64,000 nt of DNA from Olleya aquimaris (GTDB lineage Bacteria; Bacteroidota; Bacteroidia; Flavobacteriales; Flavobacteriaceae), in NCBI RefSeq assembly GCF_003259525.1, contig NZ_QLLO01000006.1, positions 62,001 to 126,000 on the forward strand. The letters are read 5' to 3'. The notes under the pieces were generated by a model. That model was not told the origin of the DNA and did not search any database. It saw nothing but the letters and a program-made list of their open reading frames with translations. Positions 1 through 64,000 of the stretch are shown piece after piece (the first letter of the stretch is position 1; each line of letters opens with the position of its first letter). The position numbers and the translations under genes were made by a program.

Positions 1-1
1 T

Positions 2-724
2 TACAGAATTGCAGAAAAGGTTGTTTCAATCACTAATAAGCTTGAAATACCTTATATTTTTAAAGGGAGTTTTAAAAAAGCTAACAGAAGTAGAATTGAT
101 AGTTTTACAGGAATAGGAGATGAAAAAGCGTTAGAGATTTTAGCAAAAGTTTCAGAAAAATTTGATATTCCAACTGTTACAGATATCCATGAAGTAAGTG
201 ATGCAACAAAAGCTGCACAATATGTGGATGTATTACAAATCCCTGCTTTTTTAGTAAGACAAACAGACTTGGTTGTTGCTGCTGCAAAAACTGGTAAAGT
301 GGTCAACCTTAAAAAAGGACAATTTATGAGTCCTGAAGCGATGAAGCATGCGGTACAAAAAGTAAAAGATGCAGGAAGCGACAAAGCGTGGATTACCGAT
401 CGTGGAACCATGTTTGGTTACCAGGATATGATTGTAGATTTTAGAGGCATTCCAACCATGCGTCAATATGCGCCAACAGTTTTAGACGTGACACACTCGT
501 TACAACAACCTAACCAGAGTGCAGGTGTTACTGGTGGACGTCCAGATATGATTGAAACTATTGCTCGTGCTGGAATTGTAAATAACGTTGATGGTTTATT
601 TATCGAAACCCATTTTGATCCAGCTAATGCTAAAAGTGATGGCGCTAACATGCTTCATTTAGACAATCTAGAAGGTTTATTAACAAATTTAACTGCCATT
701 AGAAAGTTAGTCCAATCGTTTTAA
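2..724 (+). CDS. kdsA: 3-deoxy-8-phosphooctulonate synthase (KDO-8-P synthase), 5' truncated by window edge
   Basis: Condenses phosphoenolpyruvate with arabinose-5-phosphate to make KDO-8-phosphate, the precursor of the KDO sugar of lipopolysaccharide; a cytosolic enzyme. The frame is open from base 2, so the start lies outside the window; 240 residues are visible against a usual length near 270, so about 30 N-terminal residues are missing. Recognisable family blocks are FKGSFKKANR near the visible start, PTVTDIHE, IPAFLVRQTDLV, GQFMSPEAM, ITDRGTMFGYQD and FIETHFDPANAKSDGANML. An internal ATG at 224 is not the real start, because the upstream residues are conserved family sequence. The next gene begins one base after the stop. 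Confidence 0.95.
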   Translation, partial: YRIAEKVVSITNKLEIPYIFKGSFKKANRSRIDSFTGIGDEKALEILAKVSEKFDIPTVTDIHEVSDATKAAQYVDVLQIPAFLVRQTDLVVAAAKTGKVVNLKKGQFMSPEAMKHAVQKVKDAGSDKAWITDRGTMFGYQDMIVDFRGIPTMRQYAPTVLDVTHSLQQPNQSAGVTGGRPDMIETIARAGIVNNVDGLFIETHFDPANAKSDGANMLHLDNLEGLLTNLTAIRKLVQSF

Positions 725-725
725 G

Positions 726-1256
726 TTGAAACAACTAATTATCATCTTAGGTTTTTTGATAAGTGGGTTTGGCTACTCACAAAGTGGTGAAACTGCTTAT
801 TTAAAAGAACCTAGATCACTTGATGTTGTTTTTTCTCCAGGAATTTTTATCCAAAAAGAAATATTTACAGAAGCCAATATCTTACTTGGAACAGTTTATA
901 ATAATCAATCAGGTTACATTCCTATGGTTGGAGCAACTGGTTTTAGAGTTGGTATTGAAACTAATTTAAAGTCTAACGAAAATTTTATAATTGCCCCAAA
1001 ATTGGGCTATGAGATTTCTGTAACTTACTTTTCAATACGCCTTTCAGCACTTAATTATTTTCAGAATAAACAATCAGAATTTAGACTCCTTCCTGAAGCT
1101 GGAATTAGTATTGGAGGTTTAATCAATTTAACTTATGGCTATGGAATTGGATTTGGTCAAACCATTCATGGAATATCCAATCACAGACTTTCATTAAGTT
1201 TCAATCTTAATAAAAGACTATGGAATGCTGTTATAAAAGGATTAGATCCTGACTAA
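726..1256 (+). CDS. Predicted exported outer-membrane-like protein, unknown function
   Basis: A 176-residue protein with a typical signal peptide (MKQLIIILGFLISGFGYSQ, cleavage likely after the YSQ). The rest is rich in alternating hydrophobic and polar stretches, glycine and aromatic residues, as in small outer-membrane beta-barrels of Bacteroidetes. I do not recognise a named family. The start is a TTG at 726, one base after the kdsA stop codon; no ATG near the signal peptide offers an alternative, and a TTG start immediately after a stop suggests translational coupling with kdsA. The reading frame runs right up to a convergent gene that starts its stop codon at the next base. Confidence 0.7.
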   Translation: MKQLIIILGFLISGFGYSQSGETAYLKEPRSLDVVFSPGIFIQKEIFTEANILLGTVYNNQSGYIPMVGATGFRVGIETNLKSNENFIIAPKLGYEISVTYFSIRLSALNYFQNKQSEFRLLPEAGISIGGLINLTYGYGIGFGQTIHGISNHRLSLSFNLNKRLWNAVIKGLDPD

Positions 1257-1619
1257 TCATTTTTTATAAAAACTTTCATCTTTATGGTCGTATACTTCTT
1301 TAAGTATATCCATTAACACAACATCATTTATTTCTTCTAAAGTTTTATATCGAAGAGATTTAACCACTTTACGGTTTTCGGTAATTAAATGTTCTAAATG
1401 CTTAGTGATATAAGCAGAATGCCAAAATCCAACATCCACATAATCTTTAGCTTGATTTAAATAGCAAATAGGACGTTTTCCAAAATAATAACAAGGTAAG
1501 CCCCATTTATATTTTAATTCTGCTTCAGGTAATGTATGCTCAATAACTGCTTGTAAGTGCATTAAAATAGAACGATAAGGTTCTGGCTGTTTTAAAATTG
1601 AAGCTTCTGCTGGATTCAT
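1257..1619 (-). CDS. DUF1801 domain protein (YdhG-like)
   Basis: A 120-residue cytosolic protein of the DUF1801/YdhG fold. The family pattern is visible: a helical N-terminus with a Pro-x-x-x-R-x-x-L segment (QPEPYRSILMHLQAVI), then the conserved ELKYKWGLPCYYF block around residues 34-46, the PICYLNQAKDYVDVGFW block, and a basic C-terminus. The biochemical role of this family is not established; the fold is sometimes compared with iron-binding frataxin-like proteins, but nothing here demonstrates this. It is monocistronic and convergent with the upstream gene, the two stop codons abutting with no gap and no obvious terminator. Confidence 0.8.
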   Translation of the reverse strand: MNPAEASILKQPEPYRSILMHLQAVIEHTLPEAELKYKWGLPCYYFGKRPICYLNQAKDYVDVGFWHSAYITKHLEHLITENRKVVKSLRYKTLEEINDVVLMDILKEVYDHKDESFYKK

Positions 1620-1843
1620 TTTTTATATTAAAATGTTTAAATTAAAATTATAATTTTTTTTAATAATATTCAAACCAATTTTTAATCTACAACCCTGATT
1701 TAGAACAAAATAAGCCTTTTTTATTAAGTTTTTACTTATATTTACCTAGAGATTGATTTGTAGCAAATATTCTCCCTTTCTACGCATGATCGCATTTATG
1801 TTAGAATAAATTAATAATTCATTTGATTTAATCTAGTTTTTTT

Positions 1844-3808
1844 ATGTCGATCAATACTCTAGTAAAAAAAAGACAACTTGCCTGTATCATGTTTACAGAC
1901 ATAGTTGGCTATACTTCTTTAATGGCTAAGGATGAAGGTCTGGCGCTTAAAACTCTAGACGAAAACAGATTGATTCATCGTACAATCATCAAAAAATATG
2001 ATGGCGAATTTATAAAAGAACTTGGTGATGGTGTTTTAGCTATTTTTTCTACTGCTACAGATGCTGTATCTGCTGCTGCAGAAATACATCTTGCAACTAA
2101 ACTTAATGCACATCTTAATATTAGAATCGGGCTTCATCTAAGCGAAATAATTTATGAGAATGGTGATATTTTTGGAGATGGTGTTAACATTGCCTCTAGA
2201 GTAGAACCTAAAGCGCCTTCTGGTGGCACTTATATTACGCAAGCTGTACAAAGCAATCTTTACAATAAAAAAGGAATTAATACAGAATATGTTGGTGAAC
2301 TGAGTTTTAAAAACGTTGCTCAAGACATGAAAATATACCAAGTCTTAGTTACCGACGATTTTGAAAGCATAGTCAATATTCAAGCAGATGCTTTTAATTT
2401 TAATAATAACGACGCCCTTAAAAAAAGCATAGCTGTGATGCCTTTTTTAAATATGACTGCAGATCCTGATCAAGATTACTTCTGTGAAGGGATTGCTGAG
2501 GATATTTTAATCATACTTTCTAATGTAAAAGATTTAAAAATTGTAGGTAGAAGCTCTTCGTTTCAGTTTAAAAATAGTGAGCTTTCACAAAAAGAAATTG
2601 GTGCCATACTTAATGTAAACCATATTTTAGAAGGTAGCGTGAGAAGAAGTGGTAATAGACTTAGAATTAATGCCCATTTAATTAATATTACAGAAAACAG
2701 ACAGATTTGGGCAGAACGTTATGACCGAGAATTAACAGATATTTTTGAAATACAAGATGATATTGCCTCTAAAATTTCAAAAAAACTTAAAGTTACTTTA
2801 TTAGATAATACTAAAAAGGTAAACCCAGTAAATATGGAAGCTTATGAAATGCTTCTAAAAGGACGATATTACGAAGACAAATTTATTCAAGGTTTTGATA
2901 AGGCTTTGACCTGTTATACCAGAGCTATAGAACTTGAGCCAGATTACGCAGAAGCTTATTCTGCATTGGCTAATATTCATTTTTTATATACCATGTATTT
3001 AATTCATCCACCCAGAGATGGATTTAAAAGAGCGCAACATTACGCAAACAAAGCGTTGTCTATTAATAACGAAATAGCTGAAGCACATTTTTTAATTGGT
3101 CAGATTAATTTCTGGCATCATTGGGACTTTCATGCTGCAAAAGAGCAATATATAAAAGCAACACAAGCTAGTGTTCCGTTTTACTTTACTGGTGTAACTA
3201 TGGACCCTTGGTACTATGCATTTGTTGAAGGCGATTATGAAAAAGCTGTAAATACAACCCTAACAATAATGGAAACCAATCCATTATCCTATTTTTACCA
3301 GTTTTTACTAAGCTGTTATTACACTTGGGGAAGACAACCACACAAAGCTAGAGAAGTTTTAAATAACCTATTATTAGCAATCCCAAATCACTCGGACGCA
3401 CAACGTTTATTAGCCTATAATAGTTTACTGGAAAATGATAGCGAAAGAGCAATTACCGAAGCTAGAAAAGCTGTAGAGTTGGCACATGGTTTAGGATGGT
3501 CTCAAATAACATTAAGTATTGCTTTAGCACAACATGGCGATAAAGAGGAAGCCTTTACCATATTAAATAATTTACAGTCTAATCAAGACCAAGTAAATAT
3601 TTCGCCTTTAGGCATAGGACTTATATATACTTATTTAAACGATTTTGACAATGCCTTTTTATACTTAAACAAAGCTATAGTTTATAAAGATATTTGGATG
3701 GTTTCCTTAAAATATGGACCAGAATTTGACCCATTAAGAAGCGACCCAAGATTTGACTTGCTACTAGAGCAAATAGGCTATCCAGAAGTATACCACAATC
3801 AATTGTAA
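1844..3808 (+). CDS. Class III adenylate/guanylate cyclase with FlgO/TolB-N-like domain and TPR repeats
   Basis: A 654-residue soluble signalling protein. Residues about 10-170 form a class III nucleotide cyclase domain with the full catalytic set by position: metal Asp19 (FTDIVGYT) and Asp62 (ELGDG), Lys58 and Asp108 as purine-selecting residues (Lys/Asp favours ATP), and Asn115/Arg119 of the VNIASR transition-state motif. Residues about 190-315 match the FlgO/TolB-N type domain seen in such fusions (SIAVMPFLNMTADPDQDYF, HILEGSVRRSG, IWAERYDREL). From about 325 to the end there are several TPR units. No membrane segment or signal peptide is visible. Probably makes cAMP in response to a ligand or partner bound by the C-terminal half; the substrate is inferred, not shown. 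The gene may be cotranscribed with the catalase-like gene 27 bases downstream. Confidence 0.88.
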   Translation: MSINTLVKKRQLACIMFTDIVGYTSLMAKDEGLALKTLDENRLIHRTIIKKYDGEFIKELGDGVLAIFSTATDAVSAAAEIHLATKLNAHLNIRIGLHLSEIIYENGDIFGDGVNIASRVEPKAPSGGTYITQAVQSNLYNKKGINTEYVGELSFKNVAQDMKIYQVLVTDDFESIVNIQADAFNFNNNDALKKSIAVMPFLNMTADPDQDYFCEGIAEDILIILSNVKDLKIVGRSSSFQFKNSELSQKEIGAILNVNHILEGSVRRSGNRLRINAHLINITENRQIWAERYDRELTDIFEIQDDIASKISKKLKVTLLDNTKKVNPVNMEAYEMLLKGRYYEDKFIQGFDKALTCYTRAIELEPDYAEAYSALANIHFLYTMYLIHPPRDGFKRAQHYANKALSINNEIAEAHFLIGQINFWHHWDFHAAKEQYIKATQASVPFYFTGVTMDPWYYAFVEGDYEKAVNTTLTIMETNPLSYFYQFLLSCYYTWGRQPHKAREVLNNLLLAIPNHSDAQRLLAYNSLLENDSERAITEARKAVELAHGLGWSQITLSIALAQHGDKEEAFTILNNLQSNQDQVNISPLGIGLIYTYLNDFDNAFLYLNKAIVYKDIWMVSLKYGPEFDPLRSDPRFDLLLEQIGYPEVYHNQL

Positions 3809-3835
3809 AACCTACAATTGTTAAACTTTATAACT

Positions 3836-5401
3836 ATGACAAAACGACCAACCAGCCCATTAACATTAGGACAAGAGTATGTGTCTGCAGATGAAGATGA
3901 AATCATTAAAGAAATGATTGATGAGATGGAAGCACAAATGGACCGTTTGTATGCTGACCAAAAGATGCCTCGTCAAATTCATACCAAAATGCATGGTTGT
4001 GTTAAGGCTAAATTTATAGTTGAACCACATTTAGAGAACACTCTAAAAGTTGGAGTATTTAAAGACCCTAAAACCTATAACTGTTGGGTACGTTTTTCAA
4101 ACTCGCAAACCAAACCACAAAACGATAAAAAGAAAGATATTAGAGGGATTGCCATTAAGCTAATGGGTGTTACTGGTGAAAAGATTTTAAATCACAAAAA
4201 ACAGGAAACATCTCATGATTTTTTATTGATGAGTAGCGAGACTTTTTTTTCTAAAAACATCAAAGAGTTTAGAGGTACACTTAAAGCCTCTACTGCTAAA
4301 AGTAAATTAAAACTAGCCTTATATTTTTTAAACCCAAAACATTGGAGCATCTTAAAAAGATTGATGGGAACTTTTGTTAAGTGTGACAACCCTTTAAACA
4401 TTCCATATTGGAGTACGCAACCCTATCGGTTTGGAGCAAATGATAAAGCAGTAAAATATTTTTTAAAACCTTCACCTGAAAACAAAATAGTTAACGAAAA
4501 CACAAAAGAACCAAACTATCTTAGAATTAATATGGCGCAAACATTAAATGATAACTGTATAAAGTTTGATTTTTTTGTTCAGTTTCAAACAAATGCTACT
4601 ACCATGCCAATTGAAGACCCAACTGTCCCTTGGGATTCTCAGTATATTAAGCTAGCAACTTTAGAAATCCCACCACAACATTTTGATTCTAAAAAACAAA
4701 TAGAATTTGGAGAAAACTTATCGTTTAACAGCTGGCATGCCTTACCAGAACACAGACCTTTAGGCAGTTTTAATCGAGCTAGAAAACGGGTTTACGATTA
4801 CATGTCAAGCTATCGCCATAAACAAAATGGAATTCCAGAAATTGAACCAGAAGATGACCCTAATTTTTTATTGGACACCTTTCATGAAAACATGAACATT
4901 ATAAATGTTGACATTCCAAAACAAAAGGTGGTTAGTCAATCTGCGCATGTATTAGTAAAATGCTCTAAAAAAATTGCATTTGATTTTATTTCAAGTGGTA
5001 CAGAATTGCCTAATTGGTTAAAAAAACACGGTTCTATTCCTGCTGCAATTAATGCTGAAAAAATATCTGAAACTTATGATTATATAGGAGCAAAACGAAG
5101 AGTACGATTTGATAATAATGAAACGACTATTGAAGAGTTGTTAAGCTATAATCCTAATGCAAATTATTCTTATCGTGTTACCGAGTTTACCAATAAATTA
5201 AGACATTTTTCTAATGTAGCTTATGGACAGGTTTGGATAGATACCATTGATGACAAAACTAGAATTACTTGGGACTATACGTTTAAGTATAAAAATTTAT
5301 TTTCTAAAATAATGCTCAGCTTCGTATTAACCTTTGTGTTTAAAAAATTTATGCAAGAAAGTCTAAATCATGCCAAAGCATATATAGAAAATGGCGATTA
5401 G
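3836..5401 (+). CDS. Catalase-like heme protein fused to a C-terminal SRPBCC domain
   Basis: A 521-residue two-domain protein. Residues about 45-325 match the small catalase-related heme proteins (y4iL-like group): distal His49 in QIHTKMHG, WVRFSNS, DIRGIAIKL, HDFLLMSSETF, the long VPWDSQYIKLATLEIP block, and PEHRPLGSFNRARKRVY, where Arg316-x3-Tyr320 fits the RxxxY proximal heme ligand. The usual catalase distal-Asn segment is replaced by HDFLLMSS, so true catalase activity is doubtful; relatives of this fold include coral allene oxide synthase, which acts on fatty acid hydroperoxides. Residues about 362-521 look like an SRPBCC (polyketide-cyclase-type) lipid-binding domain. I chose ATG 3836 over the upstream in-frame TTG at 3818 because it avoids hugging the previous stop and gives a normal N-terminus. 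No signal peptide. Confidence 0.85.
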   Translation: MTKRPTSPLTLGQEYVSADEDEIIKEMIDEMEAQMDRLYADQKMPRQIHTKMHGCVKAKFIVEPHLENTLKVGVFKDPKTYNCWVRFSNSQTKPQNDKKKDIRGIAIKLMGVTGEKILNHKKQETSHDFLLMSSETFFSKNIKEFRGTLKASTAKSKLKLALYFLNPKHWSILKRLMGTFVKCDNPLNIPYWSTQPYRFGANDKAVKYFLKPSPENKIVNENTKEPNYLRINMAQTLNDNCIKFDFFVQFQTNATTMPIEDPTVPWDSQYIKLATLEIPPQHFDSKKQIEFGENLSFNSWHALPEHRPLGSFNRARKRVYDYMSSYRHKQNGIPEIEPEDDPNFLLDTFHENMNIINVDIPKQKVVSQSAHVLVKCSKKIAFDFISSGTELPNWLKKHGSIPAAINAEKISETYDYIGAKRRVRFDNNETTIEELLSYNPNANYSYRVTEFTNKLRHFSNVAYGQVWIDTIDDKTRITWDYTFKYKNLFSKIMLSFVLTFVFKKFMQESLNHAKAYIENGD

Positions 5402-5476
5402 CCTACTACTACTTATTTTCAATTTTTATGATCGTAATTTTTTACCTAACTTACTTTAAATTAAACCATTAAACCT

Positions 5477-6367
5477 ATGACTTTATCAATTTCAGAATCC
5501 ATAAATCTGAAAGCCATTTTTTCGTTTAAATCTTTATTGTGGAAACTCTTCGGAGTTACTTTTGCAGTTATTGCTATCAAAGGTTTTATGATACCTAATC
5601 ATTTTCTTGATGGTGGTTTGTTAGGGATTTCTATATTAATCCATGAATTTTATCATATTAATGTGGGTTACCCTTTGATTATTTTAAATATTCCGTTTGT
5701 TATTCTTGGATATAAAAAAATAGGTAAAAATTTTGCTGTACATTCTTTATTATCGTTGTTGTTTCTTGGAATAATAATTAGTTTTTTACCTGTACCCACA
5801 GTTACAAACGATCATTTTTTGACTGCGGTCTTTGGTGGTGTTTTTGTAGGACTTGGTATTGGTTTTGTTATTAGAGGTGGAGGCGTTATTGATGGACTAG
5901 AAGTGCTTGCAGATTACACCTACAAAGAGTTTGGTTTTAGTACTTCAGAAATTATTATAGCTATCAACACTATTGTATTTTTAATCATCGCCTTTTTTCT
6001 TGGTTTAGAAAAAGCAATGTATTCTATCCTAACATTTTTTACTGCTGTAAAGGTGTCTGATTATGTAGTTGATGGTTTTGAAAAAATGATATCCCTTAGT
6101 ATTATTTCTCCAAACCCAGAACAAATAAAAAGTTTAATTGTTAACGATTTTAATAAAGCCATAACAGTATATAAAGGAGAACGAGGAAATTTACCAGGAT
6201 CTTATGGTATAAAACACGATTGTGATATTATAGTTACTGTTGTAACTAGATTAGAAGCTCATAAAATAAAAAAGACTATTAAAGCTTTAGACCCAAAAGC
6301 CTTTATGTATGTGCAAAATATTAAAGAAGTTGGTGGTGGTATAACTAGCAAAAAAAGCCATCATTAA
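5477..6367 (+). CDS. YitT family membrane protein (DUF161/DUF2179)
   Basis: A 296-residue integral membrane protein with about five or six hydrophobic segments between residues 20 and 205 (the first begins near SLLWKLFGVTFAVIAIKGF), followed by a soluble C-terminal DUF2179-type domain with the ITVYKGERG motif. The signature PNHFLDGGLLGISIL and the GGGVIDGLEVLA segment place it in the YitT family, of unknown transport or regulatory function. Another member lies at 30266-31189 in this window. The HD hydrolase follows after only 2 bases, so the two genes are probably one operon. Confidence 0.9.
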   Translation: MTLSISESINLKAIFSFKSLLWKLFGVTFAVIAIKGFMIPNHFLDGGLLGISILIHEFYHINVGYPLIILNIPFVILGYKKIGKNFAVHSLLSLLFLGIIISFLPVPTVTNDHFLTAVFGGVFVGLGIGFVIRGGGVIDGLEVLADYTYKEFGFSTSEIIIAINTIVFLIIAFFLGLEKAMYSILTFFTAVKVSDYVVDGFEKMISLSIISPNPEQIKSLIVNDFNKAITVYKGERGNLPGSYGIKHDCDIIVTVVTRLEAHKIKKTIKALDPKAFMYVQNIKEVGGGITSKKSHH

Positions 6368-6369
6368 AC

Positions 6370-6954
6370 ATGTTTAAAGAGTTTAAAAATTTACACACCC
6401 ATGTTGTAACGCTGTTAGACACAAATCTACCTAGTTATTTATCATACCATGATACTAAACATACCTTGTATGTTTTAGACAAAGCAATCTATATTGCTAA
6501 CAAAGAAGGTATCACTAAAAATGACCTCTGCTTATTAAAAATCGCTGCTTTGTTTCATGATATTGGATATATAAAAGCTTATGATAATCATGAAGAGGAA
6601 AGCATAAAAATTGCTAAAAAAGAATTACAAAACTTTAGTATTTCTAATGATGATATTGAAGTTATATGTAATATGATAAGAGCGACCAAAATTCCTCAAC
6701 ACCCAAAAACTAAATTAGATATGATACTAGCAGATGCCGATTTAGAATATCTTTCTACCAACAATTTTAAAGTTTTTGGAGATTTATTGTTTGAAGAATT
6801 AAAGCATCTTAATCCAAAACTAACTAGGCAAGAATGGAATGCAACTCAAATTTCGTTTTTAAAAAACCATCAGTATCATACTACCTATTGTAAACGTTAT
6901 AAAGAACATAGAAAACAAAAAAACTTAGACTACTTAATAGCAAGTCACTTATAA
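6370..6954 (+). CDS. HD domain phosphohydrolase
   Basis: A 194-residue cytosolic protein with the HD metal-binding signature: YHDTKHTLYVLDKA (first His), AALFHDIGYI (the His-Asp pair near residues 65-66), a downstream NHEEESIKIA segment, and LDMILADADL with the C-terminal Asp. HD enzymes hydrolyse phosphate esters or phosphoanhydrides of nucleotides; the small stand-alone form gives no substrate clue. It follows the YitT gene by 2 bases. Its 3' end overlaps the convergent DyP peroxidase gene by 6 bases, so transcription must end inside or beyond the opposite gene. Confidence 0.85.
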   Translation: MFKEFKNLHTHVVTLLDTNLPSYLSYHDTKHTLYVLDKAIYIANKEGITKNDLCLLKIAALFHDIGYIKAYDNHEEESIKIAKKELQNFSISNDDIEVICNMIRATKIPQHPKTKLDMILADADLEYLSTNNFKVFGDLLFEELKHLNPKLTRQEWNATQISFLKNHQYHTTYCKRYKEHRKQKNLDYLIASHL

Positions 6955-8370
6955 ACTACAGATATAACGAATAGTAGTAATTGAAGGAAAGAAAAAATAA
7001 GCACCTCCTCTAATGGTTACAAAACGCTTTAAGTTTTTTACCGTTTTATTAATAGGGTCACCTTGTAATGTAAACTGTTGTTCTTGACCTTTTTCTGGGT
7101 TTTCCACCACTCCAATAATAGGATCTGGATCGCTATACAATTGTTTAATTTTAGGATAATTGGACCAAGTGTATTGTAAGAATTCAAACTGTCTACTAAT
7201 ATCTGCACTAAAGCAATTAAAATACAACCCTACTTCTCCTTTGGGTTTGTTATTAGTTGGTGACCCAATTATAGGGTCGCCATATAATCTTGCACGACGT
7301 ATTAATCTATGTCTATTACTTAGAAGCAAGGATTTTTTTGGTGTATCCATTTCAAAATTATCTCTAGGATTCATACGTCTTAAATGCGATCCAAATGGAC
7401 ATTTTAGTCCTTTAGGGTCGTCTTTTGCGTATAAAAAATCATTTTCATTACTAACGCCTCCTGGATCTTTATCAGGAAATTTAGAAAGTGGCGCACCACT
7501 AGGCCATCTTCCAACCATTTTTGAGGCTAGCTTGACACTTTCGGCTTGATTTAACGTTCCATTTTTATCTGCAGTACAATCATTCATAAAATTCCAAAAG
7601 CCTTCAACATCTTGTTGCATTTGTCGAATTATCAGATAACTTCCATTTTTTCCTAAATCTTTTTGTCCAGGTCTTGCTGGATTAGGAGCTAACAAGTTTA
7701 AATTACCTTGAGGTTCTAAAATGGTTGGAGAATCTGGATATACTTTATAATTATTTTTATAACCTAAAATAAATTCGCCTGGATTAACTGTATTATGCTC
7801 TGGTCCTATCCTTCCACTACCTTTTATATTGGGTTGTGCAATTCCATCTCTAAAACCAAAATGCTCTTTATTGTCCTTTAATGACAATCCATCCAAATTT
7901 TTTTGCACTTCTAATCCATGAGATTCAAACCCTGTTTTTAACGTATTATAATACTCTAAACAGGTGTTTTCGTCTTTACCAAAGGTTAACAAAACAAGGT
8001 GTACTGGCTCGTTATTTAATCCTCCCCAAATCCATTTTTCAGGCGAACTACTATCAATATCGCCTAACAAGCTTCTTCTGTGTTCTGTCGTCATGCCTTC
8101 CTTAAAAGGAGGAGAAAACGTATTGATATTGGTTTGTGATAGTCCTAATGTATTAAGTCCTGCTGGTGCAAAAGCTATATTTAAACAGGTATCTGGTAGT
8201 TGATCTTTAGGTACAATGGAGGCATTAGTCAATTGGTTACTAATTGAATTAATCCATGTTTTAGCTGCAACTGGGTCATTAACTTTTAATAGTGAAAACC
8301 TAGAGAATTGCATATTTCCATAGGCTCTAATAATATAACCTTGTACGTCTTCTAGTTCTATTGTATCCAT
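6949..8370 (-). CDS. DyP-type heme peroxidase
   Basis: A 473-residue dye-decolorizing-type peroxidase. Diagnostic residues are present: the GFRDG motif with catalytic Asp175 (HFGFRDGIAQP), the proximal heme His329 in CPFGSHLRRMNPRD, a distal Arg in the HRLIRRARLYG segment and the C-terminal RGGAYFFFPSI block. Length is typical of the larger bacterial and fungal DyP classes. There is no Tat or Sec signal peptide, so it is probably cytosolic or held at the membrane by a partner. It is the last gene of a tight operon (patatin-like lipase, duplicated-domain membrane protein, DyP; gaps of 2 and 5 bases). Family chemistry is H2O2-dependent oxidation of aromatic or lipid-like substrates; the substrate here is unknown. 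Confidence 0.93.
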   Translation of the reverse strand: MDTIELEDVQGYIIRAYGNMQFSRFSLLKVNDPVAAKTWINSISNQLTNASIVPKDQLPDTCLNIAFAPAGLNTLGLSQTNINTFSPPFKEGMTTEHRRSLLGDIDSSSPEKWIWGGLNNEPVHLVLLTFGKDENTCLEYYNTLKTGFESHGLEVQKNLDGLSLKDNKEHFGFRDGIAQPNIKGSGRIGPEHNTVNPGEFILGYKNNYKVYPDSPTILEPQGNLNLLAPNPARPGQKDLGKNGSYLIIRQMQQDVEGFWNFMNDCTADKNGTLNQAESVKLASKMVGRWPSGAPLSKFPDKDPGGVSNENDFLYAKDDPKGLKCPFGSHLRRMNPRDNFEMDTPKKSLLLSNRHRLIRRARLYGDPIIGSPTNNKPKGEVGLYFNCFSADISRQFEFLQYTWSNYPKIKQLYSDPDPIIGVVENPEKGQEQQFTLQGDPINKTVKNLKRFVTIRGGAYFFFPSITTIRYICSL

Positions 8371-8375
8371 TGTTA

Positions 8376-9707
8376 TTATATTAGTTCAAAAAGTTTTTGT
8401 GCTTTTTTATTGTTAAGGTATTTAGAAAACATCACTCTAATTTGAGAATTGTTATTTACATTTTTTATGGACAAACTTGGGTAAGCAGAATACCAAATTT
8501 GAGTTGATAATTCTGTAGATCTACTCCAAGCCAAAAAATGTTCTTCGTCATAAGCTCCACCAGTTAACAAAAATCTAGTTTTAGGAAACACTTTTGTATT
8601 AGAAAAAATCCCTGTAAGTCCCCAACCACTTTGATCTATAAAGTCGCCTAAATACTGTTGCCAACTACCATCAAAATTGCTAAAAAACAGGACGCGTTTA
8701 TTATCATCAAATAATACCCAACGTGCAAAATGTATGGTTGGGATTCCCATTAACTCGCCATCTACAAATTTTATAGGAATTAAAGTTTTTGCAAACAACA
8801 TCATAGCCTTAAAAGTTATTAATCGGACTTTACCAGGTTTCATTTCTACTAATTGCGAAAACTGGTTTTGATAATTAATCTGCTTGTCCTTGACTATGTT
8901 TCCATTAGAATTAATTTGATTTAAATCTTCTCCACTAGTTAAATCTTCATACTCTTCAAGCACCTTTATTTTTCTAGGATCCAGTTGGCTTCTGGTTTTT
9001 GTGAAATATTCGTCTTTACGCTCATAGCCAAACTCGACAATCAATATCCAAATAATAATTACAGGTAATAATAGCAGTAATACTAGCACCAATAAAACAA
9101 ACTTAAACCAATTCATTTTAGGCATTTTATAAGTGTCTTTTAACCATTCAAACCTTGGTCCAGTTTGTTTGACTTCTTTTTTTAATTGTTTATGTATTTG
9201 ATTGGCAGTTAACCCATCCCAATTTTTTGTGTCTAATTGTTGTCTTAAAAACATCCTTAAATCTTGTTCTTGTCTAATTTGCATAAGACTTCTACCAGGA
9301 CTTCCTCTGTAAAAGGCAGATGCTTTAATCATCCATTGTTTTAAATAGTCTGTTCTAGTTTTTAGGTTTCTATTGCCTTCTTTAGGATAATCTATACAAC
9401 AAGAATAAATTTCATCTATTAAAAGATGTTCCATATCGCCACATAAATCTTTTAAATGGTGTTCTATACTACCATCAAAATTAGAGGAAAATACTAGCTT
9501 TGGTGGTAAAGTTGTACCTTCAAAAAACACACTGTTTTTGTCATCAATAATCAACCATCTTAGGTAATGGATGTTATTAGATTTTTCAAATAATTCATGT
9601 TGACCCTTTTCAAGCTTATATTTCATGTCAGAAAGAAGCTTGTATAGCTGCCCTATTTTTTCAGGAATAATTGGTGTGATGAGCGTTAATGGATTTTGCT
9701 GACTCAT
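8376..9707 (-). CDS. Unrecognised membrane protein with internally duplicated domain, partner of DyP and patatin
   Basis: A 443-residue protein with one strong transmembrane segment at about residues 203-225, dividing it into two soluble halves. Both halves carry the same motif: IHYLRWLIIDD ... FSSNFDGSIEHHLKDL at about 46-87 and IHFARWVLFDD ... FFSNFDGSWQQYLGDF at about 325-356. This indicates an internal duplication, or a two-fold arrangement across the membrane segment. The repeated H-x3-RW and SNFDGS residues are candidates for a ligand or heme-access site. I do not recognise a named family. It sits 2 bases from the patatin gene and 5 bases from the DyP gene, so a joint function is likely, perhaps docking both enzymes at the membrane. 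Confidence 0.75.
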   Translation of the reverse strand: MSQQNPLTLITPIIPEKIGQLYKLLSDMKYKLEKGQHELFEKSNNIHYLRWLIIDDKNSVFFEGTTLPPKLVFSSNFDGSIEHHLKDLCGDMEHLLIDEIYSCCIDYPKEGNRNLKTRTDYLKQWMIKASAFYRGSPGRSLMQIRQEQDLRMFLRQQLDTKNWDGLTANQIHKQLKKEVKQTGPRFEWLKDTYKMPKMNWFKFVLLVLVLLLLLPVIIIWILIVEFGYERKDEYFTKTRSQLDPRKIKVLEEYEDLTSGEDLNQINSNGNIVKDKQINYQNQFSQLVEMKPGKVRLITFKAMMLFAKTLIPIKFVDGELMGIPTIHFARWVLFDDNKRVLFFSNFDGSWQQYLGDFIDQSGWGLTGIFSNTKVFPKTRFLLTGGAYDEEHFLAWSRSTELSTQIWYSAYPSLSIKNVNNNSQIRVMFSKYLNNKKAQKLFELI

Positions 9708-9709
9708 TT

Positions 9710-10702
9710 TTACGTTGGTTGTTGGTTGGCTTGTTGTGCTTTTTTAAATTCAAAATATCTAATAGCTCCTGCTCTTCCGGAATTAACAAGATTGGTTTTT
9801 TCTTGATCTGAAAGGTTGAAATTTGTAGCAGAAATTCCTAAATCGTCAATAAAAATGGTACGATCCACTAAATGACTTTCTTCAAATAAATCAACATCTT
9901 GAGAGTTTAAAAGCGTTTCAAACAAATGCTTGATATACAAGAATATCCACATGCCATATTTAAATTCTACTCTGTAAATTAATTTTTTAATTCCGTGTTT
10001 TTTTTCGGTAGCTAAATTGGCATCTTCTAGATTTTCATTACGTTCATAAATCTTCTTAGGCTCTAAAAACAATCCTAAAGATTCTTGATGGTATTCTATT
10101 TGATTATTATGAAATCGTGGTTTATCAAAAAAGGACAATGGGTAATTAAACATAACTCCTCCATCAACATAAATATGATTGTTAGGTATGCCATTAGAAA
10201 ATTGCCACCCTTTAAAAAATAACGGAATGGACATAGAAGCACGAATAGCTTCTGCAACTATACATTTAGGAGTTTTGTAATAGGAAAACTCGCAAATATT
10301 ATGTGTATTAAGGTCTGATGCAAAAACAATAATATCTTTACAACCTGCATTATGAAAATCTTCAAACGTCGCCTCTTTAGTGAGTCCTTTAGATGAAGCT
10401 TCGTAGCATTTATAAATAAATTTTAAAATTTCGTCACCACTATATAGTCCATATTTAGTAAAAATCCGCAGAGGATTCCAACCGCTTTTAAAAGCTTTAA
10501 AATTAAGCTTACGCATTAAATCTTCTATAGTTGTGGGAGATAATTGCAAGGCTATCATTAATGCTACAATAGCACCTGCTGAGGTACCAGAGACACGCTC
10601 TAAACCTTTGTAGATGCCAGCTTTATCTAATTCTTTTAAAGCTCCGACGTAAGCGATACCCTTAACACCTCCACCTTTAAGGGCTAAATTCTTGATATAC
10701 AT
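9710..10702 (-). CDS. Patatin-like phospholipase
   Basis: A 330-residue patatin-fold lipid acyl hydrolase. The oxyanion-hole motif GGGVKG is at residues 10-15, the nucleophile elbow GTSAG puts the catalytic Ser at 41, and the dyad Asp is at 180 in VDGGV. SMSIPLFF at about 156-163 is also typical of patatins. There is no signal peptide or secretion barrel, so it is intracellular, unlike the T5 patatins. It is the first gene of a three-gene operon with the duplicated-domain membrane protein and the DyP peroxidase. By family knowledge it would release free fatty acids from membrane lipids, which would supply possible substrates to the neighbouring heme enzymes; that link is inference. Confidence 0.92.
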   Translation of the reverse strand: MYIKNLALKGGGVKGIAYVGALKELDKAGIYKGLERVSGTSAGAIVALMIALQLSPTTIEDLMRKLNFKAFKSGWNPLRIFTKYGLYSGDEILKFIYKCYEASSKGLTKEATFEDFHNAGCKDIIVFASDLNTHNICEFSYYKTPKCIVAEAIRASMSIPLFFKGWQFSNGIPNNHIYVDGGVMFNYPLSFFDKPRFHNNQIEYHQESLGLFLEPKKIYERNENLEDANLATEKKHGIKKLIYRVEFKYGMWIFLYIKHLFETLLNSQDVDLFEESHLVDRTIFIDDLGISATNFNLSDQEKTNLVNSGRAGAIRYFEFKKAQQANQQPT

Positions 10703-10763
10703 ATAGTTAATTTAACTAAATCTACAAAAATTTAAGGGGAATCAACTCTTTTTTTAATAAAAA

Positions 10764-10811
10764 AAACATGGTAAAACCCCTTTAAATTATAAAAAGGAGC
10801 TTACCATGTTT
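10764..10811 (-). terminator. Intrinsic terminator
   Basis: An 11-bp inverted repeat (AAACATGGTAA at 10764-10774 and TTACCATGTTT at 10801-10811) encloses partly paired purine/pyrimidine arms. Read on the minus strand it is followed by a T-rich run (10756-10766), as expected for a terminator of the minus-strand gene that ends at 10839. It also separates that gene from the patatin operon. Confidence 0.8.
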
Positions 10812-10838
10812 GGTTGTTAGCTATTTTATTTTATTGCT

Positions 10839-11207
10839 TTAAAATATATTGAATAAACTTAAAACACCTATTGCAAGTAATGCTATACCTATAATGGCTT
10901 TAAATGGCATCAACTTGTCTGATATTTTTCTAAGTGTTTCTTCTAAAGCTGGTACTTTTCCAAAGACATGAGTTAGTAATAACAAACCACCAATAATACT
11001 AACTATATTAAATAATAGTCCATCCCAAAACTCTAAAATAGCTAGTACAATTAAGGCACATCCTATTACTGTTTGAAAAGGCGCCAAAACACCTGCTATT
11101 TTATTAAAAAAATTGCTTTCTCCATCCCATTTGTCCAATGTTGCTAATCCAAGTAAAACACCTCCAGAAATATTGGCAATGTCTAAAAGTAATTCTGTTA
11201 CATCCAT
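10839..11207 (-). CDS. Small membrane protein with internally duplicated halves, unknown function
   Basis: A 122-residue, highly hydrophobic protein with about four membrane segments. It looks like two similar halves: ISGGVLLGLATLDKW ... LAPFQTVIGCALIVLAILEFW and IIGGLLLLTHVFGKV ... LMPFKAIIGIALLAIGVLSLF, each made of two helices joined by a short polar linker containing a conserved Pro-Phe. Such a duplication resembles small bacterial membrane proteins of unknown role; I do not recognise the family. It is monocistronic, ends at the terminator at about 10764-10811, and is divergent from the palindrome-controlled membrane protein/CreD locus. Confidence 0.65.
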   Translation of the reverse strand: MDVTELLLDIANISGGVLLGLATLDKWDGESNFFNKIAGVLAPFQTVIGCALIVLAILEFWDGLLFNIVSIIGGLLLLTHVFGKVPALEETLRKISDKLMPFKAIIGIALLAIGVLSLFNIF

Positions 11208-11330
11208 AAAATTATATTTTTAGTTAATTAGTTGATTTTAAAATTAGTAAAAAAAACATTACCAATTATACATTGATACTGAAATGAATATTAAGTAACT
11301 TTTAACTTGTGTAGTTAAAATAAATTAATT

Positions 11331-11349
11331 TACTTTGTTTTTCAAAGTA
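11331..11349. promoter_or_regulatory. Palindromic operator candidate, site 1
   Basis: A perfect 7-bp inverted repeat with a 5-base spacer, TACTTTG-N5-CAAAGTA, ends 7 bases before the ATG of the first gene of the operon. Nearly the same sequence, including flanking bases (TTTACTTTG ... GTACTTTA), recurs at 12575-12593 upstream of creD. Only these two copies were noticed, and a winged-helix regulator gene lies between them, so it is a good candidate for that regulator's binding site. The left arm also resembles a TAnnTTTG -7 promoter element, so binding would overlap the promoter. Confidence 0.72.
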
Positions 11350-11356
11350 CTTTATT

Positions 11357-11968
11357 ATGAGCAATGAGGATTATTTAAAAGACATTAGCGAGATTAAAAA
11401 CTTAATGAATAAGTCGTCTCGTTTTATTTCACTTAGTGGTTTATCTGGTATTTTAGCAGGTGTTTATGCCTTAATTGGTGCAGCTATCACCTATTATTTA
11501 GTCACAACCTATAGCTCTGGCACATTACTTTTGGATGGTTGGATATTTAGAACGGTTGTATTTATTTTATTTATGGTAGCATTTTTAAGTATAGTTACTG
11601 GAGTATTTTTAACCACTAAAAAAGCTAAAAAAAATGGTGAAAAAATTTGGGATAACTCCTCTAAACGTTTACTTATTAATTTCTTAATTCCTTTAGTTGC
11701 TGGTGGTTTATATACCATTATAATTTTAAGTCAAGGAAAATATGGACAAACCGGAGGATTAATGTTAATATTTTATGGATTAGCTTTAGTAAATGCTTCT
11801 AAATATAGTATTGGAGACATTAAGTACTTGGGTTACACCGAAATTATTTTAGGCTTGATAGCTGCTTTGTTTCCGGGATACGGATTCTGGCTTTGGGTAT
11901 TGGGATTTGGTGTGATGCATATTATATACGGAACGATTATGCACTTTAAGTATGATAAAATCAAATAA
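11357..11968 (+). CDS. Multi-pass membrane protein, first gene of palindrome-controlled operon
   Basis: A 203-residue protein with a charged 30-residue N-terminus (SNEDYLKDISEIKNLM) followed by about five or six membrane helices. I do not recognise a named family; this type of protein is commonly found with a small winged-helix regulator in Flavobacteriia. It starts 7 bases after the palindrome at 11331-11349. The next gene starts 2 bases after its stop and the regulator gene follows closely, so these three genes form an operon that probably includes creD after a second regulated promoter. Likely role: envelope-related, by association only. Confidence 0.75.
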   Translation: MSNEDYLKDISEIKNLMNKSSRFISLSGLSGILAGVYALIGAAITYYLVTTYSSGTLLLDGWIFRTVVFILFMVAFLSIVTGVFLTTKKAKKNGEKIWDNSSKRLLINFLIPLVAGGLYTIIILSQGKYGQTGGLMLIFYGLALVNASKYSIGDIKYLGYTEIILGLIAALFPGYGFWLWVLGFGVMHIIYGTIMHFKYDKIK

Positions 11969-11970
11969 AG

Positions 11971-12255
11971 ATGTCTAAAAAAACAATACTATACCTTATC
12001 ATTACAGTCATTGCTGTTTTAAGCATACCTTTAATAGCTATGCAATTTACCAATGACGTTAATTGGTCTGTCTTTGATTTTGTAATAGCTGGAATTTTAT
12101 TATTTAGCTTAGGTTTAATCACCACTTACTTAGTTAAAACAATAAAAAATCCTAAAATTAAAATTGGAATAATTGTAGTATTAATAATTTTATTCCTATT
12201 AATTTGGGCAGAATTAGCAGTAGGAATTTTTAATTCGCCTTTTGCTGGAAGTTAA
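11971..12255 (+). CDS. Small three-helix membrane protein, unknown function
   Basis: A 94-residue protein made of three predicted membrane helices (about residues 5-24, 35-56 and 65-88), with the start MSKKTILYLIITVIAVLSI and short polar loops. It is not a lipoprotein and has no recognised domain. It lies 2 bases after the preceding membrane gene and 6 bases before the winged-helix regulator, so it is translated from the same transcript. The family is unknown to me. Confidence 0.75.
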   Translation: MSKKTILYLIITVIAVLSIPLIAMQFTNDVNWSVFDFVIAGILLFSLGLITTYLVKTIKNPKIKIGIIVVLIILFLLIWAELAVGIFNSPFAGS

Positions 12256-12261
12256 CTTTAA

Positions 12262-12555
12262 ATGAGCATTATAAATAACATAAATAAAGTATTTGATCAC
12301 AGGATTAGATTAGGCATCATGTCTGTTTTAATGGTCAATGAATATGCCGATTTTAAAACTTTAAAAGAACTGCTAGGTGCTACAGATGGTAATTTAGCCA
12401 GTCACACCAAAGCATTAGAAAAAGCAGAATACATTAAAATTGAAAAGCAATTTATAGAGCGCAAACCCAATACACGTTATAGTACAACCAAATTAGGTCA
12501 AGCCGAATTTAAAAAACACATCAACGCACTTGAAAAATTAATTAACAAACAATAA
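12262..12555 (+). CDS. Winged helix-turn-helix transcriptional regulator (HTH_34 type)
   Basis: A 97-residue single-domain DNA-binding protein. The pattern fits the small HTH_34 winged-helix family: NKVFDHRIRLGIMSVL, the recognition region LKELLGATDGNLASHTKALEKAEYI, a wing rich in basic residues ending PNTRYSTTKLGQAEF, and a C-terminal dimerisation helix. No sensor domain is present, so its signal is unknown; related proteins often act by partner or phosphorylation-independent dosage. It lies inside the operon flanked by two copies of a 19-bp palindrome (11331-11349 and 12575-12593), which are its most probable operators, implying autoregulation and control of creD. Confidence 0.88.
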   Translation: MSIINNINKVFDHRIRLGIMSVLMVNEYADFKTLKELLGATDGNLASHTKALEKAEYIKIEKQFIERKPNTRYSTTKLGQAEFKKHINALEKLINKQ

Positions 12556-12574
12556 CACCTTTTTTTTAATCATT

Positions 12575-12593
12575 TACTTTGTATTTCAAAGTA
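12575..12593. promoter_or_regulatory. Palindromic operator candidate, site 2 (upstream of creD)
   Basis: TACTTTG-N5-CAAAGTA, the same perfect inverted repeat and spacer length as site 1 at 11331, with matching flanks (TTTACTTTG and GTACTTTA). It ends 18 bases before the creD ATG. The duplication of an otherwise unexplained palindrome on either side of the regulator gene argues for a specific protein-binding site rather than chance. Confidence 0.72.
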
Positions 12594-12611
12594 CTTTAAT
12601 ATTTAACTACA

Positions 12612-14015
12612 ATGGAAAACACATCTTCTCAGCACCACATTAATCAACCTCAGCAAAACAACAACAAATTTGGACATTGGCTAAAAACATCAATAACCGC
12701 AAGGTTAATGATGGTTGGATTATTAACCTTAATCTTATTAATTCCGTTATTTTTTATTCAGACTTTAATTGATGAACGTTCTAGACGACAAGAAGATGTT
12801 GTACAAGAAATTAATGAAAAATGGGGAAATGAAGTCCTATTGTATGGTCCTGTTTTAAAAATTCCGTACAAAACTTTTTCAGAAAAAATAGTCACTAATC
12901 AAGAGACCAAAAAAAGCTACACAGAAACTAAGGAGACTATAAATTACGCTTACTTCTTTCCTTCTAACTTAGACATAGCCTCTACAGTCAATCCCGAAGA
13001 AAAAGTACGTGGCATCTTTAAAACTGCGGTTTATGATAGTCAGATAAAATTAAATGGTCAATTTAGCACTCCGGATTTTTCAATAGGAGAAATTAACCCA
13101 GAACACATCCTTTGGAATAAAGCTAAACTTATGGTTAGCACGTCAAACTTAAAAGGGGTTACTACTGCAAAACTTCAGTTAAATAAAACCGATTATGAGT
13201 TTACTTCAACCTATAACGGAAAATCAAACAACTACTATAATCAAATAGTTATGCATACCTTAGAAACTAAGGTTTTAAAGGATTTGACAGAACATTCTTT
13301 TAACAAAAACATCCCCTTTACTTTAGATTTTAAAATAAAAGGAAGTCAACAAATTAGATTTATTCCAATAGGCAAACAAACTACCGCTTCTATGACCTCT
13401 AATTGGAAAGACGCAAGCTTTTTTGGGGAGTTTCTACCTTATAACGAGGATAAATTTACTGAAACAGGTTTTGATGCTAAATGGAATATTCTAGATTTAA
13501 ATCGTCCGTTTTCTCAGCAACATTTTGGTGCTTTACCAAAGTTAGACGAGTTTGCTTTTGGTGTTAATTTTATGATTCCTGTTGATGAATACACAAAAAG
13601 TGAACGTTCTGCAAAATATGGTTTTCTAGTTATTGGATTAACCTTTTTGTTGTTCTTTTTAATACAAACACTAAGTAAGATTAATATTCATCCTTTTCAA
13701 TATTTAATGATAGGTTTAGCACTAACCATGTTTTACACTTTATTAGTGTCTATTAGTGAGCATAGCAATTTTTTAAAGGCTTATTTAATTGCTGGTGTTT
13801 CTGTAATTAGCTTAATTACACTTTACTCCAAATCTATATTAAGCACCTGGAAATTTCCATTATTTATTGGTTTGTCTTTAACAGCTTTATACACTTTTAT
13901 CTATGTGATTATTCAGTTAGAAAACTATGCTTTAATCGTGGGAAGTATTGGTTTATTTATCATTCTAGCACTAGTTATGTATGTGTCTAGAAAAATAGAT
14001 TGGAACAATAATTAA
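12612..14015 (+). CDS. creD: Cell envelope integrity protein CreD
   Basis: A 467-residue inner membrane protein of the CreD family. It has one N-terminal membrane helix (about residues 31-48, LMMVGLLTLILLIPLFFIQ), a long extracytoplasmic region (about 50-335) with the family markers LIDERSRRQ, GPVLKIPY, GVNFMIPVDEYTKSERSAKYG, then about five or six helices from 340 to 460. In Enterobacteria creD is controlled by the CreBC two-component system and affects envelope sensitivity to colicins and beta-lactams; no CreBC is present here. Instead the gene follows a winged-helix regulator and has that locus's palindrome in its leader, so regulation here is probably by that protein. Confidence 0.9.
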   Translation: MENTSSQHHINQPQQNNNKFGHWLKTSITARLMMVGLLTLILLIPLFFIQTLIDERSRRQEDVVQEINEKWGNEVLLYGPVLKIPYKTFSEKIVTNQETKKSYTETKETINYAYFFPSNLDIASTVNPEEKVRGIFKTAVYDSQIKLNGQFSTPDFSIGEINPEHILWNKAKLMVSTSNLKGVTTAKLQLNKTDYEFTSTYNGKSNNYYNQIVMHTLETKVLKDLTEHSFNKNIPFTLDFKIKGSQQIRFIPIGKQTTASMTSNWKDASFFGEFLPYNEDKFTETGFDAKWNILDLNRPFSQQHFGALPKLDEFAFGVNFMIPVDEYTKSERSAKYGFLVIGLTFLLFFLIQTLSKINIHPFQYLMIGLALTMFYTLLVSISEHSNFLKAYLIAGVSVISLITLYSKSILSTWKFPLFIGLSLTALYTFIYVIIQLENYALIVGSIGLFIILALVMYVSRKIDWNNN

Positions 14016-14040
14016 ATTAAAAGTATAACACATAAAAAAA

Positions 14041-14066
14041 AGGAAAGCTATTTAGCTTTCCTTTTT
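14041..14066. terminator. Bidirectional intrinsic terminator between creD and the lipoprotein gene
   Basis: A perfect 10-bp stem with a 2-base loop (AGGAAAGCTA at 14041-14050 and TAGCTTTCCT at 14053-14062), preceded by an A run and followed by a T run. The symmetric A/T tails let it end transcription of both the plus-strand creD gene and the convergent minus-strand lipoprotein gene. Confidence 0.9.
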
Positions 14067-14081
14067 GGTTTAAAGATAAAT

Positions 14082-16157
14082 TTAAAAATCTAGTGGATCA
14101 TTAGGATCTGTACCATTTAAGGATTCTGTACAATCGTCTACACCATCACCATCGCTATCTGGATTATTAGGATCTGTAATGTTTCCGTTAGGATTACAAT
14201 TACTAATTCCGCTATAAACACCTGTTAACTCTTCACAATCTGTTAAACCATCGTTATCTGAGTCAATATAGGCTTCATATAAATATACATCTGCAACATC
14301 AGATTGATTAGATATTGTATTAGTTGCTTTTACAAAAATTGTTTGTGTAGTACCATCATCAATAAATGGATTACTAAGCGGGTTTACGTCTGCCCAAGCA
14401 TCTGCTTCTGTAAGATAAAATGAATAAGTGTTATTGATTAATTGAGAATATGCATTAGCTATTATTACATCAAAATCATACTCAATGTTAGGTGAACATC
14501 CAGTCCCTGAGACCTCACTACCATAAATTAACACGTCCAACGGATCTAAATAATCTGGTATTTGGTCACCATCGCTATCCTCATTCATTGGGTTACCATC
14601 ATTATCATAATCTTCGTCAATGGTGTTAACACCATCACCATCATCATCTGTATCTAAATAATCTGGTGTACCATCTTGGTCTGTATCGTCGTCGTCTAAA
14701 TTGTTGTTTCCGTTTAAATCTTCGTTAAAATCTAAAACACCATCTGCATCGCTATCTACTAAATCTACACAAGACATTTGCGTACCTAAATCTGTGGTAG
14801 GCATGGTAAAGTTTCCAGAAACTGCATCTGTACTTTGACCATTAGCTAAATCAAAAAACTGTGCAGAAAAATTGGTATCTGTATCACAATAATCAATTAC
14901 TATATCTAATTGCCCATCTGTTATGGGTACAATACTAGTTGCATTATTATAAAACAACTGTATATAGCCATTTGTAGCAGGATTACCAGAACAATCATTA
15001 AATACTCCTGTGAGGTTTGTAGTTTCTGCATTAGAGTTTGAAACTGTAATTGTAATATTAGCATCTGTAGAAAATGGTCCGATGGTTTCAATAAAATCGT
15101 TATTTACACATCCATAATCAGGAACTGTTAACGTTAACGTTTCATTTAAAGGGACTAAACCACAATCTTGACCATTTTGATTTGTGTAGCCTCCAGACGA
15201 AGAGCTCCATCCAATAGCATCTCGTTGTAATTGAATGTATGTATTGGGTAATGGGTTACCGTTTTCATCAACCAAAGTCACACAAAACTGAACGGTTGCA
15301 AAAGGCGCATCACAATTCCAAAAACTAAAGTGAGTAACTTCTCCAACATATTTATTACCATCTAAAGTAGCAAAACCTTCTTCTACCCAATAACCATATT
15401 GCTCATCAAAATACCATAAAGGAATGGTTGCTGGTGGATTAGTTGCGTTGGTTGGTACTGGAATAGAAATTTCTGCAACGGTACCTTCAGCTATATTTAA
15501 ATTCTCACCATTTTGACCGATAAGCTCCACTGCAATCATACCATAGGTTTCCAATACACGTAAATCACCATCACTATTTTCTGCAATAAGTGCTCCTGGC
15601 ATTTGTAAATCCATAGTCTCATTATCTGGATTAAGATGTTTTAAAACCACATCTACATTACCTTGATACGGAAAACCATTTTCGGTCTGATACTCTCCAG
15701 CAAAATTTACTGATGTTCCGTTTGGTAATCCCACAGAAATAGCTTGTCCAGAAGTAATAGTAGTCAGCACGTCTAAATCTAGTAACATGATTTTAACCTG
15801 ATTAACACCATCTGTTGGTACTAAAGCTCTAGAGCCATCTATAAAACCCGTTTTGCTGGCTTTGATGTAAGCAAACTTTTCATAAACTTGAGCGTTTTCT
15901 ATAGAAAACACACCATTAAAATCTGTTATAGCCACAGATGTACCTATGGTTATTGTTACACCAGAGATTGGGTTACCATCTTCATTAACAACAGTTCCTA
16001 TAAAACGTGCTGTTGAAGTATTTCCAAAATTGTCTAAAAACGGATTACCAGATTCTCCATCAATTTGTTGTTGATTTAATGGGATGTTATTGTCTTTTTC
16101 GCAAGAAAAAATAAATAAAAAGGTAATGAATGGAATTAGGTATTTAATGTTTTTCAT
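14082..16157 (-). CDS. Surface lipoprotein with carboxypeptidase-regulatory-like domain and thrombospondin type 3 repeats
   Basis: A 691-residue exported lipoprotein: signal MKNIKYLIPFITFLFIFSC with the lipidated Cys at 19. Residues about 50-110 form a carboxypeptidase regulatory-like beta-sandwich (FIGTVVNEDGNPISGVTI), followed by a large region (about 130-440) rich in Thr/Asn/Gly with several beta-sandwich segments. From about 465 to 545 and again near 635-690 there are acidic Ca-binding thrombospondin type 3 repeats (DSDADGVLD, DTDQDGTPDYLDTDDDGDG, DSDGDQIPDYLD, DSDNDGLTDCEE, DSDGDGVDDC). Such proteins are typical of the flavobacterial cell surface, with roles in adhesion or polymer binding; the target is unknown. 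No T9SS tail is visible, so surface export would be as a lipoprotein. Confidence 0.85.
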   Translation of the reverse strand: MKNIKYLIPFITFLFIFSCEKDNNIPLNQQQIDGESGNPFLDNFGNTSTARFIGTVVNEDGNPISGVTITIGTSVAITDFNGVFSIENAQVYEKFAYIKASKTGFIDGSRALVPTDGVNQVKIMLLDLDVLTTITSGQAISVGLPNGTSVNFAGEYQTENGFPYQGNVDVVLKHLNPDNETMDLQMPGALIAENSDGDLRVLETYGMIAVELIGQNGENLNIAEGTVAEISIPVPTNATNPPATIPLWYFDEQYGYWVEEGFATLDGNKYVGEVTHFSFWNCDAPFATVQFCVTLVDENGNPLPNTYIQLQRDAIGWSSSSGGYTNQNGQDCGLVPLNETLTLTVPDYGCVNNDFIETIGPFSTDANITITVSNSNAETTNLTGVFNDCSGNPATNGYIQLFYNNATSIVPITDGQLDIVIDYCDTDTNFSAQFFDLANGQSTDAVSGNFTMPTTDLGTQMSCVDLVDSDADGVLDFNEDLNGNNNLDDDDTDQDGTPDYLDTDDDGDGVNTIDEDYDNDGNPMNEDSDGDQIPDYLDPLDVLIYGSEVSGTGCSPNIEYDFDVIIANAYSQLINNTYSFYLTEADAWADVNPLSNPFIDDGTTQTIFVKATNTISNQSDVADVYLYEAYIDSDNDGLTDCEELTGVYSGISNCNPNGNITDPNNPDSDGDGVDDCTESLNGTDPNDPLDF

Positions 16158-16218
16158 TTTTCGAATGGTATTATTTTATAAATATAACAGGTCAAATAGC
16201 AAAACACCTAGTTATTAA

Positions 16219-17424
16219 TTATTCTTTTCCGTCTACATAATCTTGCAAATAGCTGTAACGATTTGTTAATTGACCATTTTCTGTCATTTTAGCACGTTTT
16301 AAAACTCCATCCACATCATTATTAAAAAAAGCAGGAATCACATGTTTTAAAAACATATCTCCAAAACCTTCGCTTGCATCTTTAGGTAACTCACATGGTA
16401 AGTTATCTACTGCCATAACGGTAATGGCATCTTTATGATTAAAAGCAACTTCTTGTTCTGTTTTAGGATTATAACCATAAAATGGGTCTGCTATAGTTGA
16501 CGGTCTAATGGTGCTAGCTACTGGTCCATCAATATCGCATGAGATGTCAGCTACTAGGTTAATTCTAAATTCTGGATGTTTAGCATCCTCTCTGGTAAAT
16601 AAATAAGGTGCACCATCACCATAAAAATGTCCTGCAATAAAAAAATCGGTTTGTTTAGCATAAGGCATAAAATTGCTTTTATAACCACTTGGGTCTTTAT
16701 AAAACGCAAACTTATTACCAACTTTACCATCTTTGCGCTTGCTGTATTCCATAACATCAACCATGCAATATACAGGTTCTGAAAACTCTGTTGTTAAATA
16801 CAAAGCATCACTAACTTCTTTTATTTTTAAATGATCTAGAATTTCTTTAGCACCTTTTGCCACTTTTCCTGTACCTGAAAGCAATATCTTTATATTAGGG
16901 ATAGTGATTTTGTCTAACTCTTGTTTAACATGATCTAAATCTTTTAAAGTCTCTACTTTTGGTAAATTAAAAAGCTTGTCACGTAAACCCAAAGCCCTAA
17001 AACCATTATAAGCACCAACTAATCCAGCATAACGACCAAAACCAATAAGTCTTGCGCCATTTTGTTTTACAATGGTTTCGTGGTCGTATAATTCTATATT
17101 TTTGTTTAAAATAGCTTGTAACAACTTACGGTTGTAGGGTTGTTTTTTTATGGTGTGACTAAAGAAAAAATATTTTTTATTAGGAATCAGTGCCTCAATA
17201 GGCACTTCTTTTACTCCAAACATAACATCTGCATCAGAAACATCTTCTGATACCTCAAATCCTAATTTTTCGTAATCGGAATCCTTAAACACACGAATAT
17301 CCGAAGCCTCTACAATGATTTTTGCTTGTGAAAAATCTGTTTGTAGTTTTTTTAAATCGTTAGGTGAAAATACAACACGTCTATCTGGTGGATTTTTGCG
17401 TTCTTTTATAATGGCGAATTTCAT
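16219..17424 (-). CDS. LYS1/LKR-like saccharopine dehydrogenase family NAD(P) oxidoreductase
   Basis: A 401-residue protein of the alanine dehydrogenase/transhydrogenase fold. The N-terminus (MKFAIIKERKNPPDRRVVFSP) and the FSHTIKKQPYNRKLL and LYDHETIVKQNGARLIGFGRYAG segments match the lysine-ketoglutarate reductase side of the saccharopine dehydrogenase family rather than true alanine dehydrogenase. A dinucleotide-binding segment follows near residues 175-195 (IKILLSGTGKVAKGAKEIL). Family reactions couple an amino acid and a 2-oxo acid with NAD(P)H; whether it forms saccharopine is not shown. No lysine-degradation partner is adjacent. Monocistronic. Confidence 0.8.
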   Translation of the reverse strand: MKFAIIKERKNPPDRRVVFSPNDLKKLQTDFSQAKIIVEASDIRVFKDSDYEKLGFEVSEDVSDADVMFGVKEVPIEALIPNKKYFFFSHTIKKQPYNRKLLQAILNKNIELYDHETIVKQNGARLIGFGRYAGLVGAYNGFRALGLRDKLFNLPKVETLKDLDHVKQELDKITIPNIKILLSGTGKVAKGAKEILDHLKIKEVSDALYLTTEFSEPVYCMVDVMEYSKRKDGKVGNKFAFYKDPSGYKSNFMPYAKQTDFFIAGHFYGDGAPYLFTREDAKHPEFRINLVADISCDIDGPVASTIRPSTIADPFYGYNPKTEQEVAFNHKDAITVMAVDNLPCELPKDASEGFGDMFLKHVIPAFFNNDVDGVLKRAKMTENGQLTNRYSYLQDYVDGKE

Positions 17425-17481
17425 AAATTTAAATTTGTAGTTGCTAAAATACCTTTAAAATTAAGGTTTAGCAAATATAAT

Positions 17482-17694
17482 TTAGTCAACTCGTTGGACT
17501 TCATTTTCACTTTTTAAAACATAATCACCATCATCTTGTTTAATATATAATGCTTTGTTACCAGACTCTCCTTCTCTTGTAATTTTGGTGCCTTTAATGG
17601 TTTTAGTTATTTTTTCAGTATAGGTTTCTTCAACTTTTCCTTTTGCTGTTCCTTTACCCCATTTCCATTGTACTTTTGTTCCTTTTTGAATCAT
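17482..17694 (-). CDS. DUF2945 / HVA1 TUDOR-like small protein
   Basis: A 70-residue basic protein of the DUF2945 (hypervirulence-associated HVA1 TUDOR) family, recognised by KGTKVQWKWGKGTAKGKV at the start and KALYIKQDDGDYVLKSENEVQRV at the end. The SH3/TUDOR-like fold suggests binding of protein or nucleic acid, but the role in bacteria is not known. It is upstream of the LYS1-like gene on the same strand with a 57-base gap. Confidence 0.85.
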   Translation of the reverse strand: MIQKGTKVQWKWGKGTAKGKVEETYTEKITKTIKGTKITREGESGNKALYIKQDDGDYVLKSENEVQRVD

Positions 17695-17834
17695 TTTTTT
17701 AATTTTCTGTTTAAATTACTTTAAAAGCATGACAATTTATCTTAAGATTTTTATAAAACTGGATTGGTATAAACTTTGCTTTATAATTTTTAGTAATTTC
17801 GTCATCCTTAATTACAAATACCTTTAATTAAAAT

Positions 17835-18227
17835 GGGGTCGACTGGTTTTGACAGCGAGATTAATTAAACGGTAAGCACGTCGAGTAATGATTTTGAACT
17901 CGTAAAACGCTAAGTCAACTTTTTAATCGGCGAGAATAACTACGCTTTAGCTGCCTAATCCGAATTATAGTAGGATTAAGCCTCGGCTCACAAGGTGAGC
18001 AAGCTTTATGTCTCCGGAAAGCCTTGATTGACGGCGTTCCATTTTGAGGCATCGAAAATGTCAATATAGATTAAGTAGCGCTTCGATGCTTTTTCGAAAC
18101 TTAAGAAGATAAGTTAAAAGTAGGTTGTTTGTTACCAGCTTTTAATCGAAAACCTAAGAACAAAATAAACGTGTAGAAAGCCCTTTGGTTACTTGTTTGG
18201 ACGAGAGTTCGATTCTCTCCGACTCCA
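17835..18227 (+). ncRNA. ssrA: Transfer-messenger RNA (tmRNA)
   Basis: Single-piece tmRNA of about 393 nt. The 5' end GGGGUCGACUGG pairs with the 3' end CGACUCC to give a 7-bp acceptor stem with one G-U pair; the T-arm GAGAG-UUCGAUU-CUCUC lies just before it. The discriminator A is at 18227 and CCA is not encoded, so it must be added. The tag reading frame (17929-17958) encodes GENNYALAA, the expected flavobacterial tag ending in LAA. The RNA rescues stalled ribosomes with SmpB and marks the nascent chain for proteolysis. A strong terminator follows at 18234. Confidence 0.97.
17929..17958 (+). other. tmRNA proteolysis tag reading frame
   Basis: Resume codon GGC at 17929, then codons for Gly-Glu-Asn-Asn-Tyr-Ala-Leu-Ala-Ala and a TAA at 17956. 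The Leu-Ala-Ala end is the degron recognised by ClpXP-type proteases. Confidence 0.95.
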
Positions 18228-18233
18228 CTTATA

Positions 18234-18266
18234 CTCTCCAAAGTCTAGTACTTTTGGAGAGTTTTT
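18234..18266 (+). terminator. Intrinsic terminator of tmRNA
   Basis: Nine-bp stem CTCTCCAAA (18234-18242) and TTTGGAGAG (18253-18261) with a short loop, followed by five T residues. It lies just after the tmRNA 3' end and before the nitroreductase gene. Confidence 0.9.
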
Positions 18267-18291
18267 ATTTATTCTAATTGATTATAATAGC

Positions 18292-19020
18292 ATGGAAAAA
18301 ACAGTTACCGAAGCCATTAATTACAGACGATCTACTAGAGTCTATAAAAAAACAGATATAGATACTCAAAAAGTAAAACAGTGTTTACTTAATGCATCGT
18401 TAGCACCTACAAGTAGTAATTTACAATTGTGGGAGTTTTATCATGTTACTAATAAAGAAACATTAAAGCAAATTGCAGAAGCCTGCTTTAATCAAAGTGC
18501 AGCAAAAACAGCTAATCAATTAGTTGTAATAGTTACTAGAAAAGATCTTTGGAAAAAACGAGCTAAAGCCAATATTGAGTTTTTAAATAAAGTCTACAAT
18601 ACGCCTAATTTATCTGACAAAGACTTGAAAAGAAAAAAAATGGCGACTAATTATTACAAAAAATTAATACCTACCATTTACATGGATTTTTTAGGAATTT
18701 TAGGTTTTATAAAATATATTATTTTTCAAATTGTTGGTATTTTTAAACCAATTTACAGACAAACAAGATTAAGTGATATGCGCATTGTTGCACATAAAAG
18801 TGCTGGATTAGCTGCTCAAAATTTTATGACAAGTATGGCTGCAATTGGTTATGACACCTGTCCTATGGAAGGAAGCGATACGTTACGCGTAAAAAAAGCA
18901 CTTAATTTACCGTCTGGTTCTGAAATAAATATGGTTATTGGTTGCGGAATTAGAGAGGAGTCTGGTATTTATGGTCCTAGATTTAGAATACCTTTTGAGG
19001 AAGTATATAAAGAAGTTTAA
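18292..19020 (+). CDS. Nitroreductase family protein
   Basis: A 242-residue FMN-dependent nitroreductase-fold protein. The N-terminal TEAINYRRSTRVYK and LNASLAPTSSNLQLWEFY blocks are the family's FMN-binding residues, and a late GYDTCPMEGSD segment with GLAAQNFMTSMAAIGYDTC shows the second FMN contact. It probably reduces nitro- or quinone-type compounds with NAD(P)H. I chose ATG 18292; a longer frame starting at 18193 would begin inside the tmRNA gene and is therefore wrong. The gene is separated from the tmRNA by a terminator and converges with the rhodanese lipoprotein gene 2 bases after its stop. Confidence 0.9.
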   Translation: MEKTVTEAINYRRSTRVYKKTDIDTQKVKQCLLNASLAPTSSNLQLWEFYHVTNKETLKQIAEACFNQSAAKTANQLVVIVTRKDLWKKRAKANIEFLNKVYNTPNLSDKDLKRKKMATNYYKKLIPTIYMDFLGILGFIKYIIFQIVGIFKPIYRQTRLSDMRIVAHKSAGLAAQNFMTSMAAIGYDTCPMEGSDTLRVKKALNLPSGSEINMVIGCGIREESGIYGPRFRIPFEEVYKEV

Positions 19021-19022
19021 AA

Positions 19023-19412
19023 TTACTTTACGTATTTAAAGCCTTCATGCTTCCATTTAGAAAAACCTCCTTGTAAATCGTATATTTTTTTAAACCCTAA
19101 ATCTTTCATTTTTTCTGCACACTTAGCACTTCTACCTCCTTTTTGACAGTATAATAAGACAGGTTTTTCTTTGTCTAACGTTTTAATATCTTCTTCAAAA
19201 GTTGGAGACATAAAATCTATATTTTGGGCTTCAGCTATATAACCAGCTTGAAACTCTTCTGGAGTTCTTACATCAACTAATTGTACATTATCTAATTGTA
19301 AAAGGGTCTGCATCTCTTCTGGAGAGACTACTTTTGTTTCGCTTTCAATTTGTGGCTTACAACTAAGTACTAATACCAGAAAAAGACTAAATAAGATTGA
19401 TGATGTTTTCAT
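19023..19412 (-). CDS. Rhodanese-domain lipoprotein
   Basis: A 129-residue exported lipoprotein: signal MKTSSILFSLFLVLVLSC with lipidated Cys at 18. Residues about 35-125 form a rhodanese domain (VQLVDVRTPEEFQAGYIAEA) with the catalytic Cys in the LLYCQKGGRSAKCAEKM loop. Such proteins handle sulfane sulfur in the periplasm. I start it at 19412 rather than 19448, which would overlap the next rhodanese gene and bury the lipoprotein signal. It is downstream of that cytosolic rhodanese (gap of 10 bases), so the two form an operon. Confidence 0.88.
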   Translation of the reverse strand: MKTSSILFSLFLVLVLSCKPQIESETKVVSPEEMQTLLQLDNVQLVDVRTPEEFQAGYIAEAQNIDFMSPTFEEDIKTLDKEKPVLLYCQKGGRSAKCAEKMKDLGFKKIYDLQGGFSKWKHEGFKYVK

Positions 19413-19422
19413 ATTAATAATG

Positions 19423-19731
19423 TTATTCGACTTCTCCGGTCCACTCACTAAATCCTCCTATAAGATTATAAGTGTTTTCAAAGCCTAATTGATTCATAAT
19501 TGCACAAGCTTGAGCACTACGTCCTCCAGCTTTACAGTAGACATACACGTTTTTAGATTTATCTAATTCTTCTACCTCATAAATAAACCCTTGACCTTTA
19601 TAAATGTCTATGTGTAATGCATTAGGTATTTTACCTTCTGCTACTTCATCTTCTGTTCTTACATCAAGGATGATTGCATTGTCATCATTTTTTAATTGAT
19701 TTACCCAATCCTCTTGTGTTAAATCTGCCAT
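19423..19731 (-). CDS. Cytosolic rhodanese-like sulfurtransferase
   Basis: A 102-residue single-domain rhodanese without a signal peptide. The active-site loop VYVYCKAGGRSAQACAI carries the catalytic Cys at about residue 66, and the preceding AIILDVRTEDEVAEGKIPNALHI block is typical. It transfers sulfane sulfur to thiol acceptors. It is paired with an exported rhodanese lipoprotein 10 bases downstream. Upstream at 19756-19763 (minus strand) is a perfect TAnnTTTG promoter element 24 bases before the ATG. Confidence 0.9.
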   Translation of the reverse strand: MADLTQEDWVNQLKNDDNAIILDVRTEDEVAEGKIPNALHIDIYKGQGFIYEVEELDKSKNVYVYCKAGGRSAQACAIMNQLGFENTYNLIGGFSEWTGEVE

Positions 19732-19755
19732 TTTAAAATCCTTTTAATTTAGGTT

Positions 19756-19763
19756 CAAAATTA
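19756..19763 (-). promoter_or_regulatory. Candidate -7 element of rhodanese operon promoter
   Basis: On the minus strand TAATTTTG matches the Bacteroidetes -7 consensus TAnnTTTG, 24 bases upstream of the rhodanese ATG at 19731. No convincing -33 TTG was found at the usual distance. Confidence 0.5.
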
Positions 19764-19790
19764 ACATTTCTTTAGAATATAGACATAAAA

Positions 19791-19818
19791 AAATCCGAAA
19801 TGTTACAATCTCGGATTT
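19791..19818 (-). terminator. Intrinsic terminator of thioredoxin operon
   Basis: Eight-bp arms AAATCCGA (19791-19798) and TCGGATTT (19811-19818); on the minus strand the stem is followed by a run of T. It ends the two-gene thioredoxin-fold operon and separates it from the rhodanese operon. Confidence 0.82.
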
Positions 19819-19841
19819 TATTATTTGATATCTATAAAAAA

Positions 19842-20462
19842 TTAAACTTTTATTGAACAACCAATAGCTCTAGTTTCTTTAACTTCTATATCTTTTCCGC
19901 TTAGTAGAGCATCTACAGCATTTTCAACATACTTTGTTTTAACTTCAGTTTCATCTTGATAATTATCGTCTATTGCACCAATATATTTCACAATATTTTT
20001 TTCGTCATACTTTTCTAAAATGTAAACATGAGGTGTTTTAGTGGCACCATATTGTGGATATATTTTTTGTCCTTCGTCCATTAAATAGGGAAATGTAAAC
20101 CCTTTTTCTTTGGCTCTTTTTTGCATTGCTTCCATACTATCACCAGGTTTAACTTCTGTGTTATTTGGCATTATTGCAATTACTGGATAACCTAAATCTG
20201 CGTATTTTTTATTTAATGCTTCAACCCTATCCTCATATGCTACTGCATACGGACACGTGTTACAAGTAAAAACAACTATAAAGCCTTTAGCTTCCTTAAA
20301 ATCTGATAAAGACACCATGCTTCCATCGATGTTTTCTAATTCAAAATCGGTAGCATCATCACCAATTTTATACCCTTGAGATTCAATATTAGATTGAGTA
20401 GTAAATGCACTTACTGTAATTAACAATAAGAATACCGCTGTAATTTTTAGTGTTTTTTTCAT
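19842..20462 (-). CDS. Exported thioredoxin-fold / peroxiredoxin-like protein
   Basis: A 206-residue protein with a cleavable signal peptide (MKKTLKITAVFLLLITVSAFT). The mature part is a thioredoxin-fold AhpC/TSA-like domain, with VVFTCNTCPYAVAYE carrying a CxxC pair at about residues 72-75, and KTPHVYIL containing the cis-Pro. Proteins of this group reduce disulfides or peroxides in the periplasm. It lies 6 bases after a TlpA-like gene on the same strand, so the pair probably cooperates in periplasmic redox control. The operon ends at the terminator at 19791-19818. Confidence 0.85.
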   Translation of the reverse strand: MKKTLKITAVFLLLITVSAFTTQSNIESQGYKIGDDATDFELENIDGSMVSLSDFKEAKGFIVVFTCNTCPYAVAYEDRVEALNKKYADLGYPVIAIMPNNTEVKPGDSMEAMQKRAKEKGFTFPYLMDEGQKIYPQYGATKTPHVYILEKYDEKNIVKYIGAIDDNYQDETEVKTKYVENAVDALLSGKDIEVKETRAIGCSIKV

Positions 20463-20468
20463 GATTAT

Positions 20469-20993
20469 TTAATTTAAAAATTGTTTTAATTCGGTTTCTA
20501 ACTCTTTGTACTCAAAAGAGCGTTCGTAAAATATTGTTTTCTTTTGATTGTAAATAATTGTAGCAGGTATAGCTCCAGACCAGTCTTTATTTACTTTTGG
20601 GATCCATGTATTAGAATCTACATCGTTAAGTAAAATAACTTCACTTTTAAGTTTATGCTTATTTAAAAATGGTTTAAGCTTAGTTTCTAAATGCTTAGGA
20701 AAATCTAAACTTACCAATATAACTTCAACTTTTTTATTAGAATATTCTTTGTTTAGTTTTTCAAAATAGGGTAATTCTTTGACACAAGGTGCACACCAAG
20801 TTGCCCAAAAATTAACTACATATGTTTTTGTTTTATCTTTAGTTGCCAAATAGTTTTCTAACTCTTCAAAATTGAAAATTTTCAATGTTTCAGAATCTGA
20901 CAAAAATGAATTTTCTGAAGTAAACCCTAGATTAATCAGAGGATTACTACAAGGTAAGAAAACGAATAATGATAATAATAAAACAGACTTCAT
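20469..20993 (-). CDS. TlpA/ResA-like thioredoxin-fold protein
   Basis: A 174-residue exported or membrane-anchored protein with a short N-terminal hydrophobic segment ending in a Cys (LFVFLPCSNPL), possibly a lipoprotein. The redox site is in VNFWATWCAPCVKELPYF (CAPC), and AIPATIIY carries the cis-Pro. It is a thiol-disulfide exchange protein of the ResA/TlpA type acting outside the cytoplasm. It precedes the peroxiredoxin-like gene by 6 bases. Its 5' end faces the trp leader region. Confidence 0.88.
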   Translation of the reverse strand: MKSVLLLSLFVFLPCSNPLINLGFTSENSFLSDSETLKIFNFEELENYLATKDKTKTYVVNFWATWCAPCVKELPYFEKLNKEYSNKKVEVILVSLDFPKHLETKLKPFLNKHKLKSEVILLNDVDSNTWIPKVNKDWSGAIPATIIYNQKKTIFYERSFEYKELETELKQFLN

Positions 20994-21060
20994 ACAGTAA
21001 AAATAACATTAAATACAATGTGTTTTATTCTTTTAACAAATAATTAAATAGCTAAAACAT

Positions 21061-21090
21061 TTGAAAACTAAAATTTGATTTATATATTTG
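21061..21090 (+). promoter_or_regulatory. trp operon promoter
   Basis: TTG at 21061-21063 and TATATTTG at 21083-21090 match the Bacteroidetes -33 TTG and -7 TAnnTTTG elements with the favoured 19-base spacing. Transcription would begin about 21096, roughly 10 bases before the leader peptide ATG. Confidence 0.8.
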
Positions 21091-21105
21091 AACTTTACAA
21101 AACAA

Positions 21106-21168
21106 ATGAACGCAATATTAAATCATACTTGGTGGTGGAACTCTCGAAAATCAACATTCGTGAACTAA
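21106..21168 (+). CDS. trpL: trp operon leader peptide with three consecutive Trp codons
   Basis: A 20-residue leader peptide, MNAILNHTWWWNSRKSTFVN, lying between the trp promoter and trpE. Residues 9-11 are three consecutive Trp codons (TGG at 21130-21138), far above chance in so short a peptide. Its stop codon at 21166 lies just past the second arm of an upstream hairpin that competes with the terminator. The layout is that of ribosome-mediated attenuation: stalling at the Trp codons when charged tRNA-Trp is scarce would prevent the terminator from forming. Confidence 0.9.
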   Translation: MNAILNHTWWWNSRKSTFVN

Positions 21169-21232
21169 CGCTATAAGTATATTTAATAATAAAAATATCA
21201 AAAAGGCTTGTCATTCACGACAAGCCTTTTTT
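21142..21232 (+). promoter_or_regulatory. trp attenuator: pause hairpin, antiterminator and terminator
   Basis: Three competing pairings are visible. Pause hairpin: TCTCGAA (21142-21148) with TTCGTGA (21157-21163), one mismatch. Antiterminator: TCGTGAA (21158-21164) with TTCACGA (21214-21220), 7 bp. Terminator: AAAAAGGCTTGTC (21200-21212) with GACAAGCCTTTTT (21219-21231), a 13-bp stem with a 6-base loop, followed by T. A ribosome stalled at the Trp codons covers the first arm and frees the second for antitermination; a ribosome at the stop codon blocks the second arm and allows termination. Confidence 0.85.
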
Positions 21233-21248
21233 CATTTTAAACCAAGAC

Positions 21249-22640
21249 ATGAAAACATTTAGTTTATACACACATTACAAAAAAATATTAGCAGATACTA
21301 TAACACCTGTTAGCATTTATCTTAAAATAAGAGATAAATATCCTAACAGTATTTTATTAGAAAGTAGTGATTATCATGCTAACGATAATAGCTTCTCATA
21401 CATCTGTTTTAATCCTATTGCTTCTATAAAAGTTGATGATAAAGCCATTACACAGACTTTTCCCGACGGAAGTATAATGAAGAATAAAGTACGTAATGTC
21501 ACTAAAATGATACATAAATTCACTAAACGATTTAAAGTAAATTCTAAAGACTTTAAGTTTATTAATAACGGAATTTTTGGTTATACTGCTTATGATGCAG
21601 TCAAACATTTTGAAGATATTGACATTTCAAAAAAACCAAATTCTTTAGATATACCAGATATTTACTATGCAGTGTATCAAAATATAATTGCTATTAACCA
21701 TTTTAAAAATGAAGCTTATATTTTTGCGCATTGCTTTGAAACTGAAAATAATATTGAGGAAGTCTTACAACTCATTCAATCTAAAAACTTTGCGTCTTAC
21801 GAGTTTACAACAAATTCTGACTTAGAGTCTAATCTAACAGATGATGAATATAAACAACAAGTTGCTTTAGCAAAACAACATTGTGCCAGAGGTGATGTGT
21901 TTCAGTTAGTATTGTCAAAAAAATTCTCGCAAGCGTTTAAAGGAGACGAGTTTAACGTCTATCGTGCATTACGAAGCATCAATCCGTCGCCTTACCTGTT
22001 TTATTTTGATTATGGAAATTTTAAAATATTTGGAAGCTCTCCCGAAGCACAATTAGTAGTTAATAAAGGTCGTGCAGAAATCCATCCAATTGCAGGAACT
22101 TTTAAACGTACAGGTAACGATGAAAAGGATACAGAATTAGCAAAACAATTAGCTGCAGACGAAAAAGAAAATGCAGAACATGTGATGTTAGTTGATTTAG
22201 CTAGAAACGACTTAAGTAGACACGGTAGCGAAGTTAAAGTAGAAACGTATAGAGAAGCACAGTTTTTTTCTCACGTTATCCATTTAGTAAGTAAAGTAAC
22301 AGGTAAAGTGCATAAAGATGTACCAACCATGCAAGTAGTAGCAGACACCTTTCCAGCTGGAACATTAAGTGGTGCACCAAAGCACAAAGCCATGCAACTT
22401 ATAGAAAAGTACGAAAAAACAAGTCGTGCTTTTTATGGTGGCGCAATTGGTTTTATGGATTTTAACGGTAATTATAACCATGCCATTATGATTAGGACTT
22501 TTATGAGTAAAAACCACAAACTACATTGGCAAGCAGGAGCTGGATTGGTATCAAAATCTGACCCAGAAAACGAATTACAAGAAGTATATAACAAACTAGG
22601 AGCACTAACAAAAGCTATTGAATTAGCAAAGGATATTTAA
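21249..22640 (+). CDS. trpE: Anthranilate synthase component I
   Basis: Makes anthranilate from chorismate with the TrpG glutaminase subunit; the first committed step of tryptophan synthesis. The 463-residue protein has the chorismate-binding core in the second half: GRAEIHPIAGTFKRTG, ENAEHVMLVDLARNDL and FPAGTLSGAPKHKAM. The N-terminal LLESS at residues 36-40 is the site that binds tryptophan in feedback-sensitive TrpE, so the enzyme is probably feedback-inhibited. It follows the attenuator by 17 bases and is the first gene of a complete trp operon. Confidence 0.97.
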   Translation: MKTFSLYTHYKKILADTITPVSIYLKIRDKYPNSILLESSDYHANDNSFSYICFNPIASIKVDDKAITQTFPDGSIMKNKVRNVTKMIHKFTKRFKVNSKDFKFINNGIFGYTAYDAVKHFEDIDISKKPNSLDIPDIYYAVYQNIIAINHFKNEAYIFAHCFETENNIEEVLQLIQSKNFASYEFTTNSDLESNLTDDEYKQQVALAKQHCARGDVFQLVLSKKFSQAFKGDEFNVYRALRSINPSPYLFYFDYGNFKIFGSSPEAQLVVNKGRAEIHPIAGTFKRTGNDEKDTELAKQLAADEKENAEHVMLVDLARNDLSRHGSEVKVETYREAQFFSHVIHLVSKVTGKVHKDVPTMQVVADTFPAGTLSGAPKHKAMQLIEKYEKTSRAFYGGAIGFMDFNGNYNHAIMIRTFMSKNHKLHWQAGAGLVSKSDPENELQEVYNKLGALTKAIELAKDI

Positions 22641-22646
22641 GTGAAT

Positions 22647-22674
22647 AGTAAGCAGTAAGCAGTAAGCAGTAAAC
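22647..22674 (+). repeat. Heptamer tandem array after trpE
   Basis: Four copies of a 7-base unit (AGTAAGC three times, then AGTAAAC), starting 6 bases after the trpE stop. Similar heptamers occur after trpG, trpD and coaD. Confidence 0.85.
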
Positions 22675-22685
22675 AAATATGAAAA

Positions 22686-22900
22686 ACTTAGAATTAAAAA
22701 TAATATAAAGAAAAAGAAAAGTCCCAAATCAATTCGTAGAATTGAACATTGAAATACAGAAATAATGAGTGAAGGAATGTAGATACGAAGCGTAGCTTCT
22801 AGCACGAGATTCCGAAAGCGAATGGTGCTTTAGCAATTTCCTCATTTCAATGTGATTTTTTGGTTCGTTTTGCATCAAGGCAAAATGAACAATAAGATAA
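22686..22900 (+). repeat. Intergenic repeat element, copy A (trpE-trpG gap)
   Basis: About 215 bases sharing both ends with copy B at 24583-24803. The left block contains a 29-base stretch at 22717-22745 that differs from 24614-24642 by one base and includes the palindrome CAATTC-GTA-GAATTG. The right block (about 22855-22900) is a diverged match to 24757-24803 (TTTTTTGGTTCG ... AAGGCAAAATGAAC in this copy). The middles differ. Together with the heptamers and a hairpin at 22922 it fills the 305-base trpE-trpG gap; no gene is supported there. Confidence 0.7.
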
Positions 22901-22921
22901 ATAGAAGTTTAATCAAAAAGA

Positions 22922-22939
22922 TTCCCATTTTCATGGGAA
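22922..22939 (+). promoter_or_regulatory. Hairpin in the trpG leader
   Basis: A perfect 7-bp inverted repeat, TTCCCAT-TTTC-ATGGGAA, ends 6 bases before the trpG ATG at 22946. It could occlude the ribosome start or be an RNA processing signal. Its sequence resembles the remains of a common intergenic palindrome, so it may have no role. Confidence 0.5.
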
Positions 22940-22945
22940 ATACAT

Positions 22946-23509
22946 ATGAAAGTATTAGTAATAGACAATTACGACAGTTTTACCTACAACCTAGTCCATT
23001 ATTTAGAAGACTTAGATTGCGAAGTAACAGTAAAACGAAACGACAAACTCACTTTAGACGATGTTGAGGCTTTTGATAAAATAGTGTTATCACCAGGACC
23101 AGGAATACCTGATGAAGCAGGATTACTAAAAGCAATTATAAAAGAATACGCATCCACTAAAAGTATTTTGGGAGTGTGTTTAGGTCAGCAAGCCATTGGC
23201 GAAGTTTTTGGAGGCTCATTAATCAATTTAGACGAGGTCTATCATGGTGTTGCCACCAAAGTAACCACTTGTGTTGATGATGAAATTTTATTTAAAGGAT
23301 TAGATAAAACTTTTGAAGTTGGTCGTTACCATTCGTGGGTTGTCCATTCAAACTTACCAGACGTTTTAGAAGCCACATCGTTTGATGAAAATGGTCAAGT
23401 CATGTCGTTAAGACACAAATTATATGACGTTAAAGGAGTACAATACCACCCAGAAAGTGTGTTAACTCCTCATGGTAAACAAATATTAGAGAATTGGGTG
23501 AACAGTTAG
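22946..23509 (+). CDS. trpG: Anthranilate synthase component II (glutamine amidotransferase)
   Basis: A 187-residue class I glutamine amidotransferase that supplies ammonia to TrpE. The triad is present: Cys78 in LGVCLGQQ, His168 and Glu170 in VQYHPES. It is not fused to trpD, unlike in Enterobacteria. The stop codon (TAG at 23507) lies inside a heptamer repeat array (23504-23531). The 305-base gap from trpE is unusually long for subunits made in fixed ratio and is filled by repeats. Confidence 0.97.
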   Translation: MKVLVIDNYDSFTYNLVHYLEDLDCEVTVKRNDKLTLDDVEAFDKIVLSPGPGIPDEAGLLKAIIKEYASTKSILGVCLGQQAIGEVFGGSLINLDEVYHGVATKVTTCVDDEILFKGLDKTFEVGRYHSWVVHSNLPDVLEATSFDENGQVMSLRHKLYDVKGVQYHPESVLTPHGKQILENWVNS

Positions 23510-23531
23510 CTGTTAGCTGCTAACAGCTAGC
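23504..23531 (+). repeat. Heptamer tandem array overlapping the trpG stop
   Basis: Four 7-base units: AGTTAGC, TGTTAGC, TGCTAAC, AGCTAGC. The first contains the trpG stop TAG, and the last two are near-complements of the first two, so the array can also fold into a small hairpin. Confidence 0.8.
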
Positions 23532-23557
23532 AAAAATGAAAATTATTAGAAATTAAT

Positions 23558-24550
23558 ATGAAACACATACTAAACCGATTAATAAACCAAGAAAGCATCA
23601 CGAGTGAAGAGGCTAAAAACGTGTTAGTTAATATTTCCGCAGGACATTATAACCAATCACAAATCGCCTCATTCTTAACTGTTTACATGATGCGAAGCAT
23701 CACTTTGGAGGAACTTCAAGGATTTAGAGATGCACTTTTAGAATTGTGTATTCCTATAAATTTATCAGATTTTAATGCTATTGATTTATGCGGAACTGGT
23801 GGAGACGGAAAAGACACTTTTAATATTTCTACATTAGCTTCTTTTGTAACTGCTGGTGCAGGAGTAAAAGTAGCAAAACATGGTAATTACGGAGTCTCTT
23901 CTGCATCAGGATCTTCTAATGTAATGGAAGCGTTAGGGATTCATTTTTCTAACAAATCAGATTATTTAAAATATGCTATTGATCAAGCTGGCATTTGTGT
24001 GTTACACGCTCCTTTATTTCATCCAGCGATGAAAAATGTGGCTCCAATACGAAAAGAATTAGGCGTAAAAACCTTTTTTAATATGCTTGGACCAATGGTA
24101 AATCCTGCGTTCCCACAAAACCAAATGGTTGGTGTTTTTAATTTAGAATTACAACGTATCTATGGGTATCTTTATCAAAATACCGATAAAAATTATAGTA
24201 TTGTTCACGCACTTGATGGTTATGACGAAATTTCATTGACAGGGAATACTAAAATTATATCTAATACTACTGAAACGATGCTAAGTCCAGCAGATTTGGG
24301 TGTAGAACAAATAGAACAGTCTGATATTTTTGGAGGAAACTCGGTAAAAGATGCTGCAAAAATTTTCAAAAATATAATTAATGGAAAAGGAACCGAAGCG
24401 CAAAACAATGTGGTTTGTGCCAATGCTGGATTAGCAATTGCAACAGTTAATCAAATCTCGCATCAAGACGGATTTGAATTAGCAAAAGAGAGTTTAGAAA
24501 GCGGAAAAGCAAAAGCCAGTTTAAAACGATTAATTGAGTTAAGTAAATAG
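23558..24550 (+). CDS. trpD: Anthranilate phosphoribosyltransferase
   Basis: A 330-residue enzyme that joins anthranilate to phosphoribosyl pyrophosphate. The PRPP-binding GTGGDG loop is at residues 79-84, followed by DTFNISTLASF, and the anthranilate-contact block AKHGNYGVSSASGSSNVMEAL follows at about 109. Length is normal. It ends in another heptamer array that includes its TAG stop. Confidence 0.97.
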   Translation: MKHILNRLINQESITSEEAKNVLVNISAGHYNQSQIASFLTVYMMRSITLEELQGFRDALLELCIPINLSDFNAIDLCGTGGDGKDTFNISTLASFVTAGAGVKVAKHGNYGVSSASGSSNVMEALGIHFSNKSDYLKYAIDQAGICVLHAPLFHPAMKNVAPIRKELGVKTFFNMLGPMVNPAFPQNQMVGVFNLELQRIYGYLYQNTDKNYSIVHALDGYDEISLTGNTKIISNTTETMLSPADLGVEQIEQSDIFGGNSVKDAAKIFKNIINGKGTEAQNNVVCANAGLAIATVNQISHQDGFELAKESLESGKAKASLKRLIELSK

Positions 24551-24569
24551 TTGGCTGTTGGCTGTTGGC
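24549..24569 (+). repeat. Heptamer tandem array overlapping the trpD stop
   Basis: Three 7-base units, AGTTGGC, TGTTGGC, TGTTGGC. The first overlaps the trpD stop TAG at 24548-24550. Confidence 0.8.
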
Positions 24570-24582
24570 ATAAATTGAAATA

Positions 24583-24803
24583 AACTAGGAATTAAAGAAA
24601 ATATAGAGAAATTAAAAGTCCCAAATCAATTCGCAGAATTGAGTATCAAGGCGAAGAATAAATGAAGAAAAGCTCCGAGAACAGGAGAACGTAGTTCGAC
24701 GCGGAGTTTTCAAATTGGTTTTCAGTTTTTAAAACTGAAAAATTCCTTGGCTTGGTTGTCTTTTTTTGATTCGTTTTTTGGACAAGCAAAAAATGAATAA
24801 GAG
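24583..24803 (+). repeat. Intergenic repeat element, copy B (trpD-trpC gap)
   Basis: About 220 bases related to copy A at 22686-22900: the same 29-base left block at 24614-24642 with one difference, including the palindrome CAATTC-GCA-GAATTG, and a similar right block near 24757-24803. The middle is unrelated to that of copy A. It occupies most of the 283-base trpD-trpC gap. No gene is supported in this gap on either strand. Confidence 0.7.
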
Positions 24804-24833
24804 AAAGAAAATCTATAAAGTTGAATTAAAAAA

Positions 24834-25613
24834 ATGAACATACTAGAAAAAATAACAAACGATAAACGCACAGAAGTAAACCTTCGCAAACAACTTATAC
24901 CCATTAAACAACTAGAGCAATCTATATTGTTTGAACGCAATACCATTTCACTTTCAAAAAAATTAAAAGCAAGTAACACAGGGATTATTGCAGAGCACAA
25001 ACGTCGTTCGCCCTCAAAACAAGTGATTAATCATAATCTAAATGTGTTTGATGTCGCTAAAGGTTATGAAAGCGCTGGAGTTTGCGGAATGTCTGTATTA
25101 ACAGACGGAAAGTATTTTGGAGGTAGTTTAGACGATTTACTAACCGCTAGAGCAAGTTGTCATTTACCATTATTGCGCAAAGAATTTATAATTGACCCTT
25201 ATCAAATAATTGAAGCCAAAGCCTACGGAGCAGATATAATTTTATTGATTGCAGCCATACTAACTAATGCAGAAATCAAACAATTTTCAGAATTAGCAAA
25301 ACAACTAAATCTTGAGGTACTTTTAGAAGTGCATAACGTGGAAGAATTACATAAATCTATTATGCCAAGTTTAGACATGCTAGGTGTTAACAACAGAAAT
25401 CTAAAAACCTTTGAAGTTAGTTTAGAAACTAGCAAAAAACTCAGTAACTTAATTCCTGAAGATTTTGTAAAAGTCTCTGAAAGTGGAATAAGTAGTGTTG
25501 AAGCAATTAAACAATTACAACCTTTTGGTTACAAAGGGTTTTTAATTGGTGAAAACTTCATGAAAACTAACAATGCTGGTGAAAGTGCCAAGCAATTTAT
25601 AGAGAATTTATAA
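24834..25613 (+). CDS. trpC: Indole-3-glycerol phosphate synthase
   Basis: A 259-residue TIM-barrel enzyme that closes the indole ring from carboxyphenylaminodeoxyribulose phosphate. Active-site residues visible are Glu54 and Lys56 in IAEHKRRSPSK, LLRKEFIID with the central Lys, and VSESGISS near the phosphate site. It is a single-function enzyme, with trpF separate. The upstream gap holds repeat copy B. Confidence 0.96.
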   Translation: MNILEKITNDKRTEVNLRKQLIPIKQLEQSILFERNTISLSKKLKASNTGIIAEHKRRSPSKQVINHNLNVFDVAKGYESAGVCGMSVLTDGKYFGGSLDDLLTARASCHLPLLRKEFIIDPYQIIEAKAYGADIILLIAAILTNAEIKQFSELAKQLNLEVLLEVHNVEELHKSIMPSLDMLGVNNRNLKTFEVSLETSKKLSNLIPEDFVKVSESGISSVEAIKQLQPFGYKGFLIGENFMKTNNAGESAKQFIENL

Positions 25614-25660
25614 TAAAAAAATAGGACGTGTGGTGAGACTCCCACTGTCGCGACAACACA

Positions 25661-26296
25661 ATGAAACTAAAAGTTTGCGGAATGAAATTAGAACATAATA
25701 TCCAAGATGTGGCTGTATTACAACCAAGCTATATGGGTTTTATTTTTTACGAAAAGTCATCACGATATTTTAATGGAAATATTCCTGAAATCTCAGAAAA
25801 TATTAAAAAAATCGGCGTTTTTGTTAATGCAACATTTGACTTTATTCGTGGTAAAGTCGAAAAACATGACTTGCAAGGAGTTCAGCTTCATGGTAATGAA
25901 TCTCCCGAATTATGTCAACGACTAAAAGATCTTGACATTATTGTTATTAAGGTGTTTTCTATAAAAAATCAATTCGATTTTAAAGTTTTAGAACCTTATG
26001 AAGAGGTTTGCGATTTGTATTTATTTGACACCAAAGGAAAAGAACCAGGAGGAAATGGCTATGTTTTTAATTGGAATGTCCTAAAAAAATATCCATCTGC
26101 AAAACCCTACTTTTTAAGTGGTGGTTTAGGTCCAAAAGAGATTGACGCGATTCTATTATTTTTAAAAAGACCAGAATCTCATTTGTGTTTTGGATTAGAT
26201 TTAAATAGCAAATTCGAAACTGCTGCAGGACTAAAAGATGTATCCAAACTAAAAGCATTCAAACAACAATTGTTAGCAAATAATTATGAAGCATAA
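25661..26296 (+). CDS. trpF: Phosphoribosylanthranilate isomerase
   Basis: A 211-residue TIM-barrel isomerase. The general base Cys6 (KVCGMK) and general acid Asp123 ([13 protein letters not shown]) are in place, and the phosphate-binding FLSGGLGP segment is present. Its 3' end overlaps the trpB start by 11 bases, indicating translational coupling. It is 47 bases from trpC. Confidence 0.96.
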
Positions 26297-27467
26297 TATA
26301 GATAGTAAAGGATATTACGGAAAATTTGGAGGGGCTTACATCCCAGAAATGCTCTATCCAAATGTAGAAGAGTTACGTCAAAACTATTTAAAAATAATGG
26401 CAGAACCTTCCTTTAAAAAAGAGTTTGATCAATTATTAAAAGATTATGTAGGTCGTCCTTCTCCACTCTATTTCGCAAAACGATTAAGCGAAAAATACAA
26501 TACTAAAGTGTATTTAAAGAGAGAGGATTTAAATCACACTGGCGCACATAAAGTAAATAATACTATTGGCCAGATTTTAATGGCTCAGCGATTAGGTAAA
26601 ACACGTATTATTGCCGAAACTGGCGCTGGACAACATGGTGTTGCTACAGCTACTGTTTGTGCTTTAATGGGTATGGAATGTATTGTTTACATGGGCGAAA
26701 TTGACATTGCACGTCAAGCACCAAACGTTGCTAGAATGAAAATGTTAGGCGCAGAAGTAAGACCTGCTTTATCTGGAAGTCGTACGTTAAAAGATGCCAC
26801 AAACGAAGCCATAAGAGATTGGATTAACAATCCTATTGACACACATTATATTATTGGTAGTGTTGTAGGACCACACCCTTATCCAGATATGGTGGCACGT
26901 TTTCAGGCTATAGTTAGCGAAGAAATTAAATGGCAACTACTAGAAAAAGAAGGCACAGAAAAACCAGATTATGTGGTTGCCTGTGTTGGTGGAGGTAGTA
27001 ATGCAGCAGGTGCTTTTTATCATTATTTAGAAGACACAGATGTTAAGTTAATTGCAGTAGAAGCTGCAGGAAAAGGGATACATTCCGGAGAGAGTGCTGC
27101 AACCTCTGTTTTAGGTCGTGAAGGGATTATTCATGGTAGTAAAACTTTGTTAATGCAAACTAAAGATGGTCAAATTACAGAGCCATATTCGATCTCTGCA
27201 GGATTAGATTATCCAGGTGTTGGACCTATGCATGCGCATTTGTACACATCTGGTCGTGCAGAATTTATTTCTATTACAGATGACGATGCCATGATTGCAG
27301 GTTTAGAATTAAGCAAACTTGAAGGTATAATTCCTGCAATTGAAACATCACATTCGTTAGCGATTTTTGACAAAAAAACCTTTAAAAAAGAAGATGTTGT
27401 TGTGATTAATTTGTCGGGTCGTGGTGATAAAGATTTACAGAATTATATTGATTATTTTAAATTATAA
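26286..27467 (+). CDS. trpB: Tryptophan synthase beta chain
   Basis: A 393-residue PLP enzyme that makes tryptophan from indole and serine as part of the alpha2-beta2 complex. The Schiff-base Lys89 is in [12 protein letters not shown], the phosphate loop is VGGGSNA, and EDLNHTG and AETGAGQHG are the family's classic blocks. Length is that of the main TrpB1 type. It overlaps the trpF end by 11 bases; a palindromic repeat follows before trpA. Confidence 0.98.
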
Positions 27468-27469
27468 AG

Positions 27470-27535
27470 TCATTCCGAACGTAGTGAAGGAATCTCTTAA
27501 AAAGATTGCCACGTCACTTTGTTCCTCGCAATGAC
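27470..27535. repeat. REP-like palindromic repeat between trpB and trpA
   Basis: A 66-base unit with ends GTCATTCCGA and TCGCAATGAC that are near-complementary, and an interior that folds back (GGAATCTC with GATTGCC imperfectly). It resembles the widespread intergenic family whose ends read GTCATTGCGAG. It lies 16 bases before the trpA ATG. It may stabilise the mRNA or be a mobile relic. Confidence 0.75.
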
Positions 27536-27550
27536 ATACCCATAAAAAAA

Positions 27551-28315
27551 ATGAATCGCATACAATCAAAACTACAAGAAGACAAAAAACTTCTATCCAT
27601 CTACTTTACAGCAGGATACCCTAATTTAAACGATACCGTTTCAATCATTCAAAACCTTGAAAAAAGCGGAGTTGACATGATAGAGATTGGTTTACCCTTT
27701 AGTGATCCACTAGCAGATGGACCAACCATTCAAGCCAGCTCAACACAAGCATTAAAGAATGGAATGACCACAGAAGTGCTATTTAATCAGCTAAAAGATA
27801 TTAGACAAACGGTATCTATTCCGTTAATTATTATGGGTTATTTTAATCCTATGTTGCAATATGGTGTGGATGCGTTTTGTAAAAAATGTCAAGCTATTGG
27901 TATTGATGGACTTATTATTCCAGATTTACCTGTGGATGTCTACAATGACCAATACAAAGCTACCTTTGAAAAATATGGGTTAATCAACGTGTTTTTAATA
28001 ACACCTCAAACTTCAGAAGAGCGTATACAATTTATCGACTCTATCTCTAACGGATTTATTTACATGGTAAGTAGTGCAAGTGTTACAGGTAGCAGTTCTG
28101 GTTTTGGAGATGAGCAAACCAACTATTTTAAGCGTATTGCAGACATGAATCTTGACAATCCGCAGATTGTAGGTTTTGGTATTTCAGATAATAAATCGTT
28201 TACACAAGCTACCCAATATGCAAAAGGCGCTATTATTGGTAGTGCATTTATAAAACATCTAACTTCAAACGGTAGTGATAGTATTACTGGGTTTGTTGAT
28301 AATATCTTAAATTAG
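27551..28315 (+). CDS. trpA: Tryptophan synthase alpha chain
   Basis: A 254-residue TIM-barrel protein that cleaves indole-3-glycerol phosphate and passes indole to TrpB. Catalytic Glu45 and Asp56 are in MIEIGLPFSDPLADGP. I start at ATG 27551; the longer frame from 27506 reads through the palindromic repeat and adds a non-family sequence. It is the last trp gene; a GNAT gene follows 17 bases later and may be cotranscribed. Confidence 0.96.
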   Translation: MNRIQSKLQEDKKLLSIYFTAGYPNLNDTVSIIQNLEKSGVDMIEIGLPFSDPLADGPTIQASSTQALKNGMTTEVLFNQLKDIRQTVSIPLIIMGYFNPMLQYGVDAFCKKCQAIGIDGLIIPDLPVDVYNDQYKATFEKYGLINVFLITPQTSEERIQFIDSISNGFIYMVSSASVTGSSSGFGDEQTNYFKRIADMNLDNPQIVGFGISDNKSFTQATQYAKGAIIGSAFIKHLTSNGSDSITGFVDNILN

Positions 28316-28332
28316 AAGTTTAAATACGTAAA

Positions 28333-28794
28333 ATGTCTAATATTCAATACAGAACAGCAACATTAAAAGACCTACCTACTTTATTAAACTTTGAACAAGA
28401 ATTAATAAGTTACGAGCGTCCTTTTGATTCTAATTTAAAAGATGATTGTACTTACTATGATTTGAATTATTTAATAACCTCTGACAATGCAGAATTAATT
28501 GTTGCTTTTAATGATAAAGAAATTTTAGGATGTGGTTATGGTAAAATAGTAAATGCTAAACCCTATCATAAAAACACTCAATATGTATATATGGGTTTTA
28601 TGTATGTTAAACCAGAATATAGAGGTCAAGGTATAGTACAGGATATAATATCAAAACTTAAAGATTGGTCTGTTACAAAAAACCTGTTCGAAATCCGTTT
28701 GGAAGTCTACAACAAAAATGCTTCCGCGTTAAAAGCTTATGAAAATCATGGGTTTAAAAAACATATGATTGAGATGAAACTTAACTTGAAATAA
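28333..28794 (+). CDS. GNAT family N-acetyltransferase
   Basis: A 153-residue acetyltransferase. The acetyl-CoA binding motif A is visible as VYMGFMYVKPEYRGQGIVQDI (Arg-Gly-Gln-Gly at about residues 97-100), and motif B as LEVYNKNASALKAYENHGF. The substrate is unknown. It follows trpA by 17 bases and may be a tail gene of the trp transcript, but it also could be independent. Confidence 0.9.
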   Translation: MSNIQYRTATLKDLPTLLNFEQELISYERPFDSNLKDDCTYYDLNYLITSDNAELIVAFNDKEILGCGYGKIVNAKPYHKNTQYVYMGFMYVKPEYRGQGIVQDIISKLKDWSVTKNLFEIRLEVYNKNASALKAYENHGFKKHMIEMKLNLK

Positions 28795-28847
28795 GCTTAA
28801 AATTTAATTAATTTTGTTTGCTTTCATTAATTAAAAACTTAAAACAT

Positions 28848-29270
28848 ATGCTAAAATACATTTATCTACTGTGCATTGGTTTTATTTTAATGTCTTGTAA
28901 AACTAATGATGCATCAAAACAAAAAGATTGTATTAATACTATTTTAATACAAGATGATTCTTTAGGTCAAATTCGGAATAATGCCTCAAAAATCAACTCG
29001 TTAAGCAACTCAATTTTAAGTTATACCGATGCGTTAAACGCATTAGATTTTTCTAACTGTCCACAACCATTTTCATCTGCCTTTAAAAAACATATTAGAG
29101 CATGGAATAACATCATGCTTGTCACCACTAAACACCCAACTCTTAGAGGCGAAATGCATGACTTATTTGATGATCTTGAAACTTCAAAAGACTCTACAGA
29201 ATTTAAAAAGTATTTAAATAAAATTTGGAGTACTTGGGATGAGATTGAAAAAGCAAAAACCATTAATTAA
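28848..29270 (+). CDS. Small lipoprotein, unknown function
   Basis: A 140-residue predicted lipoprotein with signal MLKYIYLLCIGFILMSC, lipidated Cys at about 17. The mature part is helical and rich in charged residues, with no recognised domain. I start at ATG 28848 because the in-frame start at 28818 adds ten residues that spoil the signal. It is probably monocistronic. Proteins of this kind are common in Flavobacteriia and are mostly uncharacterised. Confidence 0.75.
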   Translation: MLKYIYLLCIGFILMSCKTNDASKQKDCINTILIQDDSLGQIRNNASKINSLSNSILSYTDALNALDFSNCPQPFSSAFKKHIRAWNNIMLVTTKHPTLRGEMHDLFDDLETSKDSTEFKKYLNKIWSTWDEIEKAKTIN

Positions 29271-29382
29271 CATCCTTTAATTAACTAAGTTTAACACTTA
29301 TATCAAGGGTTTTAACGAAGTCTTGTGAGTCTTTTCTGTATTTTATTTTTATATTGATGATGAATCAATAAAACAATAAAAA

Positions 29383-29532
29383 ATGGGAATTATAAAAGAT
29401 AAAAAGAAATTTAAAACATCAGTAGAACAAACTAATCCGACAAATCCAACTGGAAATGTCAACATTAAAACTAACGATTTTGATATCGATAAAAAGACTA
29501 TCAAAAAACAACAAAATAAAACGATTAGCTAA
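29383..29532 (+). CDS. Small basic hypothetical protein (49 aa)
   Basis: An ATG at 29383 opens a 49-codon frame ending TAA at 29530 and encoding a Lys/Thr/Asn-rich protein that begins MGIIKDKKKFKTSVEQ and ends with KKQQNKTIS. It is followed 21 bases later by a clean intrinsic terminator, and the gap to the preceding lipoprotein gene is large enough for a promoter, which supports a real small gene. The composition is simple, so it could still be a chance frame. No family recognised. Confidence 0.5.
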   Translation: MGIIKDKKKFKTSVEQTNPTNPTGNVNIKTNDFDIDKKTIKKQQNKTIS

Positions 29533-29553
29533 CCCAATTTAGCATCGTTTTTA

Positions 29554-29588
29554 AATGCCTATTCAGTATATTTGAATAGGCATTTTTT
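29554..29588 (+). terminator. Intrinsic terminator
   Basis: A perfect 12-bp stem, AATGCCTATTCA (29554-29565) with TGAATAGGCATT (29573-29584), 7-base loop and a T run immediately after. It ends transcription of the small ORF and lies 4 bases before the next gene. Confidence 0.9.
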
Positions 29589-29591
29589 ATT

Positions 29592-29816
29592 ATGAAACTA
29601 CTTAACGACTTTAGACTGATATTATTAATGTGTTTAACCTTGGGCTTGGCTCCTTTTTATCCAGAACCTCATCTTTGGGGAAAATTAAAATGGATTGCAG
29701 GAGGTGCTCATGGTATGCAATTTATGGATTGGTTTGATGTGGTATTACATGGGTTTTCTTGGGTGCTATTAATTAGATTAATCATACTAAAACTTTTACC
29801 TAAACAAAATGCTTAA
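29592..29816 (+). CDS. Small conserved membrane protein
   Basis: A 74-residue protein with two hydrophobic stretches (about residues 7-24 and 45-68) separated by a loop with the motif WGKLKWIAGGAHGM. Its start is inside the T run of the preceding terminator and its last 8 bases overlap the trmL start, so the two are translationally coupled. The function is unknown to me; the position suggests a small accessory to trmL or a neighbouring membrane activity. Confidence 0.7.
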   Translation: MKLLNDFRLILLMCLTLGLAPFYPEPHLWGKLKWIAGGAHGMQFMDWFDVVLHGFSWVLLIRLIILKLLPKQNA

Positions 29817-30258
29817 CATTGTTTTAATAGAACCCGAAATACCTAATAACACAGGTAATATTGGCAGACTAGTATTAGCTACTGGCAGCAAACTACATTT
29901 GGTTAAACCGTTTGGATTTGAGCTAAGCGATAAACGCTTAAAACGAGCTGGACTAGATTATTGGCAGCATCTTGATGTTGTCATGTATGATTCGGTAATA
30001 GATTTTTTTAATAAAAATGAAAATGAAAATTTTGCGTTCTTTTCCAGTCATGGTTCCAAATACCATTGGGACATTCCGTTTACTGACAATCTATTTTTGA
30101 TTTTCGGTAAAGAGTCTGTTGGACTAGATAACACTTTAATTGAAACGCATACCAATTCACTTTATAAAATTCCGCTATACAGCAAACATATTAGAAGCTT
30201 AAATTTAGCCAATGCTGTAAGTATAGTGGTTTATGAAGGATTAAGACAATTAAAATAA
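29809..30258 (+). CDS. trmL: tRNA (cytidine(34)-2'-O)-methyltransferase
   Basis: A 149-residue SPOUT-class methyltransferase that modifies the wobble base of tRNA-Leu. Diagnostic blocks are IEPEIPNNTGNIGRLVLATG near the N-terminus, the SAM-binding LIFGKESVGLD at about 105-115, and SLNLANAVSIVVYE at the C-terminal knot. It overlaps the preceding small gene by 8 bases and precedes the YitT gene by 7. Confidence 0.95.
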   Translation: MLNIVLIEPEIPNNTGNIGRLVLATGSKLHLVKPFGFELSDKRLKRAGLDYWQHLDVVMYDSVIDFFNKNENENFAFFSSHGSKYHWDIPFTDNLFLIFGKESVGLDNTLIETHTNSLYKIPLYSKHIRSLNLANAVSIVVYEGLRQLK

Positions 30259-30265
30259 CTACACT

Positions 30266-31189
30266 ATGGAATCAAAAAAAACAAAAACAATAAAAACAAT
30301 ATCAGAATATGTACAAATTGCTATTGGTATAATATTAGCAAGTATTGGTTTAAAAGCGTTTTTGTTACCTAACGGATTTTTAGATGGAGGTGTTACAGGT
30401 ATTGCTTTATTAGTTAATAGATTGGTAAATATTAATATCTCTTTACTTCTTGTGTTATTTAGTATTCCGTTTTTAATAATGGGCTATTTTACAGTGTCAA
30501 GACGCATAATTTTAAAATCTATAGTTAGCATTTTAGGTTTAGCGTTGTTTATTCATTTTGAAAATTTCGGAGTTATAACCGAAGATAAATTTTTAATCTC
30601 CATTTTTGGAGGATTATTTCTTGGCGCAGGAATTGGTATTGCTATAAAAAATGGATCTGTTTTAGATGGCTCAGAGATTTTAGGCGTGTTTATTAATGAT
30701 AGATTTGGCATCAGTATTGGCAGAGTTATTTTAATATTTAACATCATTTTATTTACTATTACAGCATTTGTAGTTTCTAAAGAAGTAGCCATGTATTCTA
30801 TCCTTACCTACATTGTTACTGCAAAAGTTACCGATTTAACCATTGAAGGGTTTGAAGATTTTATAGGTATAACCATTGTTTCTAGACACTACGATAAAAT
30901 TAAAGTCGATATTATTAAAGAGCTTGGAGCTGGCATGACTATTTATAAAGGTCGAAAAGGGTTTGGTAGTAAAGGAGAAGTTGAAGATTTTGATATTATT
31001 CACACCATCATCAATCGTATAGATATTAAAAAAATGTATCGTATTGTTTCTAATATTGATGACGAAGCTTTTATAGTAGAATTTGATGTTAACAACGTTA
31101 AAGGCGGTGTATTACGTCGTTATTTAGATAGAAAAAAAGGTAAAAAGCTAGCTAATTTTTTAGCTGAAAACCAACAGGTTAAACTTTAA
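30266..31189 (+). CDS. YitT family membrane protein (second copy)
   Basis: A 307-residue membrane protein of the YitT family with an unstructured basic N-terminus, about six membrane helices between residues 15 and 205, and a C-terminal DUF2179 domain with MTIYKGRKG. It is paralogous to the protein at 5477-6367: both share the PNxFLDGG segment, GGxFLGxGIGxxI and the later MYSILT motif, but identity is modest. It follows trmL by 7 bases. Function unknown. Confidence 0.9.
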   Translation: MESKKTKTIKTISEYVQIAIGIILASIGLKAFLLPNGFLDGGVTGIALLVNRLVNINISLLLVLFSIPFLIMGYFTVSRRIILKSIVSILGLALFIHFENFGVITEDKFLISIFGGLFLGAGIGIAIKNGSVLDGSEILGVFINDRFGISIGRVILIFNIILFTITAFVVSKEVAMYSILTYIVTAKVTDLTIEGFEDFIGITIVSRHYDKIKVDIIKELGAGMTIYKGRKGFGSKGEVEDFDIIHTIINRIDIKKMYRIVSNIDDEAFIVEFDVNNVKGGVLRRYLDRKKGKKLANFLAENQQVKL

Positions 31190-31249
31190 ATTAACCAATG
31201 GTCTTTAAAAAATTTTCTATATTTAGAGACTTTATAAAATCTATTTAAA

Positions 31250-31666
31250 ATGAAAAAATTACTGCTACTGGTTTTTATACTCCCTTTAATGTCTTTTAAC
31301 CTATTAAACACTGACTTTAATATTGTTGGAACATGGAAAGGTTACGATAATGGAGACATTGGTTATGCCATTTTTGATAAAGAAGGTTATGCAACCTTTG
31401 AGTCTAATGGAGAAAGCATGGGTGGAAAAGAATTTATGATGAATGATGAAAAAGCACAAATGACTTTCATTTTAAATAAAGAGACGCAACCCATGGAAAT
31501 TGATTTTGTAATTACTTTACTAGAATCTGGTGAAACACAAAGCTTGTTGGGTATTATACAATTTGAAAACAAAGACAAACTCCGCTTGGGTGTAGGTTTT
31601 GATGGTGGTGACAGACCTTTAGATTTTGATGAAGAAAACTCTATATATTTTGAAAGAGTAAAATAA
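31250..31666 (+). CDS. Exported small protein, lipocalin-like, unknown function
   Basis: A 138-residue protein with a signal peptide (MKKLLLLVFILPLMSFNLL). The mature part starts FNIVGTWKGYDNGDIGYAIF and alternates short beta-strand-like segments, resembling a lipocalin-type beta-barrel, with many acidic residues at the end. I am not sure of the family. It ends with zero gap before the convergent VF530 gene's stop. Confidence 0.65.
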   Translation: MKKLLLLVFILPLMSFNLLNTDFNIVGTWKGYDNGDIGYAIFDKEGYATFESNGESMGGKEFMMNDEKAQMTFILNKETQPMEIDFVITLLESGETQSLLGIIQFENKDKLRLGVGFDGGDRPLDFDEENSIYFERVK

Positions 31667-31894
31667 TTATAATTTATTTTTCTTCAAATACTCCAAATAC
31701 ATCTGCTCTACTTTGGTTCTAGCCCAAGGTGTACGTCGTAAAAATGTTAAACTAGATTTTATCGACGGGTTATCTGTAAAGCATCTAATATTAATAGTGT
31801 AACCCATATACTCCCATCCATAATGGGCTTGTAAATCGGTAATAATCTGTTCTAGTTTTATTCCGTGTAACGGATTATTTTTTTGAGTTTCCAT
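31667..31894 (-). CDS. VF530 family DNA-binding protein (DUF2132)
   Basis: A 75-residue protein with the VF530 signature: [54 protein letters not shown]. The family has a helical fold and was shown to bind DNA in other species; the role is not established. It sits 32 bases downstream of the rhlE gene on the same strand. Confidence 0.9.
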
Positions 31895-31926
31895 GCGTGA
31901 CTAAAAAAACTTCTTAAAAGTAACAA

Positions 31927-33237
31927 TTAACTATTAGATCGTCTATCGTTACTTCGGTTTCTACTTTTATTTCGGTTTCTGTTTCGTCCTCCAGCATTAG
32001 AAGATGTATTCCCTTTAGATTTGTTTCCACCACCTTTAGGCTTACTATTTCTGGGTTGTTGTCTTCTATTCTGTCCTGGTTTAATAGGAACGGTTGACGC
32101 ATTTGGATCAGGTTCAAACCCTTCCATTATAGTTACTGGTAGCTTCATACCAATTAACTTTTCGATATCTCTTAAAAAAGAGGTTTCGTCTGCACTTACT
32201 AAACTAATAGCTTCACCATTGGCTCCTGCACGACCTGTACGACCAATTCTATGAACGTAATCTTCAGAAATATTTGGGATTTCAAAATTAATAACATGCG
32301 GTAATAACGGAATATCCAAACCACGTGCAGCAATATCTGTAGCCACTAAAACACTTACACTACCACTTTTAAATCCAGCTAAAGCTTTGGTACGTGCACC
32401 TTGACTTTTATTACCATGGATGGCAGCAGCTTTAATATTGGCTTTCATCATTTTTTGAACCAACTTATTAGCACCATGTTTTGTACGTGTAAATACTAAA
32501 ACCTGTTTCCAGTTACCCTCTGTAATTAATTTAATAACTAAATCGGTTTTTTTAGCTTTAGCAACACGATATATTTTTTGTGTAATAGCATCAACCGTAG
32601 TGTTTTCTGGTGTTGCTTCTACTTGTATTGGACGCTTTAAAATTCCGTTAGCTAATTTTCTAATGTCTTTAGAAAAAGTTGCCGAAAACATTAAGTTTTG
32701 ACGTTTGTCTGGCATTAATTTCATGACACGTTCTATATCACGTAAAAAACCCATATCTAACATACGGTCGGCTTCATCTAGCACAAAAATCTCGACACGT
32801 TTTAAAGATAGTAAACCTTGACTTTCTAAATCTAGTAATCGTCCAGGAGTAGCTACCAATATATCAATACCTTGACGTATGGTTGCAGCTTGTGGTTTTT
32901 GATTAACTCCACCAAAAATAACAGCACTACGCAAGTTTAAAAACTCGCTATACTCTTTGACGTTTGCATAGACTTGTGCTGCCAACTCACGCGTTGGAGT
33001 TAAGATTAATGCACGAATTGGTCTATATTTTTCTTTTGGATTTTCGGATAGTAAATGTAATAATGGTAATGTAAAACCTGCAGTTTTACCAGTTCCTGTT
33101 TGTGCAGATGCTAACACATCGTGACCTTGTAATACTGGCGGAATGGCTTTTGCTTGAATTGGACTTGGGGTAGTGTATCCTTTTTTGCTAATAGCTTTTA
33201 GCAAGGCTTCGGATAAGCCTAAAGATTGAAATGACAT
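31927..33237 (-). CDS. rhlE: DEAD-box ATP-dependent RNA helicase, RhlE group
   Basis: A 436-residue RNA helicase. Motif I AQTGTGKT is at residues 45-52, DEAD at 154-157, SAT and [10 protein letters not shown] in the second RecA-like lobe. The C-terminal tail after about 380 is basic and rich in Arg, Asn, Gly and Ser ([14 protein letters not shown] and repeats of NRNR), typical of the RhlE-type tail that binds RNA. It likely remodels ribosomal or degradosome RNA. A perfect -7 element is 58 bases upstream. Confidence 0.93.
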
Positions 33238-33294
33238 AAATAATGTTTATTGAGATAAACACTATTTAGTTAGGCTACCTCTTTTAATTTAGTG

Positions 33295-33302
33295 CAAAGG
33301 TA
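33295..33302 (-). promoter_or_regulatory. Candidate -7 promoter element for rhlE
   Basis: Minus-strand TACCTTTG matches TAnnTTTG exactly, 58 bases upstream of the rhlE ATG. No TTG at the -33 position was found. The leader of more than 45 bases could allow post-transcriptional control, as is common for RNA helicase genes. Confidence 0.55.
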
Positions 33303-33440
33303 CAGCTAATTAATGGGTTTAAAATTTTAATTGGGTTTTGTTTAAGTTTTGAAGATTTGACTTTATCAGATTTTTAGCTAACTTAGTACTAATAAATGTA
33401 TTAGAAATTATACTATTTATATGATTTGTAATTATTATTA

Positions 33441-34244
33441 ATGAAAGAAAATTCTGTTAGCATATCGCCAATAATTAATGAAACAACATTAAAGCAAAAC
33501 AATAAAAATTTTGCAGTTTGTTGGATAAAAAATGAAGTGGATGGTATTGAAATTAATGATGTTTTACATAAAAACATATCAAATTCCATTTTTTTTCTTG
33601 ACCCAAAATACCAATGGAAAATTTTTAAAAATAACAGTACTAAATCATCAGGATACATATTATACATAGCAGATGAAGTATTAAACAACCCAATGTTAAG
33701 TAATCTTCATATTAATGAAGTAAGGTTATTTAGTTCTAATGAGATTCCTTTACTAAAATTAAGTCCTGGAATAGAAAAAAGAACACAAGCAATTTTAGAA
33801 ATGATAGATGAGTTATTGGGATCTAATCTTAATCATAAGGATCAAGCCATACTTTCTCTTTTAAACACCTTTTTTGTTTATTGCGATGGACAATGTAATA
33901 TTAAATCTGCAATAGCTAATAATAACGCTAAAACCAATATTGTCTATAAATTTAAAAAATTGGTAGATCAACATGTTTTAAATAACCATGAAGTGACTTA
34001 CTATGCTAAGCAACTTAATGTGTCCTCAAAATATCTTAACGAATGTGTACAAGAGGTATTAAACGTTAGCTCAAAACACATTATTACTGAACAACTTCTT
34101 ATGAGGTCTAGACATCAATTAAAATTTTCTACTAAATCAATTAAGGAAATTAGTTATGAATTAGGCTTTTCATCTCCTGATTATTTCAGTTATTTTTTTA
34201 AAAACCATACAGGGATTACTCCTTCTGCACTTAGAATAAATTAG
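33441..34244 (+). CDS. AraC family transcriptional regulator
   Basis: A 267-residue regulator. The N-terminal part (about 1-160) is a possible cupin-like sensor; the C-terminal 100 residues are an AraC-type double helix-turn-helix, with SSKYLNECVQEVLNVSSKHII as the first unit and KEISYELGFSSPDYFSYFFKNHTGITPSALR as the second, the conserved signature of the family. It is followed 83 bases later by a cupin gene which it may control. Ligand unknown. Confidence 0.9.
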   Translation: MKENSVSISPIINETTLKQNNKNFAVCWIKNEVDGIEINDVLHKNISNSIFFLDPKYQWKIFKNNSTKSSGYILYIADEVLNNPMLSNLHINEVRLFSSNEIPLLKLSPGIEKRTQAILEMIDELLGSNLNHKDQAILSLLNTFFVYCDGQCNIKSAIANNNAKTNIVYKFKKLVDQHVLNNHEVTYYAKQLNVSSKYLNECVQEVLNVSSKHIITEQLLMRSRHQLKFSTKSIKEISYELGFSSPDYFSYFFKNHTGITPSALRIN

Positions 34245-34327
34245 AACATCCTAAATTCTAAGACTTTACTGTGATTTTCGCATTGTATCATTGCTATTTC
34301 CAAAGTAATTTGCAATAAAACATAATC

Positions 34328-34792
34328 ATGGACAGAAAAAAATTTATAAAAACATCGGGAATTGGTTTAGGAATTGTTTTAACTCCAGGACTACTTTCAG
34401 GTCAAAATCTTAAACCTGAAACGTACAACACTAATAGTGTTAAACCAAAAATTATTAAGGATTCTGAAGGCGAAATTTTGAATGTAATAGGTGATATACA
34501 GACGCACAAATTAATTGGAAGTGACACCGGAAACCAAATTGTTGAGTGGGTCGATAATGTTGAGCCAGGTGTTGGTATTCCACCTCATATACATACTAAA
34601 GAAGATGAAATATTTAGAGTTATTAAAGGACAAATTGAAATTATGGTGGATGGAAAAGTAACTGTTTTAAATGAAGGAGATGTCGCTTTTGCTCCAAAAA
34701 ATATTCCTCACTCTTGGAAAGTAATTGGTACCGAAAAAGCTAAAATGATTACATCTGCATTTCCAGCAGGAATTGAAATTATGTTTCAATAA
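34328..34792 (+). CDS. Cupin domain protein, apparently truncated by an in-frame stop
   Basis: The frame encodes 154 residues: a Tat-like or lipid-free N-terminal leader (MDRKKFIKTSGIGLGIVLTPG) and a cupin beta-barrel with the metal motif PPHIHTKEDEIFRVIKGQIE (two His and a Glu) and the second His in PKNIPHSWKV. The frame stops at TAA 34790, but the same frame continues after the stop with LAKLPAGPPDFEKVTEIC to a second TAA at 34871. Related cupins carry exactly this tail, so a nonsense mutation, readthrough, or sequencing error is likely. It follows the AraC gene and is a candidate target. Confidence 0.85.
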   Translation: MDRKKFIKTSGIGLGIVLTPGLLSGQNLKPETYNTNSVKPKIIKDSEGEILNVIGDIQTHKLIGSDTGNQIVEWVDNVEPGVGIPPHIHTKEDEIFRVIKGQIEIMVDGKVTVLNEGDVAFAPKNIPHSWKVIGTEKAKMITSAFPAGIEIMFQ

Positions 34793-34873
34793 CTTGCAAA
34801 GCTTCCAGCGGGTCCTCCAGATTTTGAAAAAGTAACAGAAATATGCACAAAGCACGGAATTAGTTTTGTGTAA
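34793..34873 (+). pseudogene. Detached C-terminal segment of the cupin gene
   Basis: The in-frame continuation after the TAA at 34790-34792 gives 26 codons (starting Leu-Ala-Lys-Leu-Pro-Ala-Gly-Pro-Pro-Asp-Phe-Glu) and a stop at 34871. The LPAGPPDFEKV...CxxHGI pattern is the conserved tail of this cupin group. It has no start codon of its own. Confidence 0.75.
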
Positions 34874-34894
34874 ATAAAAAAGGATAATTGTAAA

Positions 34895-35563
34895 TTAAGT
34901 AGTAGCTATACTTTGATATAGTGTGGTTTTTATTATTCCTTTATTCTGATTTAATTCTATAGTCAATAATTCGGTTGTAGTCTTAACCTTAAAATTAAAA
35001 GGTGGTTGTATAATATCTAATCCGCTTTGTTTTTTTAATCTTATACCTTGTCCAGAAATTATGTCTTTATTAGGCACAAAGTCGCCTTGAGGTACATGCT
35101 CAGTTAGGACAATGTATTTATAATTAGATAATTTGTTTAATACACTTTGTACCTCAGCATTGGATAGATGCTGTAATACTTGTCTTACTATCACACAATC
35201 TGCTTTTGGTAATTGGTCTTGAGCAATATCTAAACACTGGAATTGCAAGTTGTCTGCTTTAAACGTTTTTATATTATGAGCAATCAATTCTGGGACTATA
35301 TCTACACCAATATATTGTTTAGTGTGTTGTACTAATTGTTTACCAATATTAAAGTCACCGCAACCTAAATCGGCAACAACTAAGGGTTGCTTAAACGAGG
35401 TTAAAAATGTTTTTAAAACCTCGATATAAGGAATTACTAATTCTGGATGATGTGATCCTTCTCCAGAAAAAAACTCAGCACCACTACTTCCCCAAAGTTG
35501 TTTTGCATACACTTGTTGCATGGCTTGTTTAGTTGGCCAAGGGGTTTTGTTTTTCTTCTGCAT
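34895..35563 (-). CDS. Class I SAM-dependent methyltransferase
   Basis: A 222-residue protein with the SAM-binding motif I VVADLGCGDFNIGKQL at about residues 60-75, the acidic IGVDIVPELI motif II, and later PKADCVIVRQVLQHLSNAEV which is motif IV. No target is recognisable. It is 11 bases downstream of the uracil-DNA-glycosylase-like gene on the same strand. Confidence 0.85.
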   Translation of the reverse strand: MQKKNKTPWPTKQAMQQVYAKQLWGSSGAEFFSGEGSHHPELVIPYIEVLKTFLTSFKQPLVVADLGCGDFNIGKQLVQHTKQYIGVDIVPELIAHNIKTFKADNLQFQCLDIAQDQLPKADCVIVRQVLQHLSNAEVQSVLNKLSNYKYIVLTEHVPQGDFVPNKDIISGQGIRLKKQSGLDIIQPPFNFKVKTTTELLTIELNQNKGIIKTTLYQSIATT

Positions 35564-35574
35564 TTATATAATCG

Positions 35575-36258
35575 TTAAAAAAACTCGCTATACTGCATCA
35601 CTCTAAAATCAAAAGTATTAAAATCTGGATTTTTTGCTTTTAGTTGTTTGTATAGCGGATTACTACCTATAGAAATATTTGCAGCACCAGAGGAAGAGGT
35701 TAAGGAAACGGTTTTGATTATTCTATGTACAGACTCCTTCGTGTTATGCGTAATGACAGGTAATTTAAATTGATGAATTTTTGGTGTTTCTTTTGACACT
35801 AACTCCATTTTTATATTGTACTCTTTGATGTGTTTTCTAAAAAAATATTCTGGTCCGTTTTTGCTATTTCCACCTGTAAATAATAACGTATCTATAGTTG
35901 GATATTGCTTTAAATAACCAATAACGTCTCGCAGTTTTATATTGGTCATCCCTAAATCTGAAGCATCAATTTTTGTTCTTTGGCAGCTTTCTACAATATC
36001 ACACACACCAATATTATGTTGTATTAAAAAGGTTTTACGTTGCTGGATGGCTTCTTTAGAGTTATCATAGCGCAGCTTTAAATTATGAATTTTATCAATA
36101 TACAACCACAAACTGTTGTAATAACTTCCGTAACAAAAGTCCACATCTTTATCTAATAAATCTCCTGTGCTAAAACGAGGAGGTGGTAAAGTCCCAACAA
36201 TTAGTTTTTTGGTGTTTTTATTTATGAATGGTGGATATGGATGCTGGTGTTTAAACAC
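35575..36258 (-). CDS. Uracil-DNA glycosylase superfamily protein
   Basis: A 227-residue protein whose N-terminus resembles the UDG-like superfamily of DNA glycosylases: LIVGTLPPPRF near residues 19-29, FCYGSYYNSLW around 42-52, DIVESCQR and LLFTGGNSK. It lacks an obvious canonical UNG Asp-Pro motif, so substrate could be uracil or a mismatched base. Upstream of the methyltransferase; probably operonic with it. Confidence 0.75.
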   Translation of the reverse strand: MFKHQHPYPPFINKNTKKLIVGTLPPPRFSTGDLLDKDVDFCYGSYYNSLWLYIDKIHNLKLRYDNSKEAIQQRKTFLIQHNIGVCDIVESCQRTKIDASDLGMTNIKLRDVIGYLKQYPTIDTLLFTGGNSKNGPEYFFRKHIKEYNIKMELVSKETPKIHQFKLPVITHNTKESVHRIIKTVSLTSSSGAANISIGSNPLYKQLKAKNPDFNTFDFRVMQYSEFF

Positions 36259-36320
36259 GAATTAGCTTTGTTATGGTTTTATTTTTTTGTATTTTAAGAC
36301 GACAAATTACAAATAAAATT

Positions 36321-36458
36321 ATGGGAAAAGGCGATAAAAAATCTAGACGAGGAAAAATTAATAGCGGAACTTTTGGAGTAAGACGTCCACGTATTAAAAA
36401 ACGCGTGCGTCCTGAAGCTAAAATTAGTGTAGATAAAAAAGCAAAAACTAAAGCTTAA
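36321..36458 (+). CDS. 30S ribosomal protein THX
   Basis: A 45-residue, strongly basic protein: MGKGDKKSRRGKINSGTFG followed by RRPRIKKRVRP. This matches the Thx/THX family protein at the head of the 30S subunit, in the form usual for Flavobacteriia. I start at the ATG 36321, not the upstream in-frame start at 36273, which would add hydrophobic residues not seen in the family. Its last 11 bases overlap the convergent downstream gene. Confidence 0.88.
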   Translation: MGKGDKKSRRGKINSGTFGVRRPRIKKRVRPEAKISVDKKAKTKA

Positions 36459-36789
36459 TTAAGCTACCTAGTTTTTTACCAACAACATAGGCTCCGTAGA
36501 CAGCCAAAATTAAAATAACGATGGTAAAAAACACATAAAGCGTAAATAAGCAAACATCATCTGTTGAATTTAGACAAAAGGCATCTGTAATACATACAGT
36601 TACTGCTTTATCATAAAATTTTGGCAGTAAAAAACTTAACACAAGCAAGCCACTAATAACAGAAAGCAAGTACACTACGTTCTTGCTTTTTTTAGGTTTT
36701 CCGGTAGCTTTAAATAAATTACGCTCTGCTTCTGTGCGTTTGTTATCTTGTAAAGACCAAGTTTTTTTCTGTTGAGAGGTTGGCATCAA
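36448..36789 (-). CDS. Small two-helix membrane protein, unknown function
   Basis: A 113-residue protein with a basic, polar N-terminus (about residues 1-35, [17 protein letters not shown]) and two membrane helices (about 38-56 and 82-105) flanking a Cys-containing loop (CITDAFC...CLF). The start may be the second Met, 3 bases downstream. It overlaps the 3' end of yaaA by 47 bases, consistent with translational coupling, and overlaps the THX gene on the other strand by 11 bases. Unknown family. Confidence 0.7.
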
Positions 36790-37501
36790 ATTGGTAATTA
36801 TCGTAGTTAAATTGCTTTACATCGTCTAATGTTTTGGCATTAGTATCTACAATATACCTAGCCATTAAGCCTCGTGCTTCTTTAGCAAAAAAGGAGATTA
36901 TTTTAAGCTTTCCGTTTTTTAATTCTTTAAAAGTCACATCTATTACTGGTACTTTTAATGCTTTTTTATCTATTGCTTTAAAATACTCGTTACTGGCTAA
37001 ATTTAAAAACAACTCGTCGTCTTCAAGCTCTTCATTCAACGCTTTAACGATGTCTTTTTTCCAGAATTCATACAAGTTTTTTTTAGTTCCAATTTTTAGT
37101 TGGGTTCCCATTTCTAATCTATAAGGTTGTATTAAATCTAAGGGTCTTAATACACCATATAATCCTGATAAAATTCTAACTGTATTTTGGGTTACTTCTA
37201 ACTTATCTTTTGGAATAGTATACGCGTCTAGACCTCTGTAAACATCACCATTAAATGCATACATTGCTGGTCTTGCATTGTCTTTTGTAAACGGAAGCGA
37301 CCACTCTTGATTACGATCGTAATTAAGTTGTGCTAAATTATCGCTAATACTCATTAATTTAGATAGTAACTTTGGTGACTTCTTTTTTAATAGCGTATTT
37401 AATCGTTTAGACTGATCTAAAAACTGAGCTTCTGTTGCTTTAGTAGTTGGTAATTTGGTTTCAAAATCTAAAGATTTTGCTGGAGATATAACTAACTTCA
37501 T
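36743..37501 (-). CDS. yaaA: Peroxide stress protein YaaA (DUF328)
   Basis: A 252-residue protein of the YaaA/DUF328 family: [15 protein letters not shown] at the N-terminus, [38 protein letters not shown] and [16 protein letters not shown]. In E. coli it is induced by OxyR and lowers free iron during H2O2 stress. Full length. It overlaps the downstream small membrane gene by 47 bases. Confidence 0.95.
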
Positions 37502-37510
37502 TGTTTAAAT

Positions 37511-37538
37511 TTTTAGCTTTTAGCTATTTGCTTTTAGC
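37511..37538 (-). repeat. Heptamer array upstream of yaaA
   Basis: Four 7-base units read on the plus strand: TTTTAGC, TTTTAGC, TATTTGC, TTTTAGC. It begins 10 bases upstream of the yaaA start codon, unlike the other arrays, which follow stop codons. Confidence 0.65.
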
Positions 37539-37664
37539 GCTTACTGTTATGTTTTAATACTTTTAATACCGATTACGAATTTACAAATTGTAATACGCTA
37601 AAAAAAGCTGATACAATAGTAATTTTAAATATTAAAATTTGGATTGACTATAACAGTTTAATGC

Positions 37665-37740
37665 GCGTTAGGGATTGAAGCATTTGTTGGAGCTCCTCGC
37701 AGAGAGCGACTGCTGAAAGCCCGACCCTTGTGGTAACGCC
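37665..37740 (+). ncRNA. Candidate conserved structured intergenic RNA
   Basis: Four nested helices pair exactly: GCGTTA (37665-37670) with TAACGC (37734-37739), GGG (37671-37673) with CCC (37725-37727), AGCA (37679-37682) with TGCT (37711-37714), and GCTC (37692-37695) with GAGC (37704-37707). The internal blocks TTAGGGATTGAAGC and GAAAGCCCGACCC are of a kind I recall from many Bacteroidetes intergenic regions. The element is in a 257-base gap without genes between yaaA and rluD. Strand and function are uncertain; it could be a small RNA or a repeat. Confidence 0.5.
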
Positions 37741-37758
37741 CAAGTTATTTTAACAGAA

Positions 37759-38796
37759 TTATTCCATGTGTTTTGAGTAACCTCTCCACTTCTCTATACA
37801 ATCCTGCATGTCTTGTGGTATTGGTGCTTCAAAACTCATAAACTCCTTTTTTGTTGGATGCATAAATCCTAAGGTTTTAGCATGCAGTGCTTGACGTGGT
37901 AATACTTTAAAGCAATTATCTACAAATTGTTTGTATTTGGTAAAGGTGGTACCTTTTAGGATCAGGTTTCCGCCATATCGTTCGTCATTAAATAAGGTAT
38001 GTCCAATATGTTTCATGTGGACACGGATTTGGTGTGTGCGTCCTGTTTCTAGCTTACAACTAACTAAGGTGACATAGCCTAAACGTTCTAATACTTTATA
38101 GTGCGTGATGGCTGGTTTACCTTTGTCTGCATCGTCATCTAGATAGACCGTGTTTTGCAACCTGTTTTTAGGATGTCTTCCTATGTTACCTTCTATTGTA
38201 CCTTCTTCTTCGTCCATATTTCCCCAAACAATTGCTAGGTACTCTCGCTCGCTTGTTTTGGCTTTAAACTGTGCAGATAGATGTGCCATAGCCATTTCTG
38301 TTTTAGCAACAACAAGTAAACCTGAGGTGTCTTTATCTATCCTGTGGACTAAACCTGGGCGATCGCTTGAATTGTTAGGTAAATTATCAAAATGGAATAT
38401 TAACGCATTTATTAACGTCCCAGAATAATTACCATGTCCTGGATGCACCACCATTCCTGCTGGTTTATTGACCACTAATAATTGGTCGTCTTCATACACG
38501 ATGTCTAAAGGTAAATCTTCGCCTATTAGTAAGTTTTCGTGTGGTGGATGCTCAAAACGTACTGCAATCTGATCGTCTGGTTTAACCTTATAATTAGATT
38601 TTACAGGGACTTCGTTTACAAAAATACTTCCGTTTTTTGCTGCTTCTTGTATTTTGTTGCGCGTAGCGTTTTCAATTTTGTTCATTAACCATTTGTCAAT
38701 GCGCAATGGTTTTTGACCTTTATCGGCTACAAAACTATGATGCTCGAATAACTGGTCTGCATCATCTTCGGGTAATTCTGGTGTATAATCGTCCAT
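37759..38796 (-). CDS. rluD: 23S rRNA pseudouridine synthase, RluD/RluA group
   Basis: A 345-residue protein with an S4 RNA-binding domain (about residues 30-95, LRIDKWLMNKIENATRNKIQ) followed by a pseudouridine synthase domain with the catalytic Asp in LVHRIDKDTSGLLVVAKT. The RluD group modifies helix 69 of 23S rRNA. It follows the PASTA gene by 2 bases. Confidence 0.93.
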   Translation of the reverse strand: MDDYTPELPEDDADQLFEHHSFVADKGQKPLRIDKWLMNKIENATRNKIQEAAKNGSIFVNEVPVKSNYKVKPDDQIAVRFEHPPHENLLIGEDLPLDIVYEDDQLLVVNKPAGMVVHPGHGNYSGTLINALIFHFDNLPNNSSDRPGLVHRIDKDTSGLLVVAKTEMAMAHLSAQFKAKTSEREYLAIVWGNMDEEEGTIEGNIGRHPKNRLQNTVYLDDDADKGKPAITHYKVLERLGYVTLVSCKLETGRTHQIRVHMKHIGHTLFNDERYGGNLILKGTTFTKYKQFVDNCFKVLPRQALHAKTLGFMHPTKKEFMSFEAPIPQDMQDCIEKWRGYSKHME

Positions 38797-38798
38797 AA

Positions 38799-39362
38799 TT
38801 AGTTGGCTGTTGGACGGTTTCCGTTACCTAAAACCACATCAATTACTGCAGTTTTTGGGAGTTTAGTGTCTGGTTCTAAGACCTTCCCTTTATAACGTAG
38901 TCCTAACACCATGTCTTTTCCTATATTATCTATATATGTGGTTTTACCTACTTTAAATCCTAATGCTTCTAGGGTTGGTTTTGCTTGTCTAAAACTACGT
39001 TGACGTAAATCCGGAACAGCTATTTTACGATAACCTGAAGGGTTTAGTGTAATATAAATTTTTCTATTTTCTTTAACCTGAGCATTGGCTTTTGGATCTT
39101 GATCTATTACAGAATATTTAGGATAATTAGGATTAAAGTTAGCAGAATCCTGAATCTTTAACTCTAAATTATTTTGTTCTAACTCCATTTTAGCCACCTC
39201 AATAGACTTTCCTTTTAGATCAGGAACGGTTTCAAAATCGCCATTATTGGTAGTGACATCTAACCATTTTAGCATTAAAAACACTAAAACAACAGAAGCT
39301 ACTATAGCTATTGCTAATTGCTTAAAAAACACTTTACTTTTAAGAAAACTAATTATGCTCAT
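38799..39362 (-). CDS. Membrane-anchored PASTA domain protein
   Basis: A 187-residue protein with a single N-terminal membrane helix (about residues 14-32, QLAIAIVASVVLVFLML) and two PASTA domains outside (about 43-110 and 114-180), each with a PDL[KR] entry (VPDLKGKSIEVAK, VPDLRQRSFRQAK). PASTA domains bind peptidoglycan fragments, usually on kinases or penicillin-binding proteins; here they have no catalytic partner in the protein. It is divergent from ddl, which is fitting for a cell-wall role, and cotranscribed with rluD. Confidence 0.9.
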   Translation of the reverse strand: MSIISFLKSKVFFKQLAIAIVASVVLVFLMLKWLDVTTNNGDFETVPDLKGKSIEVAKMELEQNNLELKIQDSANFNPNYPKYSVIDQDPKANAQVKENRKIYITLNPSGYRKIAVPDLRQRSFRQAKPTLEALGFKVGKTTYIDNIGKDMVLGLRYKGKVLEPDTKLPKTAVIDVVLGNGNRPTAN

Positions 39363-39535
39363 TTAATAAATTTTAAGTAGACAAATATATAAAAACAAAA
39401 AGGTTTTATCTTCGGATTAAAATAAATGATATTTTTACAAAACGATTAATATTTACATTTATTGAATTATTAAGGTTTTTGCTTTAGCATAAACTTAAAA
39501 AATATAAAGATTACCGCTGTTGCGGAACTGTAAGC

Positions 39536-40510
39536 ATGAAAAAAAACATTGCCATAATCATGGGAGGTTATTCTAGCGAATATGAAATCTCTTTAAAAAG
39601 CGGAAACGTTGTTTATCAACATCTAGATGCTAATAAATATAATGCTTACCGCATACATATATTTAAAAACAAATGGGTGTATGTTGATGATAATGATACA
39701 GAATTTGCTATTGATAAAAACGATTTTTCTGTAACCATTGCTAGTAATAAAATTACTTTTGACTGTATATTTAATGCCATACATGGTAGTCCAGGAGAGG
39801 ATGGATTTATGCAAGGGTATTTTAAACTATTAAACTTGCCTCATACTAGTTGTGATATGTATCAAGCAAGTATTACCTTTAACAAACGTGACTGCTTAAG
39901 CATTTTAAAACCTTATGGCATTTTAACTGCAGAAAGCTATTACCTTAACCTAGGTGATACAGTTAAAGAAGATGATATAATAGAAAAAGTTGGGTTACCA
40001 TGCTTTGTAAAAGCTAATAAAGCTGGAAGTAGTTTTGGGATAAGTAAAGTCCATAAAAAAGAAGATTTACAACAAGCTATTACCCATGCTTTTAAAGAAG
40101 ATGACGAGATAATTATCGAGTCTTTTTTAGACGGTACAGAAGTATCTGTTGGTGTTATTACCTATAAAGGAATTACTAAAGTATTACCTATTACAGAAAT
40201 AGTAAGTGAGAATGACTTTTTTGATTATGAAGCTAAATACTTAGGGAAATCTCAAGAGATAACACCTGCACGTTTAACAGTTGAGCAAGAACAAAAGGTG
40301 AATACCATAGCCAAAAAAGTATATGAAGTCTTGAAAATGAAAGGGTTTTCGCGAAGTGAATATATTTTTAAAAATGGCGAACCTCATTTATTAGAAGTCA
40401 ATACTGTACCTGGTTTAACAGATGCAAGCATATTACCACAACAAGCGCAAATTGCTGGAATTAGTATGGCTGAATTATTTAGTAATGCTATTGAAGAAGC
40501 TTTAAAATAA
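39536..40510 (+). CDS. ddl: D-alanine-D-alanine ligase
   Basis: A 324-residue ATP-grasp ligase that makes the D-Ala-D-Ala dipeptide of peptidoglycan. Recognised by GGYSSEYEISLKSG near the N-terminus, FNAIHGSPGEDGFMQGY, FVKANKAGSSFGISKV, EVNTVPGLTDASILPQQA near the C-terminus. The family length is about 300-330. It precedes coaD by 18 bases on the same strand. Confidence 0.96.
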   Translation: MKKNIAIIMGGYSSEYEISLKSGNVVYQHLDANKYNAYRIHIFKNKWVYVDDNDTEFAIDKNDFSVTIASNKITFDCIFNAIHGSPGEDGFMQGYFKLLNLPHTSCDMYQASITFNKRDCLSILKPYGILTAESYYLNLGDTVKEDDIIEKVGLPCFVKANKAGSSFGISKVHKKEDLQQAITHAFKEDDEIIIESFLDGTEVSVGVITYKGITKVLPITEIVSENDFFDYEAKYLGKSQEITPARLTVEQEQKVNTIAKKVYEVLKMKGFSRSEYIFKNGEPHLLEVNTVPGLTDASILPQQAQIAGISMAELFSNAIEEALK

Positions 40511-40528
40511 AATAACTACTTTTAAACT

Positions 40529-40984
40529 ATGAGACGTGCACTTTTTCCTGGATCTTTTGACCCTATTACTTTAGGACATTATGATATTATTCAACGAGGA
40601 GTTAAACTTTTTGACGAAGTTATTGTAGCTATTGGTATTAATTCTGAAAAAAAGTATATGTTTTCTCTTGAAGAAAGACAACGTTTTTTAGAGGACGCTT
40701 TTAAAGACGAACCTAAAGTAAAAGTTGTAACATATCAAGGATTAACTATTGACTTTTGCAAGGAAGTAAATGCTGAATTTATTTTACGTGGTTTACGTAA
40801 TCCAGCAGATTTTGAATTTGAAAAAGCTATAGCACATACCAATAGAAAACTATCCAAAATTGAAACTGTGTTTTTATTAACAGCTGCAAAAACCAGTTTT
40901 ATTTCTTCATCCATTGTTAGAGATGTTATTAGAAATAATGGAGACTATACTGTTTTAGTACCAGATAGTGTTAGAGTGAAGTAG
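40529..40984 (+). CDS. coaD: Phosphopantetheine adenylyltransferase
   Basis: A 151-residue nucleotidyltransferase of coenzyme A synthesis. The HxGH-type motif is GSFDPITLGH at residues 8-17, and the second nucleotide motif is ISSSIVRDVI near 130. The usual hexameric form. Stop codon TAG at 40982; a long heptamer array follows immediately. Confidence 0.96.
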   Translation: MRRALFPGSFDPITLGHYDIIQRGVKLFDEVIVAIGINSEKKYMFSLEERQRFLEDAFKDEPKVKVVTYQGLTIDFCKEVNAEFILRGLRNPADFEFEKAIAHTNRKLSKIETVFLLTAAKTSFISSSIVRDVIRNNGDYTVLVPDSVRVK

Positions 40985-40985
40985 T

Positions 40986-41053
40986 AGTTAGTAGTTAGTA
41001 GTTAGTAGTTAGTAGTTAGTAGTTAGTAGTTAGTAGTTAGTAGTTAGTAGTTA
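40986..41053 (+). repeat. Nine-copy heptamer tandem array after coaD
   Basis: Nine perfect copies of AGTTAGT (40986-41048) and a partial tenth, beginning 2 bases after the coaD stop. It is the longest array of this kind in the window. Confidence 0.95.
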
Positions 41054-41060
41054 AAACTAA

Positions 41061-41104
41061 ACTTTAAATACTTATAACTTTAAATACTCCTAACTTTAAA
41101 TACT
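41061..41104 (+). repeat. Three-copy 16-base tandem repeat
   Basis: ACTTTAAATACT occurs at 41061, 41077 and 41093, a strict 16-base period with three variable bases plus A between copies. It lies between the heptamer array and the convergent sulfate transporter gene. Confidence 0.85.
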
Positions 41105-41110
41105 ACTAAC

Positions 41111-42733
41111 TTAAAACTTATACTCAGAGATAGGTTTTGGAAATTTTTCAGGGTCTTCAGCTAAGTGATACCTTGGGTCGTCAATAGCTTCAATAACCAC
41201 TTCTCTAAATTTAGGACTGGCTTTATATAATAAGATTTTACAATCTTCACTTAGATGTTTTAGTCTAATTTGCTTGCCTTCAGCTTCATATTTTTCGACT
41301 AGATTAAAAATAGCTTCTAAAGCAGAATGATCACTCACTCTAGATTCTACAAAATCAATTTCTACTTTATCAGGATCGTTTTTAGCATCAAACTTATCGT
41401 TAAACGCTTGAATACTTCCAAAAAATAAAGGTCCCCAAATTTCGTACACTTTTGTACCATCCTCTTTAACTCGTTTTCTTGCTCTAATTCGCTTTGCGTT
41501 TTCCCAAGAAAACACCAATGCACTAACTATTACACCAGCTATAACTGCTATTGCTAAGTCAAAAACAACGGTTAAACCAGATACTAGAATTAAGACAAAT
41601 AAATCAGCTCTTGGTATTTTGTTCATGATTCTAAAACTAGACCATGCAAAGGTACCAATAACAACCATAAACATTACTCCTACTAAAGCTGCAATAGGTA
41701 CTTGCTCTATTAATCCAGATGCAAATAATATAAATGCTAATAAAGCCAATGCTGCAACTAAACCAGACAAACGTCCACGTCCACCACCTTTAATATTAAT
41801 TAAAGATTGACCAATCATAGCACATCCACCCATTCCGCCAAACAGTCCAGTTACAATATTTGCACCACCTTGTGCTAAACATTCTCTATTAGAATTTCCT
41901 CTGGTTTCAGTGATTTCATCCACTAAATTTAGAGTCATTAATGACTCGATTAATCCAATAGCTGCTAATATTAATGCATATGGAAAAATGAATTTTAGAG
42001 TTTCAAAATTAAAAGGTACTTTATTAAAAATATCCCATTGAAACTCTGGTAGTCCACCTTTTAGACCTGTACCACCACCATCTCTTATAAAACTCCCAAC
42101 AGTTGCAACATCCAAATTACCTAATATTACAATTGCAGATACCACTAAAATGGCTATTAAAGCTTCTGGTAATTTTTTAGTTAATTTAGGAAGTCCAAAC
42201 ATAATAGCCATAGTTAACACTACTAGTCCAATCATTATCCATAATTGCGGACCTTGCATCCATACTTTTTCAGTTCCTACGGTTTCTTTAAACATCCCTA
42301 ATTGAGATAAGAAAATAACTATTGCCAAACCATTAACAAATCCCATCATTACTGGGTGTGGGATTAGCCTAACAAACTTTCCTAATTTAAAAACACCAGC
42401 CAGCATTTGGATGATTCCCATTAAAATTACTGTTGCAAAAAGGTAGTATAATCCTAGGTTTTCGCTAGCTTCTCCCATAGCATTACCTTCTGCTACCAAG
42501 CTTACCATTACTACTGCTAAAGCACCTGTAGCACCACTAATCATTCCTGGACGACCACCAAAAATTGAGGTAATTAAGCCAATCATAAACGCAGCATAAA
42601 GTCCAACCAATGGGTCAACTCCTGCTACAAAAGCAAATGCTACAGCTTCAGGTACTAAAGCTAAAGCTACTGTTAAACCTGATAAAATATCGTTTTTTGC
42701 GTTTGCGGTTTGTCTTCTAAAAAATGCTGTCAT
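41111..42733 (-). CDS. SulP family inorganic anion transporter
   Basis: A 540-residue transporter with about 10-12 membrane segments over residues 10-405, followed by a C-terminal STAS-like regulatory domain (about 420-530, starting IWGPLFFGSIQAFNDKF, with DHSALEAIFNLV). The N-terminal LSGLTVALALVPEAVAFAFV is the SulP signature. These transporters move sulfate, bicarbonate or other anions; the substrate is not predictable here. A good promoter lies upstream on the minus strand. Confidence 0.93.
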   Translation of the reverse strand: MTAFFRRQTANAKNDILSGLTVALALVPEAVAFAFVAGVDPLVGLYAAFMIGLITSIFGGRPGMISGATGALAVVMVSLVAEGNAMGEASENLGLYYLFATVILMGIIQMLAGVFKLGKFVRLIPHPVMMGFVNGLAIVIFLSQLGMFKETVGTEKVWMQGPQLWIMIGLVVLTMAIMFGLPKLTKKLPEALIAILVVSAIVILGNLDVATVGSFIRDGGGTGLKGGLPEFQWDIFNKVPFNFETLKFIFPYALILAAIGLIESLMTLNLVDEITETRGNSNRECLAQGGANIVTGLFGGMGGCAMIGQSLINIKGGGRGRLSGLVAALALLAFILFASGLIEQVPIAALVGVMFMVVIGTFAWSSFRIMNKIPRADLFVLILVSGLTVVFDLAIAVIAGVIVSALVFSWENAKRIRARKRVKEDGTKVYEIWGPLFFGSIQAFNDKFDAKNDPDKVEIDFVESRVSDHSALEAIFNLVEKYEAEGKQIRLKHLSEDCKILLYKASPKFREVVIEAIDDPRYHLAEDPEKFPKPISEYKF

Positions 42734-42751
42734 AGTCTAATTTTCAAGCTG

Positions 42752-42781
42752 CAAAAGTACATTTAATTACAATAAACACAA
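42752..42781 (-). promoter_or_regulatory. Promoter of the SulP gene
   Basis: Minus-strand TTG (42779-42781) and TACTTTTG (42752-42759) fit the -33 and -7 elements with a 19-base spacer. The -7 element ends 19 bases upstream of the ATG at 42733. Confidence 0.75.
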
Positions 42782-42792
42782 GTCAATATTGC

Positions 42793-42800
42793 TATATTTG
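42793..42800 (+). promoter_or_regulatory. Candidate -7 element for the M14 peptidase gene
   Basis: TATATTTG matches TAnnTTTG, 27 bases before the ATG at 42828. It is back-to-back with the divergent SulP promoter, so the two genes share a control region. Confidence 0.6.
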
Positions 42801-42827
42801 TTTCGCATTCTAATGATTATATAGGCA

Positions 42828-44558
42828 ATGAAAAAAATTTTAGTACTTTTTATTTTGATTACTTCTTGTGTTTCTTCAACAAAAAAAGAAGTGAATTTCA
42901 CCACAATTTTTGAATCCTCAAAAGGCTTAGAAACTGCTACTTATACCGAAACCATTCAATTTTATAAAAATCTAGCTGAAGCCTATTTAGAAATTTCAAT
43001 AGATAGTATTGGTGAAACCGATTCTGGTAAACCTTTACATCTTGTGACTTTAAATCCTGATAAGAACTTTAATTTTGATTCATTTAAAGAAGACAAACGC
43101 ATTTTATTAATTAATAACGGAATACATCCCGGAGAGTCTGATGGTATAGATGCAACCATGATGTTATTTAGAGATATAGTAAATGGTACTATAATAATGC
43201 CTAAGCATACTGTATTAGTAACTATTCCTATTTATAATGTTGGAGGAAGTTTAAACAGAAATTCTGGAACAAGAACCAATCAGAATGGTCCTAAAGCCTA
43301 TGGGTTTAGGGGTAATGCTAGAAATTATGATTTAAACCGAGACTTCATTAAATCAGACACCAAAAATGCCAGAACTTTTGCTAAACTATTTCATTTAGTG
43401 CAACCAGACGTGTTTATTGATAATCATGTTAGTAATGGTGCAGACTACCAATATACGTTAACCCATTTATTCACTCAACATAATAAATTAGGTGGACCAT
43501 TAGGTAATTACTTACACACCAAAATGCAGCCCCATTTAGAGCAAAAACTTGCTAATAAAAGCTGGGACATTACACCTTATGTTAATGTATTTAATCAAGT
43601 ACCTGAAGCTGGGTTTTCTCAATTTATGGATGGTCCAAGGTATTCTACAGGCTATACTACATTGTTTAATACATTGGGCATGATGGTAGAAACGCATATG
43701 CTAAAACCTTACAAACAACGCGTTGAGGGCACCTATGAGCTAATGATATCCATGATTGATATTATTGAGGAAGACCATGAAACCATAAAAACACTTCGTC
43801 AAACTGCCAATGCAGAGTTAAAAAACAAAAACACCTATCCTCTAGCTTGGCAAATAGACACTACACAGACAACGACTTTGCAATTTAAAGGGTTTGAAGG
43901 ACAAATGATTGATAGTGATATTACAGGAGCAAAACGTTTACAATTTGATACTACAAAACCATTTACAAAACCTGTAGTGTATCAAAATTACTTTAAGCCA
44001 AAAACAGAAGTAACTATACCTAAAGCTTATATTATCCCTCAAGGTTGGTGGTCTGTTATCGAGTTATTACAGCTAAATCAAGTTGAGATGACTTCACTTG
44101 AAAAAGATTCGACAATTAGAGTTCAATCCTATAAAATTGATACATTTGAAACTAGACCTCGTGCTTACGAAGGGCATTACCAACATTACAATACCAAAGT
44201 GGCAGTTACTGAGGAGTTAATTACTTTTAAAAAAGGCGATTATATAATCGACACCAATCAACAAGCCTTTAGATATTTACTTGAGACTTTAGAACCAGAA
44301 GCACCAGATTCGTTTTTTAATTGGAATTTTTTTGATACTATTCTCCAGCAAAAAGAAGGGTTTTCTCCATATGTGTGGGAAGATAAAGCCAAAATAATCC
44401 TTAAGGAAAATCCAGAAATCAGAAACACATTCAATAAGAAAAAAGAAACTGACAACCATTTTAAAAACAACTGGTTTGCTCAATTAGATTGGATACACAA
44501 ACAAAGTAATAATTACGAAAAAGCACATTTACAATATCCAATTTATAGAATTAAGTAA
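42828..44558 (+). CDS. M14 family metallocarboxypeptidase-like lipoprotein
   Basis: A 576-residue exported protein: signal MKKILVLFILITSC, lipidated Cys at about 14. The zinc site of an M14 peptidase is visible as NNGIHPGESDGID (His and Glu, near residues 97-103) with the third ligand His in DVFIDNHVSNG, and the late MMVETHMLKPY carries the catalytic Glu. Such enzymes trim peptides or murein. The remainder (about 320-576) is an unrecognised beta-rich extension. Monocistronic with its own promoter. Confidence 0.88.
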   Translation: MKKILVLFILITSCVSSTKKEVNFTTIFESSKGLETATYTETIQFYKNLAEAYLEISIDSIGETDSGKPLHLVTLNPDKNFNFDSFKEDKRILLINNGIHPGESDGIDATMMLFRDIVNGTIIMPKHTVLVTIPIYNVGGSLNRNSGTRTNQNGPKAYGFRGNARNYDLNRDFIKSDTKNARTFAKLFHLVQPDVFIDNHVSNGADYQYTLTHLFTQHNKLGGPLGNYLHTKMQPHLEQKLANKSWDITPYVNVFNQVPEAGFSQFMDGPRYSTGYTTLFNTLGMMVETHMLKPYKQRVEGTYELMISMIDIIEEDHETIKTLRQTANAELKNKNTYPLAWQIDTTQTTTLQFKGFEGQMIDSDITGAKRLQFDTTKPFTKPVVYQNYFKPKTEVTIPKAYIIPQGWWSVIELLQLNQVEMTSLEKDSTIRVQSYKIDTFETRPRAYEGHYQHYNTKVAVTEELITFKKGDYIIDTNQQAFRYLLETLEPEAPDSFFNWNFFDTILQQKEGFSPYVWEDKAKIILKENPEIRNTFNKKKETDNHFKNNWFAQLDWIHKQSNNYEKAHLQYPIYRIK

Positions 44559-44613
44559 CTCAAATTTGCAAAACCTAGAGTTGTTATTTTCATTAAAAAA
44601 ACTAAAATATAGC

Positions 44614-44660
44614 CATTACATTATTTATTAAAAATTTAACTAAATAGATTTTATGTAATG
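44614..44660. repeat. Inverted repeat upstream of the amidoligase operon
   Basis: Arms CATTACAT (44614-44621) and ATGTAATG (44653-44660) are perfectly complementary and separated by 31 AT-rich bases. They lie about 60-110 bases before the RLAN/ATP-grasp ATG, upstream of a TAATTTTG -7-like element at 44683-44690. Possible operator; no regulator gene is nearby. Confidence 0.4.
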
Positions 44661-44721
44661 TAAAACCTATCGAAAAATAATATAATTTTGTTAAAAATAT
44701 ATTTCGCGTTTATCGCCAAAA

Positions 44722-46167
44722 ATGAATAAATACATTGTTGTAAATCAGCCTGAAAAATGGAATTTTTCGGTAGATAATATTACAGTAATTTCCTCGCAAG
44801 AGTATTTAACAAACCCACAATATTCACTTCTTAAAAAAGTAAGAATTTTTAATCTTTGTAAAGACTACAGTTACCAATCTAAAGGGTATTATGTATCGCT
44901 TTTAGCAGAAGCACGTGGACATTTGGTTACTCCAACAGTTAAAAATTTAGTAGATCTTAAAACATTAAAATTAGTTAGAATAGTTTCTGACGAGTTTGAT
45001 GATGTTATCCAACAAAGTTTAAAAAACATTAAATCTCAAGAATTTACTTTAAGCATTTATTTTGGGCAAAATGTAGCTCAAAAATATAAAGAACTTAGTA
45101 GTTTGTTTTATAAGCATTTTCAGATTCCGTTTTTGAGAGTTAAATTTAATTTTAACACCAAATGGAATGTGCAAAGTATTAAAGCCATATCTGAGTCTGA
45201 AATACCAAAAGACCATATGGATTGTGTACACGATTTTGCCAATCAATACTTTGCAAAAAAACGTTATGACACTGCAAAACTAACACCTTCTGATTTTGAC
45301 TTAGCCATTTTAGTAAATCCGAAAGATCCTGCGCCACCAAGTAATGTAAAAGCATTGAAAAAATTTGTTGAGCTAGCAGAAAAACAAAATATATATGTCG
45401 AAATAATTGAGCCTAAGGATTTAAGTAGGTTATCCTCTTTTGATGCCTTGTTTATTAGACAAAGTACAGAAGTTAACAACGAAGCTTACATGTTTGCTAG
45501 AACAGCCCAACAAGAAGGTATTGCAATTGTAGATTATCCAGATGCTATTTTAAAATGTTGCAATAAAGTGTATATGGCTGAAGCATTAGAAAATGCCAAT
45601 ATAGCTACACCAAAAACCATTATTGTACATAGTAATAATAGAGACGAAGTTTTAGAAAAAGTAGGCTTACCCTGTGTTTTAAAAGCTCCGGATAGTACAT
45701 TTTCATTTGGAGTTAAAAAAGCAAAAAACGCAGAGCAATACAATACCTTAGTTACAGATATGCTTAAAGAGTCTGATTTAATTATTGCGCAAGAGTTTTG
45801 TCCTTCTGACTATGATTGGCGCATAGGAATTTTGGATGACGAACCCCTTTTTGCTTGTAAATATTATATGGCAAAAGGGCATTGGCAAATCTATAATTGG
45901 GAAGCTTCCAAAAAAACCGAGCAGGATGGAGATGCAGATTGTTTACCCATTGATGACGTACCTAAAGATGTACTACAAATGGCATTAAAATCTGCAAAAT
46001 TAATGGGTAAAGGATTGTACGGAATTGACATAAAAGTTGTGAATAACAGACCTATGGTTATAGAAATTAATGACAACCCTAATATAGATTTTGGTGTTGA
46101 AGATGCTTATTATGGCGATTTGGTTTACACTAAAATTTTGAATGCTTTAAAACAACGCTTAGAATAA
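44722..46167 (+). CDS. RimK-like ATP-grasp ligase with N-terminal RLAN domain
   Basis: A 481-residue cytosolic ligase. The first 150 residues form a RLAN-type N-terminal domain (NKYIVVNQPEKWNF, QSKGYYVSLLAEARGHLVTP). From about 190 on there is an ATP-grasp fold of the RimK type: VGLPCVLKAPDSTFSFGVKK for ATP, AQEFCPSDYDWRIGILD, and the Mg-binding VIEINDNPNIDFGVED. This group joins an amino acid or amine to a carboxylate. It is followed by a GCS2 ligase (2-base gap) and an N-formylglutamate amidohydrolase-like gene (1-base gap), forming a possible peptide-synthesis operon. Confidence 0.88.
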   Translation: MNKYIVVNQPEKWNFSVDNITVISSQEYLTNPQYSLLKKVRIFNLCKDYSYQSKGYYVSLLAEARGHLVTPTVKNLVDLKTLKLVRIVSDEFDDVIQQSLKNIKSQEFTLSIYFGQNVAQKYKELSSLFYKHFQIPFLRVKFNFNTKWNVQSIKAISESEIPKDHMDCVHDFANQYFAKKRYDTAKLTPSDFDLAILVNPKDPAPPSNVKALKKFVELAEKQNIYVEIIEPKDLSRLSSFDALFIRQSTEVNNEAYMFARTAQQEGIAIVDYPDAILKCCNKVYMAEALENANIATPKTIIVHSNNRDEVLEKVGLPCVLKAPDSTFSFGVKKAKNAEQYNTLVTDMLKESDLIIAQEFCPSDYDWRIGILDDEPLFACKYYMAKGHWQIYNWEASKKTEQDGDADCLPIDDVPKDVLQMALKSAKLMGKGLYGIDIKVVNNRPMVIEINDNPNIDFGVEDAYYGDLVYTKILNALKQRLE

Positions 46168-46169
46168 TT

Positions 46170-47402
46170 ATGGCAACAAAATATCACTTATTTGAAGTGT
46201 ATGGCATAGAGTTAGAATACATGCTAATAAACAGTAATAGTTTTAAAGTAGCACCAATAGTTGACACCTTATTAACTAAAAAAAATGGTGTTTTGACCTC
46301 TGATGTTGATAATGGTGAGATTGCATGGAGTAACGAGCTAGTGGCACATGTTATAGAACTTAAAACCAATGGACCAACAACTAATTTAGAAGGATTAGCT
46401 GATGCGTTTCACAAAAATGTAGTCGAAATTAATAGCTTATTAAAACCATTAAACACTCAATTACTACCTACAGCTTGTCACCCAACAATGAACCCTTTAA
46501 AGGACACTCAACTTTGGAAACATAGTTATAGTGAGGTTTACGAGTTGTACAATCGTATCTTTAATTGTAAAGGTCATGGTTGGAGTAATGTGCAAAGTAC
46601 ACACATTAATCTGCCTTTTTACGACGATAAAGAATTTGAAAAACTACATGCAGCAATCCGTATAATTCTACCGCTTATTCCTGGTTTGTGTGCAAGTTCT
46701 CCAATATTAGAAGGTAAGGTAACTGGATTTAAAGACACTAGGTTAGAGTATTACAAAACCAATCAAAAGGAAATTCCGGAAATGACAGGCTCCGTAATTC
46801 CAGAACGCGTATTTAGTAAAACCGACTACTACTCTACTATTTTTGAACCCATAAAAAAAGCCATTAAAAAGTATGATGTCAATAACATTTTAGACCATCA
46901 TTTTTTAAATAGTCGTGGTGCAATTGCTCGTTTTGACAGAAATGCTATTGAAATACGATTGGTAGATATACAAGAATGTCCTAAAGCAGATATTGCTATT
47001 TGCACTTTAATTATTGAGGTTTTAAAGCTTTTAGTTGAAGGAAAATTATCCAAGCTAAAAACTCAAACTTCTTGGCTAAAACAAGACCTATTTGCTATTT
47101 TAAATGCCACAATAAAAGATGGCGAAAATTACACCATACACAATACAGACTACTTGTATCTTTTTAATATAGAAGACACTATTACTGTAAAAAAACTGTG
47201 GTATAATTTGTATGAAAAAGTAAAACATAATATTCCGGAAGACTATCAAAATACTTTAGAAGTCATTTTTAAGCATGGCACCTTGTCAACCAGAATTACA
47301 GGCGCTATTGAAACAGACCCTTCTATAAATAACATTGAAAAAATCTATTTTCAACTGGCAAATTGCTTAGAAAACAATTCGCTTTTTATACCCAACACTT
47401 AA
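46170..47402 (+). CDS. Glutamate-cysteine ligase-like (GCS2 family) amidoligase
   Basis: A 410-residue carboxylate-amine ligase of the GCS2 type. It starts YHLFEVYGIELEYMLINSN with the conserved Glu residues (GIELEYML) and has STHINLPF, ARFDRNAIEIRLVDIQECP and SRGAIARFD blocks. GCS2-like proteins activate glutamate's gamma-carboxylate with ATP; the amine acceptor here is unknown. It overlaps nothing but is 2 bases from its upstream ATP-grasp partner and 1 base from the amidohydrolase-like gene. Confidence 0.85.
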   Translation: MATKYHLFEVYGIELEYMLINSNSFKVAPIVDTLLTKKNGVLTSDVDNGEIAWSNELVAHVIELKTNGPTTNLEGLADAFHKNVVEINSLLKPLNTQLLPTACHPTMNPLKDTQLWKHSYSEVYELYNRIFNCKGHGWSNVQSTHINLPFYDDKEFEKLHAAIRIILPLIPGLCASSPILEGKVTGFKDTRLEYYKTNQKEIPEMTGSVIPERVFSKTDYYSTIFEPIKKAIKKYDVNNILDHHFLNSRGAIARFDRNAIEIRLVDIQECPKADIAICTLIIEVLKLLVEGKLSKLKTQTSWLKQDLFAILNATIKDGENYTIHNTDYLYLFNIEDTITVKKLWYNLYEKVKHNIPEDYQNTLEVIFKHGTLSTRITGAIETDPSINNIEKIYFQLANCLENNSLFIPNT

Positions 47403-47403
47403 A

Positions 47404-48105
47404 ATGAAACTAGTTTTAACGTGTGAACATGGTGGAAATGACATCCCAAGATTATATAAACACTTATTTACAAACCAAGAGGTTTTAAATTCTCATAGAG
47501 GGTTTGATATAGGCGCATTAGCAATTTTTAACCATCTAAAACCAATTGCGGACTTTTCTAAATATAGTACAACAAGCAGACTATTAATAGAGTTGAATCG
47601 TTCTTTACATCACAATCAATTATTTTCAGAGTTTACTACTAATTTACCGCAGTTAGACAAAGCAAAAATTATTACAGATTATTACTCTGTGTATAGAGAT
47701 GAAGTTGAAGCTAAGATTAATACTTTCATTTTAAAAAAAGAAACCGTCCTTCATTTATCAATACATTCGTTTACACCAATATTAAATGGTATTAAACGTC
47801 AATGTGATATAGGCATACTTTATGATTCTAGAAAACTTGAAGAAAAAGAGTTTGCTATTCTATTAAAAAAAGAAATTAAAGCTATTAATCCTGAGTTAAA
47901 TATTAGATTTAATTATCCTTATTTAGGAAAATCAGATGGTTTTACAACCTATTTAAGGCAACAATTCTCAAAAAATTACATAGGTATAGAAATAGAAGTT
48001 AACCAAAGATTTTCTGAAAACAACGCAGTAAATAACAGTTTAAAAAAAGTAATTAAACAAGCTTTATTTGAGATAACCCATAAAAAAAACCGCTACAATT
48101 TGTAG
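47404..48105 (+). CDS. N-formylglutamate amidohydrolase-like protein
   Basis: A 233-residue metallohydrolase of the FGase family. Metal and substrate residues are visible in LTCEHGGNDIP near residues 5-15, NSHRGFDIGA at about 29-38, LLIELNRSL, and LSIHSFTPILNG around 118-129. The family hydrolyses N-formylglutamate in histidine breakdown, but no hut genes are nearby. In this operon it more likely cuts an amide made by the two ligases. Its stop codon TAG (48103-48105) lies inside the terminator stem. Confidence 0.85.
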   Translation: MKLVLTCEHGGNDIPRLYKHLFTNQEVLNSHRGFDIGALAIFNHLKPIADFSKYSTTSRLLIELNRSLHHNQLFSEFTTNLPQLDKAKIITDYYSVYRDEVEAKINTFILKKETVLHLSIHSFTPILNGIKRQCDIGILYDSRKLEEKEFAILLKKEIKAINPELNIRFNYPYLGKSDGFTTYLRQQFSKNYIGIEIEVNQRFSENNAVNNSLKKVIKQALFEITHKKNRYNL

Positions 48106-48116
48106 CGGTTTTTTTT
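48082..48116. terminator. Bidirectional intrinsic terminator, overlaps the amidohydrolase stop
   Basis: An 8-bp stem CCGCTACA (48090-48097) and TGTAGCGG (48101-48108) with a 3-base loop, flanked by an A run on the left and a T run on the right. It can stop the plus-strand operon and the convergent T9SS gene. The last codons of the amidohydrolase gene form part of the stem. Confidence 0.92.
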
Positions 48117-48136
48117 GTATTTGATTGATAGTAAGA

Positions 48137-51100
48137 TTATTTATTTACTAAAATCTTTTTGGTGAAAGTTCTTCTTTCAGACTCTAATTTTAAAATGTAA
48201 AGACCTGCAGCTAATGCTTTAGTTCTAATAACATTTGAATTATTAGATAGTGTTCCGGAAAGTACTTGCTTACCATTTAAATCTATCATAGAGTAATTAA
48301 ATACTTCTCCTTCTAATAAAGTAATATTTACATTTAACTCATTAATAACTGGGTTTGGATACAGTTTAAGATCCGATACTAAAGAAGTTTCTTCAGATTT
48401 AAATTCTGTAGGTTCTTCCATATCATTTGTTGAGTTATTAGTTTTTGAAGATGCAACTCGATCTGTAGATCCAGCAAGAATTACTAATATCGGGCTTCCA
48501 TTTACATCTAAATTTGCACAAATTAAGCTATCGTTAATTAAATTTAACACATCAGAAGCAGTAGTAACACCTATGATAATATCATTATCTAGATCTAAAG
48601 TTAATGGATCATAAGCTAACATATGTACTTTATAATTACCTCCTACAGCAGGCAATTGAATTGTTGTAGAATTACTAACTCTTTGAATTGTTAACGAATT
48701 TCCACTTGTTAAAACTGTACCCAATTGATACCCTTGAGGTAAAACTGCGTTTCCATTTGGAGTTATTGTAACAAAGGAATTTACAGCTGGATTGACTAAA
48801 ACTACATTAGCACTTAAAGTTCCTGTACCTGCAAATACTGTATCGTCACATTGTAAACCATCTTCTAAAGTAAAACTAATTGTTTTAACTTCACATAGAC
48901 TTAAACATGTAGAACCACCTGTTGAAGAAAAAGATACTGAAGATTCAACACCACCAATACTCTTAGTATTAGTAACGTTTGCTATTTTATCTGTAGAATT
49001 ATCACAATCATCACCAGAAGAAATAGTATACAATCTTGCTGTTACTTGAAAATTACCTAACCCTAAATCCCATGCTGCTCCATTTGCAGGGTAAGTATAA
49101 GGAAAATCATTTTCAGTAATAATTGTTGTTGTATTTGTATCTGTATTAAGCACTGTATAGATAATTGTATTTGTATTTCCGCTAACCACACTTTCAAAGT
49201 ATGGATTGGTTGGTAAATCCATTAGATTATACACACCACCATCAACTAAAGAAACACTTTCGGTTCCATCTGTTAACACAAAATCATCTATACTACCACA
49301 ACAATTAGTTATTGTAAAGGTTAAACATTGTGTATCACATTCTTCACCACTTGCTTGATTTTGTTTGTAAACAGTAGAGCAGAAACTAAATGTACCACAA
49401 CCTAAGTTCCAAACTTGGTTTGTTGCTCCAGGGAATGTATAAGGTAATACATTTTCTAACTTAGTATATACTTCACCAGTATCAAGGTTTGTTAATGTAT
49501 TAAATGCACTTTCAATATTTCCAGTGGTTAAAACATTGATATTAAAATTAGTTGGTAAGTCATTAATATTGTAAGTTCCTCCATCAACTAATGCTACTGT
49601 TGGATCAGAGAAATTTGAGAATTCAAATCCTGTTATAGATCCACAATCTGAGATTTGACCACATCCATCATTAATACTAGCAGTATTACCGTTTGTATCT
49701 ACATATCCAATAACTTGAACTAGTCCATCAAATGTAATACCTAATAAATCTTGAGAACATGATGTATGTATTTGTGCAGTTGCACCATTAATATACACTT
49801 CAAAATCTTTTTCTAATTTATCATCTGTTGCAGTAGCTGTGTAAGTTCCATCTCCATTATTAACTACAGTTCCTGAATTAGTAGTAACTGTTCCTGTACC
49901 AGAATAAGCAAAAGTTAATTCTACTAATCCTCCTTCGCATGGGCAATCTGGTATAGATCCATCATATAAAGTAAATTTAAGATAATCATAATCACACTTA
50001 TCACCCATTGCATTATCCATATCATAAATTTCTGCTTTAACTTTAAATTCAGAAATCCCTAAACTCCATGGTGTACCATCACTTGGGTAAGTAAAAGCTT
50101 CATCATTGTCTATAGAAACAAATTCGTCACCTGTGTCTTCATTTTTTACTTCAAATCTTACACTTTCTGGAAATCCAGATAACAATACGCCAACATAAAA
50201 ATTAGCTGGTAAAGCATTAATATCATAACTATCACCATCTACAATTGGGATACTTGTAACACCGTCTGTTAAAACAAATCCTAATACATCACCACAAACT
50301 GGTGCTTGAGTACAACCATCTGTTAAACTAGCACTATTACCTTCTGAATCTACATAACCAACAACTTGAACTCCTCCTGTAAAAGTAACTCCTAAAACAT
50401 CTTGAGAACATGAAGTATGTATTGCTGCTGTGTAACAACCGCTAGTCACTATTTGTAAATTTTTCTCTAGTTTTAAACCATTATTAGAGACTGTATATGT
50501 ACCATCTCCATTATCTGTTATAGTTCCAGAGTTAGTAGTTATAGAACCACCACCAGAATAAGCAAAAGTAAGCTCTACCATTCCACCTTGACAATCACAA
50601 TCAGGCACAATAACATCTATAATTTTAAATTTAATTGTTTCGCTATCACAATAACTTCCTTGACAATTATTAAACTCAAAAATTTTGGCTTTTAATTCAA
50701 ATTCTCCTGTACCATAACTCCAAGCAGCATTTCCACCAGGTGTTGTGTAAGGAAGATGATTTTCTCCGATTGTATATTCTTGACCAGAATCTAAATTTTT
50801 AAGTCTAAAACTAGCGCTTTCAGAAAATCCGTTAACTAATAAATCAACATAAAAACCTGTTGGTAACTGATCTAAACTATATTCTGCATTATCAACAATT
50901 GCAACAGTACTAGTACCATTAGAAAATTGAAATCCTGCTATACTACCACAAGGTGGAGTTGACAAAATCTCAAATTTAATGGTCTCACTATCACAGTAAG
51001 ATCCTTGACAACTATTATATTTATAAATTTTGGCTTTGACTTCAAATTCTCCATATCCAAAATTCCAAGCTGCATTTCCACCAGGAAAAGTATAAGGCAA

Positions 51101-51397
51101 ATGATTTTCTGTAATATTATAAGTCTGCCCTGTAGTTTTATTTTTTACTTCAAATTTAGCACTTTCAGAAAATCCAACTACTAATAAATCTACATAGAAG
51201 TTAGTTGGTAAATCTCCAAAATAGTAAGCCTGATCGTTGCTAATAGTGACTATTTCAGAACCATTAGAAAACTGGAATCCAGAAATATTTCCGCAATTGG
51301 TATCATCAAAAGCATTAGCTTGAAATGAAAAAATTAAAGTCACTACAGTTAGTAGTACTCTAACTTTTATAGTTAGGTTGAGTAATAATTTATACAT
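48137..51397 (-). CDS. Large repetitive T9SS-secreted surface protein
   Basis: A 1086-residue exported protein with a Sec signal at about residues 1-29. It contains about five copies of a repeat of roughly 110 residues (A: 35-145, 150-260, 368-477, 585-690, 695-790) with motif GFQFSNG ... LPTNFYV ... GFSES ... ENHLPYT ... GGNAAW ... GEFEVKAKI, and two copies of another domain of about 97 residues (B: 267-363 and 485-580) with GGMVELTFAYSG ... AIHTSCSQD ... GYVD. After residue 790 the sequence is different. Residues about 1010-1086 are a T9SS type A sorting domain (LKLYPNPVINELNV ... AAGLYILKLE). Probably displayed or secreted; possibly adhesin-like. The gene ends at a bidirectional terminator. 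Confidence 0.9.
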   Translation of the reverse strand: MYKLLLNLTIKVRVLLTVVTLIFSFQANAFDDTNCGNISGFQFSNGSEIVTISNDQAYYFGDLPTNFYVDLLVVGFSESAKFEVKNKTTGQTYNITENHLPYTFPGGNAAWNFGYGEFEVKAKIYKYNSCQGSYCDSETIKFEILSTPPCGSIAGFQFSNGTSTVAIVDNAEYSLDQLPTGFYVDLLVNGFSESASFRLKNLDSGQEYTIGENHLPYTTPGGNAAWSYGTGEFELKAKIFEFNNCQGSYCDSETIKFKIIDVIVPDCDCQGGMVELTFAYSGGGSITTNSGTITDNGDGTYTVSNNGLKLEKNLQIVTSGCYTAAIHTSCSQDVLGVTFTGGVQVVGYVDSEGNSASLTDGCTQAPVCGDVLGFVLTDGVTSIPIVDGDSYDINALPANFYVGVLLSGFPESVRFEVKNEDTGDEFVSIDNDEAFTYPSDGTPWSLGISEFKVKAEIYDMDNAMGDKCDYDYLKFTLYDGSIPDCPCEGGLVELTFAYSGTGTVTTNSGTVVNNGDGTYTATATDDKLEKDFEVYINGATAQIHTSCSQDLLGITFDGLVQVIGYVDTNGNTASINDGCGQISDCGSITGFEFSNFSDPTVALVDGGTYNINDLPTNFNINVLTTGNIESAFNTLTNLDTGEVYTKLENVLPYTFPGATNQVWNLGCGTFSFCSTVYKQNQASGEECDTQCLTFTITNCCGSIDDFVLTDGTESVSLVDGGVYNLMDLPTNPYFESVVSGNTNTIIYTVLNTDTNTTTIITENDFPYTYPANGAAWDLGLGNFQVTARLYTISSGDDCDNSTDKIANVTNTKSIGGVESSVSFSSTGGSTCLSLCEVKTISFTLEDGLQCDDTVFAGTGTLSANVVLVNPAVNSFVTITPNGNAVLPQGYQLGTVLTSGNSLTIQRVSNSTTIQLPAVGGNYKVHMLAYDPLTLDLDNDIIIGVTTASDVLNLINDSLICANLDVNGSPILVILAGSTDRVASSKTNNSTNDMEEPTEFKSEETSLVSDLKLYPNPVINELNVNITLLEGEVFNYSMIDLNGKQVLSGTLSNNSNVIRTKALAAGLYILKLESERRTFTKKILVNK

Positions 51398-51584
51398 AAA
51401 TTTGGTTTTAATATTATTAACATTTACCTAACAAATTTACCTAACAGAAATACCTTACAGAAAAAAAATAGCCTAAATGCAATATTTGTCTTTAAATGGA
51501 TAAAACATACACTTTTAGCGGATTAAAGGTAAAAAACAGTTGTTTTTTTATAGTTAAAAGACCTTTTTTAAGGATTTAATAAAA

Positions 51585-52169
51585 CTAAAACAGAAGTTTA
51601 ATATTAGAATAAGAATTTTCTAATGCTTGGTTTACTTCTTTAGCATTTAACCATTTTACTTCAGTGATTCCTTCGTTTAATTGAGGGTAAAACTTACCAG
51701 AAAACGACGAATACATCTCATACCAATAGGTGATTTTTAGTTTTGCCTTTCCGTTTCGCTTAAAAATATGATAGGTATTAGGTAATGGTTTAATAATCTT
51801 TAGCTTACCAATTCCGGTTTCTTCTTTAACTTCTCTAATTGCTGTTTCTTCAATAGACTCTTTACCTTCTGTTTTTCCTTTAGGTAAGTCCCATTTATCA
51901 TTTCTATAGATAAATAAAATTTCATCTTTATCATTAAAGACTTTTCCACCACCAGCAATTACATTGGGTAATTTCTTTTTAAAGGATTTAAGTAATTTAT
52001 CTTCTTTGGGACCTATTAATCTTATAGAATTGATTGATTTTTTTGATAATGTTTTAATAATTAACTCAATATCAGCATCCTTAAGTAAGAAGTTTTTAAA
52101 GTCGGTTTCCTTTTCTACTTTTGTAGTTAAGTATATAGGTTTGTCATTAACAAAAATGGGCTGCATCAA
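51585..52169 (-). CDS. NUDIX hydrolase
   Basis: A 194-residue hydrolase with a clear Nudix box at about residues 99-121 (GKTEGKESIEETAIREVKEETG). The N-terminal 65 residues are an extra helical segment beyond the Nudix fold, and the C-terminus has LNEGITEVKWLN. It may act on a nucleotide sugar or dinucleotide polyphosphate; the substrate is not indicated. The second Met at position 2 may be the true start. It is divergent from pyrE. Confidence 0.88.
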   Translation of the reverse strand: MMQPIFVNDKPIYLTTKVEKETDFKNFLLKDADIELIIKTLSKKSINSIRLIGPKEDKLLKSFKKKLPNVIAGGGKVFNDKDEILFIYRNDKWDLPKGKTEGKESIEETAIREVKEETGIGKLKIIKPLPNTYHIFKRNGKAKLKITYWYEMYSSFSGKFYPQLNEGITEVKWLNAKEVNQALENSYSNIKLLF

Positions 52170-52276
52170 ATTTTTCTGTGCTTTTTTATTTTAGGTAAAA
52201 ATATTAAAATTAATCAGATAGTTGTAATCTCTTTTTTTATTTTGAAATTTAATTTAAGACAAATTAAATTTATCTG

Positions 52277-52284
52277 TATTTTTG
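52277..52284 (+). promoter_or_regulatory. Candidate -7 promoter element for pyrE
   Basis: TATTTTTG fits TAnnTTTG and ends only 4 bases before the pyrE ATG at 52289, so transcription would begin at or near the start codon, giving a leaderless or near-leaderless mRNA. Confidence 0.65.
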
Positions 52285-52288
52285 CCAC

Positions 52289-52933
52289 ATGATTATTAAC
52301 GACCAAACCGCAAGGCAAACCGCCAAAGTTTTATTACAGATTAATGCTATTAAACTTCAACCTAATGATCCGTTTACTTGGGCTTCTGGTTGGAAATCTC
52401 CAATTTATTGTGATAATCGCATTGTACTATCCTACCCTACTGTAAGAAATTACATTAGAGAGGAAATTAGCAAGTTTATTGAAGAACATTACGGAAAACC
52501 AGATGTTATTGCAGGTGTTGCTACAGGTGCAATAGGTATTGGTATGTTAGTAGCAGAGTATTTAGGACTACCATTTATATATGTTAGACCTGAAGCTAAA
52601 GGACATGGTAGAAAAAACCAAATTGAAGGACATATCGAAAGTGGACAAAACGTTGTTGTAGTTGAAGATTTAATTAGTACTGGAAAAAGCAGTCTTAATG
52701 CTGTAAAAGCTCTAAGAGAAGCTAATGTCAATGTAAAAGGTATGATTGCCATTTTTTCTTATGGTTTTGATGTAGCAAACTCTAATTTTGAAAACGAAAA
52801 TGTGACATTACACACTTTAAGTAATTACAAAAACTTGTTGCTTGAAGCAGCCTCTAGCAAATACATTACAGATAATCAAATAGACACATTAAGTCAATGG
52901 AACGCCAACCCAAGTGTTTGGAACGCTAATTGA
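52289..52933 (+). CDS. pyrE: Orotate phosphoribosyltransferase
   Basis: A 214-residue enzyme of pyrimidine synthesis joining orotate and PRPP. The PRPP-binding motif is VVVVEDLISTGKS at about residues 117-129, with IAGVATGAIGIGMLVAE upstream and FIYVRPEAKGHGRKNQIEG the flexible loop. The C-terminal tail is short. A -7 element ends 4 bases before the ATG, so the mRNA is probably leaderless. Confidence 0.96.
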   Translation: MIINDQTARQTAKVLLQINAIKLQPNDPFTWASGWKSPIYCDNRIVLSYPTVRNYIREEISKFIEEHYGKPDVIAGVATGAIGIGMLVAEYLGLPFIYVRPEAKGHGRKNQIEGHIESGQNVVVVEDLISTGKSSLNAVKALREANVNVKGMIAIFSYGFDVANSNFENENVTLHTLSNYKNLLLEAASSKYITDNQIDTLSQWNANPSVWNAN

Positions 52934-52996
52934 TACTACATTTTATGTTGTTATTTTCTAACAACAAAAATTAAATAAAAAACACACCACACAATT

Positions 52997-53404
52997 ATGA
53001 AATTAGAAAGCCCTAAAGTTACTTTAGATAAATCAACAGAAGATACGTTTAACTTTTTAAGCGACATCAAAAACTTTAAAAGCCTAATGCCAGAAAACAT
53101 TAGCAAATTTGAAGTTTTAGGAGAAGATAAGTTTTTGTTTGCCTTAAAAGGAATGCCAGAAATTATTTTAAAAAAGAAAGAAAGCACGCCAAACAGTCAA
53201 ATAGTATTAGGTGCAGCTGGAGGAAAAATAGATTTTTCTTTAACTGCTAATATTACTGAAGTAGACACTAACAAAAGTGAAGTACAACTTGTTTTTGAGG
53301 GCGAATTTAACGCCATGATGGCAATGATGATTAAAGGACCTATCAATAAATTTATTGAAACTTTAGCCACTAATATGCCTCAAGCTATTAATACAGTAGC
53401 GTAA
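52997..53404 (+). CDS. SRPBCC / CoxG-like small protein
   Basis: A 135-residue protein of the START-like SRPBCC fold (LESPKVTLDKSTEDTFNFLSDIKNF, then alternating strands, ending in a long helix IKGPINKFIETLATNMPQAINTV). Role unknown; such proteins bind lipids or small hydrophobic molecules. It follows pyrE by 63 bases on the same strand. Its last 17 bases overlap the convergent birA gene. Confidence 0.8.
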   Translation: MKLESPKVTLDKSTEDTFNFLSDIKNFKSLMPENISKFEVLGEDKFLFALKGMPEIILKKKESTPNSQIVLGAAGGKIDFSLTANITEVDTNKSEVQLVFEGEFNAMMAMMIKGPINKFIETLATNMPQAINTVA

Positions 53405-54113
53405 TAGTTTTTAAATCGAAAGTTTTTAACACTTGATCTTCTATTAAAACTTCAAGTAATCCTTCGTTAGAAACGCCTTTTATAATACCAGAAAATAAGC
53501 CTTCAGCAGATTTAAATGTTGAAGGTTTTTCTTTTCTAAATAAATAAGATTCGTAAGAAGCTTTTAATAAAGAGTTATCCTTATTAAAATTCTTAAATTC
53601 AATTTGTAACTGCTTTAAAACAAGGTGTAACACTTCGTCTAAATGGTAAGAAACACCAGTTATTTTTTTTAAAGAACTTGCTTTAGGAAAATGCTCAAAC
53701 TGCAATTGATTAACATTTAGGCCAATACCAATAATAGAAGACTCTATGTGGTTTTGTTTTATGACATTTTCTATTAAAACTCCGCAAATTTTCTGGTTAT
53801 CTGACAAAATGTCGTTTGGCCATTTCACGCTCAATTTAGGAATATTAAGGGTTTCTAAAGCTTTAATTATTGCTAAAGACACAGCCATACTAATATTAAA
53901 TTGCTGCTCTAATAACAAACCGTCAAACCGTTTATAAACACTAAAGGTTAGGTTTTTAAAGGGTTGAGATTGCCAAGACGTACCCATTTGACCTCGTCCT
54001 TGGGTTTGGTCATCTGTTACAATAGTGGTAAAATCTTCAACAGGACTATCCAAACTTAGATTACGAAGAAACCGATTTGTAGAATCGGTGGCATTAAGTT
54101 TGATTATACGCAT
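53388..54113 (-). CDS. birA: Biotin-[acetyl-CoA-carboxylase] ligase, short form
   Basis: A 241-residue ligase that attaches biotin to carboxyl carrier protein. The ATP/biotin-binding segment GRGQMGTSW is at residues 39-47, KWPND at 97-101, and CGVLIEN near 110-116. It lacks the N-terminal DNA-binding helix-turn-helix of E. coli BirA, so it does not repress biotin genes. It starts 95 bases before the divergent rsfS gene. Confidence 0.93.
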   Translation of the reverse strand: MRIIKLNATDSTNRFLRNLSLDSPVEDFTTIVTDDQTQGRGQMGTSWQSQPFKNLTFSVYKRFDGLLLEQQFNISMAVSLAIIKALETLNIPKLSVKWPNDILSDNQKICGVLIENVIKQNHIESSIIGIGLNVNQLQFEHFPKASSLKKITGVSYHLDEVLHLVLKQLQIEFKNFNKDNSLLKASYESYLFRKEKPSTFKSAEGLFSGIIKGVSNEGLLEVLIEDQVLKTFDLKTITLLY

Positions 54114-54180
54114 ATTAAATAATTATCTTCGTATTATAAAATCTTATGATTTTTTTAGAGTATAAAGAACTTAAAAATAA

Positions 54181-54188
54181 TAACTTTG
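54181..54188 (+). promoter_or_regulatory. Candidate -7 promoter element for rsfS-ftsH
   Basis: TAACTTTG matches TAnnTTTG, 20 bases before the rsfS ATG at 54209. No matching TTG was seen at -33. Confidence 0.6.
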
Positions 54189-54208
54189 CACAAATATAAA
54201 TCTTATTA

Positions 54209-54580
54209 ATGGCGAAAAAACAATCAAACGCAGATGCCCTTATAGCAACAATAATTGAGGGTATTGAAGATGTAAAAGGAAAAGACATAAATATTCTTGA
54301 TTTAAGAGAGATTGAAAACACAGTTTGTGACTACTTTGTGATTTGTGAAGGAACTTCCAACACACAAGTTAACGCCATTGTCAATTCTATACAGAAAAAA
54401 GTTAGTAAATCACTAAAGGATAAACCTTGGCATATAGAAGGAGAAGACAATGCAGAATGGGTTTTAATGGACTATGTTAATGTAGTAGTACACGTATTTC
54501 AAAAACACATTAGAGAATATTACGATATTGAAAGTCTTTGGGGAGATGCTAAAGTCACACTTATCGAAACCAATTATTAA
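54209..54580 (+). CDS. rsfS: Ribosome silencing factor RsfS
   Basis: A 123-residue protein of the RsfS/YbeB/iojap family. The conserved blocks are IEGIEDVKGKDINILDLREI, DYFVICEGTSNTQVNAI and KPWHIEGEDNAEWVLMDYVNVVVHVF, ending YYDIESLWGDA. It binds ribosomal protein L14 and blocks subunit joining when nutrients are scarce. It precedes ftsH by 9 bases, a usual order in this group. Confidence 0.95.
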   Translation: MAKKQSNADALIATIIEGIEDVKGKDINILDLREIENTVCDYFVICEGTSNTQVNAIVNSIQKKVSKSLKDKPWHIEGEDNAEWVLMDYVNVVVHVFQKHIREYYDIESLWGDAKVTLIETNY

Positions 54581-54589
54581 ACACATTAC

Positions 54590-56554
54590 ATGGCAGATAA
54601 AAATAAAAATACAGTACCAAAAAAACCAAAATTTAATCCTTATTGGATTTATGGAGGAATAATTATATTCTTTATTGCGCTTCAGATTTTTGGAAGTGGT
54701 TCTGGAAGTGCAGATAAAACCTCTCCTTCTCAATTTTTTGAATACTTAAGAGATGGTGATGTAGAAAAAGTTGATATTGTAAATGAAATTACAGCAAAAG
54801 TATACCTAACTAAGGAAGCTCAAGAGAAAGAGATTCATAAAAACTCTAAGCCTACATCTATTTTTCCATCAACAACTAGGTTACCTAACTATTCTTTTCA
54901 GTTTGGAGATTTAGCATTATTTCAAGAATCAATTAACGAAATAAATAAAGAATTAGGAAAAGATAAAGCAGTACAAGTCACATTTAGTATAGAAAGTAAC
55001 CCTTGGGGAGAATTATTATTTAGTTTACTACCCTTTGTATTGCTTATTGGTGTATGGATTTTTATTATGCGTCGTATGTCCTCTGGAGGAGGTGGTGGTG
55101 CTGGCGGACAGATTTTTAATATTGGAAAATCTAAAGCTAAACTGTTTGACGAAAACTCTCAAGTTAAAACCACGTTTAAAGATGTTGCAGGACTTGAAGG
55201 TGCTAAAGAAGAAGTTCAAGAAATTGTAGATTTCTTAAAAAACCCAGAAAAATACACCAATTTAGGTGGTAAAATACCTAAAGGAGCTTTACTTGTTGGA
55301 CCTCCTGGAACAGGAAAAACATTATTAGCTAAAGCAGTTGCTGGAGAAGCAAAAGTGCCTTTCTTCTCTTTATCAGGATCTGATTTTGTCGAAATGTTTG
55401 TTGGTGTTGGAGCTTCTCGTGTTAGAGATTTATTTAAACAGGCTAAAGAAAAATCACCAGCTATAATTTTTATTGACGAGATTGATGCTATTGGACGTGC
55501 AAGAGGTAAAAATGCTATGTCTGGAAGTAACGACGAGCGTGAAAACACGTTAAACCAACTGTTAACAGAAATGGATGGTTTTGGTACAAATACCAACGTG
55601 ATTGTACTTGCTGCAACTAACAGAGCAGATATTTTAGATAAAGCTTTAATGCGTGCAGGACGTTTTGACAGACAAATACATGTTGATTTACCAAACTTAA
55701 CAGAGCGTAGAGAAATATTTGAAGTACACCTTAAACCATTAAAAAAGGCTAAGGGATTAGATGTGGACTTTTTATCTAAACAAACACCTGGTTTCTCTGG
55801 TGCAGATATTGCCAACCTTTGTAACGAGGCTGCTTTAATTGCTGCAAGAAAAAATAAAAAAGAAGTTGAAAAACAAGATTTTTTAGATGCAGTAGACAGA
55901 ATTGTTGGTGGTTTAGAAAAAAGAAGTACCATTTTCTCTGAAGAAGAAAAAAATCTAATTGCTTATCACGAGGCTGGTCACGCAACTACAAGTTGGTTTT
56001 TAGAGCATGCAGATCCTTTTGTAAAAGTAACCATTGTTCCAAGAGGTCGTAGTCTTGGTGCTGCATGGTATTTACCTGAAGAAGCGCATACTACCAGAAC
56101 AGAAAAATACCTAGACGAAATTTGTATGACTATGGGTGGACGTGCTGCAGAGAAATTAATGTTTGACAAAATTTCTACAGGTGCTATAAGCGATTTACAA
56201 AGTGTTACCAAAAAAGCAAAAGCAATGGTAATGATTTACGGACTAAATGAAAAAGTTGGAAATATTACTTACTATGACCCAACAGGTGATAATGGATTTG
56301 TAAAGCCTTACAGCGAAAAAACAGCAGAATTAATTGATGCTGAAATCAAAAATATTATAGAAACACAATACCAAAGAGCGATATCTATTCTATCAGAAAA
56401 GAAAGACCTTTTAATCGTATTGGCAGAGCGATTAAGAGAAAGAGAAGTCTTATTTAGAGAAGATTTAGAAGAAATATTAGGGAAACGCCCTTTTGACAAC
56501 ATAGAGAAGCCATCTGAAAAGCTTCAAGACGTTAAAGAAGAAGAGGAAGAATAA
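54590..56554 (+). CDS. ftsH: ATP-dependent zinc metalloprotease FtsH
   Basis: A 654-residue membrane protease. Two membrane helices (about residues 19-34 and 144-158) flank a small periplasmic domain, then come the AAA+ ATPase with Walker A GPPGTGKT at 237-244, Walker B FIDEID and SRH TNRADILDKALMRAGRFD, and the zinc site HEAGH at 460-464. A Gly-rich linker (SSGGGGGAGG) joins helix two to the ATPase. It degrades membrane and regulatory proteins. A terminator follows at 56581-56616. Confidence 0.97.
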   Translation: MADKNKNTVPKKPKFNPYWIYGGIIIFFIALQIFGSGSGSADKTSPSQFFEYLRDGDVEKVDIVNEITAKVYLTKEAQEKEIHKNSKPTSIFPSTTRLPNYSFQFGDLALFQESINEINKELGKDKAVQVTFSIESNPWGELLFSLLPFVLLIGVWIFIMRRMSSGGGGGAGGQIFNIGKSKAKLFDENSQVKTTFKDVAGLEGAKEEVQEIVDFLKNPEKYTNLGGKIPKGALLVGPPGTGKTLLAKAVAGEAKVPFFSLSGSDFVEMFVGVGASRVRDLFKQAKEKSPAIIFIDEIDAIGRARGKNAMSGSNDERENTLNQLLTEMDGFGTNTNVIVLAATNRADILDKALMRAGRFDRQIHVDLPNLTERREIFEVHLKPLKKAKGLDVDFLSKQTPGFSGADIANLCNEAALIAARKNKKEVEKQDFLDAVDRIVGGLEKRSTIFSEEEKNLIAYHEAGHATTSWFLEHADPFVKVTIVPRGRSLGAAWYLPEEAHTTRTEKYLDEICMTMGGRAAEKLMFDKISTGAISDLQSVTKKAKAMVMIYGLNEKVGNITYYDPTGDNGFVKPYSEKTAELIDAEIKNIIETQYQRAISILSEKKDLLIVLAERLREREVLFREDLEEILGKRPFDNIEKPSEKLQDVKEEEEE

Positions 56555-56580
56555 AACAAAACTCTTACTAATAAGCATAA

Positions 56581-56620
56581 AAATCTTAGATTATCTCGTT
56601 TGATAGTCTAAGATTTTTTA
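56581..56620 (+). terminator. Intrinsic terminator after ftsH
   Basis: A long stem: AAATCTTAGA (56581-56590) pairs with TCTAAGATTT (56607-56616), with an inner ATC/GAT pairing, followed by a T run. It lies 27 bases past the ftsH stop. Confidence 0.9.
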
Positions 56621-56665
56621 TATTTGGTAATCCCATAATAGAAATGTGATTATAGCTACGTTTAA

Positions 56666-57274
56666 ATGAGCCTTTTTAGAAAATTATTTAGTTCTAAATC
56701 TCAAAAAGAAAAACAGGAATTAAAGTCCGAAGAGAGAGGAAAATACATGCCTCAAAAAGAACTACCAATTGATGAGAGTTTTACAATAAACTTTAAAAAA
56801 AATGGTGGTAAGTTTTTGTATTGTGACTCGTTAGACGAAATTTATGACAACCTCAACAACATCATTCTTGAAAACAATTGGGAAGACCACTCGGTGTATT
56901 TTTACGATGACAATTTAAAAGATAAGTTTAAAAGCTCTCAATTAAAGGTTAGTAATAAGTTATCTGAATGTACATACTTTATTACCACTTGCGAAAACTT
57001 AATAGCTAACGACGGATCTTTGTTAGTCTGCTCTAATCAATTAGCAGAAAAAAAACTTAATGAATTCCCTAATAACGTTATAGTATTTGCTACTACAAGT
57101 CAAATAGTTTCTAACATAGGCGAAGGGCTTAGAGAAATTAAAAACAAAAACGCCAAAAATATCCCAACAAATATAACGACCATAAAACATTTTAAATTAC
57201 AAGAGGAAAAAGACTTTTTATCTTACGGAAGCAGTTCAAAAAACTTATATTTGTTGCTTTTAGAAGACCTTTAG
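56666..57274 (+). CDS. LUD domain protein (LutC-like)
   Basis: A 202-residue protein of the LUD (LutB/LutC) family. The core segment TYFITTCENLIANDGSLLVCSNQLAEKKL near residues 103-131 and VIVFATTSQIVSNIGEGLREI match. In other bacteria LUD proteins belong to a lactate utilisation complex with iron-sulfur partners, but no LutA or LutB is near. Here it begins a lipid operon, 4 bases before cdsA, and its role is unclear. Confidence 0.82.
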   Translation: MSLFRKLFSSKSQKEKQELKSEERGKYMPQKELPIDESFTINFKKNGGKFLYCDSLDEIYDNLNNIILENNWEDHSVYFYDDNLKDKFKSSQLKVSNKLSECTYFITTCENLIANDGSLLVCSNQLAEKKLNEFPNNVIVFATTSQIVSNIGEGLREIKNKNAKNIPTNITTIKHFKLQEEKDFLSYGSSSKNLYLLLLEDL

Positions 57275-57278
57275 TTTT

Positions 57279-58100
57279 ATGAGTGAAACGCTAACCAGAG
57301 CACTTTCAGGATTTTTATACATAAGCTTGCTTATAGCATCACTGCTTAATCAACATGCATTTATCGTGTTGTTTTTTGTGTTTGGTTTTATTTGTTTAAT
57401 AGAATTTTGCAAGCTTATTCAGCTAAAAAGCATATTTCCCTACATAATATTTACCGTTCTGTATTTAATTTTTGGCTATTGGTTATTTGTTATGAAATCT
57501 GAAAAGGGACTTAATGAAGCTACACAAATCCTACAAGTCATAACAATATTTGTACAACTCATTTTAATTAAGGATTTGTTTTCAGAAAAAACAATACCAT
57601 TATTTAGCTCTAAACGGTTTATAATAACCACCTTTTACTTATCTAGTGGATTTGTGTTTTTAGTGTTAATTGCTAATCATAATGGGTCATTTACTCCAGA
57701 ATATATATTGGGTTCATTTGTATTGGTTTGGATAAACGACACCTTTGCTTACCTAGTGGGTAAAAATTTTGGAAAGCAAAAATTATTTCCAAGAATCTCA
57801 CCTAAAAAAACAGTAGAAGGATTTTTAGGCGGTTTATTTTTTGCTACAATTGCCAGTTATTTTATTTATATCTTTACTAACACATTAACCTTTACCAATT
57901 GGCTTATACTAAGCATTATAGTAAGTGTTTTTGGAACTCTTGGCGACTTAATAGAATCTAAGTTTAAGCGACAAGCACAAGTTAAAGATAGTGGTGTAAT
58001 TATGCCTGGTCATGGTGGTTTACTAGACCGATTTGACAGTATGATATTTGCAGCACCTTTTATTTATTTGTTTTTAAGATTTTTAAAATATGTTTCATAA
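57279..58100 (+). CDS. cdsA: Phosphatidate cytidylyltransferase (CDP-diglyceride synthase)
   Basis: A 273-residue membrane enzyme that makes CDP-diacylglycerol. About eight hydrophobic segments. The signature is KFKRQAQVKDSGVIMPGHGG followed by LLDRFDSM near the C-terminus (the family's S-x-F-K-R ... KD-x5-PGHGG-x2-DR-x-D). Its last 11 bases overlap the start of psd, so lipid synthesis steps are translationally coupled. Confidence 0.96.
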   Translation: MSETLTRALSGFLYISLLIASLLNQHAFIVLFFVFGFICLIEFCKLIQLKSIFPYIIFTVLYLIFGYWLFVMKSEKGLNEATQILQVITIFVQLILIKDLFSEKTIPLFSSKRFIITTFYLSSGFVFLVLIANHNGSFTPEYILGSFVLVWINDTFAYLVGKNFGKQKLFPRISPKKTVEGFLGGLFFATIASYFIYIFTNTLTFTNWLILSIIVSVFGTLGDLIESKFKRQAQVKDSGVIMPGHGGLLDRFDSMIFAAPFIYLFLRFLKYVS

Positions 58101-58740
58101 AGAAGGCTTTAAGATTATTTCAGTAACCTTTTTAGCGGTTGCTATTTTAGCAGTAGTAATAGATAAGTTTGTAGCACTACAATGGTTACAATACCTATTA
58201 TATTTTACTCTTTTTGTTTTTTTATTTCTTATTCTTCAATTTTTTAGAAATCCAAAACGACTAACCCTTTTAAATGACAATACTGTTGTATCTCCTGTAG
58301 ATGGTAAAGTAGTTGTTATAGAAGAGGTATTCGAGCCTGAATATTTTAAAGACAAACGCCTACAAGTTAGTGTGTTTATGTCGCCTATAAATGTGCATGT
58401 AACACGATACCCAATTGGTGGTCAAGTAGCGTATAGTAAGTATCATCCAGGAAAATATTTAGTGGCTTGGCACCCTAAAGCAAGTACCGATAACGAGCGT
58501 ACTACAGTGGTTGTAGACAACCCAATATATGGTAAAGTATTATACAGACAAATTGCAGGTGCTTTAGCTAAACGTATTGTTAATTATGCAAAAGAAGGTG
58601 ATACCGCTACACAAGGTCAAGACTCAGGATTTATTAAATTTGGGTCAAGAGTAGATTTATTTTTACCTTTAGACACTAATATTAAGGTCAGTTTAAATCA
58701 AAAAGTAAAAGGAGGCGAGAGTATTATTGCCGAAATTTAA
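58090..58740 (+). CDS. psd: Phosphatidylserine decarboxylase, short (PSD-II-like) form
   Basis: A 216-residue enzyme that makes phosphatidylethanolamine. The two N-terminal membrane segments (about 8-25 and 33-51) anchor it, and the pro-enzyme cleavage site is the Gly185-Ser186 pair in FIKFGSRVDLF, where Ser becomes the pyruvoyl group. It overlaps cdsA by 11 bases. Phosphatidylserine synthase is not in this window. Confidence 0.93.
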   Translation: MFHKEGFKIISVTFLAVAILAVVIDKFVALQWLQYLLYFTLFVFLFLILQFFRNPKRLTLLNDNTVVSPVDGKVVVIEEVFEPEYFKDKRLQVSVFMSPINVHVTRYPIGGQVAYSKYHPGKYLVAWHPKASTDNERTTVVVDNPIYGKVLYRQIAGALAKRIVNYAKEGDTATQGQDSGFIKFGSRVDLFLPLDTNIKVSLNQKVKGGESIIAEI

Positions 58741-58743
58741 AGT

Positions 58744-59010
58744 ATGACTCCAGAAGAATTAGATAAAACTTTTGAAGATGCTGTAGAACGCATAAATGCG
58801 CACACAGAGCCTTTTCCTGCAGATTTCCTACTTCGTTTGTACGCGTATTATAAAAAGGCTACCAATAATTACGAAAGACCTAGTAGCAGAAAACCTATTA
58901 TAAATGCGTTTAAAACTAACGCGCTTTTTCAGATAAAAGACATCACTACAGAAGAGGCTAAAGAGACTTATATAGAGCTAGTTAACAACTATTTTTTGTA
59001 CAGAAAATAG
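58744..59010 (+). CDS. Acyl-CoA-binding protein
   Basis: An 88-residue helical ACBP. The acyl-CoA contact region LLRLYAYYKKATNN (Tyr, Lys at about 30-42) and a late TTEEAKETYIELVNNY are the family pattern. It would carry acyl-CoA for lipid synthesis or turnover. Linked to cdsA and psd by short gaps (3 bases to psd). Confidence 0.92.
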   Translation: MTPEELDKTFEDAVERINAHTEPFPADFLLRLYAYYKKATNNYERPSSRKPIINAFKTNALFQIKDITTEEAKETYIELVNNYFLYRK

Positions 59011-59011
59011 A

Positions 59012-60664
59012 TTATTCCAATACCATTTCTAAAGGCTTACCTGTTGCTCCATTTGGGAAACTAATCCCTAATAACGAGGACATGGTTGGTGCTATATCAG
59101 GTATAGTTGTACGTTGTAAAGTACTTCCATTTTTAATTCCGTGACCATAAAATAACAAAGGGACGTGCGTGTCGTAATTTAAAGCAGAACCATGAGTAGA
59201 TCCAGTTACACTATAACTGATTACAGCTGGATCTAAGACAAATAACACATCTCCAGAGCGTTTTTGATTATAGCCATTTTGTAATAAATTTTCTATGCCT
59301 TCTGCAAACTCTGTATTACTCATACTAGTTGCAGTGTACGCTTTATCTATATGTGGGTAATCTATAATAAGATTAACAATCGCTTGTTGAACAGCAGCTA
59401 AATCTAACCCATAACTTTTAATCAACTGACGATCTAAAAATATCTGATTATTACTAACGTTTTTAATAAAGTCTTTAGCTTTATAATTAAAAACATCCGA
59501 AGCCTCTAACTTAGCTTTAAAAGTATCTAATTCAAAATAACCTGCTGGAATCTTAACAGACTGCAAATAAGAGGGCACCTCTACTGCTCCATGGTCTGAA
59601 GTTAAAAACAAGGTATAGTTACCTTTACCAACTTTAGCATCAAGTGTATTAATTAAACGCTCTAAATCTTTATCTAATCGTATATAAGTGTCTTCAATTT
59701 CTTTACTATTGACTCCAAAATTATGACCAACATAATCTGTACTAGAAAAACTAACCGTTAAAACATCAGTAAAATTATCCTGTCCTAATTGCTCACCTTC
59801 TATTGCAGCTATTGCAAAATCAACAACAATACTATTTCCATAAGGTGTAGTTTTAATAATATCATAACCTCTATTATACTCACTTAAAGCTTTTAAATCA
59901 TAAGGAAATGTAGCAGTGTCCTTTCCTTTAAATCCACCTTCAAAAGCATTTAAATCGCTTCCACTTTCGGTGTAAGTATTTATGTTATAAAGTGTGTTCC
60001 ACTCTTTTAAATAACTTTCAGCTACAGCTGAATTATTAAAGCTTTGAACCCAATTAGGTAAAGATTCTAAATAATAGGTACTACTAATAAAACGTCCTTC
60101 ATCTAAACCATGAAACCAATACGCTGCATTGGCAGTGTGTCCTGCTGGTAATATGGCTCCTCTATCCTTAAGTGAAATCCCGATGGTCTTTCCTCTTAAT
60201 TGCGTGAATAATCTATTTTGGTCTGCAAAAGATGTTGTTTTCAATCTATGTGGCGACATCTGTCCAGCTTTGTGTAAAGTTCCTACAGATTGCACTGTGG
60301 TATCTCCTGCACAATACACATCACTATCCGATACTTTATCGTACCAATAATTAGAAATTATACCGTGCATTTTTGGTGTGGTACCAGTATATACCGATGC
60401 ATGACCAGGTCCAGTATAGGTTGGCACATAATTAAAATGGTTGTTCTTACAATTAAACCCTTGTTGTATTATTTTTTTAAAACCTCCTTCACCATATTTA
60501 CTGTAAAATCTGGTTAAATAATCATAGCGCATTTGGTCTACAACAACACCAACCACTAATTTTGGTTTAGATTCTATAGTCGTTTTATCTGAGTTTAAAG
60601 CGCCTTTTTGAGAGTGGCAGCTCATTAACAAACAGGTAATAAATACGGTTAAAAAAGATCTCAT
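59012..60664 (-). CDS. PafA-like alkaline phosphatase superfamily lipoprotein
   Basis: A 550-residue exported lipoprotein: signal MRSFLTVFITCLLMSC with lipidated Cys at 16. The superfamily active site is visible: metal Asp43 (VVDQMRYDYL), the nucleophile region YVPTYTGPGHASVYTG (Thr at about 82-84), SFSSTDYVGHNFG and FLTSDHGAVEVP for further metal ligands and the C-terminal STHGSALNYD. PafA-type enzymes cut phosphomonoesters. I start at 60664, where the lipoprotein signal begins; the longer frame from 60691 lacks a proper signal. Convergent with the ACBP gene (1-base gap). Confidence 0.92.
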   Translation of the reverse strand: MRSFLTVFITCLLMSCHSQKGALNSDKTTIESKPKLVVGVVVDQMRYDYLTRFYSKYGEGGFKKIIQQGFNCKNNHFNYVPTYTGPGHASVYTGTTPKMHGIISNYWYDKVSDSDVYCAGDTTVQSVGTLHKAGQMSPHRLKTTSFADQNRLFTQLRGKTIGISLKDRGAILPAGHTANAAYWFHGLDEGRFISSTYYLESLPNWVQSFNNSAVAESYLKEWNTLYNINTYTESGSDLNAFEGGFKGKDTATFPYDLKALSEYNRGYDIIKTTPYGNSIVVDFAIAAIEGEQLGQDNFTDVLTVSFSSTDYVGHNFGVNSKEIEDTYIRLDKDLERLINTLDAKVGKGNYTLFLTSDHGAVEVPSYLQSVKIPAGYFELDTFKAKLEASDVFNYKAKDFIKNVSNNQIFLDRQLIKSYGLDLAAVQQAIVNLIIDYPHIDKAYTATSMSNTEFAEGIENLLQNGYNQKRSGDVLFVLDPAVISYSVTGSTHGSALNYDTHVPLLFYGHGIKNGSTLQRTTIPDIAPTMSSLLGISFPNGATGKPLEMVLE

Positions 60665-60774
60665 TTTAAAAAAATTAATTTTGAGCATCAAAAATACAGA
60701 TTTTAAAACATCTAATTTGAAATTAAGGTTAAATACCTATTAGAATTTTATATTTTAGCAGTAACAAAAAAAAC

Positions 60775-61515
60775 ATGAATTACCTACATTATATTGGGAC
60801 TTACTTTTTGATGGTTGTCGAGATGTTTCGAAAGCCAACCAAATGGTCTGTGATGAAAAAACTAATCCTAAAAGATATAGACGATTTAATTATCGGTTCT
60901 TTGGGTATTGTGGCTTTCATTTCGTTTTTTGTTGGTGGTGTTGTTACTATACAGACTGCTTTAAATATTGACAATCCGTTAATTCCTAAAAATCTTGTTG
61001 GATTTGCCACCAGACAATCTATAGTTTTAGAATTTGCACCTACGTTTATGTCTATAATTATGGCAGGAAAAGTAGGTTCTTTTATTACTTCTAGCATTGG
61101 TACAATGCGTGTTACAGAGCAAATTGATGCATTAGAAGTTATGGGAATTAACAGTTTAAACTACCTTGTGTTTCCAAAATTTATAGCACTAACCTTATAC
61201 CCTTTTGTAATTTCAATCTCTATGTTTTTAGGGATTATGGGTGGATTAGCTGCTTGTGTGTATGGTGGTTATGCCAGCATGCCAGATTATATTGAAGGCA
61301 TTCAGTTAGACTTTAAGCCTTTCCATATGGCTTATGCGTTTATAAAAACATTAATATTTGCTTTTATTTTGGCCACAATCCCATCGTATCATGGATATTA
61401 TATGAAAGGTGGAGCGCTTGAGGTTGGTAAAGCTAGCACAACGTCTTTTGTTTGGACCAGTGTTATGATTATCCTGTTAAACTATATATTAACGCAACTC
61501 CTTTTAAGCTCATGA
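60775..61515 (+). CDS. MlaE family ABC transporter permease
   Basis: A 246-residue integral membrane permease. It has about five or six helices and the family's TLYPFVISISMFLGIMGG and GYYMKGGALEVGKASTTSF blocks, the latter typical of MlaE. It belongs to a lipid (phospholipid) retrograde transporter. Its stop TGA overlaps the ATG of the ATPase gene (ATGA). No MlaD-like substrate protein is nearby in the window. Confidence 0.94.
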   Translation: MNYLHYIGTYFLMVVEMFRKPTKWSVMKKLILKDIDDLIIGSLGIVAFISFFVGGVVTIQTALNIDNPLIPKNLVGFATRQSIVLEFAPTFMSIIMAGKVGSFITSSIGTMRVTEQIDALEVMGINSLNYLVFPKFIALTLYPFVISISMFLGIMGGLAACVYGGYASMPDYIEGIQLDFKPFHMAYAFIKTLIFAFILATIPSYHGYYMKGGALEVGKASTTSFVWTSVMIILLNYILTQLLLSS

Positions 61516-62279
61516 TAGAAGTTAAAAATTTACATAAGTCGTTTGGAGATGCTCATATTTTAAAAGGGATTACAACCACTTTTGAAAAAGGTAAAACCAA
61601 TCTTATCATTGGACAAAGTGGGTCTGGTAAAACCGTATTTTTAAAATGTTTGTTAGGTTTATTTAATTATGAAGAAGGTACCATTGCTTATGATGGTAAA
61701 GTGTTTGCACAATTAAGCGAAGATAAACGTCGAGAAATTAGAGCAGATATCGGAATGGTTTTTCAGGGAAGTGCCTTGTTTGATTCTATGACGATTGCCG
61801 AAAATGTGATGTTTCCGTTACGTATGTTTACCAAACAAAGTAAAAGCGAAATGCAAGATCGTGTTGACTTTGTATTAAACAGAGTAAACCTGGGAGATGC
61901 GCACAACAAAATGCCAAGTGAAGCGTCTGGAGGTATGCAAAAACGTGTGGCTATTGCCAGAGCAATTGTAAACAAACCAAAGTATTTGTTTTGTGACGAA
62001 CCCAACTCTGGATTAGATCCAAAAACCGCAATAGTTATTGACGATTTAATTAAAGAAATAACCGAAGAATATCAAATAACAACCGTTATCAATTCGCATG
62101 ACATGAACTCGGTGATGCAAATAGGTGAAAAAATTATCTTCCTAAAAAATGGGTATAAAGAATGGGAAGGTTCACGTTACGACATCTTTAAAACAGATAA
62201 CGAAGCAGTTACCGACTTTGTGTACTCGTCAGAACTATTTAAAAAAGTGCGTCAAATGTACTTGGAAGAACGTGGTTAA
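61512..62279 (+). CDS. MlaF family ABC transporter ATP-binding protein
   Basis: A 255-residue ATPase. Walker A GQSGSGKT is at residues 34-41, the signature ASGGMQKR begins at 138, and Walker B LFCDEP ends at 164. The start ATG 61512 overlaps the permease stop; a longer in-frame start at 61452 lies inside the permease gene and is not used. Together with the permease it forms the core of a lipid transporter of the outer-membrane-asymmetry type. Confidence 0.95.
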   Translation: MIEVKNLHKSFGDAHILKGITTTFEKGKTNLIIGQSGSGKTVFLKCLLGLFNYEEGTIAYDGKVFAQLSEDKRREIRADIGMVFQGSALFDSMTIAENVMFPLRMFTKQSKSEMQDRVDFVLNRVNLGDAHNKMPSEASGGMQKRVAIARAIVNKPKYLFCDEPNSGLDPKTAIVIDDLIKEITEEYQITTVINSHDMNSVMQIGEKIIFLKNGYKEWEGSRYDIFKTDNEAVTDFVYSSELFKKVRQMYLEERG

Positions 62280-62281
62280 CC

Positions 62282-63763
62282 TTAGTTTCTTCTAATAATT
62301 ATAGTATCTGTTACCAACTCCTTTTGTAACCACTGTTGTAATTCTTTTTCTTTAGCCATAACAATACTGTCAGGTAAAGACACTTTCCATCTTACATTTG
62401 CAATAGTCACTGTATCTATATTTATAAAATCTTTAGACTCTAATACTTTAGAATAACCAAAATACTCTAAGTCGTTAAATCGTACTTTAGCATCACGAGA
62501 TAAATTGGTAAACGAGATGGTTTTTTCTGTGTTTTTAGATTCTATTTGTTTGTTTAAGTTGGTGATGTTTTCTTGCAATTCTTCAATTTGCTTTTGTAGT
62601 CCTGCAATCACATTATCTTTTTTATCCAATTCTTCAATAGCTCTATCGTAGGCATCCACAATTTTATCAAAGCTTCGGTTTTTATTTCCTTGTATATCTA
62701 AACTAAAATCTTTGATTTTATCATACTTTTTTAACTCATTATTCAAATCTGCAATGGTTGCATCTGGGACTTCGCCATTAAAGTAAAGCACTATGGTTTT
62801 TTCATCCCAATTTGGTGTTCCTTTTTGTAACCACAATTCGTTATTAGACTCGACTTCATCCTTTAAAAAGTTGTTATAATCGCTTTCTAATCCACTTTGT
62901 GTAATAAAATTAAGAAACGTCCAAATGGCTGGAGCCATTACCAATACTGCAATTACAGAAGCTAACTGTGCAATACGCTTACGCTTTTTAGAGTTAGCAT
63001 ATTTAAGCATTGGGAAACGTAAAATCTTAAGTACTAAAAAGGTAGCCAATGCTATAAAAATGGTGTTGATCGTAAATAAATACATGGCACCCATAAAAAT
63101 ATCCCAATCATGCGCCAAACCATAACCTGCTGTACATAATGGTGGCATTAATGCTGTAGCAATTGCAACACCAAAAATAACAGTTGCAATAGTTCCTTTT
63201 TTAGTACGTGCTATAATTAGGGCTAATCCACCAAAAAAGGCAATTAGCACATCTCGTAAATCGGGTTTGGTACGACCAAATAATTCGTTGGTCATGACAT
63301 CTGCAGTTGGGAAAAACTTAAAGAACAAAAATGCGGTTAGTAAACTAAGCACAATCATGGTCAATAAGTTAATAAGCGAGCTTTTTAGCGTGTCAATATC
63401 GTTTAATGCAATAGATAAACCTATTCCTAAAATAGGACCCATTAATGGCGAAATTAACATGGCACCAATCACTACTGCTGTACTATCTGCATTTAATCCT
63501 ACAGAAGCCACCATAATAGAGCATACTAAAATCCAAGCAGTTGCACCTCTAAAAGGGATATCTGCTTTTATAGCAGCAATAGTAGCATCACGATCTGTAT
63601 CGTCTCTAAAATCTAGCAGATCCTCTAAATAGGTTTTTATGCTTTTAAATAAGCCTTCTGCATCTTTTTTTACAGCTTCTTTTTTCTGTCCAACCGCATC
63701 AACTTTATGCTCGTCGTCTGAAAAATTAAATTTATTTTCTTTTGGCTCGTTATTTTGTTCCAT
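62282..63763 (-). CDS. DUF389 membrane protein with C-terminal coiled coil
   Basis: A 493-residue protein. The N-terminal 70 residues are charged. The core (about 75-285) has about six membrane segments with the DUF389 pattern (RGATAWILVCSIMVASVGLNAD, AMLISPLMGPILGIGLS). Residues about 375-410 form a coiled coil (DAYDRAIEELDKKDNVIAGL and LQENITNLNKQIES). After that a C-terminal globular region has NVRWKVSLPDSIV. The function is unknown. Convergent with the MlaF gene with a 2-base gap. Confidence 0.88.
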   Translation of the reverse strand: MEQNNEPKENKFNFSDDEHKVDAVGQKKEAVKKDAEGLFKSIKTYLEDLLDFRDDTDRDATIAAIKADIPFRGATAWILVCSIMVASVGLNADSTAVVIGAMLISPLMGPILGIGLSIALNDIDTLKSSLINLLTMIVLSLLTAFLFFKFFPTADVMTNELFGRTKPDLRDVLIAFFGGLALIIARTKKGTIATVIFGVAIATALMPPLCTAGYGLAHDWDIFMGAMYLFTINTIFIALATFLVLKILRFPMLKYANSKKRKRIAQLASVIAVLVMAPAIWTFLNFITQSGLESDYNNFLKDEVESNNELWLQKGTPNWDEKTIVLYFNGEVPDATIADLNNELKKYDKIKDFSLDIQGNKNRSFDKIVDAYDRAIEELDKKDNVIAGLQKQIEELQENITNLNKQIESKNTEKTISFTNLSRDAKVRFNDLEYFGYSKVLESKDFINIDTVTIANVRWKVSLPDSIVMAKEKELQQWLQKELVTDTIIIRRN

Positions 63764-63801
63764 AGTTGAATATAAAAATTGATAGTTACATTCTATAAAA
63801 A

Positions 63802-64000
63802 CTATCCGTAATGCTCTCCAAATTGGTCTTTTACGTTTTGGAGCACTGTTTTAATATCTTGTTCTTTTGTCTTCGGAAAGATAAGCAAAACTTCGTCTTT
63901 ATCAACAATAATATAATCCTTCAATCCATCAACTACCACTAGCTTATCTGCTTTGGTACGAATCATATTTCCAGACGCATCTTCGGTTAAGGTTTTAGCA
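63802..64000 (-). CDS. Mannose-1-phosphate guanylyltransferase, C-terminal fragment at window edge
   Basis: The minus-strand frame (stop at 63802) gives 65 complete codons ending KDQFGEHYG. The visible part contains EDASGNMIRTKADKLVVV, GLKDYIIVDKDEVLLIF and PKTKEQDIKTVLQNV, which match the C-terminal region of GDP-mannose-forming guanylyltransferases. These make GDP-mannose for surface polysaccharides. The rest of the gene lies outside the window, to the right. Confidence 0.82.
   Translation of the reverse strand, partial: AKTLTEDASGNMIRTKADKLVVVDGLKDYIIVDKDEVLLIFPKTKEQDIKTVLQNVKDQFGEHYG

Follow-up and report, generated by a model that had tools for sequence, protein, structure and literature searches.

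A conserved MP443–DyP peroxidase gene pair with an exchangeable heme partner in Olleya aquimaris and other bacteria: a candidate membrane-surface heme relay

The analysed window is a stretch of 64,000 nt of Olleya aquimaris contig NZ_QLLO01000006.1 (positions 62,001–126,000, forward strand; assembly GCF_003259525.1, Flavobacteriaceae), and the features of the locus within it are summarized in Table 1. The original prediction named a catalase-related/SRPBCC protein (catS), a patatin, a 443-aa membrane protein (MP443) and a DyP peroxidase, and these identities were confirmed by open reading frames (ORFs), Pfam and fold matches. The ORF coordinates also reproduced the gaps of 2 bases between the patatin and MP443 genes and 5 bases between the MP443 and DyP genes, and placed the catS ATG 27 bases after the cyclase stop codon, as had been claimed. 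Pfam scores of the SRPBCC, DyP_N, Dyp_perox_C and patatin domains in the window proteins all exceeded the cut-offs; MP443 and the catalase-like part of catS had no Pfam match.

Table 1. Features of the locus, in positions of the window
Feature	Position	Strand	Evidence or remark
Class III nucleotide cyclase with TPR repeats	1844..3808	+	PF00211 49.5 bits plus TPRs
catS, catalase-related heme protein fused to SRPBCC, 521 aa	3836..5401	+	start ATG 3836 (or TTG 3818)
catS catalase-fold (y4iL-like) domain, residues 1-345	3836..4870	+	Arg46, distal His49, Arg103, proximal Arg316...Tyr320
catS SRPBCC (Polyketide_cyc2) hydrophobic-ligand domain	4943..5389	+	PF10604 34.4 bits, E 3e-8
YitT-family membrane protein	5477..6367	+	Pfam
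HD-domain protein	6370..6954	+	Pfam
DyP-type peroxidase, 473 aa	6949..8370	-	DyP_N 35.2 bits, Dyp_perox_C 29.4 bits
MP443, 443-aa membrane protein, two related halves	8376..9707	-	modelled as a pair of dimeric alpha+beta barrels flanking the hydrophobic helix
MP443 hydrophobic helix, residues 199-227, with Pro215	9027..9113	-	proposed re-entrant membrane anchor
Patatin-like lipase (330 aa), opening the patatin-MP443-DyP run	9710..10702	-	PF01734 109 bits

The patatin translation contains GTSAG and DGG, which together with the PF01734 match place it among the patatin-like lipases (GxSxG, DGG). The DyP carries GFRDG, a predicted proximal His in CPFGSHLRRMNPRD and a predicted distal Arg in RHRLIRRARLYG, and these motifs, along with DyP_N and Dyp_perox_C, assign it by sequence to the DyP-type peroxidases. 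Among 35 aligned DyPs, the Asp of GxxDG was replaced by Glu only in L018 and L028.

The catalase-like part of catS matched MAP-2744c (3e4w, E 6e-11 with the family profile), and a structure model of this domain gave MAP-2744c as the top predicted structural match (3e4y, Z 22.9), along with coral AOS-LOX (3dy5, Z 22.4) and true catalases (Z 21–22). It was also 38% identical over 337 aa (E 1e-63) to the sole y4iL-type match on pNGR234a, presumably y4iL itself, and this sequence and fold similarity to y4iL and MAP-2744c places catS in the y4iL-like catalase-related family. The heme pocket, which had been set as a check on this protein, appears from the alignment to be retained: His, Arg and Tyr are kept in the window with a catalase-like Ile/Val beside the distal His, and among 30 catalase-related sequences the distal His is kept in 29 (Glu in L015) and the proximal Tyr in 30. 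Thr66, the distal residue of coral allene oxide synthase (cAOS) according to passages of PMC5617202, is Ile in the window and Ile, Val, Ala or Phe in 30/30 sequences (Thr in 0/30), and catS was rejected as a cAOS member on this ground. At the aligned distal Asn position, the 16 SRPBCC-fused forms appear to have Ser in 14, Thr in 1 and Asn in 1 (L020), the window having Ser, and the 14 short catalase-related forms Asn in 6 and other residues in 8. The proposed kinship with coral AOS held for the fold and the heme residues and failed at Thr66, and the distal Asn appears to be replaced as well; with these two differences, the window sequence gives no basis for predicting an allene oxide synthase, and plain peroxidase chemistry fits equally well. 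A search with a model of the SRPBCC domain suggested Bet v 1, PYL and ARO/CYC folds. The SRPBCC fusion is one lineage's version, and relatives carry a SnoaL-like protein or neither. A SnoaL_2 gene that did not match the SnoaL profile used adjoins the cyclase in L010, a fused-catS locus, which counts against a clean exchange of SRPBCC for SnoaL.

The duplicated soluble domain predicted for the 443-aa protein was borne out by hhalign of the N half against the C half (probability 99.2%, E 2e-19), and MP443 has one hydrophobic segment, at about residues 199–227. Its model resembled WhiE-ORFI (9lmn: Z 14.9, rmsd 4.1, 223 aligned) and Abx(+)O (9ltx: Z 11.6), and weakly TcmI and OAC cyclases (Z 5.1 and below), with a best Foldseek E of only 1.2e-3. 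The repeat and the model together point to a dimeric alpha+beta barrel (ABM/SchA-like) fold with two barrel halves per chain, although at E values up to 0.1 neither Pfam nor NCBIfam assigned MP443 to a named ABM/cyclase sequence family. A role as a docking protein is plausible, and MP443 may itself be catalytic.

In the survey, 47 loci were counted; repeats of the window, L006, L038, L007, L010, L009, L017 and L024 were left out (L001–L005, L039, L072, L106, L108–L110, L146 and L147), and L016 and L025 double as the loci of G815 and G816. MP443 was followed by DyP in 46/47 loci, the exception ending at a contig edge. This core pair recurred in 45/46 loci other than the window, by which a chance neighbourhood was rejected. 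The third partner was a catalase-related protein in 31/47 loci and a GST-P450 fusion in 7/47, never both (0/47), so the linkage that had been named as both check and refuter is conserved in other genomes. Nine loci had neither partner; in five of them (L011, L012, L022, L032 and L038) the contig breaks off on the side of DyP, unlike in L018, L034, L104 and L136. The fusion of L029 is visible only as its SRPBCC end, cut by a contig edge, and was counted as fused. Since L006–L038 were found with MP443 patterns, the frequency of the partners without MP443 can be tested by the family samples described below and not by these loci. The catalase-related gene directly adjoined DyP in 22 of the 31 catalase loci (in L016 a 78-aa ORF lies between), and in six loci it is closely packed on one strand together with the MP443 and DyP genes. 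This adjacency and the genome-wide co-occurrence of catS and MP443 show that the two halves of the window locus belong together as proposed, despite their opposite strands. On a quick MP443 tree, with long branches for L136, L137, L034 and L140 and without L145 (MP443 split in two ORFs), catalase-related and P450 partners were switched at least three times. The GST-P450 was absent genome-wide from all six catS genomes tested, and ordinary E-T-T and heme-loop motifs were present in 6/6 full-length P450 partner sequences. Pairwise distances among the four proteins correlated with r 0.88–0.96, partly reflecting species kinship.

The patatin, named as part of the gene set, was present in 17/47 loci (upstream of MP443 in 14, after DyP in 3) and not seen in 30, some of them cut, weak matches away from the core (26–39 bits; L021, L027 and L033) being left out of the count. 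The patatin is thus an optional component. The suggested link to a cyclase was supported, as cyclase-type genes occurred in 28/47 loci, a type of ~1,700 aa (kinase-AAA-GAF-cyclase) replacing the TPR cyclase of the window in other loci. This longer type was counted by whole-protein match; Pfam showed its cyclase domain in L031 and alignment did so in G815–G817, and in several loci the cyclase-domain end lies beyond the available DNA. Either type was present in 22/23 catalase loci of the first set and directly adjoined the catalase gene in 16; the TPR cyclase of the window is probably a regulator. YitT was found in 5/47 loci: in the window, L006 and L007 it separates the halves, and in L015 and L034 it flanks the module. 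HD was found in 4/47 (the window, L006, L015 and L034). We left both out of the module because they come between the halves only in the window and its close relatives (L006 for both, L007 for YitT alone), but since both also adjoin the module in L015 and L034, they may occasionally be linked to it.

Co-occurrence was evaluated in two family samples, in place of a phylum sample in which MP443 was found in 1/395 genomes (the window itself). In 397 Flavobacteriaceae genomes, SRPBCC-fused catS was present in 5/8 genomes with MP443 versus 0/389 without, where the linked count may be 4/8 rather than 5/8 because G046 is fragmented and may draw its catS and its MP443 from separate sets (a second contig of G046, L107, bears part of catS and a patatin, and the MP443 of G046, in L038, branches with another group). 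In the second family, 12/93 genomes had MP443, and the catalase profile was run on 80/93 (all 12 with MP443, 68/81 without); y4iL-type catalase domains of non-LodA size were present in 10/12 genomes with MP443 versus 0/68 without, the eight matches in the latter being two ORFs of 1,056–1,077 aa (LodA-fusion length), five SRPBCC-only and one true catalase (21.6 bits). Fisher values treat these genomes as independent though they are related, and as only some first-look candidates were scored per genome, misses are possible. The co-occurrence of catS and MP443 is far beyond chance. In alphaproteobacterial plasmids, P450, an MP443-like region and DyP are joined in one chain (L168, L169 and L171), and MP443-DyP fusions were found in L173 and L174.

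The y4iL-type catalases without MP443 in the Flavobacteriaceae sample were two stand-alone proteins in G118, plus LodA-size ORFs. On plasmids, 124 records of y4iL-type catalases were obtained and 14 places inspected with flanks of 4–7 kb: a heme peroxidase or RoxA-like heme protein adjoined 4/14, and in the other 10, whose gene tables are incomplete, no adjoining heme peroxidase was seen. The peroxidase of Paracoccus yeei is one by annotation only. On pNGR234a, the y4iL-type gene lies near RoxA-like heme proteins and a patatin-like gene (PF01734 26.0 bits, just under the cut-off of 27.7).

Gene order and fusions define MP443 plus DyP as the core of the module, usually joined by a second heme enzyme that is either catalase-related or a P450. 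Also frequent are a patatin, a class III cyclase, and SRPBCC or SnoaL as a small domain that binds ligands. The window almost certainly carries one version of a conserved, functional membrane-surface heme module. In the best reading, its DyP and second heme enzyme would act on a hydrophobic substrate that probably derives from lipid, the lipid-oxidation chemistry being slightly short of an even call; the best explanation as a whole, which we put forward tentatively, is an oxylipin-like relay built without a lipoxygenase. A lipoxygenase search gave no match in 9 genomes, in none of which the search control matched either. In such a relay, the patatin would free an acyl chain, perhaps already oxidised, from the membrane, and MP443, held at the cytoplasmic face by its proposed re-entrant helix, would keep this hydrophobic molecule within the double barrel, next to the barrel-fold DyP. 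The DyP would use peroxide to form a radical or peroxidised intermediate, or reduce one, which the catalase-related domain or the P450 would rearrange or reduce; SRPBCC or SnoaL would bind or cyclise the product, and the cyclase would tie the module to a cyclic-nucleotide signal. Catalase-related and P450 enzymes are of the kinds able to use hydroperoxides without external electrons. The predicted fatty-acid or hydroperoxide substrates are suggested only by analogy (the patatin and a Nostoc lyase, passages of PMC13049297). Against the relay count the differences in the catalase pocket, the ordinary motifs of the P450, the 30/47 loci in which no patatin was seen, the reported inactivity of the D. 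radiodurans DyP and the y4iL-type catalases that occur without MP443. The further reading that this is a widespread, undescribed oxylipin-type signalling module, in which MP443-held DyP makes an oxidised lipid that interchangeable catalase-related or P450 enzymes finish under cyclic-nucleotide control, is possible but rather doubtful.

The same enzymes could instead repair membrane lipid peroxides, the patatin excising oxidised chains, DyP and the catalase-related protein or P450 reducing them to alcohols, and MP443 anchoring them, with no signal made. The heme residues of catS with the catalase-like Ile/Val beside His, its closest solved relative MAP-2744c, which we take to be an organic-peroxide peroxidase, and the presence of the trio in Deinococcus radiodurans all fit this reading, which we nevertheless consider unlikely: the module is rare and patchy (8/397 and 12/93 genomes), unlike housekeeping repair, the patatin is optional, and neither the exchange of catalase and P450 nor SRPBCC/SnoaL is explained. 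It is less probable still that the module tailors a pigment- or polyketide-like hydrophobic metabolite such as an aryl polyene or carotenoid, with MP443, SRPBCC and SnoaL as cyclase-type folds and DyP, P450 and catalase as oxidants. The good fold matches of MP443 to WhiE-ORFI and the Abx(+)O decarboxylase (weak ones to TcmI and OAC), the exchange of SRPBCC for SnoaL, an ABA4-like gene that follows the P450-type module (in L023 by Pfam, in L026 and L037 by clustering) and the oxidation of beta-carotene by some DyPs (passages of PMC10820274) favour it; however, no recurring polyketide synthase or carotenoid gene was noticed among flanking ORFs that are mostly unannotated, and where a lipid hydrolase recurs it is a patatin.

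A class III cyclase and a patatin in the window would also suit a role in immunity or biological conflict, with a cyclic-nucleotide signal unleashing an effector that damages membranes (patatin or oxidative enzymes), as in CBASS/Pycsar. SIR2-TIR and nSTAND genes adjoin the short catalase in L014, L028, L031 and L033, and genes for trypsin-like peptidase, PLD, CHAT and nuclease lie near some Rhizobium versions, but genes of the former type were noticed in only 4/47 loci, and membership of CBASS/Pycsar was rejected by scores (the CBASS lipase requires 200 bits and the window patatin reaches 44.7; PycC match only 20 bits). This reading is very unlikely. Generic H2O2 defence, with DyP and catS brought together by chance or common regulation, is highly improbable. 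Both belong to peroxide-using heme families, and LodA-type oxidases, which produce H2O2, are another fusion partner of catalase-related domains (passages of PMC4417212); yet the element that stays constant is the membrane protein MP443, which in Alphaproteobacteria is fused to DyP and P450, and the co-occurrence exceeds chance by far.

The gene set is little known and found in very different bacteria; no paper describing it by title or abstract opening was found in the literature searched, most subscription journals lying outside that scope. What DyPs do physiologically, and on which natural substrates, is described as still unclear (passages of PMC10820274), and here the module offers a concrete lead: a DyP clade with a constant membrane partner, a second heme partner from one of two unrelated folds and natural one-chain fusions of DyP, MP443-like and P450 domains makes a role testable in a tractable host. 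Should the product prove to be an oxidised lipid, hydroperoxide chemistry of the catalase-related and P450 kinds would have been exchanged beside a single oxidant; unrelated allene oxide synthases are known, catalase-related in corals and P450 in plants and fungi (passages of PMC5617202). If the signalling reading is true, a DyP clade that includes the crystallised D. radiodurans DyP gains a natural pathway.

The D. radiodurans locus, with a solved DyP structure and two neighbour genes now pointed out, is a tractable case. Its DyP (8RE2, 8RE3) gave the nearest solved structure to the window DyP (8RE3, E 1.7e-49) and lies centrally in a row with an MP443-like and a y4iL-type catalase gene, the same three kinds as in the window. 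The MP443-like protein there, in contrast, has 243 aa and one barrel that matches only the C half of MP443, and no patatin or cyclase was named within the 9 kb inspected. This DyP reportedly showed no activity on H2O2/ABTS at physiological pH (PMC10820274), and the examined passages of that structure paper contain neither the word catalase nor operon. WhiE-ORFI and Abx(+)O (DABB/ABM-type) resemble MP443 in having two dimeric alpha+beta barrels in a single chain, whereas MP443 has a hydrophobic helix between the barrels and no Pfam match, and no polyketide cluster was noticed. Coral AOS-LOX and catS have in common a catalase-fold heme domain with distal His and proximal Tyr; catS lacks Thr66, has Ser for the distal Asn in the window, and is fused to SRPBCC instead of a lipoxygenase domain. 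This C-terminal SRPBCC also sets catS apart from y4iL of NGR234 and MAP-2744c, and the partners of the presumed y4iL on pNGR234a are RoxA-like heme proteins, while those of catS are DyP and MP443. Passages of PMC13049297 describe a Nostoc catalase-related hydroperoxide lyase, encoded by a separate gene, whose substrate is supplied by a fatty-acid dioxygenase (10S-DOX), and a fungal heme dioxygenase served by a fused P450. The module differs from both in its oxidant, a DyP and not a cyclooxygenase-type peroxidase, in its membrane double-barrel core and in its putative fatty-acid activity, but in all of them a heme oxidant is paired with a catalase-related or P450 partner; the module P450 has HEC in the heme loop like the fungal 9-AOS and, as in the fungal DOX-P450, can share one chain with its oxidant.

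Reading the window for open reading frames bore out the genes and intergenic gaps of the original prediction, and Pfam matches backed the SRPBCC, DyP, patatin, YitT, HD and class III cyclase genes, the last with TPRs (table). Neither a Pfam nor an NCBIfam search gave a family for the 443-aa membrane protein (MP443) or for the catalase-like part of the catalase-related/SRPBCC fusion (catS), whose nearest PDB relative is MAP-2744c. The hairpin beside patatin was called a terminator by eye and is absent from the pattern-scan output. The YitT-HD pair lies near the module in three widely separated lineages (window, L015 and L034).

Features located in the window and at other loci (L numbers, stretches of relatives or places on plasmids)
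Locus	Position	Strand	Feature
window	1844-3808	+	cyclase-TPR
window	3800-3820		inverted repeat caattgta-aaacc-tacaattg across cyclase stop codon, immediately 5' of catS
window	3836-5401	+	catS, 521 aa
window	5477-6367	+	YitT
window	6370-6954	+	HD
window	5477-6954	+	YitT then HD pair
window	6949-8370	-	DyP
window	8376-9707	-	MP443
window	9710-10702	-	patatin
window	10765-10810	-	hairpin aacatggtaa...ttaccatgtt then T run, between 122-aa gene and patatin
L015	6334-7815		YitT then HD pair
L034	1168-2630		YitT then HD pair
L023	5820-7931		GST-P450 fusion
L103	6410-8512		GST-P450 fusion
L139	12150-14069		FAD oxidase-like, convergent to MP443-DyP-catalase run
L142	11292-13262		FAD oxidase-like, convergent to MP443-DyP-catalase run
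L144	11741-13645		FAD oxidase-like, convergent to MP443-DyP-catalase run
L063	3461-6679		y4iL-like catalase domain fused to LodA-type quinoprotein oxidase
L067	5900-8986		y4iL-like catalase domain fused to LodA-type quinoprotein oxidase
L188	794-1684		3-hydroxyacyl-CoA dehydrogenase, 5' of Deinococcus trio, same strand

The conserved module consists of MP443, DyP and either of two heme enzymes, and natural fusions of its members exist. By scanning species genomes with MP443, 33 loci were obtained, nearly all of Bacteroidota going by record titles; together with the window and L103–L105 from a Flavobacteriaceae family sample they made a first set of 37, and 10 more, mostly distant loci from another family formed a second set (47 in total). 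DyP stands immediately 3' of MP443 on the same strand in 46/47 loci, the exception being L022, where a contig edge falls; DyP is broken in L033. A catalase-related gene is present in 31/47 loci, 17 SRPBCC-fused (counting L029, which is only partly visible) and 14 short, and adjoins DyP in 22 of them, L016 being counted although a 78-aa ORF intervenes there. At L138–L142 and L144, MP443, DyP and the catalase gene make up a single same-strand run with genes overlapping or almost touching. A GST-P450 fusion was found in seven loci (L023, L026, L036, which is cut, L037, L103, L105 and L145), no locus of the 47 carries both this fusion and a catalase-related gene, and nine carry neither partner, five of these being cut off by a contig end on the DyP side. 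Patatin accompanies 17/47 loci and a cyclase-type gene 28/47, eight with the window's 654-aa type and 20 with a ~1,700-aa type; in L031 the latter combines kinase, AAA, GAF and cyclase domains, and its cyclase end was also found in genomes G815–G817, the end at several other loci lying beyond the sequence covered.

Several neighbours were seen on the side. The GST-P450 family measures ~700 aa, and in L023 an ABA4-like membrane gene comes after the core. The FAD oxidase-like genes (FAD_binding_4 and ALO, established by scan of L139, L142 and L144) are a trait of distant loci and a possible source of H2O2. In L014, L028, L031 and L033, SIR2-TIR and nSTAND genes resembling those of conflict systems are divergent from the short catalase gene (assigned by Pfam in L031 and by clustering in the others).

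The linkage was also evaluated in unselected genomes. Among 397 Flavobacteriaceae genomes, MP443 was found in 8 and SRPBCC-fused catS in 5; in this check of the original prediction the co-occurrence held, catS being in 5/8 MP443-positive genomes and in none of the 389 MP443-negative ones (in one of the five, G046, the two genes are on separate contigs and possibly unconnected). In the second family, MP443 was found in 12/93 genomes (14 loci), and y4iL-type catalase domains outside LodA-size ORFs in 10/12 MP443-positive versus 0/68 MP443-negative genomes, the catalase-profile search covering 80 of the 93. DyP at ≥52% identity occurred only in 3 MP443-bearing genomes among 99 relatives, with a single 30% match elsewhere. 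Of nine MP443 genomes tested for GST-P450 genome-wide, two had it, and none was found in the six catS genomes or in G619. A quick tree built from 46 MP443 sequences gave at least three partner switches between catalase and P450, the positions of long branches being unsure, and placed the SRPBCC-fused forms within one supported group, alongside L011 and the short form L015.

Beyond Bacteroidota, 22 plasmid records encode MP443-like proteins, 21 of them from genera of the Alphaproteobacteria and the remaining one from Rhodococcus. P450, MP443-like and DyP parts follow one another in a single polypeptide at L168 (Pararhizobium), L169 (Novosphingobium pNL2) and L171 (Sulfitobacter), and a class III cyclase-TPR gene lies immediately 5' of the L168 fusion; MP443 and DyP are fused at L173 and L174 (Rhizobium leguminosarum), and MP443-like, DyP and P450 are three consecutive genes at L172 (Skermanella). 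The DyP gene of Deinococcus radiodurans has a gene for a 243-aa MP443-like protein (E 5e-15) immediately upstream and one for a y4iL-type catalase immediately downstream; this DyP is the crystallised one (8RE2/8RE3), which is also the nearest solved structure to the window's DyP. The dehydrogenase gene near the Deinococcus trio gives a hint of fatty-acid metabolism. On the L170, L173 and L174 plasmids, phospholipase D-like, trypsin-like peptidase, CHAT or nuclease genes lie near the Rhizobium MP443-DyP.

In the MP443 model (mean pLDDT 83.7), a helix at residues 200–227 is flanked by two barrel halves, N and C, which are homologous. VIA-align of the model gave WhiE-ORFI at Z 14.9 and Abx(+)O at Z 11.6, and the best E by Foldseek was only 1.2e-3. 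A central proline is common in the single hydrophobic segment. If the packing of the two halves in the model is right, both would lie on one membrane side, so that the segment is more likely re-entrant than spanning. Since an ABM-superfamily protein has a non-catalytic fidelity role, as described in an excerpt of PMC6689052, MP443 may have a docking or chaperone role. The residues invariant in 46 sequences are confined to the C half and the preceding linker (E254, N281, K290, R295, P323, H326, A328, W330, F341, F345, D346, Y352, D355, F356, D358, P375, R396, W405 and Y406), and we read them as a putative conserved site, either catalytic or DyP-docking.

In the catS model (pLDDT 86.1), domain 2 has a Bet v 1/PYL fold, with aromatase/cyclase also among the matches. 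Domain 1 matched MAP-2744c (which we take to have peroxidase activity), coral allene oxide synthase (cAOS) and catalases almost equally (Z 21–23). Arg46, distal His49, Arg103 and the proximal motif Arg316-Tyr320 are retained in catS. cAOS has Thr before the distal His, according to part of PMC5617202, whereas the residue there is Ile, Val, Ala or Phe, and never Thr, in 30/30 sequences. The aligned distal Asn position is Ser in 14, Thr in 1 and Asn in 1 of 16 fused forms, and Asn in 6 and other residues in 8 of 14 short forms; mutating this Asn alters rate, not chemistry, going by the title of a work in the reference list of PMC5617202. With the heme residues kept, Thr missing and the Asn position varied, the pocket suits a peroxidase or a hydroperoxide-transforming enzyme and is no proof of allene oxide synthase. 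The kinship with the coral enzyme stands for fold and heme residues, but the sequence does not establish allene oxide synthase activity.

The SRPBCC domain seems to be swapped for a separate SnoaL-like protein. By SnoaL profile, such a gene lies near the catalase gene in 6/7 short-catalase loci of the first set versus 0/16 fused ones (L031, L027 and L032 matching above the Pfam cut-off). Against a clean swap, the fused L010 carries a SnoaL_2 gene adjoining its cyclase, and a SnoaL-like gene was found in only 1/7 second-set short forms (L137).

y4iL-type catalases occur in other settings as well. The sole match in pNGR234a, presumably y4iL itself, is flanked on both sides by RoxA-like heme proteins, and farther along lies a patatin-like gene (26.0 bits, cut-off 27.7). 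An animal-haem-peroxidase gene precedes the catalase in Methylobacterium currus, and a gene annotated 'peroxidase family' follows it in Paracoccus yeei; counting Deinococcus, a heme peroxidase or RoxA-like neighbour was seen at 4/14 places inspected and at none of the other 10. An FdhF/YdeP oxidoreductase gene lies immediately 3' of the catalase in L181, L183 and L187, plasmids of three different classes. LodA fusions, already published according to part of PMC4417212, were found in L063–L067 (LodA_N and LodA_C confirmed by scan in L063 and L067 only), with an FAD protein gene immediately 3' in L063. All five have Phe at the distal His position, so that their catalase domain is perhaps no ordinary catalase.

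Catalase-related and P450 enzymes can act on hydroperoxides in general without external electrons. The hydrophobic helix suggests that MP443 would be located at the membrane, and the cyclase genes in the loci point to a possible signalling role. Alternatively, the module may repair lipid peroxides, tailor a pigment or polyketide, or take part in a conflict system. A lipid substrate is suggested by patatin, the membrane anchor and the ligand-binding domains, together with a published pairing: as given in part of PMC13049297, a fatty-acid heme dioxygenase is paired with a catalase-related lyase in Nostoc and with P450s in fungi.
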